A DNA stretch of 64,000 nt from contig CACYHA010000006.1 in the NCBI GenBank assembly GCA_902774035.1, forward strand, positions 124,001 to 188,000, read 5' to 3'. The notes beneath the pieces were generated by a model. It saw only the letters and a list, made by a program, of their open reading frames with translations. It made no database searches and was not told the DNA's origin. Numbering within the stretch: the first letter of the stretch is position 1; each line of letters opens with the position of its first letter. This stretch comes from Oscillospiraceae bacterium (GTDB lineage: Bacteria; Bacillota; Clostridia; Oscillospirales; Acutalibacteraceae). Both the position numbers and the translations under genes were made by a program. Positions 1 to 64,000 of this stretch are shown in pieces.

Positions 1-606
1 GATGAGCAGAAAGAGCGTGTCGTCCGCGATCCCGGCGTCCAAAACGGCGGTGTAAACGTCGTTCACCAGCACATCAACCTCGTGGATGCGCTGCAGATAG
101 GGCGGCGTGCCATAGCCGTGGCAGTGACCGGCGCCGTCCACACTGTCAAACTGGATGAACAAAAACGTCGGCCTGTTCTGTCGGATATAATCGCAGATCT
201 TCGGGGTCAGCTCGGTGTCCGGCGCCGTGTCGTGGGCAACGCCCAGATCGCGCTCCACGATCCCGGTCGTGATGGGATCCCAATCGCAGAAGGAGCCGAG
301 GGCGGCTTTGGGCATCGCCGTGCGGATGCGGCGGAACAGCGAAGGAAACGGGCTGTCGGCGGGATAGGGCTCTGTGCTGACAATGTCGTTGGTCAGCTTG
401 TGGATCTCCGGGCCGACGCCGAGCAGCATGGAGCCCCAGCATTCGGCGCTGATGGTCGGGTTGGAGGCCAAAGCGCGGTAGGTCACCGCGCCGTCGGCAA
501 AGATCCGGTCAAAATTCGGGGTGTCGGCGTCTTTGAAATAGCCGCCTGCGCCGTCCACGCCGACAACGATCACATGGCGGAACGGCTGCTTTTTTTTGAA
601 ACACAT
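1..606 (-). CDS. Alkaline-phosphatase-superfamily phosphodiesterase, 3' part cut by window edge
   Basis: The minus-strand frame is open from an ATG at 606 to the window edge (202 codons), so the C-terminus is missing. The protein begins near MCFKKKQPF and then reads VIVVGVDGAGG, followed by TPNFDRIFADGAVT and NPTISAECWGSMLLGV. This is the type I phosphodiesterase/nucleotide pyrophosphatase layout: a metal-binding Asp near residue 18 and a Thr/Ser nucleophile region in NPTISAECW. Later, FIQFDSVDGAGHCHGYG supplies the second metal-site Asp and His. The start has a good ribosome binding site (GAAAGGAGC). A 7-bp hairpin at 625-642 lies between the upstream hslO stop and this site. No signal peptide is visible, so it is probably cytoplasmic. 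Its substrate cannot be told from the sequence. Confidence 0.85.
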   Translation of the reverse strand, partial: MCFKKKQPFRHVIVVGVDGAGGYFKDADTPNFDRIFADGAVTYRALASNPTISAECWGSMLLGVGPEIHKLTNDIVSTEPYPADSPFPSLFRRIRTAMPKAALGSFCDWDPITTGIVERDLGVAHDTAPDTELTPKICDYIRQNRPTFLFIQFDSVDGAGHCHGYGTPPYLQRIHEVDVLVNDVYTAVLDAGIADDTLFLLI

Positions 607-663
607 TTGCAAGCTCCTTTCAGACGGTTACTTTGGTAACCGATGATCCACGCAACGTGAACA

Positions 664-1542
664 TCAATCGGTTGCTTTGTTTATGAGCGCCAGCACTTCC
701 CGCGGCGTGAAACGGTAGACCTTGTCGCAGAACTGGCAGCGCACTTCGGTCTGTTTGTCCTGCGCCATCTCGCGCAGCGCATCTTTGCCGGTGCTCAAAA
801 GGGCGGCCTCGACCCGTTCCCGGGTGCAGGTGCAGCGATATGTCGGCGCGGCGGCGTCCAGCACCTCCAGGTCAAACAGCTTGAGCACCCTGCGGCAGAC
901 CGCTTCCGGCGTCATTCCGCGCGAGAGCATGGCAGTGACGGATTCCAGACCCTCCATGGACTGTTCGACCTTCGTGATCGTGTCCTCTCCCGCAGCCGGC
1001 AAAAGCTGCACAAGGAAGCCGCCCGCCGCTTTGATCGTGAGGTCGGGATTCACCAGCACGCCGAGGCCGCAGACTGTCGGCGTCTGCTCGCTCGCCGCGA
1101 AATAGGCGGTGATGTCCTCGGCGATCTCGCCGGAAACGATGGGCGTTCGGCCGACATAAGGCTCCTTCAGGCCGAGATCCTTGATCACGGTCACAAAGCC
1201 GTCTGTGCCCACGGCGCCTGCAACGTCCAGCTTGCCTTTGGCATTCAGCGGAAGCTCGACCACGGGCTGCTGCACATAACCGCGCACATTGCCCTGCGCG
1301 TCGGAAACGGCAAGCACCGTCCCTGCAGGGCCGCCGCCGTTTATACGCAGCGTCAGGCTGTCGTCTTTGCCCTTCAGGGCGCTGCCCATGAGCGACGCGG
1401 CGCTCAGCAGCCGACCCAGGGCGGCCGAGGCGACGGCGGAGGTTTTGTGGATCTCGGCGGCGCGGTTGACGATGTCGGTCGCGTCGATCGCAGTTGCGGA
1501 CACTGTGCCGTCGGTGGTGATGCAGCGAACGGAAAAAGCCAT
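664..1542 (-). CDS. hslO: Hsp33 redox-regulated holdase chaperone
   Basis: 292 residues, the usual Hsp33 length. The protein starts MAFSVRCITTDGTV. The C-terminal zinc switch is present as CTC (in YRCTCTRERV) and CQFC (in EVRCQFCDKVY), the four cysteines that bind zinc when reduced and form disulfides under oxidative stress, activating the chaperone. The ATG at 1542 was preferred over an in-frame start 15 codons upstream because AAGGAG lies 8 bases before it, and because the longer form would add a tail overlapping the upstream gene. It follows the methyltransferase gene by 11 bases and probably shares its transcript. Confidence 0.95.
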   Translation of the reverse strand: MAFSVRCITTDGTVSATAIDATDIVNRAAEIHKTSAVASAALGRLLSAASLMGSALKGKDDSLTLRINGGGPAGTVLAVSDAQGNVRGYVQQPVVELPLNAKGKLDVAGAVGTDGFVTVIKDLGLKEPYVGRTPIVSGEIAEDITAYFAASEQTPTVCGLGVLVNPDLTIKAAGGFLVQLLPAAGEDTITKVEQSMEGLESVTAMLSRGMTPEAVCRRVLKLFDLEVLDAAAPTYRCTCTRERVEAALLSTGKDALREMAQDKQTEVRCQFCDKVYRFTPREVLALINKATD

Positions 1543-1553
1543 GGAGATTCTCC

Positions 1554-2324
1554 TTAAAACTGAAACTGTGTGCCGTGTTTTTTGCAAACAAAGAGCGCGC
1601 GTTCACTCGTTTCCCTGAGTGGGCCGCGCGTGTGGGCGTCCAGGATCTGCAGCACCTCAAAGTGAACGGCCTTCAGCCGTTCGGCGATGAACCCGAGGTC
1701 ATAGGCGCGCTCGGAGAATTCCTCCGTTTCGCGAGAATAGACCTCGCCGTCCGCCTCGTCGGGGGTGAACAGATCCAGCGTGATGTGTGTGGTCTGCGTC
1801 GTTTGGTCAAAGCTGTTCTGCCAAACGCAAAAGACCTCGTCCAGATCATAGACGAAGGTGTGGCTGCCGAGCACCTGCGCGTGCTTGTAGGGGGTGTTGA
1901 CGTCAAAAAGAAACACGCCGCCGTCGTTCATGAACAGCGCCACACGGCGCAGCGCTTCGCAAAACGCGGCCTCGTCGGTCAGGTGGTTTAGGGAATCCAG
2001 CGTGCAGACTGCGGCGTCGATGGTTCCGAAGAGATCGAGCGCCTCCATTTTCTGCTGCAGAAACAGCGCATCGAACCCCTCTTCCATGCGCTTTTCCTGC
2101 GCGGCGGCAAGCATCTCCTCGCTGGCGTCCACGCCGATCACCTCGTAGCCCCGCTTCGCGAACAGAGCGCTGAGCGTGCCGGAGCCGCAGGCAAGATCCA
2201 GCAGGATCCCGCTCCCCGCGCCGTTTTCGGCGAGCAGGGCGCACAGCGTTTCGCCCATGGCGTCATAGTCCACATTGGCGGTCAGCGCGTCGTAAAAACA
2301 CGCGAGCGCCTCGTAACCGGCCAT
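1554..2324 (-). CDS. Class I SAM-dependent methyltransferase
   Basis: 256 residues. Motif I is clear at about residues 40-50 (LLDLACGSGTLSALFAKRG), followed by an acidic residue after the second strand (VIGVDASEEML) and FDAAVCTLDSLNHL-like motif IV positions (residues about 105-115). The remainder carries the predicted insert of small-molecule methyltransferases related to the YqeM/CmoA group. The start codon overlaps the stop of the upstream TrpR-like regulator gene by one base (TGATG), so the two are translationally coupled. The substrate is unknown. Confidence 0.88.
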   Translation of the reverse strand: MAGYEALACFYDALTANVDYDAMGETLCALLAENGAGSGILLDLACGSGTLSALFAKRGYEVIGVDASEEMLAAAQEKRMEEGFDALFLQQKMEALDLFGTIDAAVCTLDSLNHLTDEAAFCEALRRVALFMNDGGVFLFDVNTPYKHAQVLGSHTFVYDLDEVFCVWQNSFDQTTQTTHITLDLFTPDEADGEVYSRETEEFSERAYDLGFIAERLKAVHFEVLQILDAHTRGPLRETSERALFVCKKHGTQFQF

Positions 2325-2617
2325 CAGTTCTCCTTGCCGTCCAGCCGGGCGAACAGCTTTTCATAGCCGTTCTTGCCGTAGGTCAGCGAACGGTTGACAC
2401 GGCTGACGGTCGCCGTGCTCGCGCCGGTCTCGGAAACGATCTCGCTGTAGACCCGCTTTTGCGAAAGCATCCGGGCCACAACGGCGCGCTGGGCGAGGGC
2501 GGAAAGCTCATTCGGCGTACACAGGTCGTCGAACAACGCGGCGCACTCCTCCTCGTCTTTCAGCAGCAGCACCAGTTCGTACAAAAAGTGAATGTTGTTT
2601 TCGTTGTTGTTGGGCAT
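2324..2617 (-). CDS. YerC/YecD-family TrpR-like DNA-binding protein
   Basis: 97 residues from the ATG at 2617, which has TAGGAGC eight bases upstream; a GTG six codons earlier would place that site inside the gene. The protein is all-helical, with a helix-turn-helix around residues 60-85 (YSEIVSETGASTATVSRVNRSL) typical of the TrpR-related YerC family of Bacillota. In this family the tryptophan-binding residues of TrpR are not conserved and the ligand is unknown. It is the first gene of a minus-strand run leading to the methyltransferase and hslO. Confidence 0.85.
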   Translation of the reverse strand: MPNNNENNIHFLYELVLLLKDEEECAALFDDLCTPNELSALAQRAVVARMLSQKRVYSEIVSETGASTATVSRVNRSLTYGKNGYEKLFARLDGKEN

Positions 2618-2741
2618 AAGTCGCGCTCCTATCACGAGTAAATCAAAGATATTTTAACATTTTAAAGCTGAAAAGTAAACAGTCAATTTGTCAAAGGAAA
2701 GCATCTTTTTTTCGGCACAATGCCAAATTTTTGCAAATAAT

Positions 2742-2770
2742 TTGCAAACTGCGCCCGACTGTTGTATAAT
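2742..2770 (+). promoter_or_regulatory. Sigma-A promoter of the 2805 hydrolase gene
   Basis: TTGCAA at 2742-2747, a 17-bp spacer, and TATAAT at 2765-2770. It lies 35 bases upstream of the hydrolase start codon and is the only good match in the gap. Confidence 0.75.
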
Positions 2771-2804
2771 GGGGACGATCAAGAAATGAAAGGAACGAAG
2801 AAAC

Positions 2805-3800
2805 ATGTTGTATCTCGCACTCTCTCACGCCGGAAAGGTCACGGTCACGACCCTGCTCATCGTTCTCGCGGTGCTGCTGGTGGTCTGGCTGGGCGTCGGC
2901 TTTGTCTTTTTCTTCATCGGCCTCGGCTCCAAGCGCCGGGAAGACGAAACCGTGCCGAACAAAGGCAGCCTGTTTGACCGCAACAAGGACAACGTCAACA
3001 TTCAGAACGGCTACAAATGGTACGACAACACCTACAAGCAGCCCGTCACCATTCCCGGAACCCACGGAAAGACCCTGCACGCGATGGAGTTCCGCAACCC
3101 CTCCAACAGCAACAACTGGGCGATCGTGATCCACGGCTGGACCAACTGCAAGCGCGAGATCGCAAGCTATGGCATGGAATATTACCGCCGCGGCTTCAAC
3201 GTGCTGATCCCCGACCTGCGCGGCCACGGCGCCAGCGAAAGCAAGTATGTCTCCATGGGCTGGCTCGACCGTCTGGACATCGTGGACTGGATCAACAGCC
3301 TGGTGAAGGAGAACCCGAAGGTGAAGATCGTGATCCACGGCGTTTCCATGGGCGCGGCGACCACGATGATGACCACGGGCGAAGAGCTGCCGAAAAACGT
3401 GCTCTGCGCGGTTGAGGACTGCGGCTTCACCGGCGTCTACGACATTTTCACCGACCAGTGCATCCGCACCTACCATGTGCCGCCGAAGATCATCATGCCC
3501 GCGGCGAACATCGCCAACCGCATCCTCAACGGCTTTTCCTTCAAAAAAGCCTCGGCGGTGGAGCAGCTCAAAAAGAGCAAGACCCCGACCCTCTTCATGC
3601 ACGGCGACGCGGACGATTTTGTGCTGTTTGAAAATCTCGACAAGGTCTATGCCGCCTGCGCCGCGCCGAAGGAAAAATACGTGATCCACGGGGCGGAGCA
3701 CGCCGTTTCCTCCCACTGGTTCCACGAGGAATACTGGAACCGGGTGGATCAGTTCGTCGCCGAATACTTCGGGGACGAGGCTGTGAAGATCAAGAATTGA
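2805..3800 (+). CDS. Membrane-anchored alpha/beta hydrolase
   Basis: 331 residues. An N-terminal hydrophobic segment (about 13-40) with no cleavage site suggests a signal anchor. The hydrolase core shows VIHGWTNCK (oxyanion strand-loop, about 108-116), DLRGHGASE (137-145), the nucleophile elbow GVSMG with Ser181, an acid region HGDADDF (about 265-272) and a C-terminal His in GAEHAVSSHW. This matches the YqkD/BAAT-like group of esterases/peptidases in Clostridia. AAAGGA precedes the ATG by 10 bases. It is transcribed alone: a promoter lies upstream and a hairpin follows the stop. The substrate is not predictable. Confidence 0.88.
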   Translation: MLYLALSHAGKVTVTTLLIVLAVLLVVWLGVGFVFFFIGLGSKRREDETVPNKGSLFDRNKDNVNIQNGYKWYDNTYKQPVTIPGTHGKTLHAMEFRNPSNSNNWAIVIHGWTNCKREIASYGMEYYRRGFNVLIPDLRGHGASESKYVSMGWLDRLDIVDWINSLVKENPKVKIVIHGVSMGAATTMMTTGEELPKNVLCAVEDCGFTGVYDIFTDQCIRTYHVPPKIIMPAANIANRILNGFSFKKASAVEQLKKSKTPTLFMHGDADDFVLFENLDKVYAACAAPKEKYVIHGAEHAVSSHWFHEEYWNRVDQFVAEYFGDEAVKIKN

Positions 3801-3826
3801 AAGTTGAAAATTGAAAATTGAAAATT
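3797..3826. repeat. 8-bp tandem repeat at gene 3' end
   Basis: Four consecutive copies of a unit close to TTGAAAAT begin at the stop codon of the hydrolase gene and run into the terminator hairpin. Confidence 0.7.
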
Positions 3827-3857
3827 GCCCCGCCGGGGATGTTGTTCGCGGCGGGGC
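3827..3857 (+). terminator. GC-rich hairpin after hydrolase gene
   Basis: GCCCCGCCG at 3827-3835 pairs with CGGCGGGGC at 3849-3857 around a 13-base loop. The run after it (GATTCTCATTTCC) is only moderately T-rich, so termination is likely but not textbook. Confidence 0.6.
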
Positions 3858-3888
3858 GATTCTCATTTCCAGTTTTTTTCAAAATCCC

Positions 3889-3917
3889 TTGACACTTTCC
3901 CTTTATCGTGGTAAACT
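3889..3917 (+). promoter_or_regulatory. Sigma-A promoter of amino acid ABC transporter operon
   Basis: TTGACA at 3889-3894, 17-bp spacer, TAAACT at 3912-3917, 48 bases ahead of the binding-protein start. Confidence 0.8.
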
Positions 3918-3965
3918 GATAGCACAATAAAGCGCTGAAAGGCGCAAGAAAAAGGAGACATTCTT

Positions 3966-4799
3966 ATGAACAAAAAACTGATCGCACTTCTGCTCGCAGC
4001 CATCATGGTCGTTGCCTGCTTCGCGCTGGCCGCCTGCGGCGACAAGCCCGCCGAAGACCCCACCAATGCCTCTGACGATCCGGCTGCGGCATCCGACCTC
4101 GCCTACATCCAGAGCAAGGGCAAGCTCGTTGTCGGCATCACAGACTTTGCTCCGATGGACTACAAAGAAGAAGGCAGCGAAGACTGGGTCGGCTTTGACG
4201 CGGATCTTGCAAAAGCCTTTGCAAAGACCCTCGGCGTGGACGTGGAGTTCACCGAGATCGACTGGGACAACAAGATTCTTGAGCTCGATGGCAAATCCAT
4301 CGACTGCGTTTGGAACGGCATGACCATCACCGACGAAGTGAAGGCATCCATGGACGTTTCCGATCCCTACTGCAAGAACGCGCAGGTCATCGTGGTTCCC
4401 GCAGACAAGGCGGAACAGTATCAGACCGCCGAAGCCTGCAAAGAGCTGCAGTTCGCTGTGGAAGCCGGTTCCGCCGGCGCAGAGGTTGCCGAAGAGAACG
4501 GCTTCTCCGTGACAGAAGTGAAGGATCAGGCCACCGCGCTGCAGGAAGTTGCCGCCGGCACCTCCGACGCTGCGATCATCGACCTGCTGATGGCGGGCGC
4601 CATGATCGGCGAAGGCACGGGCTTCTCCAACCTGGCTTACACCGCTTCCCTCAACAGCGAAGAATACGGCGTGGGCTTCCGCAAGGGCTCCGACCTTGTG
4701 ACCTACTTCAACACGTTCTTTGCCTCTGAGATCAAGCTTGGCAACGTGGACAAGATCGCCGCACAGTACGGCATCGCCGCCGACGCGATCATCAAATAA
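3966..4799 (+). CDS. Polar amino acid ABC transporter, substrate-binding lipoprotein
   Basis: 277 residues. The signal peptide ends in the lipobox LAAC (Cys at about 24), so the mature protein is lipid-anchored on the outer face of the membrane. After an Asp/Ala linker comes the SBP_bac_3 fold: LVVGITDFAPMDY, GFDADLAKAFAKTLGV, WNGMTITDEV. These are hallmarks of the family-3 solute-binding proteins for glutamine, cystine or other polar amino acids. AAAGGAGA precedes the ATG. It heads an operon with the permease and ATPase. A hairpin after the stop may keep the binding-protein message more abundant than the rest. Which amino acid it carries cannot be read from the sequence. Confidence 0.93.
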   Translation: MNKKLIALLLAAIMVVACFALAACGDKPAEDPTNASDDPAAASDLAYIQSKGKLVVGITDFAPMDYKEEGSEDWVGFDADLAKAFAKTLGVDVEFTEIDWDNKILELDGKSIDCVWNGMTITDEVKASMDVSDPYCKNAQVIVVPADKAEQYQTAEACKELQFAVEAGSAGAEVAEENGFSVTEVKDQATALQEVAAGTSDAAIIDLLMAGAMIGEGTGFSNLAYTASLNSEEYGVGFRKGSDLVTYFNTFFASEIKLGNVDKIAAQYGIAADAIIK

Positions 4800-4816
4800 G
4801 AAAACGAATCGACCGG

Positions 4817-4847
4817 TGGTTCCGGAAGCTCTGTGCTGCCGGAACCA
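4817..4847 (+). terminator. Intercistronic hairpin after binding-protein gene
   Basis: TGGTTCCGG at 4817-4825 pairs perfectly with CCGGAACCA at 4839-4847. No strong T-run follows, so partial termination or mRNA 3'-end protection is more likely than full termination. Confidence 0.55.
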
Positions 4848-4873
4848 TCTTCTGTTAAAGGACGTTGTTTTTT

Positions 4874-5596
4874 ATGGCTGCTTTTTTTGATTCCATCCAG
4901 CAGAACTTCAGCACTTTCTTTACGCAGTTCCCTGTGGTTTTTCAGGCGCTGAACGTGGGCTTTCTGCAGACGCTGAAGCTGTTTTTTGCAACCCTGCTCG
5001 GTGCGCTGCCCCTGGGACTTCTGATCTCCTTCGGTTCCATGTCGAAGGCCAAGGTCGTCAACAAAATCACACGGGTCTTTGTCTGGATCGTGCGCGGCTC
5101 GCCGTTGATGCTGCAGCTTCTCATCATCTACTACTTTCCCGGCCTCGTCTGGCACAAACCGATCTGGGGCGGGGGCGAGGACGGCCGTTTCCTTGCGGCA
5201 ACGGTGGCGTTCATCATCAACTATGCCTGCTATTTTTCCGAGATCTTCCGCGGCGGCATCCAGAGCATCCCCATCGGCCAGTATGAGGCCGGGCAGGTGC
5301 TCGGGCTGACCAAGACGCAGACCTTCTTCCGCGTTGTGCTGCTGCAGGTGATCAAGCGCATCGTTCCGCCGATGAGCAACGAGATCATCACGCTCGTCAA
5401 GGACACATCCCTTGCGCGCATCATCGCCCTGCAGGAGATCATCTGGGCGGGTCAGGCGTTCATGAAGGGCTCCCACGGGATTTCGGGCGCGATCTGGCCG
5501 ATGTTCTTCACGATGGTCTATTATCTGTTTGCCAGCGGCATTTTGACGGTGCTGCTCGGAAAACTCGAAAAGAAACTCAGCTATTTCAAGGTGTAA
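4874..5596 (+). CDS. Polar amino acid ABC transporter permease
   Basis: 240 residues of the HisM/GlnP family with about five membrane segments. The EAA loop that docks on the ATPase is recognisable near residues 130-150 (GQYEAGQVLGLTKTQTFFRVVL), and the family motif EIITLVKDTSLARII follows. The ATG at 4874 was chosen because AAAGGA lies 11 bases upstream; an in-frame TTG at 4865 would sit on top of that site. The gene is preceded by a hairpin and followed 13 bases later by the ATPase gene. Confidence 0.92.
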   Translation: MAAFFDSIQQNFSTFFTQFPVVFQALNVGFLQTLKLFFATLLGALPLGLLISFGSMSKAKVVNKITRVFVWIVRGSPLMLQLLIIYYFPGLVWHKPIWGGGEDGRFLAATVAFIINYACYFSEIFRGGIQSIPIGQYEAGQVLGLTKTQTFFRVVLLQVIKRIVPPMSNEIITLVKDTSLARIIALQEIIWAGQAFMKGSHGISGAIWPMFFTMVYYLFASGILTVLLGKLEKKLSYFKV

Positions 5597-5609
5597 AGGG
5601 GGCGGCGAT

Positions 5610-6392
5610 ATGGCAATTCTGGAAGTGCGCGATCTGCACAAAAGCTTCGGCAAACACGAAGTGCTCAAGGGTATCTCTTTCTCGTTGGAAAAGGGCAATG
5701 TCCTGTCGATCATCGGCTCCTCCGGCAGCGGAAAGACGACCCTTCTGCGCTGCATCACCTTTTTGGAGACCGCAACGAGCGGAAAGATCCTTGTGGACGG
5801 CGACGTGATTTTTGACAGCGACAGCACCGTCAAACTGACCGCCAAAGAACACCGCGAAAAGCAACTGAATTTCGGGCTGGTATTTCAGCAGTTCAATCTG
5901 TTTCCCCAGTACACGGTGCTGCGCAATGTGACCCTTGCGCCGCGTCTGCGGGCCAAAGAGCGACCGGATTACAAGCAAAACAAAAAGCAGATCCTTGCCG
6001 AGATCGACACAAAAGCGAAATCTCTGCTGGAAAAAATGGGGCTTTCCGACAAGCTGGACTTTTACCCCTGTCAGCTTTCCGGCGGCCAGCAGCAGCGCGT
6101 ATCCATCGCCCGCGCCATGGCGCTCGAGCCCAAGATCCTCTTCTTTGACGAGCCGACCAGCGCGCTCGATCCGGAACTGACCGGCGAGATCCTCAAGGTC
6201 ATTCGGGAACTGGCCGACGAGCATATGACAATGGTCATCGTGACCCACGAAATGACCTTTGCCAAAGAGGTTTCGGATTACATTGTGTTCATGGATCAGG
6301 GCGTGATCGCAGAGGAGGGCACGGCAAAAGAACTGATCGAGCATCCGCAAACCGAGCGTCTGCAGGCGTTCCTGAGCAAGATCAGTGATTGA
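5610..6392 (+). CDS. Polar amino acid ABC transporter ATPase
   Basis: 260 residues, complete. Walker A is GSSGSGKTT (about 35-43), Q-loop FGLVFQQFNLF, signature LSGGQQQR, Walker B ILFFDEPTSALD and the H-loop VTHEM. This is the GlnQ/HisP/ArtP type of amino acid ABC ATPase. A modest insertion after the Q-loop (RAKERPDYKQNKKQ) is common in Clostridia members. It is the last gene of the operon; the terminator-like core of a MITE-like repeat lies 92 bases after the stop. Confidence 0.95.
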   Translation: MAILEVRDLHKSFGKHEVLKGISFSLEKGNVLSIIGSSGSGKTTLLRCITFLETATSGKILVDGDVIFDSDSTVKLTAKEHREKQLNFGLVFQQFNLFPQYTVLRNVTLAPRLRAKERPDYKQNKKQILAEIDTKAKSLLEKMGLSDKLDFYPCQLSGGQQQRVSIARAMALEPKILFFDEPTSALDPELTGEILKVIRELADEHMTMVIVTHEMTFAKEVSDYIVFMDQGVIAEEGTAKELIEHPQTERLQAFLSKISD

Positions 6393-6417
6393 ACAAACAA
6401 CATCCATGAGGTGACGG

Positions 6418-6568
6418 GGCTGTTGGATTTATCGAAAAACGTCAAAGCAAACAATCTTACTTTTTAGAAAAAACACAAAGGAAAGAAAGCGCTGAAATCA
6501 CAGAATCACTCTGTGGAAAGCGCTTTCTCTTTTATTAGCTTTGACGTTTTTCGCGAAATGCACCAGCC
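6418..6568. mobile_element. MITE-like repeat, short copy (151 bp)
   Basis: The ends are 31-bp imperfect inverted repeats (6418-6448 and 6538-6568). The inner 16 bp, CGAAAAACGTCAAAGC, match perfectly and the outer 15 bp, starting GGCTG, have four mismatches. A second, longer copy lies at 44519-44922 with the same ends and core; this copy lacks about 240 bp of its left arm. There is no coding capacity. It sits just after the ATPase gene and its core doubles as a terminator. Confidence 0.75.
6484..6532 (+). terminator. Intrinsic terminator inside the MITE-like repeat
   Basis: AGAAAGCGC at 6484-6492 pairs with GCGCTTTCT at 6520-6528, with an inner stem CACAGA/TCTGTG, followed by CTCTTTTATT. It probably ends the ABC transporter operon. 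Confidence 0.7.
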
Positions 6569-6570
6569 GC

Positions 6571-6693
6571 TTTTTCGCGCTGCAACGCAGCGCGAAAAAA
6601 GGGCGGCGGCGGAACCGCGCGGCCCGGGCCGCGCGAAAACGAAGCAGGGCTTCGTTTTGCCCCGTGCATGGCACGGGGCGTTCCGCCGCCGCC
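6571..6693. repeat. Cloverleaf inverted-repeat element, copy A
   Basis: A flanking hairpin (TTTTTCGCGCTGC at 6571-6583 with its complement at 6587-6599) precedes the core at 6602-6693. In the core a perfect 14-bp outer stem (6602-6615 with 6680-6693) encloses three hairpins: 6616-6635, 6636-6658 and 6659-6679. No unpaired base is left at the four-way junction. Two related copies occur at 29839-29982 and 45810-45956. It lies between two convergent genes and has no open frame of note. I do not recognise the family. Confidence 0.85.
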
Positions 6694-6726
6694 TTCGCCG
6701 CTCCGGCGATGGTGAAAATGTAAGCA

Positions 6727-8313
6727 TCAGAATATCCTGCTCGATTTGATCGGCAGCAGGAACAGGCTTTGCAGGTCCTCGAAAATGCGCTTGATCCGGC
6801 CGGTAAAGCTCGTTTCGCGCACTGTGTTGCCCAAAAGGTCGCAGTTGTTCTCTTCTGTCAGCGGCACAAGGTGTCCGTCCGGCAGATAGACCATGTATTG
6901 CGGATAATCCGGGTTGTCGCGGACCGTCGGCTGGCCGTCGGCGCAAAGGATCCACTGCAGCATCTTCTGCTCTTCCGGCGTCTTTTCCGGCTTGCCGGTG
7001 ACCGTGTCGGTGTGCATGGAGTTTTTGATAAACCACGTCTGTTCGGGGAAGGCGCAGGTGGAGGCGTCGATTTTACGGTCGGGGGAGATGTAGTCCTTTT
7101 CCGGATGCATCGCCTGGACATAATCTGCCGGCAGCGTTTCATTGTACGGTGCGCAGGTGGCGCCCATGGAGCTGTATTTCGCATCGACAACGAAGTCAGA
7201 CTCCGTATGGCGGGACTCCACGATCGGCGCGAGCGGATAGCCGTATTTTGCAACCACGGAAAGGCCGACGCCCTTGTCCATCACCGACTGCATGGTCTCG
7301 ACCTCGTGCTCCTGCACGGTGTGGTAGAAATCGACTTTTTCATAGAATTCCTCCGTCACTACGCCTGCGGCGAACCCATCGCGCACGCTGTAGTAGTGCT
7401 CGGCGGGGATCAGCGCCCAGAAGCCGGGGATCCGGCCGAAGATGTAGGGCATGGATTCCTCATACAGCCGCTCGAACAGGCCGAACAGGAGCTTGTCGGT
7501 AACGCCGACCAGCAGATCCACGGCGCCTTCCTGATACAGCACGTCCACGGCGGCTTTGGCAAGCTCGCCTTTCAGGTCGGTGCCGAGCATGGCGTTGACG
7601 GCGGCCATGGTGGTCTCGCTGTCCATGCCGAGGTTGTTTTCAAACGGGTCGCCGCAGGAGCTGGAGCCGTTCAGCGCGCCCATGTAAAGGATCACGTCGT
7701 CCAGATACTCGTCGCCGAAAAGGTACATATACGTGGAAGCGACGCAGGTACCCATGCTGTGGCAGATGAGCTTGACTTTTTTTGCGCCGGTGCAGTCGCG
7801 TACATATTCGATAAAGCTGTGCAGTTTGTTCGCAAGCGTTTTCAGATCCAGCCGCCAGTCATAGCTGTAATAGATCGGATCCTCGGCGGTGTAGCCCGTG
7901 TCCTTGTGATATTTTTCGCGGACCTCTTCCGGTGTGGGCCAGGAATAAGCCGTGCCGCTGTGGTCGTTGATGGGAACGCCGTTTTCGTCACAGCGGATGC
8001 CGTTCATCAGGCGCAGCGCCGCTTGGTTCAGCGGATACTTCCAGTTGACAGAGGCGCCGCGGGTCAGATTCTTTGCCGCAGGCGCCAACGCATCCTTTAT
8101 AGCGGCTGCAATCAGGTTTTTGCTCGGCGGAAACAGTGTTTCACCGGTTGCCTTGTCAATGGTGTTTGTGGACATGAAGCCGGCAACGAAGATCACCGGC
8201 ACCTTGTTTTTCTCGCTTTTGGCTGCGGACGCCGACATCAGGCTGCCAAGCAGCAGAAGAATTGCCAGAACTGCGCATAGCGCACGTCCGCGCAGACGTT
8301 TTTGAATTTGCAT
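6727..8313 (-). CDS. Secreted LCAT-type lipase/acyltransferase
   Basis: 528 residues from the ATG at 8313, which has GGGGAGG nine bases upstream. A signal peptide (about 1-30) ends in SASA. The mature part opens with KVPVIFVAGFMS, the lid/oxyanion region of the lecithin:cholesterol acyltransferase family, then YYSYDWRLD and the nucleophile elbow CHSMG with Ser186. The likely Asp and His lie in the C-terminal half. The tail is a short basic-hydrophobic helix (GRIKRIFEDLQSLFLL), resembling tails of other secreted proteins in this window. It is the last gene after the CDP-glycerol transferase cluster, consistent with envelope lipid work; the substrate is unknown. Confidence 0.82.
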   Translation of the reverse strand: MQIQKRLRGRALCAVLAILLLLGSLMSASAAKSEKNKVPVIFVAGFMSTNTIDKATGETLFPPSKNLIAAAIKDALAPAAKNLTRGASVNWKYPLNQAALRLMNGIRCDENGVPINDHSGTAYSWPTPEEVREKYHKDTGYTAEDPIYYSYDWRLDLKTLANKLHSFIEYVRDCTGAKKVKLICHSMGTCVASTYMYLFGDEYLDDVILYMGALNGSSSCGDPFENNLGMDSETTMAAVNAMLGTDLKGELAKAAVDVLYQEGAVDLLVGVTDKLLFGLFERLYEESMPYIFGRIPGFWALIPAEHYYSVRDGFAAGVVTEEFYEKVDFYHTVQEHEVETMQSVMDKGVGLSVVAKYGYPLAPIVESRHTESDFVVDAKYSSMGATCAPYNETLPADYVQAMHPEKDYISPDRKIDASTCAFPEQTWFIKNSMHTDTVTGKPEKTPEEQKMLQWILCADGQPTVRDNPDYPQYMVYLPDGHLVPLTEENNCDLLGNTVRETSFTGRIKRIFEDLQSLFLLPIKSSRIF

Positions 8314-8328
8314 GTTGTTTCCTCCCCT

Positions 8329-8348
8329 CGGTGTTGTTTCGAACACCG
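8329..8348. other. Hairpin in the 5' leader of the lipase gene
   Basis: CGGTGTT at 8329-8335 pairs with AACACCG at 8342-8348, directly before the lipase ribosome binding site. Read on the plus strand it is followed by CTTTTTTG, so it could also stop antisense transcription. Confidence 0.4.
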
Positions 8349-8383
8349 CTTTTTTGTTGCAAATGAAATTTGAAAAAACAGAA

Positions 8384-9598
8384 TCAAACGGTCAACCCGC
8401 AAAACCGCGCGATGCGCTCTGTCGCTTTGCCGTCGCAGGCGGACATGAACCGTTCTTTGAATGCGCGTATCTGCTGCACGTCAAAGCGCGTATCGATGTG
8501 TTCCAGCGCGTCGAGTACCTCCTCGCTCGTGCGCAGCACCGGGCCGGGTGTGAGCGCGTCATAGTCATAATAGAACCCGCGCACGTCGAAATAGTCCTCC
8601 AGATCATAAGCGAAAAACAGCATGGGCCTTTCAAACAGGGAATACTCGAAAATGAGAGAAGAATAATCTGAGATACAGAGATCCGCCGCGCAGAGCAAAT
8701 CCTCAATGGAAAGCGCATCGGTCACGTCAAAGGCGAAGTCCGCGCAGTCCACCGGAATGGTCGGGCGGTGTTTTACGTGGGGATGCTGCTTGAGCAGCAG
8801 CACATAACGATCGCCGAGCGCTTTGCACAGCGCGGAAAGGTCGAGCTTGTCCGGCGCACGGGCGTCCATGATTTCGCCGCGGAAGGTCGGGGCGTAAAGG
8901 ATGATCTTGCGCCCTTTGCTCTGCGGAACAGCTGCCTGCACAGCATGCTTTGCCCGCGCCGGAAACGCTTCGTCAAAGAACACGTCGGTGCGGCTGATGC
9001 CGGTCGGCTGGACGACGCCGCTGTCGTGGCTGTAATCCATCGCTTCCTCATAGGCCCAAACAACGTCCGGGCTGCTGACCGTGACGAGGCTGTAGTGGCT
9101 GTGGAACGGGTGGGTGTCCATGTAATCGCCCGAGGCGCCGAACTGCTTTTCGGCGGTGCTGCGGCCGAACTTTTTGAACGCGCCGCAGCCGTGCCAGAGC
9201 TGCACGACTTTGGTTTCCGGGCGGATCGGGATGTGCGAGAGCAGGTCGGTGCCTTCGTCAAGGAAGAGCACCCGGGCTGTGGCGAGGTCGCGGAAAAATA
9301 CACGGCAGCGTTTGCGCTGTTCCCTTCGGCTTGCCGTGGTGTGCAAAAGGTAATGGCAGCGCAGGTCGTAGCCGTTTTTTTGCAGGCGGTCGAACATGAC
9401 CGAAAAGCTGTTTGAAAGCACCGGGCGGCTGCTTTCGAAAAACAGAATTTTGTTTTCGTCCACGGGCTGCTTCGCCGCGCGGCGGTAAATGGCGGGATAC
9501 TGCCGATCCTGCACCCAAAAGCGATAGCGCTTGACCAGCCGCAGATAGAGCCGGTAAAGCGCTGTGGATTGCAAAAGTTGTTTGATGCGCTGCAGCAT
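8384..9598 (-). CDS. CDP-glycerol:polyol glycerophosphotransferase, paralogue 1
   Basis: 404 residues from the ATG at 9598 (GAGAGGTT upstream). It belongs to the TagB/TagF Glyphos_transf family, which moves glycerol phosphate or ribitol phosphate from CDP-activated donors onto wall polymers or glycans at the inner membrane face. Visible family blocks are QLWHGCGAFKKFG (about 145), YAPTFRGE (about 235), KQHPH, and ADLCISDYSSLIFEYSLF plus KPML-like FERPMLFFAYD near 320-345. It resembles the 10850-12307 gene along its whole length. It lies 62 bases downstream of the surface-protein gene and probably shares its transcript. Confidence 0.92.
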   Translation of the reverse strand: MLQRIKQLLQSTALYRLYLRLVKRYRFWVQDRQYPAIYRRAAKQPVDENKILFFESSRPVLSNSFSVMFDRLQKNGYDLRCHYLLHTTASRREQRKRCRVFFRDLATARVLFLDEGTDLLSHIPIRPETKVVQLWHGCGAFKKFGRSTAEKQFGASGDYMDTHPFHSHYSLVTVSSPDVVWAYEEAMDYSHDSGVVQPTGISRTDVFFDEAFPARAKHAVQAAVPQSKGRKIILYAPTFRGEIMDARAPDKLDLSALCKALGDRYVLLLKQHPHVKHRPTIPVDCADFAFDVTDALSIEDLLCAADLCISDYSSLIFEYSLFERPMLFFAYDLEDYFDVRGFYYDYDALTPGPVLRTSEEVLDALEHIDTRFDVQQIRAFKERFMSACDGKATERIARFCGLTV

Positions 9599-9660
9599 AA
9601 ATAACCTCTCGGACAGGGCGCTTTGGAATTCAAAACGCCCTGTCTCGTGTGTTTGTGTTC

Positions 9661-10821
9661 TTATTTGAGCAGACCGAGCTGCAGCTTCGTCATGAAGCAC
9701 AGCGTTTCAAAATATTCCTTGATCTTGTCGAAGAACTGTTGGATCTTTTCAAGGAAGGTCAGTTTCTTTGCCGGAGCCGTTGACTCGAACGTCAGGCCGT
9801 ATTTCTTTGCCGCAGCTTCGGCGGGGCTGCCGGAGGGCGCTTTCACGGTCAGCCAGTGATAGGGCGTCACGTCCGTGCATTCCTCGTTGCCGAACGAGAT
9901 GAAGACGATGCGGTCCGAAATGTCGACCGCGTCATACATGGACTGGATCTTTTCGTCCAGCGCGGGGTCTCTTTCCAGATAGGTGAAGAACTCGTCTTTG
10001 ACCAGGCTGAACACTTGCTCGGCGCTGGTATAGTTTGTGCCGAAATACTTGTTGGTCTTCTTGAGGCAGAAGTTGATGCAGGAAGAAAGCTTGGTATAGC
10101 TCTTGCCGTAGGTTTCGTTGAAATAAGCGAGGAACTCTTTCTTTGTCAGGCCGTTGTCGATCCCTTTCACAAGCTCATAGGCGGCCTGCAGGTCATAGAC
10201 GAACGCAGTCTTCCTGCTGATCTTGTCGATCTTTACTTCGGCATTGACCGTGGTGTCGATCGCCTCGTCAACGGACGCAAACGGTTTTTGACCGTCACGG
10301 CAGCCGGGGATATAGATCCCGCCGAACATCGGAAGGTCGCTGCTGCCGATCGTCAGCGATTCGGCGTACTTTGCGTTGATGGCGGCGGCGCCGAGCGTTT
10401 CAAGCGAAGAGGGCAGGGTGATGGTGCGCGGATAGACGTCGGAGAATTCGTCGTCGGGGATCGCAGTGATGCCTTCTTCGATCACCAGCGTTTTCACAAA
10501 ATCAAAACGTGCGCGTTCCAATTCTGCAACGCCGAAGCCCTCGGTCATCTGTTCAAAGAACGCGCTGACCTGCCAGCCGATGCAGTCAATCTTTTCAATG
10601 GAAGAGACTTCGCCGTTTTCGTCGTACTCATAGTTTTCTTTGTCCGTAATGGGGCCGTTGCCGCTGACGGTCAAAACGCCGCCTTCGGTGAGCGTCCACG
10701 AGATTTTGTTCAGTTCGCCTTTTGCAATCACTTTGTCATCGGCGGCAAACGCTGCGGGCAGCAGACCGATGAGCATCAGGACAGTCAGCAAAAGCGCAAG
10801 CCATTTTTTCGTTTGTTTCAT
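9661..10821 (-). CDS. Secreted surface protein with BspA-like N-terminal region
   Basis: 386 residues. The signal peptide (MKQTKKWLALLLTVLMLIG...AFA) is close to those of the proteins at 58903 and 61653. The mature start has the WTLTEGGVLTVSGNGPI block that opens many BspA-type leucine-rich-repeat proteins, then one or two degenerate repeat turns (AIPDDEFSDVYPRTITLPSSLETLG). A helical middle (about 200-310) has no recognisable domain. The C-terminus is an amphipathic basic helix (KKLTFLEKIQQFFDKI and on). The ATG has GGAGGT upstream. Its position between two glycerophosphotransferase genes suggests an envelope role. The function is unknown. Confidence 0.75.
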   Translation of the reverse strand: MKQTKKWLALLLTVLMLIGLLPAAFAADDKVIAKGELNKISWTLTEGGVLTVSGNGPITDKENYEYDENGEVSSIEKIDCIGWQVSAFFEQMTEGFGVAELERARFDFVKTLVIEEGITAIPDDEFSDVYPRTITLPSSLETLGAAAINAKYAESLTIGSSDLPMFGGIYIPGCRDGQKPFASVDEAIDTTVNAEVKIDKISRKTAFVYDLQAAYELVKGIDNGLTKKEFLAYFNETYGKSYTKLSSCINFCLKKTNKYFGTNYTSAEQVFSLVKDEFFTYLERDPALDEKIQSMYDAVDISDRIVFISFGNEECTDVTPYHWLTVKAPSGSPAEAAAKKYGLTFESTAPAKKLTFLEKIQQFFDKIKEYFETLCFMTKLQLGLLK

Positions 10822-10849
10822 AGAGATCTACCTCCGTTCATTAAAGTGT

Positions 10850-12307
10850 TTATTCTTCGGGTTCAGCTTTCTTGTTCGCTTCTTCTTCGGCCGCGGCGTC
10901 TTCGTCCTCGTCTTCGTCCTCCGGTTCGGTGTAATCGTTGGAATGCGGAACGTCGTGATAGGGGAGATCTTCCAGCGGTTCGGCTCTGCGGTGGGCGTCC
11001 AGCGCCTCATTGCCGAAGGCGTCCAGCATGATGCGCTCGGTGGCGTGGCCGTCGCAGGAAAGCATGAATTTTTTGCGGAATTCGTGAACACGCTTTCGGT
11101 CAAAGCGCTCGTCGATGTGCTTGATGAAGTCGATCACGCCGGTGGTGTTCTCCACGATCGGGCCGGGCGCCAGTTCGTTGTAGTCGTAGTAAAAGCCGCG
11201 CCAGTCAAAGAAGTTTTCAAGGTCATGCGCCAAAAACAGCATCGGCTTTTCAAACAGGGAGTATTCGAACACGAGGGAGGAGTAGTCGGAAATGCAGATA
11301 TCCGCCACACACAGCAGGTCTTCGATCGTCATGGTGTCGGTCACGTCCATGGCGAAATCGGCGCAGAAGTCGCTGATCTTCGGACGCTTGCGCACCAGCG
11401 GATGATGCTTGAACAGCAGCACATAGTCGTCGCCCAGTTCATATTTCATGAACTCCGGGATCAGCACCCGGGGCGTGGTCGCTTTTGCAACGCGGCCGCG
11501 GAAGGTCGGCGCGTAGAGAATGACCTTTTTGCCTTTGGCCTGCGGCATGAGCGCATAGAGGTTCTCATACGCCTTGTCGATGACCTTCTGGTCATAGAAA
11601 ATGTCGGTGCGGCTGGAGCCGAGGGCCTGCACGACGCCGCTTTCGCTGCTGTACTGCATGGCCTCCTCATAGGCCCAGATCACCTCGGGACTGCTGACCG
11701 TCACGCGGGTGTAGTTCCGGTTGAAGGGATATTTTTCCATCTGCTCGCGGGAGGCGCCGAAGATGGCGTCCGCTGTGGAAAAACCGAATTTTTTGAACGC
11801 GCCGCAGCCGTGCCAGAGCTGGGTGACGACGGTCTCTTCTCGCATCTTGAAGCAGCCGTTGACATTGGTCGCTTCGTCAAAAAAGACATATTTCGCCGTG
11901 GCGATGTCCGCCAGCATGGCCTTGACGTTTTTGCGGTATTCCCGGCGGGAAACATAGGTGTTGCGCAAAAAGTGGCAGTGGATGTCAAAATCGTAATCGC
12001 GATAGAGCGTGTCATACAGCACCTTGAAGCTGTTGGTCAGCTTCGGCAGACGCAGCTCCACGAACACGACCTTGGTCTCGTCCACGGGCTTTGCGGCGTG
12101 CTTCGCGTAGACGCGGGGATAAAGGTGCTTGAACACGTACCACTTATACAGCGGGTCAAACGTGCGGCGAACGCTGCGCCGGATGCTTTTGCGCATTTTT
12201 TTGAGTCCTTTTCTTGCTTTGCGGAAATTGCGCACAAAAAACAGATAAACGGTATAGAAATAAGTGCTTTGCAGCACCTGCTTGAGCTTCTGCATCTTTT
12301 CCTGCAT
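10850..12307 (-). CDS. CDP-glycerol:polyol glycerophosphotransferase, paralogue 2
   Basis: 485 residues from the ATG at 12307 (AAAGGAAG upstream; the in-frame codons before it overlap the promoter). The Glyphos_transf blocks are complete: QLWHGCGAFKKFG, YAPTFRGR, FKHHPL, ADICISDYSSLVFEYSLF, EKPMLFLAHD. After the catalytic domain comes a tail of about 45 residues ending in a dense Asp/Glu run (DEDEDEDAAAEEE) and a KKAEPEE end. Paralogue 1 lacks this tail. It is the first gene of a minus-strand cluster with a strong promoter. Confidence 0.92.
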   Translation of the reverse strand: MQEKMQKLKQVLQSTYFYTVYLFFVRNFRKARKGLKKMRKSIRRSVRRTFDPLYKWYVFKHLYPRVYAKHAAKPVDETKVVFVELRLPKLTNSFKVLYDTLYRDYDFDIHCHFLRNTYVSRREYRKNVKAMLADIATAKYVFFDEATNVNGCFKMREETVVTQLWHGCGAFKKFGFSTADAIFGASREQMEKYPFNRNYTRVTVSSPEVIWAYEEAMQYSSESGVVQALGSSRTDIFYDQKVIDKAYENLYALMPQAKGKKVILYAPTFRGRVAKATTPRVLIPEFMKYELGDDYVLLFKHHPLVRKRPKISDFCADFAMDVTDTMTIEDLLCVADICISDYSSLVFEYSLFEKPMLFLAHDLENFFDWRGFYYDYNELAPGPIVENTTGVIDFIKHIDERFDRKRVHEFRKKFMLSCDGHATERIMLDAFGNEALDAHRRAEPLEDLPYHDVPHSNDYTEPEDEDEDEDAAAEEEANKKAEPEE

Positions 12308-12362
12308 GAAAAACTTCCTTTCCGCTGTGCGGCAAAGGCCGCAGCATTGCATAACCAAAATC

Positions 12363-12391
12363 ATTGTAATCTTTCCCACTTGCTTTGTCAA
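12363..12391 (-). promoter_or_regulatory. Sigma-A promoter of the glycerophosphotransferase cluster
   Basis: On the minus strand, TTGACA (12391-12386), 17-bp spacer, TACAAT (12368-12363). Confidence 0.8.
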
Positions 12392-12436
12392 GAATATTTT
12401 TTTCAAATACAGGTAGAAATACGCGAAAAAATATGA

Positions 12437-12442
12437 TATAAT
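12437..12442 (+). promoter_or_regulatory. Minus-10 box of ackA
   Basis: TATAAT at 12437-12442, 49 bases before the ackA ATG. No convincing -35 hexamer is found at the right distance (TAGAAA at 12414-12419 is the best), so it may need an activator. Confidence 0.5.
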
Positions 12443-12491
12443 AAACCGAATTGTTCGCTACGGACGAAAAAAGAAACAAAGGAGAACCAAC

Positions 12492-13751
12492 ATGAGTGTA
12501 AAAGAATTGATCGTCAACGCCGGCAGCTCCTCGCTGAAATATACGGTCTTTCAGATGCCGGAGGCCGAAGTGCTTTGCAACGGCATTTTTGAGCAGCTCG
12601 GCACGCCTTTGCCCACCTTCACCCATAAGCTGCCGAACGGAAGCGGCAAGCTGGAAAAGGTGATCGACAAGAAAGCGCTCACCCCCGGCGCCGACCACAG
12701 CGCCGCCATCACCACCCTGATCGAGACCCTGACCGGCAGCGAGTTCGGCGTGATTGCTTCGATGGACGAGATCGCGGCCGTCGGCCACCGCGTGCTGCAC
12801 GGCGGCGAAAAATTCAGCGGCTCCGTGCTTGTTACCCCCGCCGTCGAAGACGCCATCCGCGAATGCATTCCGCTCGGCCCGCTCCACAACCCCGCGAACC
12901 TGATGGGCATCGAGGTCTGCGAAAAGATCATGACGGGCATTCCCCAGGTCGCCGTGTTTGACACCGCCTTCCACCAGACCATTCCGGAGGAGGCCTATAT
13001 GTATGCGCTGCCGTATAAATACTACAAGGAGTACGGCATCCGCCGCTACGGCTTCCACGGCACCTCTCACCGCTATATCGCCAAGCGCACCGCCGCTTTC
13101 CTTTGCGAAAAGTATCCGGGCAAATACGACCCCGACACCCTGCGGATCGTCACCTGCCACCTCGGCAACGGCTCCTCCCTCGCCGCGATCAAAGGCGGCA
13201 AGTGCTTCGACACCACGATGGGCCTGACCCCGCTGGAGGGCATCATGATGGGCACGCGCTCCGGTTCCATCGACCCGGCGATCATTCCCTTCATCATGAA
13301 AAAAGAGGGCCTGACTCCGGATGAGGTCGACACCCTGCTGAACAAAAAGAGCGGTATGCTCGGCTTGACCACCGAGGATCCGAACAACGAACCCACATCC
13401 GACAACCGCACGATCGAAAACCGCGCCAAGGCCGGCGATCCCCGTGCGCAGCTTGTGGAATCCATGTTCTGCCACCAGCTCACCAAGCTCATCGGCGGCT
13501 TTGTCGCTGCCATGGGCGGCGCGGACGCCGTGGTCTTCACCGGCGGCATCGGCGAAAACAATCCCCAGTACCGCACCCGCGTTGCGAAGAAGCTCGCCTT
13601 CCTCGGCACCGAGATCGACGAGGCCCCGAACGCTCTGCGCGGCAAGGAAGTGGAGATCTCCACCGAAGATTCCGCGCTCAAGCTTCTGGTCATCCCGACG
13701 GATGAAGAGCTGATGATCGCCGAGGACACCTATGAGCTGACGCAGGGCTGA
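12492..13751 (+). CDS. ackA: Acetate kinase
   Basis: 419 residues, a little longer than the usual 395-400. It makes ATP from acetyl phosphate in fermentation, and runs in reverse for acetate activation. The family blocks are all seen: NAGSSSLKY at the N-terminus, GHRVLHGG (about 97), VFDTAFHQT (about 155), RYGFHGTSHRYI (about 175), HLGNGSSLAAI (about 220), TRSGSIDPAI and TGGIGENN. Phosphotransacetylase (pta), often adjacent, is not beside it here. It is transcribed alone between its own -10 box and a strong hairpin. Confidence 0.97.
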   Translation: MSVKELIVNAGSSSLKYTVFQMPEAEVLCNGIFEQLGTPLPTFTHKLPNGSGKLEKVIDKKALTPGADHSAAITTLIETLTGSEFGVIASMDEIAAVGHRVLHGGEKFSGSVLVTPAVEDAIRECIPLGPLHNPANLMGIEVCEKIMTGIPQVAVFDTAFHQTIPEEAYMYALPYKYYKEYGIRRYGFHGTSHRYIAKRTAAFLCEKYPGKYDPDTLRIVTCHLGNGSSLAAIKGGKCFDTTMGLTPLEGIMMGTRSGSIDPAIIPFIMKKEGLTPDEVDTLLNKKSGMLGLTTEDPNNEPTSDNRTIENRAKAGDPRAQLVESMFCHQLTKLIGGFVAAMGGADAVVFTGGIGENNPQYRTRVAKKLAFLGTEIDEAPNALRGKEVEISTEDSALKLLVIPTDEELMIAEDTYELTQG

Positions 13752-13781
13752 GTTGGTCAGCAGTCAGCAAAACCGTATGAA

Positions 13782-13814
13782 AAAAGACCGTTGTGATTCC
13801 CACAACGGTCTTTT
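13782..13814. terminator. Bidirectional terminator between ackA and mfd
   Basis: AAAAGACCGTTGTG at 13782-13795 pairs perfectly with CACAACGGTCTTTT at 13801-13814, with a T-run on either strand. It serves the convergent ackA and mfd genes. Confidence 0.88.
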
Positions 13815-13858
13815 ACTGTCCACTGTCCACTGTCCACTGCCCACTGTCCACTGACTGT
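13815..13858. repeat. 7-bp tandem repeat at mfd 3' end
   Basis: About six copies of a unit close to CCACTGT lie between the terminator and the mfd stop codon. Confidence 0.75.
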
Positions 13859-16800
13859 CACCTGTTCCCTGCTTCCTGCGAATCCATCAGCTTGAGCACT
13901 TCGTTCAGCACGTCCAGGGCGCTCTGGCCGCGCATACGCACCGTGAGGTAGGAGCGTGCGCCGGCGGCGGAAACCATCACGCGCGAGCGCATACATTTGC
14001 TGAGTACGCCGATGGTCTGCGGGTCGATCCGCGGCAAAAACAGCAGCAGGGAATCGCCCCGCTGGGAGATCTCGGTGATCCCGAGGGCGGCGGCGCGGTT
14101 GCGGATGCGCGAAACGTCGATGAGTCCCTGCACGCTCGGCGGCACATCGCCGTAGCGGTCGATGCATTCGTCCAGCACGTCCATGGCGTCTTCGTCGGTG
14201 CGGATGGAGGCGATGCGCTTGTACATGGAGATCCTGCCGCGCACATTGTCGATATAGGTTTCCGGAATGTGGGCGTCGATGGCGAGGTCGATCAGGCATT
14301 CGGCGTCCGTCGGTTCCGTCGGCGCTTCGCCGTCGTCCTTTTCGCTTTCCACAGCCTCCTTGAGGAGCTGCAGATACATATCGTAGCCCACGGCCTCCAT
14401 GTGGCCGTGCTGCTGGGCGCCGAGGACGTTGCCTGCGCCGCGGATCTCCAGATCGCGCATGGCGATGCGGAAGCCCGAACCGAACTCCGTGTATTCCCGA
14501 ATCGCGGAAAGGCGGCGTTCGGCCTCCTCGGAGAGCTGCTTCTGGGGCTGATAGGTGAAATAGGCGAAAGCGCGGCGGGCGGAACGGCCCACGCGGCCGC
14601 GGATCTGATGGAGCTGGGCGAGGCCGAGGCGGTCGGCGTTTTCAATGATGAGAGTGTTCACGTTCGGCACATCCACGCCGGTCTCGATGATCGTGGTGCA
14701 GACGAGGATGTCGATCTCGCCCTCCAGCAATTGCCGCCAGATCTCGGACAGCTCTTCCTCGCTCATTTTTCCGTGGGCGGTGGCGATGCGCGCGTCGGGC
14801 AGACGCTGCTTGATCTTCGCTGCCGTGCGGTCAATGGATTCCACGCGGTTGTGCAGATAGTAGACCTGACCGCCGCGGCGCAGCTCGCGCTCCATCGCTT
14901 CGCCCAGCACATCCATGTCGTGCGGCAGCACGTAGGTCTGCACCGGATGGCGGTCGGCCGGCGGCATCTCGAGGATCGACATGTCGCGGATGCCGCTCAT
15001 CGCCATGTTCAGCGTGCGGGGGATCGGCGTTGCCGAAAGCGTGAGCACGTCCACCATCGGGAACCGGGCCTTCAGCTTTTCCTTTTGCGCAACGCCGAAG
15101 CGCTGCTCCTCGTCCACGATCAACAGCCCGAGGTCCTTGAATTCCACGTTTTTGGAAAGGACGGCGTGGGTGCCGACGATCAGGTCGATGTTGCCGCGCA
15201 GCAGGCGCTTTTTGATTTTTGTGCGCTCGGTCGGCGTGCGGAAGCGCGAGAGCATCTCCACTTCGATCGGAAAGCCGTCAAAGCGCTTTTGAATCGTCTG
15301 GAAATGCTGAAAGGCGAGGATCGTCGTGGGCACGAGGATCGCGCACTGCTTGCCGTCGGCAACACATTTGAAGGCCGCGCGCAAAGCGACCTCCGTCTTT
15401 CCGAAGCCCACATCGCCGCACAGCAGGCGGTCCATCGGGTAGGGACGCTCCATGTCGCGCTTGATCTCGTCGGCGGCCGCGAGCTGATCTTCCGTTTCGT
15501 CAAAGGCAAAGCGGCGCTCAAAATCGCTTTGCATGTCGATATCCGGCGAAAAGGCAAAGCCCTTGGCCTGGATGCGCTGCGCGTAGATCTTTGCCAGTTC
15601 GGCGGCCATGTCCTTCACGGCGGTGCGCACGCGCTGCTTGGTCTTTTTCCATTCGTCGGAGCCGAGACGGTTGAGCTTGACCGGCTTGTCGGTGTCCTTG
15701 GGAGAGATATATTTCGCCACCAGATCGAGCTGGCTCACGGGCAGATACAGCACGTCGGTGCCGCGGAAGTTGATTTTGATATAGTCCTTGATCCTGCCGT
15801 CCACCGTCATGGTCTTGATGCCGTCAAAGATGCCGATGCCGTGCACGGCGTGCACCACATAGTCGCCCCGGGCGATCTCCTCCAGGCTGGTGATGGACTT
15901 TCCCTGCTTGAAGCGGCGGCGGTTTTTTCGGGAGGAAGCCGCGGCGCCGGCTTTGCGCAGCGTGATCAGTGCGGCGTTCAGATCGGGATAGGAAAATCCG
16001 CTGCTGAACGAGCCGGCGATCACGTTGACGCTGTTTGCGGAAAATTCCGCCGGGACCACGGGGTAGTAATGCGCCGGAACGCCCTCGGTCTCCAGATCGT
16101 AGGCCAGCTCCTTCGCGCTCTTTTCCGTGCCGGCGGCAACGACGCAACACGCGCCCTTGCCGCGCAGGGGCGCAAGATCTTCCAGCAGATAGCTCAGCGT
16201 GCCGTCCCAGGCCGCGCCGGGCAGGGCGTTGACGCTCAGAAGATCCCTGACGGGGAGATCGAACGAGCCGCGGGCGAGGTTGTCCGCAAACACGGCGCCC
16301 CGCGCTTCATAGACGCCGACCAGATCTGTCCACGACAGGGAGAAACGACACAATTCCTTTGTCAGACAGCCCTCTTCCAGCATGAGCTTGAGATCCTCGT
16401 GCAGCAGCTTCTGTGCGCCCTCGGCCTTTTGCTTTACGGCGCCGGATTCGCTGACAAACAGCAGGTAGTCCTCCGTGTAATCAAAGAGGGTCGCTGTCCG
16501 GTCATAGGCCAGAGCCAGATAGCGGTCCGCGCAGGAAAGGTGCACGCCGCCCTCCAGCCGGGCGATGTCGCCGGAAACCTCCGCTTTGGCTTTGACACTG
16601 CCCTTGCCCTTGATCTGCGGCAGAAACGCGCGCAGCTTTTCCAAGAGCACGGCGTCGGAATCAAAGAGCACCTCCGTTGCCGGGGTGATGTTGGCCGCCG
16701 GGATCCGGTCGGTGCGGCGCTGGGTCTCCGGATCGAAGACGGAAATGGTGTCGATCACATCGCCCCAGAATTCCAGCCGCACGGGGACGGCCGCCTGCGG

Positions 16801-17349
16801 CGGAAAAATGTCCAGAATGCCGCCGCGCAGCGAAAACTGCCCCACGCCGTCCACCTGGTCGGTGCGGGTGTAGCCCGCGCAGAGCAGGCGCTTCACCACC
16901 GTTTCCGGCGCGATCTCGTCTTCTTCGCGCAAAACAAGGCTGCGCGACTGCAGCTCCTGTTTCGGGAGCGTCATTTGACAGGCGGCGTCCACGCTGGAGA
17001 GCACAAAGGCGGTTTCGCCGGCGAGGATGTTGGAAAGGACGCCGATGCGCTGCTGCTCGTATTCCCGCGAGCAGGTGTCGGTGGAGCGAAAATGGAAATC
17101 GCGGGCGGGGTAGACGACTGCGCCGCCGGAAAACACATTGAGATCGGCGCAGAGCTTGCTTGCGTGCGCCTCGTCCGGGCAAACGATCAGCGCCTTTTTG
17201 CCGAGCGTTTCGCAAAGGGCGGCGATCCAGTGCGCCTTGTGCACGCCGGAAAGCCCAAGCAGACCCAGCGGCGTTCTGCCTTGCTGCAGGTCGTCGCTGA
17301 GCCTTTGAAATTCACGGCTGGTTTTCAAAAGTGCGGTAAATGCGGACAT
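13858..17349 (-). CDS. mfd: Transcription-repair coupling factor Mfd
   Basis: 1163 residues, full length. Mfd removes RNA polymerase stalled at DNA lesions and recruits UvrA. In order: a UvrB-like N-terminal region (about 1-300, with GLSGVHKAHWIAAL); the CarD-type RNA polymerase interaction domain (about 490-560, DYVVHAVHGIGIFDG); the RecG-like translocase with Walker A GDVGFGKTEVALRAA, the box DEEQRFGV, SATPIPRTLNMA and QIRGRVGRS; and the C-terminal TRCF domain that masks the UvrA site (about 1010-1100). A long antisense open frame spans the gene but is a GC shadow. The neighbour at 17379 follows after a 29-base gap that is mostly tandem repeat. Confidence 0.97.
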   Translation of the reverse strand: MSAFTALLKTSREFQRLSDDLQQGRTPLGLLGLSGVHKAHWIAALCETLGKKALIVCPDEAHASKLCADLNVFSGGAVVYPARDFHFRSTDTCSREYEQQRIGVLSNILAGETAFVLSSVDAACQMTLPKQELQSRSLVLREEDEIAPETVVKRLLCAGYTRTDQVDGVGQFSLRGGILDIFPPQAAVPVRLEFWGDVIDTISVFDPETQRRTDRIPAANITPATEVLFDSDAVLLEKLRAFLPQIKGKGSVKAKAEVSGDIARLEGGVHLSCADRYLALAYDRTATLFDYTEDYLLFVSESGAVKQKAEGAQKLLHEDLKLMLEEGCLTKELCRFSLSWTDLVGVYEARGAVFADNLARGSFDLPVRDLLSVNALPGAAWDGTLSYLLEDLAPLRGKGACCVVAAGTEKSAKELAYDLETEGVPAHYYPVVPAEFSANSVNVIAGSFSSGFSYPDLNAALITLRKAGAAASSRKNRRRFKQGKSITSLEEIARGDYVVHAVHGIGIFDGIKTMTVDGRIKDYIKINFRGTDVLYLPVSQLDLVAKYISPKDTDKPVKLNRLGSDEWKKTKQRVRTAVKDMAAELAKIYAQRIQAKGFAFSPDIDMQSDFERRFAFDETEDQLAAADEIKRDMERPYPMDRLLCGDVGFGKTEVALRAAFKCVADGKQCAILVPTTILAFQHFQTIQKRFDGFPIEVEMLSRFRTPTERTKIKKRLLRGNIDLIVGTHAVLSKNVEFKDLGLLIVDEEQRFGVAQKEKLKARFPMVDVLTLSATPIPRTLNMAMSGIRDMSILEMPPADRHPVQTYVLPHDMDVLGEAMERELRRGGQVYYLHNRVESIDRTAAKIKQRLPDARIATAHGKMSEEELSEIWRQLLEGEIDILVCTTIIETGVDVPNVNTLIIENADRLGLAQLHQIRGRVGRSARRAFAYFTYQPQKQLSEEAERRLSAIREYTEFGSGFRIAMRDLEIRGAGNVLGAQQHGHMEAVGYDMYLQLLKEAVESEKDDGEAPTEPTDAECLIDLAIDAHIPETYIDNVRGRISMYKRIASIRTDEDAMDVLDECIDRYGDVPPSVQGLIDVSRIRNRAAALGITEISQRGDSLLLFLPRIDPQTIGVLSKCMRSRVMVSAAGARSYLTVRMRGQSALDVLNEVLKLMDSQEAGNR

Positions 17350-17370
17350 AGTACTTTATAAAAAGAGAGA

Positions 17371-17402
17371 ATGAAGAATTACTGACTGCTGACTGCTGAC
17401 AG
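17371..17402. repeat. 7/8-bp tandem repeat at phospholipase 3' end
   Basis: Repeated ACTGCTG/GACTGCT units run into the end of the phospholipase gene. Confidence 0.6.
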
Positions 17403-18500
17403 CGCTTCCAACGCTTTGATGGCGTCGGCGTACTCGCTTTCGCTGCGGCGCTGCACGAACCGGCGCAGGAAGGCGTTGCGCCATTCCTTTTCATAGGCGC
17501 CGTTGGGTTCCTTTTCGCTTATCTGCTCGTTTTGACGCAGCAGATCGCGCTTTTCTTCATATTCTTTCTGCATCGCACAAAGGAAGTCATCGGCACTGTA
17601 GACGCGCAGCACGTCAACCCCGAGCGCATAAGCGAGCTCCTCCATCTGTTCAAAGGTGCGGAAGCCGAATCTTGCGGCCAGCGAGCGGAACACGTCCGGT
17701 TCAAAGTAGTAGATCTTGCCCAGCAGATAGGAAAAGGCTTTTTTCGCGTCAAGATAGCCGAGAATTTTGCGCTTCTCGTACATCTCTTTGCTGAAATCAA
17801 ACGACGCGCCCAATTCGTCAATGTTATGGGGCCGGATATACACGACTTTGCAGTTCTGGAAATCGAGGTTGTGGTTCACGCCCCGGATGGAGGCGATGTC
17901 CACCACAACGATACGGTTGAAGCCGCTGCGGCGCAGCATGGAAACCGGGGTGTTGTCGTAGATCCCGCCGTCGAGAAAGCGTTCGCCCTGCGGGCCGATG
18001 TTGTTGGCCAGCGGAATGGACGCGGAAGCGAGGATGTAGTCGAGAAGCTGGCCTTCGGGAATATCGTCGAGAAACAGCTCCGGCCGCAGCTCGCTTCCCT
18101 GCGAAAGCGGCACCGTGACCAGGCCGAAGGGAATGCCGGCCGCGCGCACCTTTGCTTCGTCGATGTGCCGCTCAAGCAGCTCCTTGACCGGGGAGGCGTC
18201 AAACCCGCGGTTTTTGAGGATCTCGCGCAGCAGGGCAGGATAGTTTCTGACGCTGAACAGGTTGTCGGGATCCTTCAGCGGGGTTTCAAAGTGGACGCCT
18301 TTGGCCAGTTCGGCTTCGTTCCAGAACGCTTCGGCGTTCAAAAAGTCGTCCTGCACGGCCAGCGCACCGTTGATCGCGCCGATGGAAACACCGGCCACCG
18401 CGTCAAACTGCACGCCGAGTTCACGCATGGCCTTCCACGCGCCGAGCTGATAGGCGCCCTTTGCGCCGCCGCCGGCAAGCACGAGTCCGTAGGGTTTCAT
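17379..18500 (-). CDS. Patatin-like phospholipase
   Basis: 373 residues from the ATG at 18500 (CCGGAGGCG nine bases upstream). The RssA/patatin signature is intact: oxyanion loop GGGAKG at 10-15, nucleophile GVSIG with Ser39, and the dyad Asp in FLDGGIYDN (about 185). After the catalytic core come about 150 residues, largely helical, without a clear domain. There is no signal peptide, so it is probably a cytoplasmic or membrane-surface acyl hydrolase. It lies directly upstream of mfd. Confidence 0.92.
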   Translation of the reverse strand: MKPYGLVLAGGGAKGAYQLGAWKAMRELGVQFDAVAGVSIGAINGALAVQDDFLNAEAFWNEAELAKGVHFETPLKDPDNLFSVRNYPALLREILKNRGFDASPVKELLERHIDEAKVRAAGIPFGLVTVPLSQGSELRPELFLDDIPEGQLLDYILASASIPLANNIGPQGERFLDGGIYDNTPVSMLRRSGFNRIVVVDIASIRGVNHNLDFQNCKVVYIRPHNIDELGASFDFSKEMYEKRKILGYLDAKKAFSYLLGKIYYFEPDVFRSLAARFGFRTFEQMEELAYALGVDVLRVYSADDFLCAMQKEYEEKRDLLRQNEQISEKEPNGAYEKEWRNAFLRRFVQRRSESEYADAIKALEALSAVSSQ

Positions 18501-18579
18501 GGGTTGTTCGCCTCCGGGAAAAATCTGTTCTTCTATTATATCACGAACAAAAGGGAAGGTCAACCGAAAAAAGCGGCGC

Positions 18580-18614
18580 AAAAGAAAAAGCCTTCCTCTT
18601 GGCAAGAGAAAGGC
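18580..18614 (-). terminator. Intrinsic terminator of the leucine-rich-repeat gene
   Basis: On the minus strand GCCTTTCTCTTG pairs with the complement ending GGAAGGC (18590-18614), followed by TTTTTCTTTT. Confidence 0.8.
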
Positions 18615-18629
18615 GGAAGAGAGGTTCGG

Positions 18630-20273
18630 TTATCTCCCGAGCAGCTTCGCGATGAGGTTGCGCAACCATTGCAGGATACGCTGGAAGATGTTGAGTTTTT
18701 CGCTGGGTTTTTCATCGGACGGATTCGTCGGCTGTTCCGGATCCTGCGGCGGAACCGTCACCTTTGTGCGGCTGAGTTCGGCGCCGCAGCCGGAGCAGTA
18801 AACCACCTCGTCGTAGCTGCCGGCACGGTTGCCCTGCGCGGGAACGACGTTTTCTTTCACGGCGGCGGCAGGGGTATGGGTGTGCGCGGTGGGATTATAA
18901 TTGAAGTGGATCGTGGCACGCAGCAGCGGTTCGTTTCCCTCCGCGATCAGGATTCGGTTCCACTGCCCTTGCGAACCCTTATAGTAAACGTCCGCCAGAT
19001 GATCGCAGCCGCAAAACGCGTTTTCCTGAACGGATTCGATGCCGACCGGGATCACAACGTCGGTCAGGCTTGCGCAGTCGATGAGACAGTTCTCCGGGAT
19101 CGATGTCAGTCCGTCGGAGAAGGTGAAGCGCTTCAGCCCCGAACAGCCGCTGAAAGCGCCGCTGTCCAAATTGGTCACACTGTTCGGAAGTACCACTTCC
19201 GTCAAGCTGTGGCAATCGGCGAAGGCGGAATCGCCGATGCTGGCAACGCCGTCAGCAATGGTCAATGTTTTCAATCCGGCGCACCCGGCAAAAGCACGCC
19301 ACCCGATACTTGAAACGCTGCCGGGGATCTCCAGCGCAGCCAGACTTCTGCACTCTGAAAATGCCTGTTCATCGATATTTGCAACATGATTTCCGATCGT
19401 TGCGGTTTTTAACGCGGTACAGGCAGAGAAAGCATAGGCGCCGATGTTTGTCACCTTGTTTGGAATATCGACGCGCTTCAGTGAGGAACAACTGTGAAAA
19501 GCACTGGTGCCGATGCTCGTCAAACCGGCAGGCAGCGCAGCGTTCACCAGCGAGGAGCAGCCTTCAAACGCGCTCGGTTCGATGCTTGTTACGGCGCTTG
19601 GAATGGTCACGCTTGTGAGAGCGGAACAGCCGCAGAAAAGACCTTCGCTGATACTTGTAACTTTTTCAGGCAACGCGGCTGCCGTCAGGCTTGTGCAGTT
19701 TGCAAAAGCGCTGATACCCAAGCCGGTCAAGCCGCTGCCGAAGGAAACGGACAGCAGGGAATCGCAGTTCCCAAAAGCTTCGTTGCCGATGCTTTTCACT
19801 TTGTTGGGGATCGAAAGGCTTGTCAGACCGGTGCTGTAGAAAGCCCCGGCTTCGATGGTGACCAGGTTCGCGGGCAGAACGATTTCGCTCAGGCTGGGGC
19901 AGCCGGAGAAAGCATGGGAATGAATGCTTTTCAATGTGCTCGGCAGGGACACCTCTGCCAGGGAATTACATTCTTCAAAAGCGCCGTCGTAAATACTCGT
20001 GATGCCTTCGTTCACGACGACGGAAACGATGGAGCTCTTGTACGGATTCCAGCTCACATCAACTTCGTCGTACACATAATTTGTCGGGCCCTCACCGGTG
20101 ATCGTCAGGGTTCCGTCGCTGTCCAGTGTCCAGTAGATGTTTTTGTAATTGACACCGGGGTCGTTTCCGCAGTAACCGCTCGCAACGACGCCTGCGCCGA
20201 ACGCCGCCGGCACCGACAGCGCGACCATCACCACGGCCAATAAAACGGATAAAAGTAGCTTTGCCTTTTTCAT
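18630..20273 (-). CDS. Secreted BspA-type leucine-rich-repeat protein
   Basis: 547 residues. The signal peptide is MKKAKLLLSVLLAVVMVALS...AFG. After the WTLDSDGTLTITGEGPT opening block, about 13 tandem LRR_5 repeats of about 23 residues (pattern SIGxxAFxxCxxLxxVxIPxxVTSI) span about residues 85-425. A KGSQGQWNRI segment follows, then a CxxC turn in VVYCSGCGAELSRTKV, a Pro/Glu/Asn linker and a tail with a basic amphipathic helix (KLNIFQRILQWLRNLIAKL). Such proteins act at the cell surface in adhesion or glycan contact. No sortase motif or lipobox is present. AGGAGG precedes the ATG. It is divergent from the small ribbon-helix-helix gene across a region with a large dyad. Confidence 0.88.
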   Translation of the reverse strand: MKKAKLLLSVLLAVVMVALSVPAAFGAGVVASGYCGNDPGVNYKNIYWTLDSDGTLTITGEGPTNYVYDEVDVSWNPYKSSIVSVVVNEGITSIYDGAFEECNSLAEVSLPSTLKSIHSHAFSGCPSLSEIVLPANLVTIEAGAFYSTGLTSLSIPNKVKSIGNEAFGNCDSLLSVSFGSGLTGLGISAFANCTSLTAAALPEKVTSISEGLFCGCSALTSVTIPSAVTSIEPSAFEGCSSLVNAALPAGLTSIGTSAFHSCSSLKRVDIPNKVTNIGAYAFSACTALKTATIGNHVANIDEQAFSECRSLAALEIPGSVSSIGWRAFAGCAGLKTLTIADGVASIGDSAFADCHSLTEVVLPNSVTNLDSGAFSGCSGLKRFTFSDGLTSIPENCLIDCASLTDVVIPVGIESVQENAFCGCDHLADVYYKGSQGQWNRILIAEGNEPLLRATIHFNYNPTAHTHTPAAAVKENVVPAQGNRAGSYDEVVYCSGCGAELSRTKVTVPPQDPEQPTNPSDEKPSEKLNIFQRILQWLRNLIAKLLGR

Positions 20274-20304
20274 AACAAATCCTCCTTGGTTCGTATTTGT
20301 ATTT

Positions 20305-20356
20305 CAATATCATATTTTGAATACACAAAAATTGTATCAAATTGAATATAATATTG
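20305..20356. promoter_or_regulatory. Large AT-rich dyad (putative operator) with -10 box
   Basis: CAATATCATATT at 20305-20316 is repeated inverted at 20345-20356 with one mismatch, and inner arms TTTTGAATACA and TTGTATCAAA extend the symmetry. TATAAT at 20347-20352 serves the plus-strand ribbon-helix-helix gene. The dyad lies between that gene and the divergent surface-protein gene, so the small DNA-binding protein may regulate both. Confidence 0.5.
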
Positions 20357-20377
20357 TCAAGGAGGTTTGCTGAAATA

Positions 20378-20556
20378 ATGGAAGTTTTCTCACCAAAAAA
20401 GAAGAAAAAGAGGTCATCTCCATCCGGTTGCCGAGCACGCTGCTGAAAAAAGTGGACGAAAACGCGGCGAAAGCCGATCTGAGCCGCAACGAGCTGATCA
20501 ATCAGTGCATCCTCTTTGCGCTGGATCATCTGAAAAAAGACCCCGAACAAATATAA
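20378..20556 (+). CDS. Small ribbon-helix-helix DNA-binding protein, needs a -1 frameshift
   Basis: The -1 frame from 20401 encodes EEKEVISIRLPSTLLKKVDENAA...ALDHLKKDPEQI and stops at 20554-20556. This is a CopG/Arc-type ribbon-helix-helix fold: a beta strand (VISIRLP) followed by two helices. This frame has no ATG, GTG or TTG after its upstream stop at 20371. The only start with a ribosome binding site (GGAGG, 12 bases before) is the ATG at 20378 in the other frame, which ends at 20446 after 22 codons. The two frames meet at A AAA AAG (20395-20401), the canonical slippery heptamer of dnaX. A programmed -1 shift gives a protein of about 59 residues. Transcript slippage, a disabling mutation or a sequencing error are alternatives. 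Confidence 0.6.
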
Positions 20557-20557
20557 T

Positions 20558-20596
20558 CCCCGACCGCGTTTTCGGCGCAAACGGTCGGGGCTTTTA
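20558..20596. terminator. Terminator between ribbon-helix-helix gene and hemW
   Basis: CCCCGACCG at 20558-20566 pairs with CGGTCGGGG at 20582-20590, followed by CTTTTATT. It serves the plus-strand gene and may also act for hemW. Confidence 0.8.
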
Positions 20597-20604
20597 TTCG
20601 GTTG

Positions 20605-21701
20605 TTATCCTATCAGTCTTCCGATCACGCTGTTCGACACGAGGAAACCCCGCTTGGTCAGAGCGATCGTGTCGCCGCTGATATGCAGCAGGCCGTAAGG
20701 CTCCAGTGTTCGCGCAGTGTCGAACATTTTTTGCGGCAGAGATTCGCCGAAGCGGGCAAAAAAAGCGGAATCGCGAAGCCCTTCCGTCAGGCGCAGGCGC
20801 AGCATACAGAATTCGTCCTTGCCGCCGCCTTCCCCGTCCTGGATCGGAGCGTCGCCGCGCAAGAAGGCGTCGAAATCGCGGGGATAGTGAAACCGCTTCC
20901 CGCTCCAAAACGAATGCGCCGCCGGACCGAGCCCGAGATATGCCTCGTCGCGCCAGTAGTGCAGGTTATGGCGGCTTTCAAAGCCGGGCAGGGCAAAATT
21001 CGAAATTTCTACTTGCCGCAGGCCGTGACGTTCGAGCACGTCGGCGGTGTGCAGATACATCTCGCACACGCTGTCCTCGTCGGGGAGGGGCAGCGAGTCT
21101 TTTTTTTGAAAAAGCGGCGTGCCTTCCTCAAGCTTGAGCAGGTAGGCGCTGATGTGCTGCGGCTGCAGCGACAACAGAAAGCCGAGGCTCTCGTCTAAGC
21201 TTGTTTCACTTTGCGCCGGGATGCCGAGCATGAGGTCGAGCGAAAGGTTTTCGATCCCCGCTTTGCGGCAGTCCCCGGCGGCGCGGCGCACCTGTTCGGC
21301 GCTGCTGGCGCGGCCGAGCAGCGCTCGTTCGCTGTTCAGCGCGGACTGCACACCCAGCGAGATGCGGTTCACACCGGCCGCTTTCAGTGCCTGCAGCAGC
21401 GGCAGAGAGGTCGAAGACGGGTTGCACTCCACGGTGATCTCCGCGTCTTCTTCGATCGGAAACGCGTCTTTTGCTTCCTCCAGCACGGCGCAGAGCCGTT
21501 CGCCGCCGAAAAACGAGGGCGTTCCGCCGCCGAAGTAAACGGTGTCGAACGGTTCTGTCACGTCGGACGCAAAATCCCGAATGCTGCGGCACAGCGCGTC
21601 GCGGTAAGTGTCCATCTGCTCCGGTGTCGGCGCAAAGGAATAAAAGTCGCAGTAGCCGCACTTTCTTTCACAGAACGGGATGTGAAAATACAGGCCCGGC
21701 A

Positions 21702-21702
<1 letters not shown>
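20605..21702 (-). CDS. hemW: HemW-like radical SAM heme chaperone
   Basis: 365 residues from the ATG at 21702, whose first base overlaps the lepA stop (TGATG). The radical SAM cluster motif is CERKCGYCDF (Cys 11, 15, 18), followed by YFGGGTPSFF (the SAM-binding GGGTP) and EITVECNPSS. The HemW C-terminal domain ends with LTKRGFLVSNSVIGRL. HemW was long annotated as oxygen-independent coproporphyrinogen oxidase; that enzyme has an extra cysteine (CxxxCxxCxC), which is replaced by Phe here (CDF), favouring HemW. The lepA-hemW order is common in Bacillota. Confidence 0.92.
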
Positions 21703-23513
<1,811 letters not shown>

Positions 23514-23546
23514 AGGACTCACCTCTTCCTGCAATAGTATCGGTTT

Positions 23547-23575
23547 ATTATATCACAAATCCTGTTTCGTTGCAA
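23547..23575 (-). promoter_or_regulatory. Sigma-A promoter of lepA-hemW
   Basis: On the minus strand, TTGCAA (23575-23570), 17-bp spacer, TATAAT (23552-23547). Confidence 0.8.
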
Positions 23576-23602
23576 TTATTTTCGGAAAAAATCGGGGAAC
23601 GG

Positions 23603-23631
23603 TGGACAAACGGCGGAATTTATGCTATGAT
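23603..23631 (+). promoter_or_regulatory. Sigma-A promoter of sufC-sufB
   Basis: TGGACA at 23603-23608, 17-bp spacer, TATGAT at 23626-23631, 32 bases ahead of the sufC start. Confidence 0.6.
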
Positions 23632-23662
23632 AAAATGCCAAAATAAAACAGAGGTGACACAA

Positions 23663-24418
23663 ATGCTGGAACTGCAACATCTTTCTTTCCTTGTTCCGGT
23701 GGACGGAAAAGACAAAGATATTATCCGTGACGTCAGTCTGACCATTCCGGATGACAAGCTGGTGGTCGTGACCGGCCCCAACGGCGGCGGAAAATCCACG
23801 CTCGCCAAGCTGATCGCCGGGGTGGAAACGCCGACCGGCGGCAGGATCCTGTTTCAGGGCGAAGACATCACCGGCCTTTCCGTCACGGAGCGCGCAAGGC
23901 GCGGCATCGCTTTCGCCTTTCAGCAGCCGGTGAAGTTCAAGGGCATCCGCGTGCTCGACCTTTTGCGCATCGCTTCGGGCAAGCACATCTCCATTGCCAA
24001 CGCCTGCGAGTATCTCTCCTCCGTCGGCCTTTGCGCGCGCGACTATATCGACCGCGAGGTCAACGCGAGCCTTTCCGGTGGCGAGCTCAAGCGCATCGAG
24101 ATCGCCACGGTGCTTGCAAGAAAAGCGGTGCTGTCTGTCTTTGACGAACCCGAAGCCGGGATCGACCTCTGGAGCTTTCAGAATCTCATCGAGGTTTTCC
24201 GCAATCTGCGAAAAAGCGCCGAGGCGCGCTCGATCCTCATCATCTCGCACCAGGAGCGCATTCTCGAGATCGCGGACGAGATCATCGTGCTCAAGGACGG
24301 CACGGTGGACCGCCGCGGCAGCCGCGACGAGATCTTGCCTTCGCTGATCGGCACCTCGGCGGCCGTGAACTACTGCAGCAGGATGGACAACACGACGGGA
24401 GGAAACGCGACATGCTGA
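23663..24418 (+). CDS. sufC: SufC-type ATPase of a minimal Fe-S assembly system
   Basis: 251 residues from the ATG at 23663 (GAGGTGA upstream). It has Walker A GPNGGGKST, Q-loop FAFQQPVKFKG, signature LSGGELKR and Walker B/D-loop LSVFDEPEAGID. GID with a following W and the H-loop SHQE are SufC-like rather than transporter-like. SufC drives shape changes of the SufB/SufD scaffold during cluster assembly and has no membrane partner. It overlaps the start of the next gene by 7 bases. No sufS, sufU, sufD or sufE is adjacent. Confidence 0.9.
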   Translation: MLELQHLSFLVPVDGKDKDIIRDVSLTIPDDKLVVVTGPNGGGKSTLAKLIAGVETPTGGRILFQGEDITGLSVTERARRGIAFAFQQPVKFKGIRVLDLLRIASGKHISIANACEYLSSVGLCARDYIDREVNASLSGGELKRIEIATVLARKAVLSVFDEPEAGIDLWSFQNLIEVFRNLRKSAEARSILIISHQERILEIADEIIVLKDGTVDRRGSRDEILPSLIGTSAAVNYCSRMDNTTGGNATC

Positions 24419-25338
24419 ATCTGGATCCCATTCAAATGCGTCTGCTCGAAGAGATCGCAGACCTGCACACCGTGCCCGAGGGCGCCTACAACATCCGTTC
24501 CAACAGCCACGCCGCCGGACGGCAGTCCTCGGCGAACATCGAGATCACGCCGAAGACCGACAAGGCCGGGATCGACATCCGCATCAAACCGGGCACGAAG
24601 AACGAAAGCGTGCACATCCCCGTGGTGCTGACGGAAAGCGGCCTGAAGGAAGTGGTCTACAACGACTTCTATATCGGCGAAGACGCCGACGTGGTGATCG
24701 TTGCCGGCTGCGGAATCGACAACTGCGGGGTTCAGGACTCCGAACACGACGGTATCCACCGCTTTTTTGTCGGCAAAAACGCAAAGGTCAAATATGTGGA
24801 AAAGCACTACGGCTCCGGCAGCGGTTCCGGTAAGCGCATTTTGAACCCCGGCACCGAGGTCTATCAGGAGGAAGGCTCCGTGATGGAGATGGAGATGGTG
24901 CAGATCAAGGGCGTGGACGACACCGAACGCACCACGACCGCCGAACTTGCCGCAGGCGCGAAACTGCTGGTGCGCGAACGGCTGATGACCCACGAGAACC
25001 AGCGCGCGATCAGCACCTATGTGGTCGCTCTCAACGGCGAAGGTGCCAGCGCAGACGTGGTCTCGCGCTCCGTCGCGCGGGACAAGTCCTTCCAGAAGTT
25101 CGACGCGAAGATCGTCGGCAACGCGCCCTGCTCCGGCCACACGGAATGCGATTCCATCATCATGGACGAGGGCCGCATCCTCGCGGTGCCGGGTCTCGAA
25201 GCCAACGACCTTGACGCCGCGCTGGTGCACGAGGCCGCCATCGGCAAGATCGCCGGGGAGCAGATCGTCAAGCTCATGACCCTCGGTCTGACCGAGGCCG
25301 AGGCCGAGGAGCAGATCATCAACGGATTTTTGCAGTGA
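24412..25338 (+). CDS. sufB: SufB/SufD-family Fe-S scaffold protein
   Basis: 308 residues, much shorter than classical SufB (about 470), matching the minimal SufB of SUF-like two-gene systems. The SufBD beta-helix core is seen as KNESVHIPVVLTESG, DADVVIVAGCGIDNCG, VEKHYGSG, a stretch with repeated acidic residues, GHTECDSIIMDEGRILAVPGLEA and the C-terminal helix-rich end with HEAAIGKIAGEQI (Glu/His near the cluster site). Cysteines occur in GCGIDNCG and APCSGHTEC. It partners with the SufC encoded just upstream. A cysteine desulfurase (41793-42923) is encoded elsewhere in this window. Confidence 0.9.
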   Translation: MLNLDPIQMRLLEEIADLHTVPEGAYNIRSNSHAAGRQSSANIEITPKTDKAGIDIRIKPGTKNESVHIPVVLTESGLKEVVYNDFYIGEDADVVIVAGCGIDNCGVQDSEHDGIHRFFVGKNAKVKYVEKHYGSGSGSGKRILNPGTEVYQEEGSVMEMEMVQIKGVDDTERTTTAELAAGAKLLVRERLMTHENQRAISTYVVALNGEGASADVVSRSVARDKSFQKFDAKIVGNAPCSGHTECDSIIMDEGRILAVPGLEANDLDAALVHEAAIGKIAGEQIVKLMTLGLTEAEAEEQIINGFLQ

Positions 25339-25376
25339 CCGTCGGGAGCCGGTCGCTGTCAGCGGTTAGAATGTTT

Positions 25377-25407
25377 AACCCCGCCGTGGACGTGCCATGG
25401 CGGGGTT
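25377..25407 (+). terminator. Terminator of sufC-sufB
   Basis: AACCCCGCC at 25377-25385 pairs with GGCGGGGTT at 25399-25407, followed by TGCTGTGTT. The convergent protease gene ends 19 bases beyond. Confidence 0.72.
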
Positions 25408-25425
25408 TGCTGTGTTGGGGGAGTG

Positions 25426-26928
25426 TTAATGATAATTCGGAGAATCGCACGTACGGGAAACGGTTCCTTTCTCGTTCATAGTGCATACGAACAAAACATC
25501 CCAGCCGTATTCGTCATCAAAGTATTCAACAACCATTGGTTTACCGTTATCCATTGTAAACGTGTACTCGGTCATAGCAATTGTGGCGGGAAGGTGGCAG
25601 ACATAATCAGACGTTGTCTCATAGTAGAACTCGTCACAGTATAGCATTTCGATAATGGCTTGACGATTGAAAGCGGGATTGTCAAACAAAGGCGGCAATG
25701 CTTTGGAAGCGATCACTTTTTCAGCCAAAAGGGAATCCAATTCTTTTGTGTTAAAATACTTTTCATTTACACACTTTTTCTTAGCGTTATAAATATTTGG
25801 AAGAACCTTTAACTTAACGTTTCTGTAGATATCCATGAATTTGCGAAGGGCTTCCGGTTTTGAGAGATCGAGATTTTGGATATCCTTTTTGATGCATTGA
25901 AGTAAAATCTGGAAAAATTGCGTGCTGAGAGTAACTGCTTTGTTGGAAGTAAGCCAAAGTTCGTCATTATGATCGTCTGTTGTATCATCCGGCAAAGCTT
26001 TCAGAATCTTCCAAATGGAAGTTGCGGTTTCTTTCCCGTAACGCTTTGAAATGGCCTGCGTAATTGTTTTGAGAGATTTACCTTTTCCGACGGCATTCAT
26101 GGTTGGATAGCCTGCAAGATACACCAAAGCGTCATAGAAGCAACGATAGTAGGCGTAACTACAGTTGGTTTCAGTGTCAAATTCAATGTATGCCATTTTT
26201 TTTGTATAAATCTTTTCAATGCTACCGCCCTGAAACGTTCGTATCGGTGATACAAAACGCTCATGGAAAGTAGTTGCTCCGTCCGAGATGACCATATCGA
26301 CAAAGTAGGAAGAGAACTTCTGTTTTGACAAGCCTTCCATATCTCTCACATGGCGAATTTCGTGAGCCAATGTCTGTAAATTATAAAGGTATTCGTCGAG
26401 ACCGTCGGTAGATAAATCTAATTTGTCAGGATTCGTATAAAGAGAACGGATTATGTATCCCTTTGACGAAGGACGTGTATCTCCCACATAGTCGACTTTC
26501 TCAGCAAAAATGCGCCCTTCTTCTGTGCTGCGGTCGATCAATTTGATCTTTTGAATCAGCGGAATGACGTTGATCAGATTGTCTTTGATCAAGGCGGCGG
26601 TGGAAGGAAGGTCGGGATAAACACTTTTCCACTGTGGGTAGTTTGCAACTTCGCAAAACAGAATCTCACGAAGAAATGTCTTTGTCAGCTTGGAAAAGTC
26701 CTTTTTCTTCAGTTGTGCATTCAGTTGCTTCAGCAGGGAATTATAGGTTTTCTGGTCGAAGTTGTAGGTGTACGTCGGGATGATGACTACTGGTTCCGTC
26801 TCTGCGGCTGCGAATGTCTGAAACACGGCGCCGTCGGCAAAAGCCAGAACGGAAAAGACGGTGATCAGGCACAGCAGGAAAGCGATGGCGCGTTTTGCGG
26901 TGCGGTTGGTGCGGGTGTTTGCGTTCAT
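25426..26928 (-). CDS. Secreted putative zinc metalloprotease of unknown family
   Basis: 500 residues. The signal peptide (about 1-41) ends AFADGAVFQTFAAA. The key clue is HEIRH (His189, Glu190, His193) in a helix-like context LQTLAHEIRHVRDMEG, which fits the zincin HExxH motif. A third ligand could be Asp or Glu further on (MVISDGATTFHERFV). No other domain was recognised, and the rest is helical and lysine-rich. AAGGAGA precedes the ATG. It is less GC-rich than its neighbours and has its own promoter with a palindrome between -35 and -10. The protease role is an inference from one motif. Confidence 0.65.
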   Translation of the reverse strand: MNANTRTNRTAKRAIAFLLCLITVFSVLAFADGAVFQTFAAAETEPVVIIPTYTYNFDQKTYNSLLKQLNAQLKKKDFSKLTKTFLREILFCEVANYPQWKSVYPDLPSTAALIKDNLINVIPLIQKIKLIDRSTEEGRIFAEKVDYVGDTRPSSKGYIIRSLYTNPDKLDLSTDGLDEYLYNLQTLAHEIRHVRDMEGLSKQKFSSYFVDMVISDGATTFHERFVSPIRTFQGGSIEKIYTKKMAYIEFDTETNCSYAYYRCFYDALVYLAGYPTMNAVGKGKSLKTITQAISKRYGKETATSIWKILKALPDDTTDDHNDELWLTSNKAVTLSTQFFQILLQCIKKDIQNLDLSKPEALRKFMDIYRNVKLKVLPNIYNAKKKCVNEKYFNTKELDSLLAEKVIASKALPPLFDNPAFNRQAIIEMLYCDEFYYETTSDYVCHLPATIAMTEYTFTMDNGKPMVVEYFDDEYGWDVLFVCTMNEKGTVSRTCDSPNYH

Positions 26929-27000
26929 TTTTTTCGTCTCCTTTTGGTTTTGATATCATTCTGCCAAAGCGCCGAGCTCGACAGAATGATTCCATAAAAA

Positions 27001-27029
27001 AAAATATCACATGTTGTGATAATTGTCAA
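27001..27029 (-). promoter_or_regulatory. Promoter with embedded palindrome for the 26928 gene
   Basis: On the minus strand, TTGACA (27029-27024), 17-bp spacer, TATTTT (27006-27001). The spacer holds TATCACA-TGT-TGTGATA (27005-27021), a perfect 7-bp dyad positioned where a bound repressor would block polymerase. Confidence 0.65.
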
Positions 27030-27130
27030 GAAAAGCATAGGATATATTTGTATAATTCGAAAAAAGTTCATGTGCCCTGAACGGAGTTGGCAATTATCTG
27101 AATAGTCGGAAAAACACTTGTTGCAAGGTA

Positions 27131-27175
27131 AAAGCAGCAGACACGTCACTTTGTCTGCTGCTTTGTTCTTTTTAT
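27131..27175. terminator. Bidirectional hairpin terminator after serA
   Basis: AAAGCAGCAGACA at 27131-27143 pairs perfectly with TGTCTGCTGCTTT at 27152-27164. T-rich runs follow on both strands (TTCTTTTTATT on plus). Its likely user is the serC-serA operon on the minus strand. Confidence 0.78.
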
Positions 27176-27177
27176 TC

Positions 27178-27226
27178 GATCTAGCATCCAGCATCTAGTA
27201 TCTAGCATCTAGAATCCGGCATCCAG
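27178..27226. repeat. 7/8-bp tandem repeat at serA 3' end
   Basis: About six degenerate units of the type CTAGCATC/CAGCATCT run up to the serA stop codon. Confidence 0.7.
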
Positions 27227-28384
27227 TCAAACCATTCTCACGCGGATGACGCCCTCGATCTCCTTGACCTTCGCAAGGGTCGCCTCGCCGGGCACGTCGG
27301 CCAGATCGAGCAGGGTGTAGGCGTAGTTGCCTTTGGAGCGGTTCGTCTGGCTTTCAATGTTGTTGCCGTGGAAGGCAGCGTTGATGTTGGACAGCATGCC
27401 GGTGATGTTGCGGTGGAGCACACAGATGCGGGCTTTGCCGCTCTTGGGCATGGACACGTCGGGGAAGTTGACGGAGTGCTTGATGTTGCCGTTGCGCAGA
27501 TAGTCGCGCAGCTCCTTGGCGGCCATGACCGCGCAGTTCTCTTCGCTTTCCGGGGTGGAGGCGCCGAGGTGGGGAATGGCGATGACGTTTTCCACGTCGA
27601 GCATCTCGTCGTCGGGGAAGTCGACCACATAGGTGGCGACTTTGCCGGTGGCGAGGGCGGCTTTCATGTCGCCGTTGTGGACGAGACCGCCGCGGGCAAA
27701 GTTCATGATGCGTACGCCGTCTTTCATCTGGGCAAGGGTCTCGGCGCACACCATGTTCTTTGTGCCGTCGGTCAGCGGCAGATGCAGGGTAATATAGTCG
27801 CACTTGGCAAAGATCTGGTTGATCTTCGTGACATTGTGGACCGTCGGAGACAGGCGCCACGCGGCGTCCACGGAAAGGTAGGGGTCGTAGCCGTAAACTT
27901 CCATCTCCAGCTTTTCGGCGGCGTTGGCAACGAGGGCGCCGATCGCGCCGAGGCCGATCACGCCGAGCTTCTTGCCCTTGATCTCGCCGCCGGCAAAGGC
28001 GCTCTTGCCTTTTTCAACGAGCTTGCCCACCTGGTCGCCTTCGCCCTTGAGGGTCTTGGCCCATTCGATGGCGGGGATGACTTTGCGCGAGGAGATCAGC
28101 AGACCGGCGAGGACGAGTTCCTTCACGGCGTTGGCGTTGGCGCCGGGCGTGTTGAAGACCACGATGCCGTGTTCGCTGCACTGTTCCAGCGGAATGTTGT
28201 TGACGCCGGCGCCGGCGCGGGCAACGGCCAGCAGGTTTTCCGGCAGGATCATGTCGTGCATGGAAGCGGAGCGGACGATCACGCCGTGGGGGTTCTTAAT
28301 GTCGGAACCGATGTTGAAGTTTTCCGGCTCGAGCCGCTCCAGGCCGAGGGGAGAGATTTTGTTGAGCGTTAAAATATCAAACAT
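27227..28384 (-). CDS. serA: D-3-phosphoglycerate dehydrogenase
   Basis: 385 residues. It catalyses the first step of serine synthesis from 3-phosphoglycerate. The substrate domain has HGVIVRSASMHD, the NAD domain GLGAIGALVANAA with the acidic residue after YGYD, the catalytic Arg lies in NFARGGLV and the His in IPHLGAST. The last 75 residues form a single ACT domain (ARICVLHRNITGMLSNI), the possible site of serine feedback. It lacks the intervening domain of longer SerA forms. AAAGAGGT precedes the ATG. It follows serC by 13 bases. Confidence 0.95.
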   Translation of the reverse strand: MFDILTLNKISPLGLERLEPENFNIGSDIKNPHGVIVRSASMHDMILPENLLAVARAGAGVNNIPLEQCSEHGIVVFNTPGANANAVKELVLAGLLISSRKVIPAIEWAKTLKGEGDQVGKLVEKGKSAFAGGEIKGKKLGVIGLGAIGALVANAAEKLEMEVYGYDPYLSVDAAWRLSPTVHNVTKINQIFAKCDYITLHLPLTDGTKNMVCAETLAQMKDGVRIMNFARGGLVHNGDMKAALATGKVATYVVDFPDDEMLDVENVIAIPHLGASTPESEENCAVMAAKELRDYLRNGNIKHSVNFPDVSMPKSGKARICVLHRNITGMLSNINAAFHGNNIESQTNRSKGNYAYTLLDLADVPGEATLAKVKEIEGVIRVRMV

Positions 28385-28397
28385 GGGGTTTACCTCT

Positions 28398-29486
28398 TTA
28401 TTTCAGATTTGCCGCCTCGAAAGCTTTCATAAAGGCCACGAGCTTTTCCACGCCTTCGACCGGCATGGCGTTGTAGCAGGAAGCACGCATGCCGCCCACG
28501 GTGCGGTGGCCCTTGAGATTCACAAAGCCGGCTTCCGTGGCCTCTTTGACGAATTTTGCGTCAAGGTCGGCGTCGCCCGTGACGAAGGGGATGTTCATGA
28601 GGGAACGGTCCTCGGGGACGACGGTACCGCGGAAGAGCTTGGAGTGATCGAGAAAATCATAAAGCAGGGCAGCTTTTTTCTCGTTGATCTTTTTCATGTT
28701 CTCAAGTCCGCCGATCTCGTTCTTGATCCATTCCAGCACGAGCTTGCAGATGTAGATCGTGTAGCAGGGCGGGGTATTGAACATGGAGCCGTTGTCGGCG
28801 TGCGTCTGATAGTTGAACATGGTCGGCGTGATGTCCATGGCGTTGCCGATGAGGTCTTCACGGATGATGACCACGGTCAGGCCTGCGGGCGCCATGTTCT
28901 TCTGGGCGCCGGCGTAGAGCAAACCGAATCTGCTGACGTCGATCGGCTCGGAGAGGGCGCAGGAGGAAATGTCGGCGACGAGGGGCACATTGCCGGTCTC
29001 GGGCAGGGTGTGGTACTTTGTGCCGTAGATCGTGTTGTTCATGCAGATGTGAAAATAGTCCGCATCGGGGGTAAAGGTCGCCGGGTCAAGCTTCGGAATG
29101 TAGGAAAAAGTCTTGTCGGCGGAGGAGGCGACCACATGGGCGTCGCCGTAGCGGGCGGCTTCCTTATAAGCCTTGTTGGCCCACTGGCCGGTGATCACAT
29201 AGTCGGCCTTGTGGTTTTTGTTCATCAGGTTCAGGGGCACCATCGCGAACTGCGAGGACGCGCCGCCCTGCAAAAAGAGCACCTTGTAGTTGTCGGGGAT
29301 GTTCATCACTTCTCGCAGCAGCGCTTCCGCCTCTTTGATGATCGCGTCATACGTTTTGGAACGATGGGACATCTCCATCACGGACTGGCCGCTGCCCTTG
29401 TAATCGAGCATTTCGGCCGCTGCCGTTTTGAGCACCTGTTCCGGCAGCATGGAGGGGCCTGCGGAAAAATTGTAAACTCTTGCCAT
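28398..29486 (-). CDS. serC: Phosphoserine aminotransferase
   Basis: 362 residues from the ATG at 29486 (AGGAGG eight bases upstream). It converts 3-phosphohydroxypyruvate to phosphoserine with glutamate as donor, and needs PLP. It starts ARVYNFSAGPSMLP, the SerC signature. The PLP lysine lies in YAGAQKNMAPAG (about residue 200). GHRTVGGMRASCYNAMP is the C-terminal phosphate-binding block. It heads the serC-serA operon; phosphoserine phosphatase is not beside it. Confidence 0.96.
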   Translation of the reverse strand: MARVYNFSAGPSMLPEQVLKTAAAEMLDYKGSGQSVMEMSHRSKTYDAIIKEAEALLREVMNIPDNYKVLFLQGGASSQFAMVPLNLMNKNHKADYVITGQWANKAYKEAARYGDAHVVASSADKTFSYIPKLDPATFTPDADYFHICMNNTIYGTKYHTLPETGNVPLVADISSCALSEPIDVSRFGLLYAGAQKNMAPAGLTVVIIREDLIGNAMDITPTMFNYQTHADNGSMFNTPPCYTIYICKLVLEWIKNEIGGLENMKKINEKKAALLYDFLDHSKLFRGTVVPEDRSLMNIPFVTGDADLDAKFVKEATEAGFVNLKGHRTVGGMRASCYNAMPVEGVEKLVAFMKAFEAANLK

Positions 29487-29548
29487 AAGATAACCTCCTG
29501 TCGGCCGCATTAGAGCCGAACGATCAGAATAATTTACAGACTTTGACC

Positions 29549-29577
29549 ATTTTACTCTGAAAAAAGGGAAAAGTCAA
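29549..29577 (-). promoter_or_regulatory. Sigma-A promoter of serC-serA
   Basis: On the minus strand, TTGACT (29577-29572), 17-bp spacer, TAAAAT (29554-29549). No T-box or other known riboswitch signature was seen in the leader. Confidence 0.78.
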
Positions 29578-29594
29578 TCATTGTTTTTGACGAA

Positions 29595-29627
29595 TTGCAT
29601 AAGAAAAAGGGGCTTTTTTTTATGCAA
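29595..29627. repeat. AT-rich inverted repeat upstream of serC promoter
   Basis: TTGCATAAGAAAAA at 29595-29608 pairs with TTTTTTTTATGCAA at 29614-29627 (one wobble). On the plus strand it would resemble a weak terminator without an upstream gene. Confidence 0.5.
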
Positions 29628-29703
29628 GTAACCGCGAGGCGGCGTAAGAAAATCTTCATTTTTGTTTTATCTACATTTTAGGTTCTTTCGCTATACTTTG
29701 ATT

Positions 29704-29768
29704 GTGCAATGAGAGCAGTCGGTGTTTTTTCCGATTTTTTCGCCGGCTCTCAACAAAACTCATTGCAC
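29704..29768. repeat. Inverted repeat with inner stem, unknown role
   Basis: GTGCAATGAG at 29704-29713 pairs perfectly with CTCATTGCAC at 29759-29768, and an alternative inner pairing GAGAGC/GCTCTC exists. A TATACT box lies just before it (about 29692), so a short plus-strand RNA is possible. It is followed by a hairpin at 29792-29815 and then by cloverleaf copy B. Confidence 0.4.
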
Positions 29769-29791
29769 TCCCTCTCCTTTCAAATAAGGAT

Positions 29792-29815
29792 CAGCGCCCC
29801 GGAAACGGGGCGCTG
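29792..29815. repeat. GC-rich hairpin upstream of cloverleaf copy B
   Basis: CAGCGCCCC at 29792-29800 pairs with GGGGCGCTG at 29807-29815. Confidence 0.6.
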
Positions 29816-29838
29816 GTTCGTTTTCGGCGGCCGTTTTC

Positions 29839-29982
29839 CGCGCTGCTGCGCAGCGCGCAGGGGCGGCGGCGGAACCGCGCGGCATTTGCCGCGCGAAAAA
29901 CGAAGCGTGCTTCGTTTTTGCCCTGTGCAATCGCACAGGGCGTTCCGCCGCCGCCTGTTCCGCGCAGCAAAGCTGCGCGGAA
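29839..29982. repeat. Cloverleaf inverted-repeat element, copy B
   Basis: The core is 29862-29955: a 14-bp outer stem (29862-29875 with 29942-29955) around hairpins 29876-29895, 29896-29919 and 29920-29941, with no unpaired junction bases. Flanking hairpins are CGCGCTGC at 29839-29846 with 29850-29857, and TTCCGCGCAGC at 29958-29968 with 29972-29982. The outer stem equals copy A, while the loop bases and some stem pairs differ. It lies in the serC-methyltransferase gap, 21 bases from the methyltransferase stop. Confidence 0.85.
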
Positions 29983-30003
29983 AGCGCGCACGCGCATTGC
30001 AGC

Positions 30004-30819
30004 TCAGAATCCGTACCGCAGCAGCACAAAGTCGATCTCCGTTTCCAGCGTTTCCAGCCGGTCGAGCTTTGTAAGATCGCTCTGCGACGTGCGGTAGGCG
30101 TAGGGCGTCATGGAAAACAGTGCGCGGATGTCTTCTGCGCTTTGCAGACGGATCGTCTTTTTTACGCGAGTACGCTCCAGCAATCGCAGCCTGCCGCCGT
30201 CAGGCGCCTGCTCGTCGTTGCGGTAGGGCGTGTCATAGACCGCCGCTTTCAGGGAAAACAGGTGGTCGCGGCCGGGGATCACGGAAATCAGCGCGCCGTC
30301 TTTTTTCAGCACACGGGCAAACTCCGGCGCGTGGAACGGTGCAAACAGGTGCATGGCGAAGTCGACGGAAGCGTCCGGCAGGGGGATCGCCGCGAGGTTT
30401 GCCACAAAAAACAGGGCGTTCGGGATCTTCCGCTTCGCCGCGAGGCGCACCATCTCTTTCGAAAGATCAAAGCCGAACAGACGGCAGGGCTTTGCCGCGG
30501 CGACACACTGCGCGTAGTGGCCTTCGCCGCAGCAGATGTCCAGAACGGTCGGCGCGTCGCCGGTCAGGGCTGCGGCCTGCCGCGCGACCTCCCGGGCAAG
30601 CGCGTCAAAATAGCCGCGCTCCAAAAAGGCGTGCCGCGCACGCGCCATGGCGCGGCTGTCGCCGGTGCGCTCGCCGCTTTTGTGCTGCCCGGTCAAAAGG
30701 TTGACATAGCCCTCTTTCGCAAGGTCAAAGCTGTGCCGGTTTTCGCATTGCAGGGCGCCGCCGAAAGGCTGCAGCGGCGCTTTGCAGACCGGACAAACCG
30801 GAAAAAACTGCGTGTTCAA
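30004..30819 (-). CDS. rlmA: RlmA-like 23S rRNA guanine-N1 methyltransferase
   Basis: 271 residues from a TTG at 30819, which has AAAGGAGAGG close upstream; no ATG gives the right N-terminus. It opens with a zinc ribbon (CPVCKAPL, then CENRHSFD) and the RlmA block DLAKEGYVNLLTGQ. The SAM site follows (VLDICCGEGHYAQ), then LFGFDLSKEMVRLA. RlmA enzymes methylate G745 or G748 in the exit tunnel of 23S rRNA and can influence macrolide/tylosin sensitivity. Which position is modified cannot be told here. Confidence 0.85.
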   Translation of the reverse strand: MNTQFFPVCPVCKAPLQPFGGALQCENRHSFDLAKEGYVNLLTGQHKSGERTGDSRAMARARHAFLERGYFDALAREVARQAAALTGDAPTVLDICCGEGHYAQCVAAAKPCRLFGFDLSKEMVRLAAKRKIPNALFFVANLAAIPLPDASVDFAMHLFAPFHAPEFARVLKKDGALISVIPGRDHLFSLKAAVYDTPYRNDEQAPDGGRLRLLERTRVKKTIRLQSAEDIRALFSMTPYAYRTSQSDLTKLDRLETLETEIDFVLLRYGF

Positions 30820-30901
30820 CTTTTCCTCTCCTTTTTCTTGCAATCTTCGACATTTTATGATAGTATAACGAAAGAACGCCGTTTCGTCAAGGAGGATCGC
30901 C

Positions 30902-31396
30902 ATGGCAAAGGAAAAAGCACAAAAAACCAACGCGATGCGCATCCTTGATCGGGCGGGTGTGCCGTACCGGGTCAATTACTACGACTGCGGCGAGTTCATC
31001 GACGGCGTCCATGTCGCCGACCTGCTCGGCCAGCCCTACGACTGCACGTTCAAGACTCTGGTGGCAACCGGCAAGAGCGGCGCATACTATGTTTTTGTAA
31101 TCCCCGTGGCCGAAACGCTCGACTTGAAAAAAGCGGCGAAGGCTGTGGGCGAAAAAAGCGTGGAGCTGCTGCACGTTAAGGACATCCGTGCCGTAACGGG
31201 CTACATCCGCGGCGGCTGTACTCCGATCGGTATGAAAAAACAGTATCCCACGGTGATCCACGGTTCGGTTCTCGGCTTTGATGAGATCATCCTCAGCGGC
31301 GGCTGCCTCGGTGCGCAGATCTTTCTTGCGCCCGCCGATCTCGTGAAGGTGACAGGAGCGAAGGTGGAAGACATTTTAACGGAGCGTGGAGAATGA
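30902..31396 (+). CDS. ybaK: Cys-tRNA(Pro)/Cys-tRNA(Cys) deacylase YbaK
   Basis: 164 residues of the YbaK/EbsC editing family. NAMRILDRAGVPYRV is the family N-terminus, KTLVATGKSG holds the catalytic Lys region, and GYIRGGCTPIGMKK is the substrate-loop block. It hydrolyses Cys mischarged onto tRNA(Pro) in trans. AGGAGG-type sequence lies 6-10 bases before the ATG at 30902. Its stop overlaps the start of the CotH-type lipoprotein gene (ATGA), so the two are cotranscribed although functionally unrelated. Confidence 0.92.
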   Translation: MAKEKAQKTNAMRILDRAGVPYRVNYYDCGEFIDGVHVADLLGQPYDCTFKTLVATGKSGAYYVFVIPVAETLDLKKAAKAVGEKSVELLHVKDIRAVTGYIRGGCTPIGMKKQYPTVIHGSVLGFDEIILSGGCLGAQIFLAPADLVKVTGAKVEDILTERGE

Positions 31397-33894
31397 AGAA
31401 CACAGAACGAAAGAAGAAAACGTCGGCGCTTGTGTGTCTGCTGCTGATGGCGGCAGTGCTTTTGTGCGCCTGCGGCGGCGAACCGGCGCAGCAGACCGCC
31501 TTCGAAGAGCCGACGACGGAAACGACCGCCGCACCGACGACCGAAGCGCCCCTGGCGGAGCTTCGCATCAACGAATACGCGACGGGAAAAACGCAGACGC
31601 TGCTTTCCGACAGCGGCGAGTTCGTGGGCTGGGTCGAGCTGTATAATCCGACGGACGCTGCCGTTTCCCTCAAGGGCTTCGCGCTTTCCGACAAGCCGAA
31701 CAAAAAGACCAAGTGGCGCTTTCCCGATGTGACGCTCGACGCGGGCGGCTACCTCGTGGTTTATCTTTCCGGCGAGGAACGCGCCTTTGACGGCACGGGA
31801 GAGCTGCACGCCGATTTCAAGCTCAACGGCAAAGAGGAAGGCCTGTTTCTCTTCGACGATCACGGCCGCACCGTTGATAGCTGCAAGGTCTACGACCTGT
31901 TTTCCAACCTGACCTGCGGCCGCAAAAAGGACGGCGCCTTCGCTTTCTTCCCGACGGCGACGCCCGGCAAGCCGAACACCGCGCCTCCCTTTGATTCCGT
32001 CGACAGCGCCGCGCGCACCGCAAACAAGGATCTGGTGATCTCCGAGGTCGCGCCGGTCAACACCTCGGTCGCTTCTCCCGGCGGCGTGACCTGCGATTAC
32101 ATCGAACTCTACAACACCTCTGACCGGGCGATTCCTTTAAACGCATATCAGCTCTCCGACAGTAAAAACGCGGAGAGCTTTCTGCCTTTGCCGGAGAAAA
32201 CGCTTGCGCCCGGCGCCTACGCCGTCGTCTGGTGTACCGAAAAAACGAACGCAGGCGGCATCGCGCTCGACCTCGGGCTGAAGCGGTACGGCGAAACGGT
32301 CTATCTCAAGCAAAAGGGCGGCGCCGTGGTGGATGCGCTTTCCTACGGCCGCCTGAGCGCCGGCTACTGCTGCGGGCGCGACCTTGCCGGCAGCGCCGAT
32401 CCTGTCTATTACGCCGACCTCACGCCCGGAAAAGCGAATCCCGAGCGGCGGCTTTCCGCCATGGTGCCCGATCCGGTGATCTCCCGCGACAGCGGCTATG
32501 TAAAAAACGGGACACAGATCGAGATCACGTGTGCTTCGCCGGTCTATTACACCCTCGACGGCAGTGTGCCTACAACGAAGAGCACGCCCTACGCCGGCAG
32601 CATCACCGTGAACGGCACAACGACCCTGCGCGCGCGTGCCATCGCGCCCGGAGCCGTGCCGAGCGAAGTTGTGACCAAAACCTTCCTTGTGGAAGAAAAG
32701 CACGATCTGCCTGTGGTCTGCCTTTCCACCGACGCGGACGGCCTGTTCAGCGAAAGCCGCGGCATTCTCGCCACCGGCAGCGGCGCTTCTCCGGAGTTTC
32801 CCCATGTCGGCGCGAATTACTGGCAGGACTGGGAACGCCCCGTTCACTTTGAATATCTCAGCGCCGAGGGCGAACCGGTCGTCGCCTTCAACGGCGGCAC
32901 AAAGGTCTTCGGCCAATACAGCCGTGCGCTGGAACAAAAAAGCCTCGCGATCTATCTGCGTGACAAATACGGCCCGGGCGAGATCTGCTGCCCCTTCTTC
33001 AAAGACGGGGCGGTCAATGTCTTTTCCTCCCTCGTTCTGCGCAACAGCGGCCAGGATTTCTCCTCCGCCCACCTGCGCGACGCTTTCTGCGCCATGGTGA
33101 TGAAGGGACAGGTGGATGTGGACTTTATGGACTATCAGCCCGTGGCGGTCTATATCAACGGCGAATATTTCGGTCTCTACGATCTGCGTGAAAAGATCAA
33201 CGGCGATTATCTGGAAAACCATCACGGGATCGACAAAAACAACACCGACCTCATCAAAGGCAACCGGATCGTGCAGCTCGGCTCGCTTGACCGCCACACC
33301 GCCCTGCTGGACTATGTGAAGACCCACGATCTGCGCGACGACGCTGTTTACAAGCGCGTGTGCAAGCGGGTGGATATCGACAATCTGATCCAATACTGGA
33401 TGTGTGAATCCTTTTTCTGCAACACCGACACGGGCAACATCCGCTTTTACTGCGAGAAAACCCCCGGGTCAAAATGGCGGTGGATCTTTTTCGATGTGGA
33501 CTGGGCGCTGTTCCCCTCCACCTATCAGATCAATTCGATCCGGCGCTATCTGAATCCGGCCGGCCACGGCGTGGGCCACGGCTTTCACACCACGCTGATG
33601 GTGAACCTGATGAAGAACGCCTCCTTCCGTGCGCGGGTGCTGAAAACGCACAAAAAACACCTGGCGACCACCTTCGACAAGGACCGGCTGCTGGAGATCT
33701 TTGACCGCATGGTCGCCGAGATCGAGCCGGAGATGCACCGCCACACCGCCCGCTGGAGCAGCATCAGCTACGAACGCTGGCAAAGCAGCGTCAAGCAGCT
33801 TCGCGCCATCGTGGAGCAGATGCCCGCCCTGTTCAGGGAAAAGATGAAGACCGGCTTTTCGATGACGCAGGCGGAGATCGAGGCGTATCTCTAA
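31393..33894 (+). CDS. CotH-kinase-fold lipoprotein with lamin-tail domains
   Basis: 833 residues. The signal peptide ends in LLCAC (lipid Cys27), followed by a Thr/Glu-rich linker. Two lamin-tail-like (LTD) domains follow (about 55-160 with INEYATGKTQ...WVELYNPTDA; about 208-330 with ISEVAPVNTS...YIELYNTSD). Then comes a chitobiase/FN3-like module (about 355-435, YYTLDGSVPTTKSTPY) and a CotH domain (about 470-800) with SLVLRNSGQDFS, YINGEYFGLYDLREKIN, NTDTGNIRFY and WIFFDVDWALF. CotH proteins are atypical kinases; secreted forms with LTD modules are common in Clostridia and need not be spore-coat proteins. The gene overlaps ybaK by four bases. Confidence 0.9.
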   Translation: MKNTERKKKTSALVCLLLMAAVLLCACGGEPAQQTAFEEPTTETTAAPTTEAPLAELRINEYATGKTQTLLSDSGEFVGWVELYNPTDAAVSLKGFALSDKPNKKTKWRFPDVTLDAGGYLVVYLSGEERAFDGTGELHADFKLNGKEEGLFLFDDHGRTVDSCKVYDLFSNLTCGRKKDGAFAFFPTATPGKPNTAPPFDSVDSAARTANKDLVISEVAPVNTSVASPGGVTCDYIELYNTSDRAIPLNAYQLSDSKNAESFLPLPEKTLAPGAYAVVWCTEKTNAGGIALDLGLKRYGETVYLKQKGGAVVDALSYGRLSAGYCCGRDLAGSADPVYYADLTPGKANPERRLSAMVPDPVISRDSGYVKNGTQIEITCASPVYYTLDGSVPTTKSTPYAGSITVNGTTTLRARAIAPGAVPSEVVTKTFLVEEKHDLPVVCLSTDADGLFSESRGILATGSGASPEFPHVGANYWQDWERPVHFEYLSAEGEPVVAFNGGTKVFGQYSRALEQKSLAIYLRDKYGPGEICCPFFKDGAVNVFSSLVLRNSGQDFSSAHLRDAFCAMVMKGQVDVDFMDYQPVAVYINGEYFGLYDLREKINGDYLENHHGIDKNNTDLIKGNRIVQLGSLDRHTALLDYVKTHDLRDDAVYKRVCKRVDIDNLIQYWMCESFFCNTDTGNIRFYCEKTPGSKWRWIFFDVDWALFPSTYQINSIRRYLNPAGHGVGHGFHTTLMVNLMKNASFRARVLKTHKKHLATTFDKDRLLEIFDRMVAEIEPEMHRHTARWSSISYERWQSSVKQLRAIVEQMPALFREKMKTGFSMTQAEIEAYL

Positions 33895-33895
33895 G

Positions 33896-33937
33896 AGCGG
33901 TTAGCGGTTAGTGAATCAGCGATTACTTCGCAGTTAG
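33896..33937. repeat. 7-bp tandem repeat after the CotH-type gene
   Basis: Degenerate AGCGGTT/AGCGATT units begin at the stop codon and end at the terminator. Confidence 0.55.
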
Positions 33938-33938
33938 A

Positions 33939-33975
33939 AACCCCCGCTGTGGATATTGCATCCGCAGCGGGGGTT
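33939..33975. terminator. Bidirectional terminator between cotH-like gene and fba
   Basis: AACCCCCGCTG at 33939-33949 pairs with CAGCGGGGGTT at 33965-33975, extended by an inner TGGAT/ATCCG pairing. TTATTTTGATT follows on the plus strand. Confidence 0.8.
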
Positions 33976-33997
33976 CATTGTTATTTTGATTGGGCGA

Positions 33998-34933
33998 TCA
34001 GGCTTTGCCGGCGCAGCCGAGCACGTCGTTGATCTTGTGTTCCACCATGCCCTGAATGGCTTCGCGGGCAGGCTTGAGATACTGACGCGGGTCAAAGTGA
34101 TCGGGGTGCTCCGCAAAGTGCTTGCGGATCGCGGCGGTCATCGCCAGACGCAGGTCGGAGTCGATGTTGATCTTGCAGACGGCCATGGTCGCGGCCTTGG
34201 CGAGCATCTCTTCGGGAATGCCGATGGCGTCGGGCATCTTGCCGCCGTAGGTGTTGATCTCCTTGACGAATTCCTGCGGCACGGAGCTTGCGCCGTGGAG
34301 CACGATCGGGAAACCGGGCAGCTTTTTGGAGACCTCTTCCAGAATGTCGAAGCGCAGCTGCGGCTTCTGGCCGGGCTTGAATTTGTAGGCGCCGTGGGAG
34401 GTGCCGATGGCGATGGCGAGGGAATCCACGCCGGTGCGGGTCACGAAATCGTAGACCTGCGCGGGGTCGGTGTAGCTGGCGTTGCCTTCTTCCACTGCAA
34501 CGTCGTCTTCCACGCCGGCCAGGGTGCCGAGTTCGCCTTCCACCACAACGCCGTGGGCGTGGGCGTAATCGACGACCTTTTTGGTCAGCGCGACGTTTTC
34601 TTCATAGGGCAGGGAGGAGCCGTCGATCATCACGGAGGTGAAACCGCCGTCGATGCAGCTCTTGCAGGTCTCGAAATCCGGACCGTGATCCAGATGCAGC
34701 GCGATCGGAAGGCCGGTCTCTTTTTCGGCGGCTTCCACGAGCTTGACCAAGTAGGTGTGGTTCGCGTAGGCGCGGGCGCCCTTGGAAACCTGCAGGATCA
34801 GCGGCGCATTCAGTTTTTTCGCCGCTTCGGTGATGCCCTGGATGATCTCCATGTTGTTGACGTTGAACGCGCCGATGGCATAGCCGCCCTTGTAGGCGTC
34901 CTCGAACATTTTGGTGGTGGTGACTAATGGCAT
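33998..34933 (-). CDS. fba: Class II fructose-1,6-bisphosphate aldolase
   Basis: 311 residues. This zinc-dependent aldolase interconverts fructose-1,6-bisphosphate with DHAP and glyceraldehyde-3-phosphate. The blocks are YAIGAFNVNNMEIIQGI, LHLDHGPDFE (zinc/catalytic His and Asp), DGSSLPYEENV, VEGELGTLAG (zinc Glu), and VLHGASSVP (zinc His). AAAAGGAGAT precedes the ATG. It is 50 bases downstream of the SpoIID-like gene and may be read through from it or have its own start site. Confidence 0.96.
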   Translation of the reverse strand: MPLVTTTKMFEDAYKGGYAIGAFNVNNMEIIQGITEAAKKLNAPLILQVSKGARAYANHTYLVKLVEAAEKETGLPIALHLDHGPDFETCKSCIDGGFTSVMIDGSSLPYEENVALTKKVVDYAHAHGVVVEGELGTLAGVEDDVAVEEGNASYTDPAQVYDFVTRTGVDSLAIAIGTSHGAYKFKPGQKPQLRFDILEEVSKKLPGFPIVLHGASSVPQEFVKEINTYGGKMPDAIGIPEEMLAKAATMAVCKINIDSDLRLAMTAAIRKHFAEHPDHFDPRQYLKPAREAIQGMVEHKINDVLGCAGKA

Positions 34934-34983
34934 GGTTTATATCTCCTTTTCTTAAAATGCTGGTTTATTTTTTGCTGGTATCA

Positions 34984-37119
34984 TCACGCCGTGGGCGTAT
35001 ATTGCAGCATGAAGCAGTGGGAACGGATCTTGCCTTCCATGACCTTGCCGCGGAACTCGTTGCCCGTGACCTCCTTGCCGCCGATGTTCAGCGTGGAAAC
35101 ATAGCCGATGTCCTGACTGATGGCCTGGTCGTGCGAAACGATACGGATCCAGGTTGCCGGGTCGCCGGCGAGGGTGACGCCGAGCTTGGTCTGGGCAATG
35201 GTCTTGAATTCCTCGGAGGAGATGGTGAAGGTGGATTTGAAGCCCTCCGCCTCATAGTCGCCGTAGCTCGGCCGGCCGCCGTTCAGATAGGGAAGCTGGC
35301 TGCCGCCCCAGACGTTGTAATACGAGGTGGTCTTGCCGGCGCTGATGGAATGGAAGGGCGTCAGGGCTGTTTTGCCGTTATAGGAAAGATACAGGCCCTC
35401 GTTCATGACCTCGTCCACAACCTCGGTGCAGGCCGCGGAGGCGGTTTTTCCGTAGGCGTTTGCGTCGGCGTTCAGGCGGTAGTTGTTATACTTCGCAAAG
35501 GTGTAAAGCGCAACAGCCTGAGCTTTCAGCGCTTCCTTGGACATAGAGCCGCTCATCTCGCTCTCCAGCGCGGAGGCGAGGTATTCCCGCGTGTTGTAAT
35601 CCGTGCCGGCGTAGTTGATCGTCGGCGGATAGGTGTCGCCGGTGACGAGGGTCGTGCCGTAATAGTAGTTCGCAAGGATCTGCGCATAGGTCCAGCCCTG
35701 CTTTGCGAGGTAGTCCGCGCCGTTCTGGCTCAGACCCACGCCGTGGCCGTAACCGAAGACATAGAAGGTGAAGGTGCCGCTGGTGGAAGGCACGCTTGTG
35801 GTTGTGGGCGCGGCGGAAACGTCGCTGGCGCCGGGTTCCGCCGGGGTCAGGTTGTTGCCGGCCGGCAGATTGCCGCTGGTCGGCTCCGTGGAGGTCAGGT
35901 CGGCGATGCTCACGGTGGAAACGCCGCCGGAGCGCGTGGTGGAGCTCATCGCAGAGGGACTGTCCGTCGTCGGCTCGGTGAAGACAAAGTGCTTGAGCAG
36001 GATCACGGGGGTCGCGATGGCGGCCAGCAGCACGATCACCGCAAAGATCACCAGACCCTTGCTGATCTTCTTTTCCTTTTTCGGTTCTTCCTCCGGCGTT
36101 TCGGCGGGCGCGGCGGCAGCCAGCTTTTTGCAAATCGTATCGCAAAGCACGGTCACGCAGTGGGGCAGCAGCAACGCCAGATCGTCGGGGTTCGTGGTGT
36201 TGATCCGTTTGGCCTTGGCGGTCTCGCGGTCTGCAATGGCAACATAGGCGTAATAGACCGTGTTGCCGTCGGTCTCGTTGGAATACATCTCGGAGATGGC
36301 GGCGCCGAACGCGGCGTCGGACACCTGCCGCGCCTGCTTTGCCTGGCGCAGCAGACGGGCGGAGGCGCTTTCCTGCGCGTCCGCTTCGGTCTCCTCTCTG
36401 GGATAGGCGAAGTCCACCGTGTCCTCCATCTCCAGCAGCGTGTCGCGCAGCTCGAAGATCCAGTCCGTCACCGGGCCGTGGACCAGACAGATCTTTTCCT
36501 GGGCGCCGGCCAGCGCTTCGAGCATCTGGGTCACGGGCTCGATGAAGTCGATCTCCGCCGGGGCTTCCTCATGCACCGGAGGCAGGGCCGTTTCGTTCAG
36601 CTCCGGCACGGGCACCGCTGCGGGCGCTTCCTCCTCGGGTGCGAACATCAGCCGGATCACGGAGGCCAGCTCGGCATCCATGCGGTCGAAATCCAGCGGT
36701 AAAACCGTCAGACTGCCGCCGAAGGCGTCTGTGGTAAAACCGCTGAACAGGCCGTCTTCGCTCAGATGTACGCTGCAGTTCAGCGGCACGGCGCAGTGGG
36801 CGTCCACATCGAATTCGGCTTCCATCAGATCGTAATGCGAAGTGATCTGGGCGGCGATCTCGGGGGAGGCGATGGCGTCGAGCATGAGCTTGGCGAAGAT
36901 CACGTGCTTGACAGCGTTGAAATCCTCGTTTTCGGCCGCAAGCAGGACATCGTCGCCGTCCTCCAGCGCATAGAGGGCCGCGTTGAACATGGCCTCATAG
37001 CTTTCGAACGCGCTGATGTTGTCCTGGGTCAGCCCGTATTCTTCCAGCGACAGGCAAATCTTATAGACCGCATCGGCAGAAGCGGCCGCAAGATTTTCTA
37101 AGGTAAATAGTTTCAGCAT
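34984..37119 (-). CDS. Membrane protein with extracytoplasmic SpoIID/LytB domain in permuted order
   Basis: 711 residues. An unrecognised cytoplasmic part (1-345), rich in Ala/Glu, is followed by one membrane segment (about 354-377). A Ser/Thr linker leads to a SpoIID/LytB-type peptidoglycan lytic domain (448-711). The GHGVGLSQNGA motif, with GWTYAQILANYYYGT, comes first (458-490). Next are REYLASALESEM (catalytic Glu region, 511-522), LKAQAVALYTFA, an ISAGKTTSYY...GGSQLPYL block and the terminal GKVMEGKIRS. In canonical SpoIID the GHG block is last. It lies 12 bases after the sortase gene on the same strand, suggesting joint work on the wall. The N-terminal domain has no assigned role. Confidence 0.82.
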   Translation of the reverse strand: MLKLFTLENLAAASADAVYKICLSLEEYGLTQDNISAFESYEAMFNAALYALEDGDDVLLAAENEDFNAVKHVIFAKLMLDAIASPEIAAQITSHYDLMEAEFDVDAHCAVPLNCSVHLSEDGLFSGFTTDAFGGSLTVLPLDFDRMDAELASVIRLMFAPEEEAPAAVPVPELNETALPPVHEEAPAEIDFIEPVTQMLEALAGAQEKICLVHGPVTDWIFELRDTLLEMEDTVDFAYPREETEADAQESASARLLRQAKQARQVSDAAFGAAISEMYSNETDGNTVYYAYVAIADRETAKAKRINTTNPDDLALLLPHCVTVLCDTICKKLAAAAPAETPEEEPKKEKKISKGLVIFAVIVLLAAIATPVILLKHFVFTEPTTDSPSAMSSTTRSGGVSTVSIADLTSTEPTSGNLPAGNNLTPAEPGASDVSAAPTTTSVPSTSGTFTFYVFGYGHGVGLSQNGADYLAKQGWTYAQILANYYYGTTLVTGDTYPPTINYAGTDYNTREYLASALESEMSGSMSKEALKAQAVALYTFAKYNNYRLNADANAYGKTASAACTEVVDEVMNEGLYLSYNGKTALTPFHSISAGKTTSYYNVWGGSQLPYLNGGRPSYGDYEAEGFKSTFTISSEEFKTIAQTKLGVTLAGDPATWIRIVSHDQAISQDIGYVSTLNIGGKEVTGNEFRGKVMEGKIRSHCFMLQYTPTA

Positions 37120-37131
37120 GGTGTTCCTCCG

Positions 37132-39221
37132 TCAGCCGACTTCCCAGCGCGGCGAGTTCGCGTAGGGGTTGGTCTGCTTTTTCTTCGTATAGTAAACCTG
37201 CGGGTAGCGCACATCGGGATTCAGCGTGGCCAGCGAGGTGTCTGTTTCTGCGCTTTCCCCGGGACGCACCATCCGCGCCACCACCACCAGACGCGCGTTT
37301 TCAAACACGTGGGAGCAGGTGGACAGGGTCAGGAGCTTGTCTGTCGGCAGAAGATCGACGCCCGTGTCATAGAGAGAGCGCTCCTTCAGCGCAGCGAAGT
37401 ATTCGATCTTCTTCTCGTCGGTCGAAAGCTGGTTGAAATAGTAGTTGAACACATAGCCGTTGTCGTCGGCGGGGACGGAATTCGTCAAAAACGCGGCAAC
37501 GACCTTCCATTTGTGATCGGCAAACATCGTGTTGAATTCGATGACCGGGGCGCTGCGGTAGCCGTCGATGGTCTTATAGGCGTCCAGTGCGCCGAAGATC
37601 GTGCGGTCGTTCATGTGGTGGCCGTAGATCACGGTGTTGAAATCCAGGGCGGCGATGTTGTTGATGCAGCTCACGAACGGGCAGCCGTACTTTGTGCTTT
37701 TGCCGAAGAAGTTCTTGTTCAGGTAGTCCGCGTCGTTGTTCGTCTGCACCACGGGCAGGCTCGTGTTCAGACCCGGGATCTCCAGATAGCCGACGAAATC
37801 CGGGTTCGTTGCGTAAAGGCGCGCGTATTTGAGCTGCAGTCCTTCCGGAAAAACGACACCGGGGAATTCGCCGCGCAGTTGCGCCCACTGCTGTTCTTCG
37901 GTGAGCACGATCGTGTTTCCGCCGACCATCGGCGGAGCGATCTGCGTTTCGAGGATCAGGCCGGAGACCTCGTCCTCCAGTTTCAGGTTGTCCTTGTGCA
38001 GCTTGTATTCCCAGGCCAGCACGCCGCACGAAGCGAGAATGGCGATGAGGCTGATCGTCAGAACGATTTTGCGCGTCGGGCTCCAGGGCTTGCGTTCGGC
38101 CTTCGCCTGCGCTTTTCCGGCTTTCTTTTCGGCTTTTGCGGCGGCCTTTTCGGCTTTGGTGTCGCGCTTCGCCTGCTTTTCTTCCGCTTTGGCGGCGGCT
38201 TTTTCGGCTTTGCTATTGAGCTTTGCCTGCTTTTTTTCGGCTTTTGCGGCGGCTTTTTCCGCTTCTTTCTGCCGTGCGGCCGCTTCCTTTTCTTCCGCTT
38301 CCCGCGCAAGGCGCTCCTGTTCTTCGCGCGCGCGTTCGGCCTCTGCCGCCTTTTGCGCTTCCCGTTCCGCGCGGTCAAGGGCTTCCCGCCGCCGCGCAGC
38401 CTCCATCAGCCGTTCGTGTTGCGCCTGCGCCGATTTTTTGAGCGCAGCGGCGTCGGCGTTTTCTCCGACAGCCACGGCCGGGATCGGTGTGATCGGCGGC
38501 TTTGCCGGCGGTGCGGCCTGCGGTGCGGCCTGCACGGGCGGTTCCTCCTGCGGCGCGGGCGCGGTTATGTCCGCGGCAGTGGGGGGCTCGGGGGCTTTCT
38601 GTGGTGCGGCCGGTTCGGAAAGTTCCTTCTGCGGCGGCTCCGGGGGCGCCGGCGGATTCGTCTGCGGCGCCGGGCGGACTCTTTTTGCGTGCTGGGTGCG
38701 GAAAGCCTCCGTCGCTTCGTCCACCTCGCCCACGGCAAGGTCGCCGAAGGCAGGCGGCTCGTCGGGCGTGTCGTCCATCAGGCTGAATTCGTTGACGGAA
38801 AAGCTGCCCTGCTGGGCGGTGCGTCGGCGTTCGCGTTCCTCGCGCAGTTCGTCGGGATCCTTCGCCTGATAGGCGATGCGCATTCCCGGGTCGGGCACGG
38901 GGCGGCGGTGGGTCTTGCTCTTTTTGCTTTCCAGCGGTTCAAAGTCCGCGCTTTGATACAGGATCCGCGTGCCGGGATCCTTTTCCGGCGCGGGGGACGA
39001 GTTTTTTTTCGGCGCCTCTTTCGGCGCGTCTGGCTGCGGGGCGGGCTGCGCACCGGCAGTTTGCTGGTTGGCAAGGATCTGCAGCAGCGCGGAGATCTGC
39101 TCCGGCGTCAGGTTCGGCAATTCGCCTTGCGCGGGCGCCGAAGCGTTCGGCGGTGTCGGGACTGCGCCGGGGCGGCCATCGGCCTGCGGACGGTCGGGCC
39201 CGTCCTCATCATATATGATTT

Positions 39222-39225
<4 letters not shown>
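37132..39225 (-). CDS. srtB: Class B sortase with a very long cytoplasmic N-terminal extension
   Basis: 697 residues; typical sortase B is about 240. Residues 1-385 are cytoplasmic: Pro/Ala-rich linkers, a twice-occurring motif DPGxRIxYQ (about 84-91 and 113-120), and a coiled-coil stretch (about 265-378) with KAEKAAAKAEKK repeats. One membrane helix (386-405) leads to the sortase domain with YGHHM (His536), LSTCSH (Cys637) and Arg645 in ENARLVVVARM. The catalytic triad is complete. Its ATG overlaps the cinA stop (ATGA). Sortases join LPxTG- or NPQTN-like proteins to the wall; no substrate with such a motif was recognised here. Confidence 0.9.
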
Positions 39226-40526
<1,301 letters not shown>

Positions 40527-40544
40527 TGGGGTCACCTCCGGGAA

Positions 40545-40600
40545 ATGGGCGGTCAGCGGTCAGGACGAATCACAGATGACGGATTGCTGACAGCTATGAT
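40545..40600. repeat. Degenerate short tandem repeat between thiI and cinA
   Basis: GGTCAGC-like units (GGCGGTCAGCGGTCAGG, then GATTGCTGACAGC) fill the 84-base gap after the thiI stop. Confidence 0.45.
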
Positions 40601-40610
40601 CGCGCAGCAA

Positions 40611-41780
40611 TCATGCGTCGATCGACGTAAAGCGCGTGCCCTCCACGGCGCGGTCGATCAGGGGCGCGAAGTCAAACGCGGCCTCAGCCTCCTCCAGAAG
40701 ATCGACGGTCGGGCGTGTCTTGGGATGCTTGGGCGTGAAAACGGTGCAGCAGTCCTCATAGGGCAGCAGACTGGTTTCAAAGGTGTCGATCTTCCGGGCG
40801 ATCTCGATGATCTCGTCCTTGTCCATGCCAATCAGCGGACGGAAGACCGGAAGGGTGCTCGCGGCGTTGGTCACGGCGAGGGAGTCGATGGTTTGCGAGG
40901 CGACCTGGCCGAGGCTTTCCCCTGTAATCAGAGCCTTGCAGCCGTCGTTTGCGGCAAGGCGCGAGGCGATCTTCATCATCATGCGGCGCATGACAAGCGT
41001 GAACATATCCTCCGGCACGTGATCGCGGATGGCCTCCTGCAGCTCGGTGAACGGCACGAGCATGAAATTGATCCGGCCGCTCCAGCGCGCCACGAGCTTT
41101 GCCAGGTCGCGCACCTTCTGTTCGGCGCGTTTGCTGGTGTAGGGCGGCGAAGCAAAGTGGACGGCGTCGAGGATCAGGCCGCGCTTGCTCATCATGTAAC
41201 CGGCTACGGGGCTGTCGATGCCGCCGGAAAGCAGCAGGCAGGCCCGGCCGGAGGAACCGACGGGCAGACCGCCGGCGCCCTTTTGCTGGTTGCCGTGAAC
41301 AAGCACGGTGTCGCGCACCTCCACGGTGACGATGAGCTGCGGGTCGTGTACATCCACCTTCAGGTGGGGATAATGTGAAAGCAGAAAGCCGCCGACCTCG
41401 GCGCAGATCTCGGGCGAGGTCTTTTCGAATTTTTTGTCGCTGCGCTTGGCGTTGACCTTGAAGGTGCGCACATTTGCAAGCTCGTCGCCGAGAAAGTCCA
41501 GCGCCGTCTGCCGGATGGCGTCCATGTTCTTGTCGCACACGGCGGCCACGGAAAAGCCGACGATGCCGAACACATGGCGCATCAGCTCCACGGCGCGGTC
41601 AAAGTCGATCTCGTCGCTCTCGGGCGCGGCAACGATGGTGGATTGGGATTTGGTGAATTCGAATTTGCCGAGGGACGAGAGCCGTCGGCGCATATTTTTG
41701 ATGAGGATGTCCTCAAACGTGGAGCGGTTCAGCCCCTTGAGAACGATCTCTCCGTTTTTGACAAGGATGACTTTTTTCAT
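40611..41780 (-). CDS. thiI: tRNA 4-thiouridine synthetase ThiI
   Basis: 389 residues: NFLD and THUMP RNA-binding regions (about 1-165), then the PP-loop ATP site LLSGGIDSPVAGYMMSKRG (about 183). It lacks the C-terminal rhodanese domain of the E. coli form, as is usual in Bacillota, where a dedicated NifS/IscS hands over sulfur directly. That desulfurase gene lies 12 bases upstream. It thiolates U8 of tRNA and may also supply thiazole sulfur. AAGGA precedes the ATG. Confidence 0.95.
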   Translation of the reverse strand: MKKVILVKNGEIVLKGLNRSTFEDILIKNMRRRLSSLGKFEFTKSQSTIVAAPESDEIDFDRAVELMRHVFGIVGFSVAAVCDKNMDAIRQTALDFLGDELANVRTFKVNAKRSDKKFEKTSPEICAEVGGFLLSHYPHLKVDVHDPQLIVTVEVRDTVLVHGNQQKGAGGLPVGSSGRACLLLSGGIDSPVAGYMMSKRGLILDAVHFASPPYTSKRAEQKVRDLAKLVARWSGRINFMLVPFTELQEAIRDHVPEDMFTLVMRRMMMKIASRLAANDGCKALITGESLGQVASQTIDSLAVTNAASTLPVFRPLIGMDKDEIIEIARKIDTFETSLLPYEDCCTVFTPKHPKTRPTVDLLEEAEAAFDFAPLIDRAVEGTRFTSIDA

Positions 41781-41792
41781 GTGCAGGTGTCC

Positions 41793-42923
41793 TTACAGTT
41801 TATTTCGAATGACGCGCAGCGCTTCCTGCAGACCGTCAAAGCAGAAGTTCAGTTCTTCTTCGGTCGTCCGGTCGCTCAGGCTGACGCGCAGGGCGCTGCT
41901 TTGCCGTTCGGGTTCAATGCCCGCGGCGGCGAGGACCGGGCTGCGGTGCCCCTTTGCGCAGGCGGAGCCGGCGGAGACGTAGATGCCCAGATCGGACAAA
42001 AAGTTGAGCACGACCTCGGACGGGCGGCCCGGCAGGGAAAGGTTGACAATATAGGGCGAAGCGTCGTCGCCGCTGTTGAGCACCACGCCGTCCAGCGTTT
42101 TGAGCTTTTGCACAAACGCGTCGCGCAGCGCTGTGATGCGCGGCAGGTGTTTGCCGGGTTCCAGCACGCTGGCCGCGCCGCCGAAGCCCGCGATGGCGAC
42201 CATCGGCTCCGTGCCGGGACGCAGGCGGTTTTCCTGCTCGCCGCCGACGGCCTGCGGAACCGGGTGCACGCCGCGCCGCACAAACAGCGCGCCGGCGCCT
42301 TTCGGTCCGTGGATCTTATGTGCGCTGACCGTCAGCAGATCGACGCCGCTTTTTTCGGGGAAGACCGGTATCTTTCCGAAAGCCTGCACCGCGTCCACAT
42401 GAAAGAGGGCGGGTGCGCCCTTGCGTTTGAGGATGGCCGGAACGGCGTCTACGGGTTCGACCGAACCCAGCTCGTTGTTGATATACATCAGGCTCACAAG
42501 GATCGTTTTTTCGTTGATCGCGTCTTCCAGCGCCGAAACCGGTACCGTGCCGAAGCGATCCACGGGAAGAACGACGACCTCAAAGCCCTGTTCGCCGAGA
42601 CGTTTGTATGCCTGCAGCACGCTGGGGTGCTCCACGGCGGAGACCACCACGCGGTTCCCCTTGCGCCGCCCCGCTGCCGCGGCGCCGAAGACGGCGAGGT
42701 TGTTGGCCTCGGTGCCGCCGGAGGTGAAGGTCAGACATTTCGGGCTGCAGCGAAGGGCGCCCGCCACGGCCTGCCGTGCTTTTTCGCGCAGCTTTTCGGC
42801 CGCGAAGCCCAGCTCGTGCAAAGAAGAGGGGTTGCCCCAGCCGGACTCCATGGCGGTCAGCACCCACTGCTTTGCCGTGTCGCAAAGCGGCGTGGTGGCG
42901 CTGTTGTCAAGATAAGCCTGCAT
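41793..42923 (-). CDS. iscS: Cysteine desulfurase (IscS/NifS type) paired with ThiI
   Basis: 376 residues from the ATG at 42923, which has GAGGTGTG before it. This PLP enzyme removes sulfur from cysteine as a persulfide. It starts AYLDNSATTPL. The PLP lysine lies in SAHKIHGPKGAGAL, and the catalytic Cys in SAGSACAKGHRSP (about residue 325). Its operon position with thiI marks it as the ThiI-dedicated desulfurase; it might also serve the SufBC scaffold, which has no desulfurase beside it. It is the first gene of the iscS-thiI-cinA-srtB-SpoIID-like run. Confidence 0.94.
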   Translation of the reverse strand: MQAYLDNSATTPLCDTAKQWVLTAMESGWGNPSSLHELGFAAEKLREKARQAVAGALRCSPKCLTFTSGGTEANNLAVFGAAAAGRRKGNRVVVSAVEHPSVLQAYKRLGEQGFEVVVLPVDRFGTVPVSALEDAINEKTILVSLMYINNELGSVEPVDAVPAILKRKGAPALFHVDAVQAFGKIPVFPEKSGVDLLTVSAHKIHGPKGAGALFVRRGVHPVPQAVGGEQENRLRPGTEPMVAIAGFGGAASVLEPGKHLPRITALRDAFVQKLKTLDGVVLNSGDDASPYIVNLSLPGRPSEVVLNFLSDLGIYVSAGSACAKGHRSPVLAAAGIEPERQSSALRVSLSDRTTEEELNFCFDGLQEALRVIRNKL

Positions 42924-42955
42924 TTGGACACACCTCTTCATTATAGTTACAGAAC

Positions 42956-42984
42956 ATTATACTATAAATCAAAGGCAGATGCAA
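42956..42984 (-). promoter_or_regulatory. Sigma-A promoter of iscS-thiI
   Basis: On the minus strand, TTGCAT (42984-42979), 17-bp spacer, TATAAT (42961-42956). Confidence 0.7.
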
Positions 42985-43026
42985 GAAAAAATGGAAAAAA
43001 ATTGAAAAAGGGGAGGGATTCGGAAA

Positions 43027-43057
43027 AATGAAGAATGAAGAATGGAAAATTGAAAAG
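43027..43057. repeat. 7/8-bp tandem repeat before ypeB
   Basis: AATGAAG, AATGAAG, AATGGAAA and ATTGAAAA units lie in the gap between divergent iscS and ypeB. Confidence 0.55.
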
Positions 43058-43160
43058 GGACCCAAACGCGCCCTTACAATCAAAAGCGTATGATTTCGCC
43101 GAATTCGGCAACGCTATCATACAGGAACCGGATTAACTGAACATTAAAAGGAGCGATTCT

Positions 43161-44507
43161 ATGAACGTCAATTTTTCCCGCCGGGGCGCCATTCGCGCCG
43201 TCAGCCTGCTTTGTGCGGTTTTCCTTGCGCTTTCGGCGCTGACCGTCGTCCATGTCCGCCGTGCACATGCGCTGGAACGGCAGGCGCAGACCGCCTCGCA
43301 GCACGCGCTGCGCGAGCTGGGCGAGCATCTGGACAACATTGCGACCGCCCTGCAGAAAGCCCGCTTTGTCAGCAGCGGCGCGATGCTTTCGCGGGTGGAA
43401 CGTGAGCTTTCCCGCTCGGCTGCCTGCGCGAAAGTCAGCCTCTCCGCGCTCACCAACGCCGACACCGACGGCACGAACGTGTATAAGTTCCTTTCCCAGG
43501 TCGGCGATTTCACCAATGCGCTGCAAAAAACGCTGGAACGCGGGGGCAAGCTCACGGCAAAACAGCGCGCCTCGCTGCAGGAACTTCTGGCCTATGCGCA
43601 GTCGTTTTCCGACGGGCTGCACGCCCTCGACGCCGAGACGGACGACGGCGCACTGCGGTATTCCCCGCGGCCGGCAACCCTTTCTCTGGCTGCCGGGGAC
43701 GCGCCCGCCGTGTTTGACGACAGCTTCAACAGCACCGCCGAGGCGCTTTCCGATGCGCCGACGCTGCTGTATGACGGCCCGTTTTCCGATACAGTCCTGA
43801 ACCGCAAGGCGCTCGGTGTTGCCGGCAAGGACGAGATCGACGCGCAAACCGCCCGCGAACGCGCCGCAAAGTGGCTCGGCTGCAAGCAGACCGCCCTGCA
43901 GACCGAAGGCGACACCGACGGCGCCCTCGCGCTCTACTGCTTTTCCAAAGGCGGCAAGCGCATCGGCGTCACCAAACGCGGGGGACTTCCGGCCTATGTG
44001 ACGAACCCCGCCTTTTCCGGCGAAGCGCAGATCAGCGCCGAAACCGCCGTGAAGATCGCCGGAAAGTATCTTGCGGAGCTGGGCTACGCGGACATGCAGC
44101 CGAGCTATTACAGCACCTATGACGGCGTGTGCACCGCCGTGTTCCATTTCGAAAAGGACGGCGTGGTCTGGTATGCCGATCTGATCAAGGTCGGCGTTGC
44201 GCTGGACACGGCGCAGCCGGTCTCGCTCGACGCGCGCGGCTTTTTGATGAACCACACCCCGCGCAAGCTCCCCGCGGTCAAGGCCTCCGCCGAACAGGCC
44301 GCCGCATCTCTTTCGCCGGAGCTGCGATTGCTTGGGACAAAGACCGCGCTCATCCCGCTGGACGACGGCACGGAACAGCTCTGTCATGAGCTGCGCTGCC
44401 GCGACAAAAACGGGCAGGAGGCGCTGATCTATGCGTCTGTGACGAACGGGCAAGAAACGGATGTGCAGATTTTGCTCTATGCCGACGGCGGCGTTCTGGC
44501 AAAGTAA
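43161..44507 (+). CDS. ypeB: Germination protein YpeB
   Basis: 448 residues. An N-terminal membrane anchor (about 13-32) is followed by a helical YpeB region (AQTASQHALRELGEHLDNIATALQKA, about 40-230) and C-terminal PepSY-type modules (about 235-440, with GKRIGVTKRGGLPAYVTNP and ISAETAVKIAGKYLAELGY). In spore formers YpeB stabilises the germination amidase SleB in the spore inner membrane; sleB normally precedes ypeB but is not beside it here. AAAAGGAG precedes the ATG. It ends at the long MITE-like repeat, whose core can act as terminator. Confidence 0.88.
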   Translation: MNVNFSRRGAIRAVSLLCAVFLALSALTVVHVRRAHALERQAQTASQHALRELGEHLDNIATALQKARFVSSGAMLSRVERELSRSAACAKVSLSALTNADTDGTNVYKFLSQVGDFTNALQKTLERGGKLTAKQRASLQELLAYAQSFSDGLHALDAETDDGALRYSPRPATLSLAAGDAPAVFDDSFNSTAEALSDAPTLLYDGPFSDTVLNRKALGVAGKDEIDAQTARERAAKWLGCKQTALQTEGDTDGALALYCFSKGGKRIGVTKRGGLPAYVTNPAFSGEAQISAETAVKIAGKYLAELGYADMQPSYYSTYDGVCTAVFHFEKDGVVWYADLIKVGVALDTAQPVSLDARGFLMNHTPRKLPAVKASAEQAAASLSPELRLLGTKTALIPLDDGTEQLCHELRCRDKNGQEALIYASVTNGQETDVQILLYADGGVLAK

Positions 44508-44518
44508 AAGGGATCAGG

Positions 44519-44922
44519 GGGCTGTTGGATTTCGGTGACGTTCCATAACGAAGGATTGGTTTTTGAAGGCAAATTTTCCCAAACGCTGTGCCGCCATCCT
44601 TGAAAACCGGCAGGTTTCCTGCGGTTGTCGGCTTTGCGTTGTGAAAAAATTTGTCCTTCAAAAACTGCTTTGCACCTGAAAAGAGGCGCTTTTCAGGCAA
44701 TCCCTCGCTATGGGACGCCACCGTTAGATGAAAACGGCGTTTTCTTCGACCGAAGGCTGTACAAAAGTACGCCTAGGGCGAAAAAACGTCGAGTCAAAGC
44801 AAACAATCTTACTTTTTTGAAAAAACACAAAGGAAAGAAAGCGCTGAACTCACAGAATCACTCTGTGGAAAGCGCTTTCTCTTTTCTTTGCTTTGACGTT
44901 TTTCGCGAAATGCAACAGCTCC
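44519..44922. mobile_element. MITE-like repeat, long copy (about 404 bp)
   Basis: The left end GGCTGTTGGATTTCG and the right end (inverted GGAGCTGTTGCATTTCG) form an imperfect terminal repeat. The right 130 bp match the 6418-6568 copy closely, including CGTC/CAAAGC arms (44779-44800 and 44890-44905). The extra left 240 bp hold several short hairpins (for example TGAAAAGAGGCGCTTTTCA near 44680) but no credible gene. No target-site duplication was identified by eye. Confidence 0.72.
44836..44885 (+). terminator. Intrinsic terminator inside the long MITE-like repeat
   Basis: AGAAAGCGC at 44836-44844 pairs with GCGCTTTCT at 44872-44880, followed by CTTTTCTTT. It has the same structure as the one at 6484-6532. 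Confidence 0.7.
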
Positions 44923-44931
44923 ACTTAGGGG

Positions 44932-44960
44932 TTGCAAGAGAAGGCAGACTGTGTTATAAT
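44932..44960 (+). promoter_or_regulatory. Sigma-A promoter of the SDR gene
   Basis: TTGCAA at 44932-44937, 17-bp spacer, TATAAT at 44955-44960. Confidence 0.78.
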
Positions 44961-45032
44961 ACCACTACCCATTCTTCGTTTTATCAACTCTTGTTTTCCG
45001 ACCTCTGATCCCTCGAAAAAGGACGTGACTTC

Positions 45033-45749
45033 ATGCAGCAACGGGTTCTTATCACCGGCGCCTCCGGCGGCATCGGGCAGGCGCTGTGCCGCGTTTTTGC
45101 AGCGCAGGGCAGTCTGATCTTTGCCCAGTATCACAAAAACACAGCCGCCATGGAAGCGCTGCGGCGCGAGCTCGGCGAAGGGCTGATCCCGCTGCAGGCC
45201 GATCTTTCCGATCCCGGCGGCCCCGCCGCGCTGGCTTCCCGGGTGCTCCCGCAGGGCGTGGACGTGCTGGTCAACAACGCCGGGCTTTCTCTGTACGGCC
45301 TGTTTCAGACGGTGGACGCCGCGGACGCCGACCGGCTGTTCCGGGTGAACACCCGCAGCGTTTTGGAGCTGACCCGGCTGCTGCTGCCGGCGATGATCGG
45401 CCGCAAAACGGGGCGCGTGATCAACATCTCCTCCATGTGGGGGCGTGCGGGCGCTTCCTGCGAGGTGGATTACAGTGCGGGCAAGGCCGCCGTGATCGGC
45501 TTCACCAAAGCGCTGGCCAGGGAGGTCGGCCCCAGCGGGATCACGGTCAACTGTGTCGCCCCCGGCTTCATCGACACGCCCATGAACGCGCACCTGAGCG
45601 ACGCCGAACGGCAGGCGCTGATCGACGCAACGCCCCTGTGCCGCGCGGGCACGCCGGAGGACGTTGCCGCCGCCGTGGCCTTTCTCGCCTCCGGCAGCGC
45701 CGCGTTCATCACCGGCCAGGTCCTCGGCGTGGACGGTGGGATCGTCTGA
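45033..45749 (+). CDS. Short-chain dehydrogenase, FabG-like
   Basis: 238 residues. The Rossmann motif TGASGGIG is at about 8-15, NNAG at about 80, and the catalytic Ser-Tyr-Lys lies in NISSMWGRAGASCEVDYSAGK (split here: Ser in NISSMWG, Tyr/Lys in DYSAGK). The end, ITGQVLGVDGGIV, is typical of 3-oxoacyl-ACP reductases. There is no neighbouring fatty acid gene, so the true substrate may differ. AAAAAGGA precedes the ATG. It is a single gene between its own promoter and cloverleaf copy C. Confidence 0.9.
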   Translation: MQQRVLITGASGGIGQALCRVFAAQGSLIFAQYHKNTAAMEALRRELGEGLIPLQADLSDPGGPAALASRVLPQGVDVLVNNAGLSLYGLFQTVDAADADRLFRVNTRSVLELTRLLLPAMIGRKTGRVINISSMWGRAGASCEVDYSAGKAAVIGFTKALAREVGPSGITVNCVAPGFIDTPMNAHLSDAERQALIDATPLCRAGTPEDVAAAVAFLASGSAAFITGQVLGVDGGIV

Positions 45750-45809
45750 TCGGTTGAAACAATAAGCGCAGGGTGAGTTGCAAGGCAAAACGGCAACGCA
45801 CCCTTTTTT

Positions 45810-45956
45810 CTCGCACGGCTGCGCCGTGCGAGATGCGGCGGCGGGACCGCGCAGCCCGGGCTGCGCGATCCATGTGCGCGTTCGCGCACATGGTGCCTCG
45901 TGCGGTCGCACGAGGCGCCCCGCCGCCGCTTTTTGCCGCGCAGCGAAGCTGCGCGG
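45810..45956. repeat. Cloverleaf inverted-repeat element, copy C
   Basis: The core is 45835-45929: the outer stem 45835-45847 with 45917-45929 (one A/C mismatch) encloses hairpins 45848-45867, 45870-45893 and 45895-45916. Flanking hairpins are CTCGCACGGC at 45810-45819 with 45823-45832, and CCGCGCAGC at 45936-45944 with 45948-45956. The second hairpin is unrelated in sequence to copies A and B (CCATGTGCGCG instead of AAAACGAAGC), yet still pairs fully. It lies between convergent genes. Confidence 0.85.
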
Positions 45957-45996
45957 AAAAGGTCGGGCCGCAGCATCGGCTTTCAAAAAACACAAA

Positions 45997-46038
45997 AAGG
46001 ACGCTGCCGGAAGGGAGGTTCCCTTTGACAGCGTCCTT
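45997..46038. terminator. Terminator between SDR gene and transporter
   Basis: AAGGACGCTG at 45997-46006 pairs with CAGCGTCCTT at 46029-46038, with an inner stem AAGGGA/TCCCTT (46011-46025). On the minus strand a T-run follows; on plus, CTTCTT. Confidence 0.75.
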
Positions 46039-46135
46039 CTTCTCAGGTAATCTTAGAGCATGACCGTTTCTCCGTTCAATGTCACCGGGCTTTCCTTTCG
46101 CAACAAGCCCCGTGTCCGTTGAACGGTTTTTTGAT

Positions 46136-47638
46136 TTACTGATAGTTGATCGCCACGGCCAGCAGCATGAAGCCCACGGAGACGATGGCCTCCAGCACAA
46201 AGAGCTTTGCGCTCCATTTCAGCCACTTGCGGTAGGACACGCCGATCATGCCGATGGCGATGATCATCAGGCCGCTGGTGGGATAGAGCAGATTCGTGAA
46301 GCCGTCCGCAAAGCAGAAGGTGATGACCATGGACTGGCGCGTCAGCCCCAGCAGGTCGCAGAGGATCGACATCAGCGGCACCACAAGGAAGGCCTTTGCC
46401 GTGCCGGAGCCGACAAAGAATTCCAGCACCGCGATGAACAGGAACATCAGCAAAATCACGCCGTAGGGCGAAAGACCCTGCATCGCGCCGCTCAGCGCGT
46501 TGAGGATGGTGTGCATGATCATGCCCTCGTCCAGCACGTAGGTGATGGCGAGGATGAACACGATCAGCGGCACCACGGGGAGGATCGTTTTGACCCCTTC
46601 GCCGAAGGCGGAAAACAACCGTTTGCCGCGCAGCCCCGCCGCGTGGCCGGCGAGCAGACCGCCGAGCGGGAAAAAGACGCCCATGCAGCCCATGGAGCCG
46701 TAGCTGCCGATGGTGTTCAGAACGGCGTTTTCGTGTTTCGTTCCGATGAGACTCACCACGAAGGAGAGCACTGTGCCCGCCAGCACGCAGCCCAGGGCGA
46801 TGAGAAACACCCGCGTCGCCTTGGCAACGCTTTTGTCTTCCAGCGTTTTGCGGCAGTCCTCCAGCGGATAGCGTTCTCGCAAGGCGGCATCCGTTTCAAA
46901 GGCGGGGGATTTTTGCGGATTCTTCTCGATCTTTTTCGCGTAAAAAATCAGGAAGCCCGTCAGCGTAGCATAGACGACGGCAAAGACGATCAGACGCAGC
47001 CACAGACCGGAAAACACCTGCAGCCCCGCCAGCTTCTGGACGGTGATGACGTTGAAAGGGTTGAAGGTCGCGGCCGTGAAGCCGAAGGCCACGGCGACAA
47101 AGCTCATGCCCACGCCCAGCAGGGAATCCCACCCCATGGCAAGGGAGATGGCGACCGCAATGGGAACGAGCGTCAGGCTCTCCTCCAGAATACCGGCGGT
47201 GGAGCTCAAAAACATACAGGCAAAGGTCATCACGGCGATCAGCAGATATCGCCGGGCGGAAAAACGGTCCACAATGGAGGCCATCAGATAGCGCAGTACG
47301 CCGATCTTGTCGAGGATCAAGAAGGTGCCGCCGACGAGGATCAGGATCAGGATGATGGCGAAGCCCGTGACCGCGTTGTCGCTGCCGAAAGCCAGCACGG
47401 GCGACATGACGATCTTCCAGATGGGGACCCGGTAGTCCGGGTTTTCCGTGTAGGTGCCCGGTATGACGGAGCCGTTTTCATCCAGCGCGAACTGGCCGCG
47501 CGGCAGGACCTGGGTCAGCGCCCCGGCCACGGCCAGGATGAACACCAGCAGCAGCGCAATGCCGAAAAGCGTTTTTTTGTCGAGCTGCAGACCTTCCTTT
47601 TTTTGCGGCTGCGGCTGTTTCAGTGTGTTTTGTTCCAT
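46136..47638 (-). CDS. YfcC/DcuC-family membrane transporter
   Basis: 500 residues from the ATG at 47638. About 12 membrane segments. It belongs to the C4-dicarboxylate anaerobic-carrier-like family (YfcC/ArcD-related), with FGFTAATFNPFNVITVQKLAG in the middle and the C-terminal block VGSGTAKAFLVVPLMSIL...DGFTNLLYPTSG, which is the hallmark substrate region. The family includes arginine/ornithine exchangers and basic peptide or C4-dicarboxylate carriers; the substrate is not decided by sequence. Its ribosome binding site is weak (GCGGGGA). An alternative ATG 18 codons upstream coincides with the transcription start region and is rejected. Confidence 0.88.
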   Translation of the reverse strand: MEQNTLKQPQPQKKEGLQLDKKTLFGIALLLVFILAVAGALTQVLPRGQFALDENGSVIPGTYTENPDYRVPIWKIVMSPVLAFGSDNAVTGFAIILILILVGGTFLILDKIGVLRYLMASIVDRFSARRYLLIAVMTFACMFLSSTAGILEESLTLVPIAVAISLAMGWDSLLGVGMSFVAVAFGFTAATFNPFNVITVQKLAGLQVFSGLWLRLIVFAVVYATLTGFLIFYAKKIEKNPQKSPAFETDAALRERYPLEDCRKTLEDKSVAKATRVFLIALGCVLAGTVLSFVVSLIGTKHENAVLNTIGSYGSMGCMGVFFPLGGLLAGHAAGLRGKRLFSAFGEGVKTILPVVPLIVFILAITYVLDEGMIMHTILNALSGAMQGLSPYGVILLMFLFIAVLEFFVGSGTAKAFLVVPLMSILCDLLGLTRQSMVITFCFADGFTNLLYPTSGLMIIAIGMIGVSYRKWLKWSAKLFVLEAIVSVGFMLLAVAINYQ

Positions 47639-47690
47639 CGGTTTTCCCCGCTTTCGCGTTTTTTTGAATAAATATGCGCTTGACAGATGC

Positions 47691-47719
47691 ATTGTATCAT
47701 ATCTATTCAAAAAAAGCAA
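47691..47719 (-). promoter_or_regulatory. Sigma-A promoter of the YfcC-type transporter
   Basis: On the minus strand, TTGCTT (47719-47714), 17-bp spacer, TACAAT (47696-47691). Confidence 0.7.
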
Positions 47720-47802
47720 GAGGCAAAAAAGGCCGCCGCTCCGGCCGCTTTGCGGAACGGACACTCCACGCAGCGTGGGTAGCTTTTTCTGTCCCGCTGT
47801 GC

Positions 47803-47884
47803 TATACTGCAAGTACCCGCTGATTCACTCGATGTGTGAAAATTTGCCGTCAAGATTTGCGCATCTGAGTGAATCTGCGGGTAC
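47803..47884 (+). promoter_or_regulatory. Minus-10 box and 18-bp leader dyad of the XRE-desulfoferrodoxin gene
   Basis: TATACT at 47803-47808 is followed by GTACCCGCTGATTCACTC (47813-47830), which pairs with its near-perfect inverse at 47867-47884 (17 of 18). The dyad ends 6 bases before AGAAAGGAGG. It could be a leader hairpin or two operator half-sites for autoregulation. Confidence 0.55.
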
Positions 47885-47907
47885 GCAAACAGAAAGGAGG
47901 TCGCCCC

Positions 47908-48492
47908 ATGGACAAATATGTGACAGGCGCCGTGATCCGCAGTCTGCGGGAACGCAAAAAGATGACCCAGGAGGAGCTGGCGGCGCGCATCTTCGTCAGC
48001 AGCAAAGCCGTGAGCAAATGGGAGACCGGCAAGGGCTTCCCGGATATCAGCCTGCTGGAGCCGCTGGCAAAGGCACTGGAGATCTCCGTGACGGAGCTGC
48101 TGTCCGGCGCATCGGTGGAAAACAGGAACCGTTCCGGCAATCTTCTGCGCAGCCGGATCTATGTCTGCCCGGTCTGCGGGAACGCGGTCTGGTCAGTAGG
48201 CGCGGCGGTCGTGAGCTGCTGCGGGATCACGCTGGTGCCTGCGGAGCCGGAGGAGGCGGACGAAAGCCACCCCATCCTTGTGGAGCCTGCGGAGGACGAA
48301 TACCGCGTCACCGTGCAGCATCCCATGACGAAGGAGCACTTTATCTCGTTCCTCGCCGCAGTCTCCGACCACAGGTTCCAGTTTGTGAAGCTCTATCCGG
48401 AAGGAAGCGCCGAGGCGAGATTCAAGATGGAGCGCGTCAAATTTTTTTACGCTTTCTGCAACCGGGACGGGTTGTTCCGGCGGAAAAACTGA
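47908..48492 (+). CDS. XRE-type regulator fused to a desulfoferrodoxin-like iron module
   Basis: 194 residues from the ATG at 47908 (AGAAAGGAGG upstream). Residues 7-65 are an XRE helix-turn-helix (MTQEELAARIFVSSKAVSKWETGKG). Residues 85-106 match the desulfoferrodoxin rubredoxin-like centre I: CPVC (87, 90) and CC (104, 105). Residues 120-190 match the superoxide reductase centre II, with His121, His138 (HPM), His144 (KEHF) and Cys184 (FCN). The fifth ligand His is Asp187 (NRDG instead of NLHG) and the catalytic Lys before the first His is Ser120. I infer an iron-binding redox sensor rather than an active reductase. Confidence 0.8.
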   Translation: MDKYVTGAVIRSLRERKKMTQEELAARIFVSSKAVSKWETGKGFPDISLLEPLAKALEISVTELLSGASVENRNRSGNLLRSRIYVCPVCGNAVWSVGAAVVSCCGITLVPAEPEEADESHPILVEPAEDEYRVTVQHPMTKEHFISFLAAVSDHRFQFVKLYPEGSAEARFKMERVKFFYAFCNRDGLFRRKN

Positions 48493-48516
48493 GAAGCCTT
48501 TTTCAAACAACAAAAT

Positions 48517-48557
48517 CAACAAGTCTCGCTGCCTGCGGGGCTTGTTGTTTTGCTTTC
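48517..48557 (+). terminator. Terminator of the XRE-desulfoferrodoxin gene
   Basis: CAACAAGTCTCGC at 48517-48529 pairs, with wobbles, with GCGGGGCTTGTTG at 48535-48547, followed by TTTTGCTTT. Confidence 0.8.
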
Positions 48558-48570
48558 AATAAATTTTAAC

Positions 48571-48599
48571 TTGTTTTTGTGCCGGAATTGCTGTATAAT
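48571..48599 (+). promoter_or_regulatory. Sigma-A promoter of the MBL-fold hydrolase gene
   Basis: TTGTTT at 48571-48576, 17-bp spacer, TATAAT at 48594-48599. Confidence 0.75.
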
Positions 48600-48655
48600 A
48601 AACCCCGGATAATCAGTGATTATCGCGGTTACCGAACGGAAAGGAGCTTTTGAAA

Positions 48656-49426
48656 ATGAAAATCACCTGGTACGGCACGGCAACGGTCGGCATCGACGAT
48701 GGTGAGACAAAGATCCTGTTCGACCCTTTCGTCCGCATGAACAAGCGCATCGAGACCACGCCGCTGGAGGGCTTCGCCGGCTTTGACGCGGTCTTTGTCA
48801 CCCACGGCCATCTGGATCACATCTACAGCATTCCGGCCCTCGCGCAGGTCGACCGGGACGTTCCGATCTACTGCACGCAGACGCCGAAGAACACCCTCGT
48901 CGGCAGAGGCGTGCCGGAGGAGCGCATCCGGCTGATCCGCCCGGACGACGAGTTTCAGATCGGCGCGTTCACCGTCCGCGTGCGCCGCTTCCGCCACATC
49001 ATCTTTGACCCGATCTATATCCTTACGGTCGTGCCGAAGTGCGTTGTGATGTTTCCGCGCTTGTTCTGGCAGGCCTATATGAACCTCAAAATGCCCGAGG
49101 GCGGCGAGATTGTCGCCTATGAGATCGAAGCCGAGGGAAAAAAGATCTTTTTGACCGGCTCGTTCCGCGCCTTTCCGGGCGAGGTGTATCCGGAAAACGT
49201 GGATCTGTTCGTGCTGGCGAACGGGGGCAGTGTGTTTGTTCCCGAAAAGGTCAAAGGCTTCATCGACCGATACCGCCCGAAGAAGATCCTGGTCGACCAT
49301 TTTGACAATGCCTTTCCGCCTGTGACGCGGACGGTCAGCGTGGAGCGGCTGAAAAAAACGGTTGCAAAGCGCCACCCGGAGATCGAGTTCATCGTTCCGA
49401 CCGTCTGCGAGCCGATCGAATTGTAA
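48656..49426 (+). CDS. Metallo-beta-lactamase-fold hydrolase (UlaG-like)
   Basis: 256 residues from the ATG at 48656 (AAAGGAG upstream; the TTG two codons earlier is too close to it). The metal motif THGHLDH (about residue 50) gives HxHxDH; ITWYGTATVGI and LFDPF precede it as in UlaG-like proteins. FLTGS near 160 and VDHFDNAFPP near 215 supply further ligand positions, although the usual second His after the fold's middle is not obvious (FRHII near 118 is a candidate). Probably a cytoplasmic hydrolase of phosphoester or lactone; the substrate is unknown. It has its own promoter. Confidence 0.82.
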   Translation: MKITWYGTATVGIDDGETKILFDPFVRMNKRIETTPLEGFAGFDAVFVTHGHLDHIYSIPALAQVDRDVPIYCTQTPKNTLVGRGVPEERIRLIRPDDEFQIGAFTVRVRRFRHIIFDPIYILTVVPKCVVMFPRLFWQAYMNLKMPEGGEIVAYEIEAEGKKIFLTGSFRAFPGEVYPENVDLFVLANGGSVFVPEKVKGFIDRYRPKKILVDHFDNAFPPVTRTVSVERLKKTVAKRHPEIEFIVPTVCEPIEL

Positions 49427-49541
49427 AACACACGGCACACGCCGGCGTTTCCGCTGCGCGCCTTCGACAAATCTCTCTGTATAATTTTTTCTTTTTTGCA
49501 GACACTAACGGCAAAACAAGCAAAAAAAGGAGAACGATACA

Positions 49542-49727
49542 GTGAAAGCAACAGGCATTGTCAGACGCATCGACGACCTCGGTCGGGTCGTGATCCCCAA
49601 GGAGATCCGCCGCACCATGCGCATCCGCGAGGGCGACCCGCTACTGATGACATTGACGAACGAGGAAATTTTTATACTTGGTGTCCTAAAGTTGGGCGAG
49701 CGGATGGGGATTCGTTGTGCAGAATGA
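49542..49727 (+). pseudogene. spoVT: Truncated SpoVT (AbrB-type regulator), effector domain lost
   Basis: The first 34 codons (MKATGIVRRIDDLGRVVIPK and on to REGDPL) match the highly conserved SpoVT DNA-binding swapped-hairpin domain. Normal SpoVT continues with an EIFxDxxGEVILKKYSPIGEL segment and a GAF domain to about 180 residues. Here the sequence diverges after GDPL and stops at codon 61. Traces of the lost segment appear in another frame nearby. A site close to AAAAGGAGA precedes the ATG. The short product might still bind DNA, but the regulator is broken. The decay borders the foreign-looking segment that follows. Confidence 0.72.
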
Positions 49728-49993
49728 CGAAGCATGCGAGGCCTACGGTGGGCATTCGGGAAGGCGTCTGAGGACGATTCAAGACAGAACATAAAAAGCA
49801 ATCACGATGTGAACGCAAATTTCGCGGTGTTCACAGCGGGGTTGTTTTGTTTTTTATAAAATAGGAAGCGATAATTCAAAAAATATTTTGATTTTTTAGA
49901 ACGGTTTTGAAAAAACAAAAAGTGTTTTGAAAAACATGACAAGTGTTTTGAAAAGTGCTATGATCTATTTAGAAAAATCAGAAGGAGCTTGTT
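49728..49993. other. AT-rich gap after truncated spoVT
   Basis: No gene. It holds the left direct repeat (49798-49849) and several direct copies of AAAGTGTTTTGAAAA-like sequence (about 49918-49962) before the AlbA-type gene; these could be binding sites or part of its promoter region. Confidence 0.5.
49798..49849. repeat. Left direct repeat of the AlbA cassette
   Basis: GCAATCACGATGTGAACGC, followed by AAATTTCGCGG...GGGTTGTT. A diverged copy in the same orientation lies at 51749-51799. Confidence 0.6.
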
Positions 49994-51448
49994 ATGACCG
50001 AGAAAGATTTGATTGAACTGATTGATACGATCAAGCGTCAAAAATGTGAAAAGAAATATGTTGAAACAAAAAAAGCGCTTGGCGGAACAACAAAGAAACT
50101 CTATGACACTTTTTCAAGCTTTTCCAATCAGAATAATGGCGGAATCATTGTGTTCGGTATTGATGAAAAGGCCGGATATGAGGTTACAGGCGTGTATGAC
50201 GCGCAGGATCTGCAGGCACAGGTAAAAAACGCCGCAGAGCAAATGGAACCCGTTATTCGCCCGTATTTCACGGTTGCTGAATATGAGGGCAAAGTTGTTG
50301 TGAGTGCAGAGATACCAGAGTGCGAGCCAGAAAACAAACCCTGCTTTTATAAACCCGCCGGCAGGCTTCGCGGTTCCTATGTGCGTGTGGGTGATGCGGA
50401 TATGCCGATGACGGAATACGAGATATACAGCTACGAAGTTTATAAGAAAAAGATCCGCGACGAGCTTCGACAGGTTGAGCGGGCTGAAAAAGATGATTTC
50501 AGCAACGATAAACTGCACCTGTTTTTTGCAAAACTGAGAACACAAAAGCCGCAGCTTGCAAATCAGAGTGAGCAGCGAATCCTACAGCTTCAGGGCTTGA
50601 CCGATCATGACAAGCCTACCATTGCAGGCCTGATGCTTGTGGGGGATTATCCACAGGCTTTTTTCCCTCAGCTTGGCATCACCGCCATGGTGGTAGATGG
50701 ATATGAAATTGGCGAACTTGGCGCGATGGGTGAGCGCTTTATAGACAATAAGCGTTTTGACGGTACGATCCCCGAGATGCTGGACGCGGCGCTGGGCTTT
50801 GTGCGGCGCAATATCAAAACTTCCGTTATCATTGATGAAACCGGTAAACGTGCGGATAAAACGGAGTATCCGCTTGTGGCTGTGCGTGAGTTGATTCTGA
50901 ACGCACTGATCCACCGCGATTACAGCGTTCATACAGAGGATTCTCCCATAAGAGTTATCATTTATCGCGACAGATTTGTTGTGGAAAATCCTGGTGGATT
51001 GTACGGCCGATTGACAATCAACGATCTCGGCAAAGTCCCAGGCGATACAAGAAATCCGTTTATTGCAAGCAACCTTGAAGTGATGATCGACACAGAGAAT
51101 CGGTTTTCCGGTATTCCGACGATCCGCGAGGAGATGAAAAAAGCAGGACTTCCCGCACCGCTATTTGAAAACTACAAAGGAAATTTCAGAGCGACCTTGT
51201 TTTCGGGTGTGACAACTGTTAAAAAGAACAAGACCGATGATTTGTCCGTTGAAGAAAAGATACTTTCCTTCTGTGCAGAACCGAAAAGCAAAGAAGAAAT
51301 TGCTGAAATGCTGCATATAAAAACACCGTATTATGTTGTGACGAAATATTTGAGACCGCTGATTGATGCAGACAAACTCGATATGACGATCCCGAAAAAA
51401 CCGAAAAGCAAGTTTCAGAAGTATTTTTCCGTGTCCCAACGATGTTGA
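49994..51448 (+). CDS. AlbA_2/Schlafen-type ATP-binding protein with GHKL-like and winged-helix regions
   Basis: 484 residues. The N-terminal AlbA_2 (divergent AAA-4) domain is at about 15-140 with ETKKALGG...FSNQNNGGIIVFGIDE and GSYVRVGDADMPM. A middle/C-terminal ATPase-like block follows, with VRELILNALIHRDYS and VENPGGLYG, corresponding to the HATPase_c_4 region. The last 80 residues contain a winged helix (EEIAEMLHIKTPYYVVTKYLRPLI). Members act as transcription regulators or in phage defence; the role here is not known. AGAAGGAGC precedes the ATG. Codon use and base composition are AT-richer than the surroundings, and direct repeats bracket the segment, both signs of acquisition. Confidence 0.85.
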   Translation: MTEKDLIELIDTIKRQKCEKKYVETKKALGGTTKKLYDTFSSFSNQNNGGIIVFGIDEKAGYEVTGVYDAQDLQAQVKNAAEQMEPVIRPYFTVAEYEGKVVVSAEIPECEPENKPCFYKPAGRLRGSYVRVGDADMPMTEYEIYSYEVYKKKIRDELRQVERAEKDDFSNDKLHLFFAKLRTQKPQLANQSEQRILQLQGLTDHDKPTIAGLMLVGDYPQAFFPQLGITAMVVDGYEIGELGAMGERFIDNKRFDGTIPEMLDAALGFVRRNIKTSVIIDETGKRADKTEYPLVAVRELILNALIHRDYSVHTEDSPIRVIIYRDRFVVENPGGLYGRLTINDLGKVPGDTRNPFIASNLEVMIDTENRFSGIPTIREEMKKAGLPAPLFENYKGNFRATLFSGVTTVKKNKTDDLSVEEKILSFCAEPKSKEEIAEMLHIKTPYYVVTKYLRPLIDADKLDMTIPKKPKSKFQKYFSVSQRC

Positions 51449-51605
51449 GGATGCAATCAATAGTATCAGAACTGCATGGAAGACCAGCAGAAAATCTTTT
51501 CATGTGGACAAAAAGAATAATGAATTACGTTACAATGCAGGTGCGCCATATGAAGTGGACCGACTGATGAAAGAATTACCGGAAACTTTGGAAGCAAGAA
51601 AATAG
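51438..51605 (+). pseudogene. Orphan C-terminal coding fragment
   Basis: A frame different from the AlbA gene reads NDVEDAINSIRTAWKTSRK, then YNAGAPYEVDRLMKELPETL, ending in TAG at 51603-51605. It has protein-like composition but no start codon or ribosome binding site, and it overlaps the end of the AlbA-type gene. It may be the remains of a gene cut when the cassette arrived. I do not recognise the family. Confidence 0.35.
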
Positions 51606-51910
51606 AGAGACTGGGTCGTTTTGAATTTATCTGCAGCGCTTGATTTCTTTCAAATCGAATTCAATGCAACAGGAGTGTTTTCCAAGTTTTTTAGAAACAA
51701 TTCATAAAGCTGGAATGAAAACAGAAGCCGCGATCCAAACGGGTCGCGGCAATTGCTTTGTGAACGCGAATTTCGCGGGCTTTATAGCGTGGTTGTTCGT
51801 TAGTATTCTTCCAGATGATTTTGGACATAGAGATTGCACCGTTCAGAAAAAAACAGGAGCAATTCGGAATAATGGATTTCTAAATTCGCTTATTATTCTC
51901 TAAAAAGCCT
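51606..51910. other. Non-coding stretch with right direct repeat
   Basis: No convincing gene; an open frame of 87 codons here has no ribosome binding site and includes the repeat. It holds a CGCGATCC/GGGTCGCG hairpin (about 51729-51748) and the right direct repeat (51749-51799). Confidence 0.55.
51749..51799. repeat. Right direct repeat of the AlbA cassette
   Basis: GCAATTGCTTTGTGAACGC, then GAATTTCGCGG...GTGGTTGTT, matching 49798-49849 at roughly three-quarters of positions in the same orientation. Confidence 0.6.
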
Positions 51911-52867
51911 TTACTTTTCCGCTGCCACGCGTACAGGGTAATTTTCCTGTTTAACTAGCTCCGCGCCCTGCTCGGAGCAGATCCAGTTATACAGTACGCG
52001 CTCAGGGCTGTTTTCTTCTGCAGACTTACGGATCACAACATAAAAATCGTTGGTCAGCGGATAGCTGCCGTCGCCGATGCTGTCGTTGGTGGGATCAATG
52101 CCGTCTACGGCAAGAATCTTTGCCCGGTTCAGCTTTTCACTTTCCATATTGGTCAGATAATAATAGACCGTATAGCCGAGTGCATTTTTGCTGTCGTCAT
52201 AATCCGCGATCGCTTCCAGAAGTCCCATCATGGTGCCGACCTGTCTGCCTTCCGGCGGTGTCATCAGATCGTCACCCAGATTTACCAACTTGTCAAACAA
52301 GGTCTGACTGCCGGAATCCGGATTGCGCTGGTAAGCTGCGATTTCACCCTTGGAGCCGCCTATGGCGGACCAATTCGTTGTTTTTCCGCTGTAGATGGAC
52401 TTGATTTGGTCAAGTGTCAAGCTTTGGACAGCATTATCTTTGGAGCAGATAAAGACCAGTGCATCCACGCCGATGGGTGTCATTTCCAATTCTTTCCCGC
52501 TGTCCTTGATGTATTGTTTTGCCTCTTCGCTCGGCTCATAAGCCAGAAGAATGTCAAACTCTCCGTCAACAATCGCCTTGTAATTGTCTGTGGTGGAACC
52601 TTCAAAGGTGATCAGTTCGTTCGCGTCTTCACGGCTGATGCCAAGCACGGTGGCCGTCACAGCCTGCCCGAGCGGCAGATTGGCCAGCGAGCCGCCCATG
52701 CGCGGATAGTTCTCTTTGGTGAATTCGAAATTCCCGTTCAGGTTGCTGGTCGTTGTTTCGGTCGTCGTTTCTGTCGTTGTTGTTGCCGGATCGGGTTGTG
52801 CGCCGCAGGCGCAGAGCAGCAGCATGCTGAGCACCAACAGGATTGCAAGGGTTCTTTTCATGGTCAT
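51911..52867 (-). CDS. PstS-like phosphate-binding-protein-family lipoprotein
   Basis: 318 residues from the ATG at 52867 (GAGGAGA upstream). The lipobox is LLCACG, followed by a Thr/Glu linker. The PBP-like domain shows LPLGQAVTATVLGIS, FDILLAYEPSEEA, IGVDALVFICSKDN, SLTLDQIKSIYSGKTTNW and RNPDSGSQTLF. These are the PstS/phosphate-binding blocks, the last near the anion site. No pstCAB genes are adjacent. As the last gene of an operon with two surface proteins under a LytTR system it may act as a sensor or in signalling rather than uptake. Confidence 0.85.
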   Translation of the reverse strand: MTMKRTLAILLVLSMLLLCACGAQPDPATTTTETTTETTTSNLNGNFEFTKENYPRMGGSLANLPLGQAVTATVLGISREDANELITFEGSTTDNYKAIVDGEFDILLAYEPSEEAKQYIKDSGKELEMTPIGVDALVFICSKDNAVQSLTLDQIKSIYSGKTTNWSAIGGSKGEIAAYQRNPDSGSQTLFDKLVNLGDDLMTPPEGRQVGTMMGLLEAIADYDDSKNALGYTVYYYLTNMESEKLNRAKILAVDGIDPTNDSIGDGSYPLTNDFYVVIRKSAEENSPERVLYNWICSEQGAELVKQENYPVRVAAEK

Positions 52868-52889
52868 TTTGAATGATCTCCTCTCTTTT

Positions 52890-54647
52890 TTATACCAGTT
52901 TATCATTCTTCAGGCAAAGGATCTTGTTGCCTGATTTGTCCAGTATGTAACTATGTGTTTTTGTTAACACCAGAATCATGTTGCCGAATGGCTCCATTTT
53001 TACCGCGTTTCGCAACAGACATTTGTCAGTGTTGAAATCGTATAAGGTGATATTACTGCTCCAGGAGCCGTCTTTTGTGATGTATTCAACACCATACAAA
53101 CTGTTGCCGGCCATTGTGACGCCGCGGTAGTTTTCGGGGTCTGTGATCGGGAAACTCCGTATGGTTCCGTTATCGATCGACTGCACGCAGCCTTTTCCCT
53201 TCTGCTCATAAATCAGATAATTGTTATCCAGCCCAATGTGATATGATTTTTCAAACTGCTTCGGTTCATCCGCATCCTCATCGTTATCTTCGTCGTCATA
53301 ATCGTTATATATCTCGTATTCGTCATATTCCACATTCGGGATCACGGCGAGCCGGTGTCCCGCTGTGTCAAACACATACAGCGTGTCGTTTGGCGTTACT
53401 GCATAGAAACAAGCTTTGAGCGTATGGTCTGTATCCCAGTCTGTAAGGATCTCTGTTTTCTCGATCTCTTTACCTTCAACATCGAGCAGCACTTCATTTC
53501 CGTCAAAATCGTGGATGACATAATCGGAATCATCAAAGAGCCAAAAAATATTTTCATCCTGCTGCAGCTCATCATAAGGGCAGTCCAGCGTTCGGATCTT
53601 TTTTCCGGTTTTATCAAGCACCTCGATGATGCTTGCGTCATAATCCGGCCCTGCATAAAAGCAGGCGTTTTGTTTATCATAAGCAACCTTATAGTATGTC
53701 GTTTCGTTCAGACGTTTTCCCGAAAGATCCAACAGCCGATACGTTTCATCTTCTGGGCTGGCGATCACTACGCCTTCTGGAGTCACGTCTATGATATTGG
53801 TGATTTCCTCGGGAAACGTGGAGAGAAGCTTGTTATCTTTGTCATAAAGACGGAAGACCTCTTTGCTGTATTCACCATCGGGGATATGTTCCTCAACAAG
53901 AAGTTGATCCTTTTCAATATAATAGATTTCCGGAAGAACGAAGGAGCCTTTTTTTATCCAGGTAACATCGCGCACTAAATGTCCGTTGAAATCAAAAACC
54001 TGATCTTGATCCTTTCCGCTGATAACAAACATCGGAGTATAGGTCCAGGTGCGGTAGTCCAAGCATTGAAAATCCACCTGGGAATCAAAGCGGAGCATCC
54101 AACTGCCATCGGAGCCGATAATATCCATTTCTCCGCACATTTCATAGGTCTGCTTCGGAAACGCAACATAGATCCATTCGCCCGATTCGACACGAACTTC
54201 TATCACATCCTCATAGATACCTTTTGTTATGATCTTACCGTCTGTTGTTGCAAACCCGTATTTTTCAAAGTATCCTTCTTCGCTTTTTTCTGTTGATCCG
54301 GAATAAACCTCACCGGTTTCCGGATCTTCATAGCTCCAGTCAATGGCAAAAAAGCGTTCTGTCAACGGACAATACGGAACGATCTCGCCGTAATCATCGC
54401 GCGGTTCAAATTCTTCATGAACGCCGTCGTCAAAGAAATAATCTTTCTTTTCATCAGACACGAACTCCCCGATCTCCGGCAGCTTTTTCAGCGAAAAAAC
54501 GGCAGGCTCGGGTTCGGTTACGGCAACCGGCTCAGCAGAGGGCTCTGTTGTTGAGGGCGCAGTGGTATCCTCGGGGGATTCATTTCCGCAGGCCCAGAGA
54601 GATAAAACGATGCAGCATGCCAGCAAAAGACAAAAGATACGTTTCAT
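52890..54647 (-). CDS. Lipoprotein with beta-propeller-like repeats, unknown function
   Basis: 585 residues from the ATG at 54647 (AGAGGA six bases upstream). The signal peptide ends with the lipobox LWACG, followed by a Thr/Pro/Glu linker. The rest is beta-rich with recurring D-x-x-G-x-x-hydrophobic turns (FDFNGHLV, LYDKDNKLL, LLDLSGKRL, VLDKTGKKI, VFDTAGHRL, ILDKSGNKI) spaced about 45-60 residues, as in WG-repeat or propeller proteins. A short Asp/Glu-rich loop (DYDDEDNDEDADE) lies near 455-470. It is the middle gene of the 56538-51911 operon, 16 bases after the leucine-rich-repeat gene. Confidence 0.75.
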   Translation of the reverse strand: MKRIFCLLLACCIVLSLWACGNESPEDTTAPSTTEPSAEPVAVTEPEPAVFSLKKLPEIGEFVSDEKKDYFFDDGVHEEFEPRDDYGEIVPYCPLTERFFAIDWSYEDPETGEVYSGSTEKSEEGYFEKYGFATTDGKIITKGIYEDVIEVRVESGEWIYVAFPKQTYEMCGEMDIIGSDGSWMLRFDSQVDFQCLDYRTWTYTPMFVISGKDQDQVFDFNGHLVRDVTWIKKGSFVLPEIYYIEKDQLLVEEHIPDGEYSKEVFRLYDKDNKLLSTFPEEITNIIDVTPEGVVIASPEDETYRLLDLSGKRLNETTYYKVAYDKQNACFYAGPDYDASIIEVLDKTGKKIRTLDCPYDELQQDENIFWLFDDSDYVIHDFDGNEVLLDVEGKEIEKTEILTDWDTDHTLKACFYAVTPNDTLYVFDTAGHRLAVIPNVEYDEYEIYNDYDDEDNDEDADEPKQFEKSYHIGLDNNYLIYEQKGKGCVQSIDNGTIRSFPITDPENYRGVTMAGNSLYGVEYITKDGSWSSNITLYDFNTDKCLLRNAVKMEPFGNMILVLTKTHSYILDKSGNKILCLKNDKLV

Positions 54648-54663
54648 AACCATTCCTCTTCCC

Positions 54664-56538
54664 TTACTTTTTACCAAGAATCTTAAACAATTTGTTCAGC
54701 AGTGTGATCACCCAGCGCATGGCTTTTTTGATCACGCTGACGATGCCGCTTTCAGTGCCTTCTTCGTTGTTGTTGTCCTCTTCCTCCTGCGGGTTCTCGA
54801 TCACGATCGGCGTATCCTTGATCTGCGGGTGCGCTTCGTCGCTGGAAATCAAAGAGAAGCTCGTGATGCTTTTATCCGCGATACCGGCAACAAGCTGATT
54901 GAAAGAGATCGGCGTTTCTGCATCGTCCTCATAAATCAGCGGATACATCTCGCCGTTGATCAGGGTGTTGTCTTCCACACGTTTCGTAGTCTTCTTTCCT
55001 TCAATCGGGTAGAAGTACAGTGGGATCTCGTCAAAGGTGAAGCGCGTGAAGGTCAGCTTCTGAATGTCATCATATTTCAGAGAGAAGGCTGCCAGCGTGT
55101 CAAAAAACTCATAGGATTCAAAGGTAACTTCGCCGAGCAGAGAAAGGGCACTGGCGGAGAAGCGGTAGGGGATCACGGTCAAACCGCCTTGCGATGTGCT
55201 GAGGGTATGTGCCGCATCTGCGTTTTCATAGACTTTGCATGTGCCTTCAAAGCCGAAAGCACTTGCGCTGAAGTCACTGCCGCCGAAGAAGATCACTGCC
55301 TGCAGGTTCGGGCAGTTCGCAAAGGCGCCGTCAGCGATGGCTGTGGAATCCGTATCAAGGATTACGGTTGTCAATTCGGGATAGTCAGCGAACGCGCCCG
55401 CTTCAATGGTTTCATAATCTCCGTCGATCATCACGGTTGTAACTGTGTCTTTGTCTGCGTCCCAATAGTGCCAGCCGCCCGGGATGGTGCCGCTGCCGGA
55501 GAAGGTTAAAATGTCGTTGTCGTTTTCAAAGGTGAGATCTTTGTATGCTTCGGTGGAGATGTTATAATGGATATTGCAGGTATCGATTACGACCGGACTG
55601 CTGCCGGCATAGGGCGAAGTATCAATCGAAACATTTGCCCAGTCCTCAGCAGACCCGGCGTAGCAAATATCCGTCAGTGCAGTGCAGTTGCCGAAAGCAC
55701 CTTTGACAATGGTGGTGAGCGTGGACGGGAGATAGACCCTTTTGAGCGCAGGGCAATATTCAAACGCGCACCATTGAATCTCCGTAATTCCTTCGGGAAT
55801 CACAATGCTTTCCAAAGCATAACATTCCGTAAAAGCACTTGCCGCAACAACACCGAGAGAAGCCGGAATGCGGACTTCTTCAAGCGCATAACACCACGCA
55901 AACACATTGCAGCCGTGAGCATCGCCCAGTTGTTTTACGCCGTCTTCAATGGTTAGCTTTCTCATATTCAAACAATGGAAAAATGCAGCCTCGCCAACGT
56001 TCTCAACCGTTCCCGGAATCGTAAACTCTTCAAGGAGAATGCAGGTGTGAAAGGCCCATTCTCTTATAGATTTCACACTGCTCGGAACGGTGTAGTTATC
56101 AGAAGCAAATGCAGAGGGAGCGTTGAAAAGAACGGTTTTGTCTTTGTTGTAAAGCACGCCGAAATCATCTGAAGAAAGCGCCGGATTATTCTCATCAACA
56201 ATGATACGTTTGATGTCGCTGTCTTGAAAAGCGCTTTTGTTTACAGATGTAACCGTTTTCGGAATAAAAACAGAGGCTGCTTCCTCCCCTAAAGTTGAGT
56301 CATCATCTTTAAGACAGTGGTCTCCGAGTTCTGTTACAGGATAGCCGCCGAGTGTTTCCGGAATCACAATATCCTTTACACCGGTATAGTCCACTTTTGT
56401 CAGTGTCGCTTCGTCGTTTGCTACGGAATAGGTGAAAATCCCTTCGGTTTCCGCGCTGGCGCAAAAGACCGTCAGCGAGATAAACACCGCAATGATTGCA
56501 AGAAAAACAAGAAACTTTCGCCGATTGAACGATTTCAT
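54664..56538 (-). CDS. Secreted BspA-type leucine-rich-repeat protein
   Basis: 624 residues. The signal peptide (about 1-29) ends CASAE. LRR_5-type repeats (about 55-330), with IPKTVTSVNKSAF, VPSSVKSIREWAF and IPEGITEIQWCAF, are followed by a KIHYN-like TCNIHYN strand block and further repeats (380-440). A C-terminal domain comes next, then an acidic Asn/Glu linker and a basic amphipathic tail (VIKKAMRWVITLLNKLFKI). AGGAGGG precedes the ATG. It heads a three-gene operon. Its promoter (TTGACA-18-TATACT) lies next to a pair of putative LytTR boxes shared with the divergent regulator operon. Confidence 0.88.
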   Translation of the reverse strand: MKSFNRRKFLVFLAIIAVFISLTVFCASAETEGIFTYSVANDEATLTKVDYTGVKDIVIPETLGGYPVTELGDHCLKDDDSTLGEEAASVFIPKTVTSVNKSAFQDSDIKRIIVDENNPALSSDDFGVLYNKDKTVLFNAPSAFASDNYTVPSSVKSIREWAFHTCILLEEFTIPGTVENVGEAAFFHCLNMRKLTIEDGVKQLGDAHGCNVFAWCYALEEVRIPASLGVVAASAFTECYALESIVIPEGITEIQWCAFEYCPALKRVYLPSTLTTIVKGAFGNCTALTDICYAGSAEDWANVSIDTSPYAGSSPVVIDTCNIHYNISTEAYKDLTFENDNDILTFSGSGTIPGGWHYWDADKDTVTTVMIDGDYETIEAGAFADYPELTTVILDTDSTAIADGAFANCPNLQAVIFFGGSDFSASAFGFEGTCKVYENADAAHTLSTSQGGLTVIPYRFSASALSLLGEVTFESYEFFDTLAAFSLKYDDIQKLTFTRFTFDEIPLYFYPIEGKKTTKRVEDNTLINGEMYPLIYEDDAETPISFNQLVAGIADKSITSFSLISSDEAHPQIKDTPIVIENPQEEEDNNNEEGTESGIVSVIKKAMRWVITLLNKLFKILGKK

Positions 56539-56568
56539 CTGAAACCCTCCTGTCCTTTATTATACTAA

Positions 56569-56598
56569 AGTATAGCATATCAGGTCGAATACTGTCAA
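56569..56598 (-). promoter_or_regulatory. Sigma-A promoter of the leucine-rich-repeat operon
   Basis: On the minus strand, TTGACA (56598-56593), 18-bp spacer, TATACT (56574-56569). Confidence 0.78.
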
Positions 56599-56610
56599 TG
56601 ATTGGAATTT

Positions 56611-56642
56611 CCGTTCGTTCCGAAATTCAACCGTTAATTCCA
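56611..56642 (+). promoter_or_regulatory. Putative tandem LytTR boxes, divergent promoter region
   Basis: CCGTTCGTTCCG at 56611-56622 and CCGTTAATTCCA at 56631-56642 start exactly 20 bp apart and agree with the LytTR half-site pattern [TA][AC][CA]GTTN[AG][TG]. They lie between the promoters of the leucine-rich-repeat operon and the regulator operon. Confidence 0.6.
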
Positions 56643-56683
56643 ATCCGATTGATTTTTTCAAACAATCGTGATAACATAAAAAG

Positions 56684-56712
56684 TTGTAAAGGAATCAGAC
56701 TTATGCTATAAT
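56684..56712 (+). promoter_or_regulatory. Sigma-A promoter of the LytTR two-component operon
   Basis: TTGTAA at 56684-56689, 17-bp spacer, TATAAT at 56707-56712. Confidence 0.72.
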
Positions 56713-56730
56713 CTCTTTGGAGGTACGATT

Positions 56731-57438
56731 ATGAAAATCGCAATCATCGAAGACGAAGCCATGGAGCTGGAGCAGCTCAAACAAGCAGTCATGGAGATTA
56801 CGGCAGAAGCCCTGCCGAAACACCCGTGGGAAGTGGTCGGATTTGAAACGATGCAGGCGTTTGACGCAGCAAAGATGCAGACTGACCTGCTCATCCTCGA
56901 CCTGCATTTGCCCGACGGCAACGGACTCACACTGGCGCGCAAACTGAAAGAAGAACGCGCAGGCACCGGCGTGATCATCATTACTGCCTATCAGGAGCAT
57001 GTTTATGAGGGCTATGAGGTCGGAGCGTTTCGTTTTTTGCCCAAACCGGTGGATACCGGGAAACTGCAGGAAGCCGTGCTGCACTATGTGAATGAATACC
57101 AGTCCATGAAATACCTGCTTGTGCCAACACAGACGGACCAGCTCGTGCTTGCTATTGACGACATTGTTTGCATTGAATCCCAGGGAAAGCATTCGGTGGT
57201 CTATCTGCAGGACGGAAAGGCGTTTGATTCCAAAAAGTCCATCGCCTCATATACCGAAGAAATTGAAAACAAAAGCTTTTGCCGCGTCCACCGCCGGTTT
57301 CTTGTGAACATGAAACATATTGTGCGAGTAGAAGGAAACGAGATCGTTTTTGACATGAACCGTTGTCAGGCGGAGATCAGCCGCCGCAGCCGAAGTGAAT
57401 TTGAAGCCCGATTTGCCGCTTTTTTGAAGACCCTTTAA
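56731..57438 (+). CDS. LytTR-family response regulator
   Basis: 235 residues. Receiver domain 1-120: acidic pair EDE at 7-9, phospho-acceptor Asp57 in LLILDLHLPDGNG, Thr in IIITAYQ and Lys in LPKPVD. LytTR DNA-binding domain about 128-235: DIVCIESQGKHSVVYLQDG, FCRVHRRFLVNMKHI and RRSRSEFEARF. This is the AgrA/LytR/VirR type, which binds paired direct half-sites. GGAGGT precedes the ATG. The kinase gene follows 15 bases after the stop. Confidence 0.94.
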   Translation: MKIAIIEDEAMELEQLKQAVMEITAEALPKHPWEVVGFETMQAFDAAKMQTDLLILDLHLPDGNGLTLARKLKEERAGTGVIIITAYQEHVYEGYEVGAFRFLPKPVDTGKLQEAVLHYVNEYQSMKYLLVPTQTDQLVLAIDDIVCIESQGKHSVVYLQDGKAFDSKKSIASYTEEIENKSFCRVHRRFLVNMKHIVRVEGNEIVFDMNRCQAEISRRSRSEFEARFAAFLKTL

Positions 57439-57453
57439 CCGAAAGGAAGCATC

Positions 57454-58722
57454 ATGATCCAAACCGTCACTGCTGTTACCTATCTGCTGCGCGACCTGAC
57501 TGCAATCGTCGGCATGATCCTGTTCATGCGGCTGGTTTTTCGCAGGGAGGTCTGTTTCAGCGTCCCCAAGGCAGCGCTTCTTTTTGGCCTGATGGTCTGC
57601 AACGCCTGTGTCGGTTCGTTTGTTTTGATGGGGCAGGTCGAGGAATACAAGGCGATCATGGATTTTGCCGCCAACTGCATTGACGTGATCGCAGTTTTGC
57701 TCCTGACCCGGCCGCGCAAGGTCGGCGGAACGATCCTGTTTGTGCTGATCTACAGCTTCACGGCCGATATGTTTTACTCGTTGCTGATCCCGTACCTGCC
57801 GGATGATCTTTATATCGAATGCCTGATCGGCGCAGCGCTGTACGGCGGCGCAGCGGTTTTACTGTACATTGCATCAAAGAAAGAGATCGGGTCTTTCTTG
57901 CCGCAGGTGTTCAGCGAGATCCCCAAATGGTTATATGCGGTTTTGCTGCTGTTTGAGTTGACGTGTTGCTACAAGGAAATCGGGGCATCTGTTGACTGGT
58001 ATCACGCTCTCTATGTGGTTTCCTCGGCAGGCGTGTTTCTGACCATGCTGTACCTCGTGCTGAAAATCTTCACCCTGGCGCATCGCCAGAATGCGATCCT
58101 GCAGCAGATGGAACTGCAAAAGGAGTTTGGCGAAAAAACGATCGTGGGTGACGAGGAGCTGCGCCGGTTCCGGCACGATTACCGCAACCACATGATCGTT
58201 GTGAATGCCTATCTGAAAAGCGGCCGTATCGACGAAGCGAGCGCTTATCTCGCCGCGATCAACGACCGATTGGACGGCGTAATAGACAAGATCATGACCG
58301 GAAATTTTGTCGCGGATGCAATTTTCAACCACAAGGCGGTCACCGCGGCGGAAAACAACATTGTCATTTCCTTTGACGGCGTCATCCCCGACAAGGGCAT
58401 AGAAAACGCTGACCTTTGTACGCTTCTTGCCAATTTGCTGGACAATGCGATCGAGGCCTGCAGAGCTTTGCCGGCAGAGCAGGAAAAGACTATCAAGGTT
58501 CGCGGGACACGCCAGCATGACAATTTCCTTCTGCACATGGAAAATCCGACTGTTCTGGAAGCTGTTCCGTCAAGAACAACCAAGCGTGACCGTAAAAACC
58601 ACGGCTTCGGTTTGAAAAACATTCAGCGCGTTGTAAAGTATTATAACGGCTCGTTCAACTTCACGGTGGAAAACCACGTTTTTGAAGGGAATGTCAGGCT
58701 GTGTTTGAAAGCAGAAAAATGA
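57454..58722 (+). CDS. AgrC-like sensor histidine kinase (GHKL type)
   Basis: 422 residues. About six membrane segments fill residues 8-210. They are followed by a short coiled coil, the dimerisation/phospho-acceptor helix RRFRHDYRNHM with His241, and an ATP-binding domain with NLLDNAIEAC (N box) and HGFGLKNIQRVV (G box). This is the quorum/peptide-sensing kinase family that pairs with LytTR regulators. No agrB/agrD-like peptide gene was seen nearby, so the signal is unknown. GAAAGGAAG precedes the ATG. Confidence 0.93.
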   Translation: MIQTVTAVTYLLRDLTAIVGMILFMRLVFRREVCFSVPKAALLFGLMVCNACVGSFVLMGQVEEYKAIMDFAANCIDVIAVLLLTRPRKVGGTILFVLIYSFTADMFYSLLIPYLPDDLYIECLIGAALYGGAAVLLYIASKKEIGSFLPQVFSEIPKWLYAVLLLFELTCCYKEIGASVDWYHALYVVSSAGVFLTMLYLVLKIFTLAHRQNAILQQMELQKEFGEKTIVGDEELRRFRHDYRNHMIVVNAYLKSGRIDEASAYLAAINDRLDGVIDKIMTGNFVADAIFNHKAVTAAENNIVISFDGVIPDKGIENADLCTLLANLLDNAIEACRALPAEQEKTIKVRGTRQHDNFLLHMENPTVLEAVPSRTTKRDRKNHGFGLKNIQRVVKYYNGSFNFTVENHVFEGNVRLCLKAEK

Positions 58723-58777
58723 AGAATAAACCTCGCGTTTTTTGCGCTGTCGGAAGTCTCCGGCGGCGTTCTTTTTT

Positions 58778-58845
58778 GCCGTTAATTCCATATATTGACC
58801 GTTGGTTCCAAATCGCTTGAAATCGGTTTTTGGTTGTGATATAAA
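58778..58845 (+). promoter_or_regulatory. Putative LytTR boxes and promoter of the 58903 surface-protein gene
   Basis: CCGTTAATTCCA (58779-58790) and CCGTTGGTTCCA (58799-58810) begin 20 bp apart, as in the pair at 56611-56642. The second box ends 6 bases before TTGAAA (58817-58822), which is 17 bp from TATAAA (58840-58845). This is the classic position for a LytTR activator. Confidence 0.7.
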
Positions 58846-58902
58846 AGGATTAACCGCAGGAAAAAACTGCGAAATTTTCATTTTTTGGAGGTAGAAACAA
58901 CA

Positions 58903-61578
58903 ATGAAAACCATCAAACGAACCCTTGCAGTGGTGCTCACACTGCTCATGCTGATTGGTGTTGTGCCGGTGGGTGTAATGAACGCAAGTGCTTCAAGCAG
59001 TTCTGTAAAAACAGTTTTAGATGAGGTGGAAAGTGTATACAGTGCAGGGACGTATTTCACGGCAAACAGAAAGGCGTGTAACCATTCTAGTGGGTCAACA
59101 TGTAGCAACTGTAAACTGGCAACGATTCTAGACAGTGCCGATTGCAAGAAGATCAAAAAATATAGTAATAGCACCTATAACGCAAACACGTGGACTTGCT
59201 TCTCGTTTGCTTCGTTTTGTTTTACACAATGTTTTGGGAAGTCATACGTTAAAGATAACTATACAAAAACAATCGATTCCAACGATTTGTTTTCAACCAG
59301 GACAGATTTCACAAACCAGAGCGTTGCAATCAAGAAAGAGTTTTTCAGCTATGGAAGGATCGGAGATATTATTAAGTGTTTCCGTTATGCCAAAGGTGAT
59401 GATGGAAACTATCATTATTACCACAAGCACTCTATGGTGTTTATCAGCGCAGACAGCACCGGCGTGACTGTATTTGATGCGAACGTTGATGGCGATAGCA
59501 GCCATACTGGAGTCGTACGTAAAGCAAAAATCAAGTATGAAAACATAAAGCATTACAACATTGAAATTCTTCACGCGAAAAACTATGACGAGAAGGTGAC
59601 AGTTACCTTTAATGGCAATGGTGGCACACCATCAAAAACAAGCGAGACATTTAATGTTGGCGAAAAATACGGTGATTCAATGCCATCTGCACTGAGAAAC
59701 GGTTATTCATTTGACGGTTGGTATACGTCGGCTTCAGGCGGAACTTGGTGCGGTAAAAACACGGTTGCACAATCCTCTGTGACCACTTTATATGCACACT
59801 GGTCAAAGAATAATACCGATGTGCTTCAAGTAGGACACATATATAAGATTTATAACAAAAAGAGCGGGCTTCCGTTGCAGACAAATGGACAAGGCGCGGG
59901 TGCGTATATCTGTCAACGAGAGGAAGAAAGCACAACGAAACAACTTTGGCGCGTGACTTACGCTGATGATGATGGCTATTACTCATTTGAATCGTTATAT
60001 AGTTGCAATGCGATGGATATGGATGGTACCCCAAGATATGATTACCTCCAACATCTTCAGCTCTGGACTCCCAGCAACTCAGATGCGCAAAAGTTTTCAT
60101 TAGTTAAACGTGAAGATAACGGAAACGGAACAGACTATTATTCAATTCATGTGAAATATTCAGGTCGCGCACTTGACGTGTATGATTCATCAACCGAACC
60201 AGGAGCGGCAATTGTTCAATGGGATTCGCACCGCGGAGCTAATCAATTGTTCTATTTTGTTGAAAGACCTGCTCGTCGTGTTCAGTTTTATGACAACTTA
60301 AATAATAATTATCTGCCGTCTCCCAAAGAAGTCTATGAACATATTGGTTCAACAGTTCCGACGAATGATTGCTACTCAACAAGAGACGCTTCCGCTGTAA
60401 GTGTTCAGTTGAATCCAAGCGAAAACGGGCTTGTAATTAAGGCTTTAAAGGCCGGTTCAACCTCGCAAGATATGGATTGGAAGACATCTTTGAATGGCTC
60501 CTATGCTTTTGACAACTATGTTTTGAACGATGGAACAATGGGGCTGAATTTCAAAGCAAAGTCTTCTGTGGCGGGCGCAAAAATAGTATTCCGTTGGGGT
60601 TGGGATAGTGAACAATACCCAGTCACATTATCGACTTCTTGGAAAGAGTATTCTGTGATGCTCCCTAGAACTATTAAAAGCGGTTTGAACATTCATCCAT
60701 TTATTGATTCTGCTTGTACAGTTGAAATAAAGGATATTGAATTGTATGACGTTGATACAAATGATTACTACATTGGTGATACAGATTATTATTCTTCACA
60801 AGATGTTTTTTGTGATATATATAACACCGAAAGCTGTCTGACACCGCTTCCGTCTGTAATGAAAGAAGGCTATTCGTTTGTTGGATGGTACACCAAGCGA
60901 GTTGGTGGTGAAAAGGTTGCGGAAGGAAATGATTTTTATGATCCTTCAAATCTGGATGGCAATCAGAAGCTTTATGCTCATTGGATCAAAAATGAAGTTC
61001 ATTCCCATATTTATAATAAAACAGTGAAAGCTCCTACATGTACAGAAAAAGGCTATACAACATATATCTGTTCTATTTGCGGCGATAGCTACAGTGATAA
61101 CTTTATTGCTGCGGTTGGCCATGATTATCGAGCAACTGTGAAGGAAGCAACTTGTACTCAGGGCGGCTACACAACTTACACCTGCGAATCCTGCGGAGAC
61201 ACATATGTTGGCAATGAAGTGAAAGCGCTCGATCATAATTACATTGAGACTTATGTGCCTGAAAGCTGTACTAAAGATGGATACATGAAATATCAGTGCT
61301 CTCGTTGTGAAGACAGTTATAAGGAGATTATTTCCGCGACAGGACATCAAGATAATGACGATGACGGCTATTGTGATTTTTGCTCCATAGAATTGCGCCC
61401 GCATGATGACCCGACCAACCCGACGAACCCAACAAGCCCCACAGAACCGGCAACTCCCTCCCAGCCGCAAGGCAACATCTGCAAATGGTGCGGGAAAACA
61501 CATGACAGCGGATTCATCCAGAAACTCGTCGGCTTCTTCCACAGCATTCTTGCCTCCATTTTTGGCGCAAAGTATTAA
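58903..61578 (+). CDS. Large secreted protein: papain-like/CHAP-like domain, InlB-type repeats, ricin lectin
   Basis: 891 residues from the ATG at 58903 (GGAGGT ten bases upstream). Signal peptide 1-31. The N-terminal region (35-230) has WTCFSFASFC, GDIIKC and HKHSMVFI...DANVD, suggesting a Cys-His peptidase/amidase fold. InlB B-type repeats follow at about 232-308 (FNGNGGTPSK...GYSFDGWYT...LYAHW) and 640-705. A ricin-type beta-trefoil lies at about 312-460 (GHIYKIYNKKSGLPLQ, then ALDVYDSS), then a carbohydrate-binding-like beta domain (460-630). Three CxxC modules (CSICGDSY, CESCGDTY, CSRCEDSY) precede a Pro/Thr linker and the tail CKWCGKTH...LVGFFHSILASIF. Expression is likely driven by the LytTR boxes upstream. 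Confidence 0.82.
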   Translation: MKTIKRTLAVVLTLLMLIGVVPVGVMNASASSSSVKTVLDEVESVYSAGTYFTANRKACNHSSGSTCSNCKLATILDSADCKKIKKYSNSTYNANTWTCFSFASFCFTQCFGKSYVKDNYTKTIDSNDLFSTRTDFTNQSVAIKKEFFSYGRIGDIIKCFRYAKGDDGNYHYYHKHSMVFISADSTGVTVFDANVDGDSSHTGVVRKAKIKYENIKHYNIEILHAKNYDEKVTVTFNGNGGTPSKTSETFNVGEKYGDSMPSALRNGYSFDGWYTSASGGTWCGKNTVAQSSVTTLYAHWSKNNTDVLQVGHIYKIYNKKSGLPLQTNGQGAGAYICQREEESTTKQLWRVTYADDDGYYSFESLYSCNAMDMDGTPRYDYLQHLQLWTPSNSDAQKFSLVKREDNGNGTDYYSIHVKYSGRALDVYDSSTEPGAAIVQWDSHRGANQLFYFVERPARRVQFYDNLNNNYLPSPKEVYEHIGSTVPTNDCYSTRDASAVSVQLNPSENGLVIKALKAGSTSQDMDWKTSLNGSYAFDNYVLNDGTMGLNFKAKSSVAGAKIVFRWGWDSEQYPVTLSTSWKEYSVMLPRTIKSGLNIHPFIDSACTVEIKDIELYDVDTNDYYIGDTDYYSSQDVFCDIYNTESCLTPLPSVMKEGYSFVGWYTKRVGGEKVAEGNDFYDPSNLDGNQKLYAHWIKNEVHSHIYNKTVKAPTCTEKGYTTYICSICGDSYSDNFIAAVGHDYRATVKEATCTQGGYTTYTCESCGDTYVGNEVKALDHNYIETYVPESCTKDGYMKYQCSRCEDSYKEIISATGHQDNDDDGYCDFCSIELRPHDDPTNPTNPTSPTEPATPSQPQGNICKWCGKTHDSGFIQKLVGFFHSILASIFGAKY

Positions 61579-61589
61579 AAACACATACT

Positions 61590-61621
61590 CTGCAAGCGGC
61601 GGCTTTGTCTGCCGCTTGCAG
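61590..61621 (+). terminator. Intercistronic hairpin between two surface-protein genes
   Basis: CTGCAAGCGGC at 61590-61600 pairs perfectly with GCCGCTTGCAG at 61611-61621. There is no T-run, so some read-through into the next gene is expected. Confidence 0.6.
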
Positions 61622-61652
61622 TGGTTGAACGAAAGAGAAAGAAGGAATCGTT

Positions 61653-63983
61653 ATGAAAAAACTAACTGCATTTTTGCTCACACTGCTCATGCTCATGAGT
61701 GCTGTACCTTTGGGTATGATCAACGTGAGTGCTAAAGCAACCGCAAAGACAGATTTTGTTAGTTTTGCTTATATCAAAAACGGCGGCGAAGGAACCATGG
61801 AAAGCGATATATATTGGGGTAAATGGCCTCAATATGTCACTTTTAAATCAAATGCGTTTACAAGAAAGGGTTATATATTCAGCGGATGGAATGCATTTCG
61901 CTGGTCTGATGAAACCTGGTATGTTTCGGGAAAGGGCTGGAAAACCGAAGCAGAAATAAATAAGGGAAAACTGACGAAAAAAGTCTATTCCAGCGGAACG
62001 AAGTATGAACTGAACAGTTCATGGAAAAATGCAGCAATATTCGATAAAAACGGGAAACAGACAAAAGGTGAAATCTTTTGGCTTTATGCTGTGTGGGAGA
62101 AAGCAACCACTCCCACTGTCACCTTGCGATCTCCGTCCCATATTGAAACCAACGCCGCAACTGTTCATCTGACTGCAAAGAATCCCGGCAAGTTGCTGAT
62201 TACCGCTCGCGGCGTGCAGGTGAAGAAGAAAGGGGCATCCTCCTGGGCAAAAACATACAGCGAAGACCTTTCTAAAAAGAGCTATAACAAGGATACCGAG
62301 ATCACCGGTTACTTCGACATCGGCAGTGGCAAAGAAGTTAACTATGCACTTTCGGCCGGAACACCCTATGAATATCGTTGCTTTGTTACCAGCGGTGGGA
62401 CCAACTATTATTCCAATGTTTCAACATTTACAACAAAGTCAGTTCTTAAAGATTCCTGGTCAAAATACAACGCAACTAACATCACCGAGACAAACGCAAA
62501 GATCGAAGCGCGCGTGACGTTCAACAAGAGTGTCAAGCATGAAAAGTGCGGCTTCTATCTGGGCACACAGTCCGGCAAGCTGACGAAAAACGCAAAGTAC
62601 GATACCATCAACAAGAATCGGACGTATACCGATATGTGGTATGACCTGAACAAATGGTACGGTAAGCTGACGCCCGGCACGACCTATTATTATCAATTCT
62701 TCATTGTTGCGAACGGAACGGAATATAAGAGTGCCGAACAATCTTTCAAAACCAAAGGCACTCCAGTAACGGAGTATAACTTCACTGTGAAGTACAATGC
62801 AAACGGCGGAACCGGAACCATGGCCGACCAAACTGCAAAAGGCGGTCAGGTTCTTACCATGACACAAAACCAGTTTAAGCGTGCGGGCTATGATTTCGTC
62901 GGCTGGAACGTCAAGCGCGGTTCCGACAGCAAATGGTTTGTGAGTGGCCAGGGCTGGAAAACCGAATCGGACATCAGCAAAAACAAATGGACGAAAAAAG
63001 TATATGGGAACGGGATCACCTTTACATTCGATTCTTCATGGTCAAGCGGCGCAAAACCAACTGACACATTTACCTTCTATGCTGTCTGGAAAGAATGCGA
63101 GCACGTTTGGAACGATGGTATAGTCACCAAAGAGCCGACCACCAAAGCGACCGGCGTGAAAACATTTACCTGTGAACGCTGCGGCAAAACAAAAACCGAA
63201 AAGATTCCGAAAATCACAGCCTTTGCCATCAAATATGTGGCTAACGGCGGAAAGGGAACAATGGCCGGAACCACTGTTCAAACCGGTGACACGTTTACAC
63301 TTCCCGAATGTGCGTTCACGAAGGGCGGCGCTTTCTTTAGCGGTTGGGCGGTCAAGCGCAGCTCTGACAGCAAATGGTACACAACGAACGGTACATGGGA
63401 AACAGCAAAAGCCATTACGACAAATGGCCTGTCCAAGGAAGTCTTTGAAGCCGAATCGGAATATGAGCTGAACGAAGATTGGATCAACGGCGCCAAGAAC
63501 ACAGATACTTATACGTTCTATGCCGTTTGGATCGCCTGTGAGCACGAATGGGATGACGGCGAAGTGACAAAAGAGCCGACCACCAAGGCAACCGGCGTGA
63601 TGACCTATACCTGTGAGTTGTGCGGCGCAACCAAGACAGAGAAGATCCCGAAGCTGGCGAGTTATCAGATCAAATATGCGGCCAATGGCGGCAAGGGCAC
63701 GATGACAGGGACAAAGGTTTTGAAAGACGATGCGATTACTCTTTCCGAATGTGAGTTCACCCGTGCCGGTTATACATTTAACGGTTGGATGGTCAAACGC
63801 ACTTCCGACAGCAAATGGCTCACCGAAGAGGACGGCTGGAAGACAGATAAGGTCATCAAAGCGGAAGAACTGACAAAAACCGTGTTTGACAGCGACACGG
63901 AGATCTCTTTGGATGAGGACTGGATCAACGGCACAAAGAATGTGGACACCTACACGTTTTATGCTGTTTGGGTCAAAGAATAA
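61653..63983 (+). CDS. Secreted repeat protein with InlB-type and FN3-like modules
   Basis: 776 residues. The signal peptide (MKKLTAFLLTLLMLMSAVPLG...VSA) is nearly that of the preceding gene product. Four long InlB-like repeats of about 85-100 residues (GGxGTM...AFTRKGYxFSGWNxxR...DxKW...TFYAVW) lie at about 35-150, 375-480, 520-625 and 665-774. Two FN3-like domains occupy about 155-260 and 265-370. Two CxxC linkers (EHVWNDGIVTKEPTTKATG...CERCGKTKTEKIP and its near-copy CELCGATKTEKIP) separate the last three repeats. It has no lipobox, sortase motif or C-terminal helix. It ends 17 bases before the window edge. Confidence 0.85.
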   Translation: MKKLTAFLLTLLMLMSAVPLGMINVSAKATAKTDFVSFAYIKNGGEGTMESDIYWGKWPQYVTFKSNAFTRKGYIFSGWNAFRWSDETWYVSGKGWKTEAEINKGKLTKKVYSSGTKYELNSSWKNAAIFDKNGKQTKGEIFWLYAVWEKATTPTVTLRSPSHIETNAATVHLTAKNPGKLLITARGVQVKKKGASSWAKTYSEDLSKKSYNKDTEITGYFDIGSGKEVNYALSAGTPYEYRCFVTSGGTNYYSNVSTFTTKSVLKDSWSKYNATNITETNAKIEARVTFNKSVKHEKCGFYLGTQSGKLTKNAKYDTINKNRTYTDMWYDLNKWYGKLTPGTTYYYQFFIVANGTEYKSAEQSFKTKGTPVTEYNFTVKYNANGGTGTMADQTAKGGQVLTMTQNQFKRAGYDFVGWNVKRGSDSKWFVSGQGWKTESDISKNKWTKKVYGNGITFTFDSSWSSGAKPTDTFTFYAVWKECEHVWNDGIVTKEPTTKATGVKTFTCERCGKTKTEKIPKITAFAIKYVANGGKGTMAGTTVQTGDTFTLPECAFTKGGAFFSGWAVKRSSDSKWYTTNGTWETAKAITTNGLSKEVFEAESEYELNEDWINGAKNTDTYTFYAVWIACEHEWDDGEVTKEPTTKATGVMTYTCELCGATKTEKIPKLASYQIKYAANGGKGTMTGTKVLKDDAITLSECEFTRAGYTFNGWMVKRTSDSKWLTEEDGWKTDKVIKAEELTKTVFDSDTEISLDEDWINGTKNVDTYTFYAVWVKE

Positions 63984-64000
63984 GTTCATAAAACGAAATA

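Follow-up and report, generated by a model that had tools for sequence, protein, structure and literature searches.

A dispersed intergenic repeat with a cloverleaf architecture in an Oscillospiraceae genome

What kind of element folds into a closed four-way junction beside the 3′ ends of ordinary genes? In the window analyzed here, a 64-kb stretch of the genome of a rumen bacterium (Oscillospiraceae), a preliminary description made from the letters alone had pointed out three such structures (copies A, B and C; Table 1), had taken them for one repeated family and had suggested either a DNA cruciform used by a transposase or tyrosine recombinase or a structured RNA. We find that the three copies belong to a dispersed, high-copy, non-coding and intergenic family.

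Table 1. Coordinates of the cloverleaf copies and their flanking hairpins in the window (R1, covariance model of the family, see text)
Feature	Position	Strand	Basis
Copy A, 5′ flanking hairpin, 13-bp stem	6571..6599	+	folding
Copy A, cloverleaf core	6602..6693	+	folding, structure-only scan, R1 match
Copy A, core, outer stem	6602-6615/6680-6693	+	
Copy A, core, three arms	6616-6635, 6636-6658, 6659-6679	+	
Copy A, 3′ flanking hairpin, weak, 6 bp	6695..6709	+	folding
Copy B, 5′ flanking hairpin	29839..29857	+	folding
Copy B, cloverleaf core, perfect 14-bp outer stem	29862..29955	+	folding, R1, relatives' site
Copy B, 3′ flanking hairpin	29958..29982	+	folding
Copy C, 5′ flanking hairpin	45810..45832	+	folding
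Copy C, core: 11-bp outer stem, then A.C mismatch, then junction	45835..45929	+	
Copy C, 3′ flanking hairpin	45936..45956	+	folding

The cloverleaf copies and their family

Folding of copy A returned the perfect cloverleaf that had been claimed, with a 14-bp outer stem, arms of 8, 10 and 9 bp, loops of 4, 3 and 3 nt and a junction without a single unpaired base; as single-stranded DNA, it is predicted to fold at −55 kcal/mol (z −8.4; none of 200 shuffles was equal or better). The recurrence of this perfect fold holds for copy B (same layout, z −10.1 for the DNA fold) but not for copy C, which shares the layout (z −8.8, DNA fold) except that the A.C mismatch of its outer stem lies beside the junction and thus leaves junction bases unpaired in the predicted fold. 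The fourth hairpin noticed just outside the core is present, and each copy has a fifth one on the other side, weak in the case of copy A; once the outer hairpins are included, z ranges from −9.8 to −11.2 for the three copies. A structure-only scan of the window found three cloverleaves, exactly A, B and C, and none appeared in dinucleotide shuffles of the window (10 shuffles, 5 with a second version of the scanner and 20 at looser settings). All three copies lie beside gene 3′ ends, as had been described, A and C between convergent genes and B 3′ of the gene at 30004-30843.

An exact motif comprising the left stem and first arm has 35 matches in the genome of the window (G000; 2.3 Mb, 48 contigs), 13 in G018 (RUG13829, a Ruminococcaceae MAG) and 12 in G028 (RGIG3704, a goat-rumen MAG), the latter two being rumen relatives, and no match in the other 56 of the 59 genomes searched. 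We then used R1, a covariance model built from 28 of the first 30 loci, with two loci carrying a long middle arm left out. The window copies, all of which are among the 28 sequences behind the model, score 102.6 (copy A, matched at G000:C6:130603-130702), 97.9 and 84.7 bits. R1 yielded 105 rows in G000, collapsed by reading to about 73 non-overlapping places, and 63 and 52 rows, counting both strands, in G018 and G028, respectively; the genus is represented by 34 genomes, and the remaining 31 gave no match, up to 116 of at most 4312 candidates having been scored in each. Across the order, none of 393 other genomes gave a match, a weak negative because 10 candidates per genome were scored. Among GTDB contigs, the exact pattern marks 31 stretches; RUG13829 and RGIG3704 account for 28, and the other three come from Hyphomicrobiaceae, Steroidobacteraceae and Myxococcota. 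The exact pattern has no match in IMG/VR, and distant blastn with window positions 6400-6760 found none in phage and plasmid collections. The three MAGs are separate and have sites in common, which argues against an assembly artefact.

Consistent with the preliminary description, neither the window nor six loci matched Rfam at the gathering score, the best sub-threshold hit of copy A reaching 20.3 bits against a cut-off of 52. The idea that the copies might be unrelated, independent terminators fails, since they align, covary and match the family model, which also bears out their assignment to one family.

For further analysis, we took 94 copies, 73 from G000, 12 from G018 and 9 from G028; counts of layout and of the element finder rest on 93 of them, one of the two L120 copies being absent. 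The junction test was passed by 74 copies, the same number that the finder placed, and the 5′ hairpin was found in 68, the 3′ hairpin in 67 and both in 58. Two classes can be told apart. Class I, which includes A, B and C, is about 150 nt long and consists, from left to right, of a T-rich segment, a hairpin, the cloverleaf, a second hairpin and an A-rich segment, usually with a 5′ hairpin of type P (..CACGGC..GCCGTG..) and a 3′ hairpin of type Q (..GCAGC..GCTGC..); the ends of the element are a T-run and an A-run together with two different palindromes. In class II, the middle arm is long and imperfect, and the flanking hairpins are as a rule absent. Typing of the hairpins by a crude motif test gave the order P-core-Q for 25 of the 73 G000 copies and Q-core-P for 9, two of which are doubtful (L058 and L084, where the 5′ hairpin merely contains the motif); the core can therefore be inverted relative to the flanking hairpins.

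Some copies of G018 and G028 seem to be part of larger structures. In L113 and L114, an outermost stem of the GCGCTTTTC..GAAAAGCGC type seems, by eye, to wrap the entire hairpin-cloverleaf-hairpin unit and would thereby set one four-way junction inside another. Some copies (L107, L108, L113, L114, L117 and L120) have additional upstream sequence in common, as much as about 440 nt, and in L113 this sequence is seemingly inverted on the other side, so that the element may lie within a larger inverted repeat.

Genomic setting and pairing of the arms

Overlap with a called gene does not exceed 30 nt for any of the 94 copies, with genes called by our own codon-usage script. The 73 G000 copies comprise 36 in convergent, 32 in co-directional and 3 in divergent gaps and 2 unassigned, as against 12 convergent, 25 co-directional and 11 divergent among 48 background gaps of at least 60 nt (copy-bearing gaps included). 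For the 71 assigned copies, this corresponds to a convergent excess (Fisher p 0.007) and a divergent deficit (p 0.003). A nucleotide-level blastn comparison of the flanks for a recurrent neighbor found other repeats.

A structured RNA or a 3′-UTR element, whether terminator, RNA stabilizer or small RNA, would be in keeping with the very stable fold and with the terminator-like hairpin found on one side or the other of 22 of 40 copies. However, in co-directional gaps the strand of the element relative to the genes is random (15 versus 17), and a T-run follows the element's own hairpins in 1 of 40 copies in the forward and 1 of 40 in the reverse direction, unlike an intrinsic terminator. T-runs precede the element in 26 of 40 copies, and it is A-runs, not T-runs, that follow the outer hairpins (26 of 40). 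The element therefore often has a terminator next to it without resembling one itself.

The pattern of substitutions in the arms bears on the same question. In alignment A3, 97.9% of 1110 cells are paired and 19 of 40 pairs show two-sided change, with 119 two-sided against 6 one-sided cells; in the control, where the partner was slid by 1-3 columns, pairing falls to 33-48%. Under selection on RNA, G.U should be tolerated and A.C should not. In the 70-copy alignment A4 (69 of the 90 loci L031-L120, most long-middle-arm loci left out, and 107 rows cut to 70 by keeping the best strand per place), we counted 22 G.T and 20 of the mirror-image A.C among 2789 cells. The corresponding numbers are 6 and 8 of 1110 cells in A3, and 5 and 7 of 3127 pairs when the main family is scored copy by copy (74 copies). 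Thus, the arms of the main family change on both sides together while G.T remains about as frequent as A.C, so that pairing seems to be kept at the level of DNA and not of RNA. In a second, sequence-unrelated family found in G004 (see below), G.T exceeds A.C (11 versus 4 of 408 cells), the direction predicted for RNA, in a small sample (binomial p 0.12); copy by copy, that family has 1 G.T and 3 A.C among 590 pairs. Together with the random strand and the lack of an Rfam match at the gathering score, these counts make a structured RNA very unlikely, and of the two suggestions of the preliminary description the DNA cruciform is the better one. Its interpretation as a whole is partly supported. 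More generally, strong covariation can arise at the DNA level and is by itself no proof of a functional RNA.

Paired changes are also seen between orthologous copies. Site B differs between G000 and G018 by four two-sided and no one-sided changes, and the L107/L115 orthologues by two and none. For L111/L116, the count is three two-sided and seven one-sided changes in a shifted alignment, each copy having its own junction (with one mismatch in L111), and for L271/L273 it is one and three, with a middle arm that is much rewritten. At site A, G018 and G028 differ by no two-sided and one one-sided change, and the loop of hairpin 3 is inverted, GTT versus AAC. Passages of two published studies describe how template switching can create stems and fix their pairing in one event (PMC8794818) and can invert spacers (PMC8604942). 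The arm changes between orthologues are of the kind that template switching can leave as a footprint.

Site occupancy and other cloverleaves in the genus

Ten sites were examined, three in the window, four in L308 and three in L309, and six could be aligned in one or both relatives; for the other four, synteny was lacking or assignment was not reached. Each species is represented by a single genome in this comparison, and identity is about 80%. At site A, every one of the three species has a copy: that of G018 is class I, with the core on the opposite strand, and G028 is occupied as well. Site B holds class I in G018, whereas in G028 the element contains the start of one contig and the end of another. 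In G018, class II cloverleaves with a middle loop of 33-34 nt occupy C10:22055, C5:31197 and C10:40373; G028 has a similar class II copy at C10:40373 and no cloverleaf at the first two. C10:38664 carries a cloverleaf in neither relative. Class II at orthologous sites was called with a long-loop setting; when the seven intervals were shuffled 140 times, this setting gave 4 hits. Of the three G028 sites that have no cloverleaf (C10:22055, C5:31197 and C10:38664), two show a terminator-like hairpin. The same site can thus differ in occupancy between species. Conversely, A, B, C10:40373, L111/L116 and L107/L115 are common to species, so that some of the family seems to be old and to have been inherited vertically.

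Further afield, in the approximately 400 nt to the right of the gene that lies left of copy A, the sister species G012, G009 and G001 lack a cloverleaf and show a terminator-like hairpin instead, and G022 has a different, GC-rich cloverleaf, recognized by folding only. At L346 (positions 3380-3697; G028:C80), where G000 has a cloverleaf copy, we observed a long, almost perfect inverted repeat, TACCCGCTGATT.., and an inverted repeat resembling it follows a class II cloverleaf in L414.

Cloverleaves are not confined to the main family. A scan of 60 stretches (1.05 Mb) from other genomes of the genus found 12 cloverleaf-like junctions, compared with none in one shuffle: three in G004, three in G022, one in G026, two in G016 and three in G018/G028. 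The last three are the site A copy in L276 and the mutually alignable L271 and L273; the two AT-rich matches in G016 and one from a later scan of G004 (L315) are weak and were set aside. Later scans added one in G004 and one in G032. The 100 kb scanned in each of G001 and G019 contained no cloverleaf, nor did 40 kb of G012 or, outside the genus, 150 kb of Escherichia coli K-12 and 80 kb of G203, which belongs to another genus of the same family.

The junctions of G004 form a family of their own. Across the 34 genomes of the genus, their GC-rich outer-stem pattern, GCGGCTCCC..GGGAGCCGC, was found at 18 places, all of them in G004, and seven G004 stretches have 38-44% GC despite the GC-rich outer stem of the cloverleaves. 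Four of the 18 places lie on G004:C1 (L387-L390), a 169-kb contig of an AT-richer genome. When ten copies are aligned, 15 of 41 pairs have changed on both sides; this alignment (A5) covers 10 of 15 loci, five with differing arms having been left out, and the finder placed 12 of the 15. Short-word blastn between the main family and that of G004 gave 192 rows at E ≤ 1, the best 12 of which span 10-18 nt, with a best E of 0.003. Multiple copies were shown for the main family and G004 only, the matches in G022, G026 and G032 being single or dissimilar.

That the cloverleaves of related genomes are unrelated in sequence suggests that the shape, and not the letters, is what is kept. The genus might accordingly host several unrelated cloverleaf families, each spread within its genome because an enzyme of the host or of the element would recognize the folded junction and not the sequence, with replication-templated rewriting of the arms changing the letters and keeping the shape; we put this forward tentatively, as a possibility that we would not expect to hold.

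Nature of the element

The explanation that we consider best, with a little over even confidence, is that of a non-autonomous mobile DNA repeat defined by its shape, the arms of which are kept paired by templated copying. Copies would spread within the genome in the manner of a MITE or REPIN, through a hairpin- or junction-recognizing activity supplied in trans, and would survive where insertion is harmless, between 3′ ends and beside terminators. Once folded, the palindromes could be subject to replication that templates one arm on the other, so that arms would stay paired, flip and get rewritten. Several observations count against such a mobile repeat: movement was not seen (with one genome per species and about 80% identity), class II copies have no flanking hairpins, the G.T excess in G004 is in the direction of RNA, and the distribution of Y1, the one transposase family examined, does not follow that of the repeat within the genus. 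The longest direct repeats at the element ends average 3.2 nt, compared with 2.9 after permutation (4 of 300 permutations as high), and reach at least 6 nt in 1 of 40 copies.

The alternative that fares best, although unlikely, is a host-serving cruciform between convergent genes, acting as a supercoiling sink, a site for a topoisomerase or nucleoid protein, or a buffer between transcription units, with its shape under selection. The strong bias to convergent gaps, the occupation of site A in all three species and the cloverleaf shape of sequence-unrelated repeats in the genus would all fit such a function. However, R1 has no match in 31 of 34 genomes of the genus, any insertion that is tolerated would be expected to avoid promoters, and G028 has no cloverleaf at three of the six compared sites, so that no single copy is needed.

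Less likely again is a REP/REPIN proper, that is, a GTAG- or CGTC-tagged palindrome moved by a RAYT (TnpA-REP, a Y1 HUH transposase). The likeness is considerable: REP, BIME and REPIN elements are high-copy, intergenic, palindromic and biased to 3′ ends, their families are limited to some species, and REPs occupy the same niche, mostly convergent or co-directional gaps (PMC3733652). G000 also encodes a Y1 match (54 bits, in a 205-aa open frame) that we take as RAYT-like, along with a second fragment of 26 bits, and passages of PMC6006769 state that IS200/IS605 transposases recognize subterminal secondary structures. However, a REP is one palindrome of 20-40 bp, whereas the present element of about 150 nt combines three arms, an outer stem and two hairpins. 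Moreover, among 40 class I copies of G000 with both hairpins, GTAG/CTAC occurs within 12 nt to the left of the 5′ hairpin in one and CGTC/GACG in none, and the numbers to the right of the 3′ hairpin are none and two, respectively. Nor did we find a RAYT linked to the repeat. A Y1 domain occurs in 21 of the 34 congeneric genomes, and R1 has no match in 18 of these; G028 has the repeat, yet its Y1 match scores 22.3 bits, or 24.9 with neighbors, at a cut-off of 23; and of the six Y1 matches that G000, G018 and G028 have between them, the five for which 3.5-5 kb of surrounding sequence was covered have no cloverleaf there, the sixth being in G018:C4. Membership among REP/RAYT systems therefore fails on two features, the tag and the linked RAYT, and the known REP families, a match to which would have counted against the preliminary description, fall away as far as they are testable; given the REP-like niche, the element may function in the way of REP-type repeats even though it is not one of them. 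The main text of the REP survey, which names Proteobacteria, Cyanobacteria, Chloroflexi, the PVC group and others, does not contain the term "Firmicutes" (PMC3733652).

Besides the structured RNA discussed above, purely mutational palindromes, made and perfected by template switching and homogenized by gene conversion with no transposition, are just as improbable: both kinds of footprint attributed to template switching in the studies cited above, fixed pairing and inverted spacers, are present here, but such a process alone does not place about 70 near-identical outer stems, with the same order of arms, at unrelated loci.

Seen as a mobile repeat, the element resembles other known systems in part. 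Mitochondrial double-hairpin elements consist of two hairpins and not of a closed four-way junction. They and other repetitive hairpin-forming elements are comparable in being hairpin clusters that are regarded as mobile in the portions of the literature consulted. In integrons, the folded strand of attC is the substrate of recombination and is tied to cassettes and the integron integrase, whereas the window copies lie beside ordinary chromosomal genes, with matches to ABC_tran, LCAT, Aminotran_5, Zn_ribbon_RlmA/methyltransferase, adh_short and DcuC. The MITEs derived from bacterial insertion sequences are likewise short, non-coding and dispersed; the difference is that here the arms change in sequence and yet stay paired.

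Definitions of intergenic palindromic repeats usually rest on sequence. Such repeats are known; what is new is the cloverleaf architecture, and a literature search of limited reach found no description of a cloverleaf repeat of this kind. This architecture outlasts changes of sequence, as seen among orthologous copies and again among the unrelated families of a single genus, and this makes two questions testable: whether mobile DNA of bacteria can be recognized by the shape of a junction, and what share of "compensatory" changes stems from template switching rather than from selection on RNA.

Two other repeats were observed in the window. Adjoining copy A on the left is a second, MITE-like repeat of about 145 nt (6416-6585 and 44793-44937, 91% identical) with long inverted ends starting GGGGCTGTTG, and similar sequence occurs near other cloverleaf copies and in several congeners. 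At 62872-63983, a 441-bp unit is present in three imperfect tandem copies inside the called gene 61716-63983.
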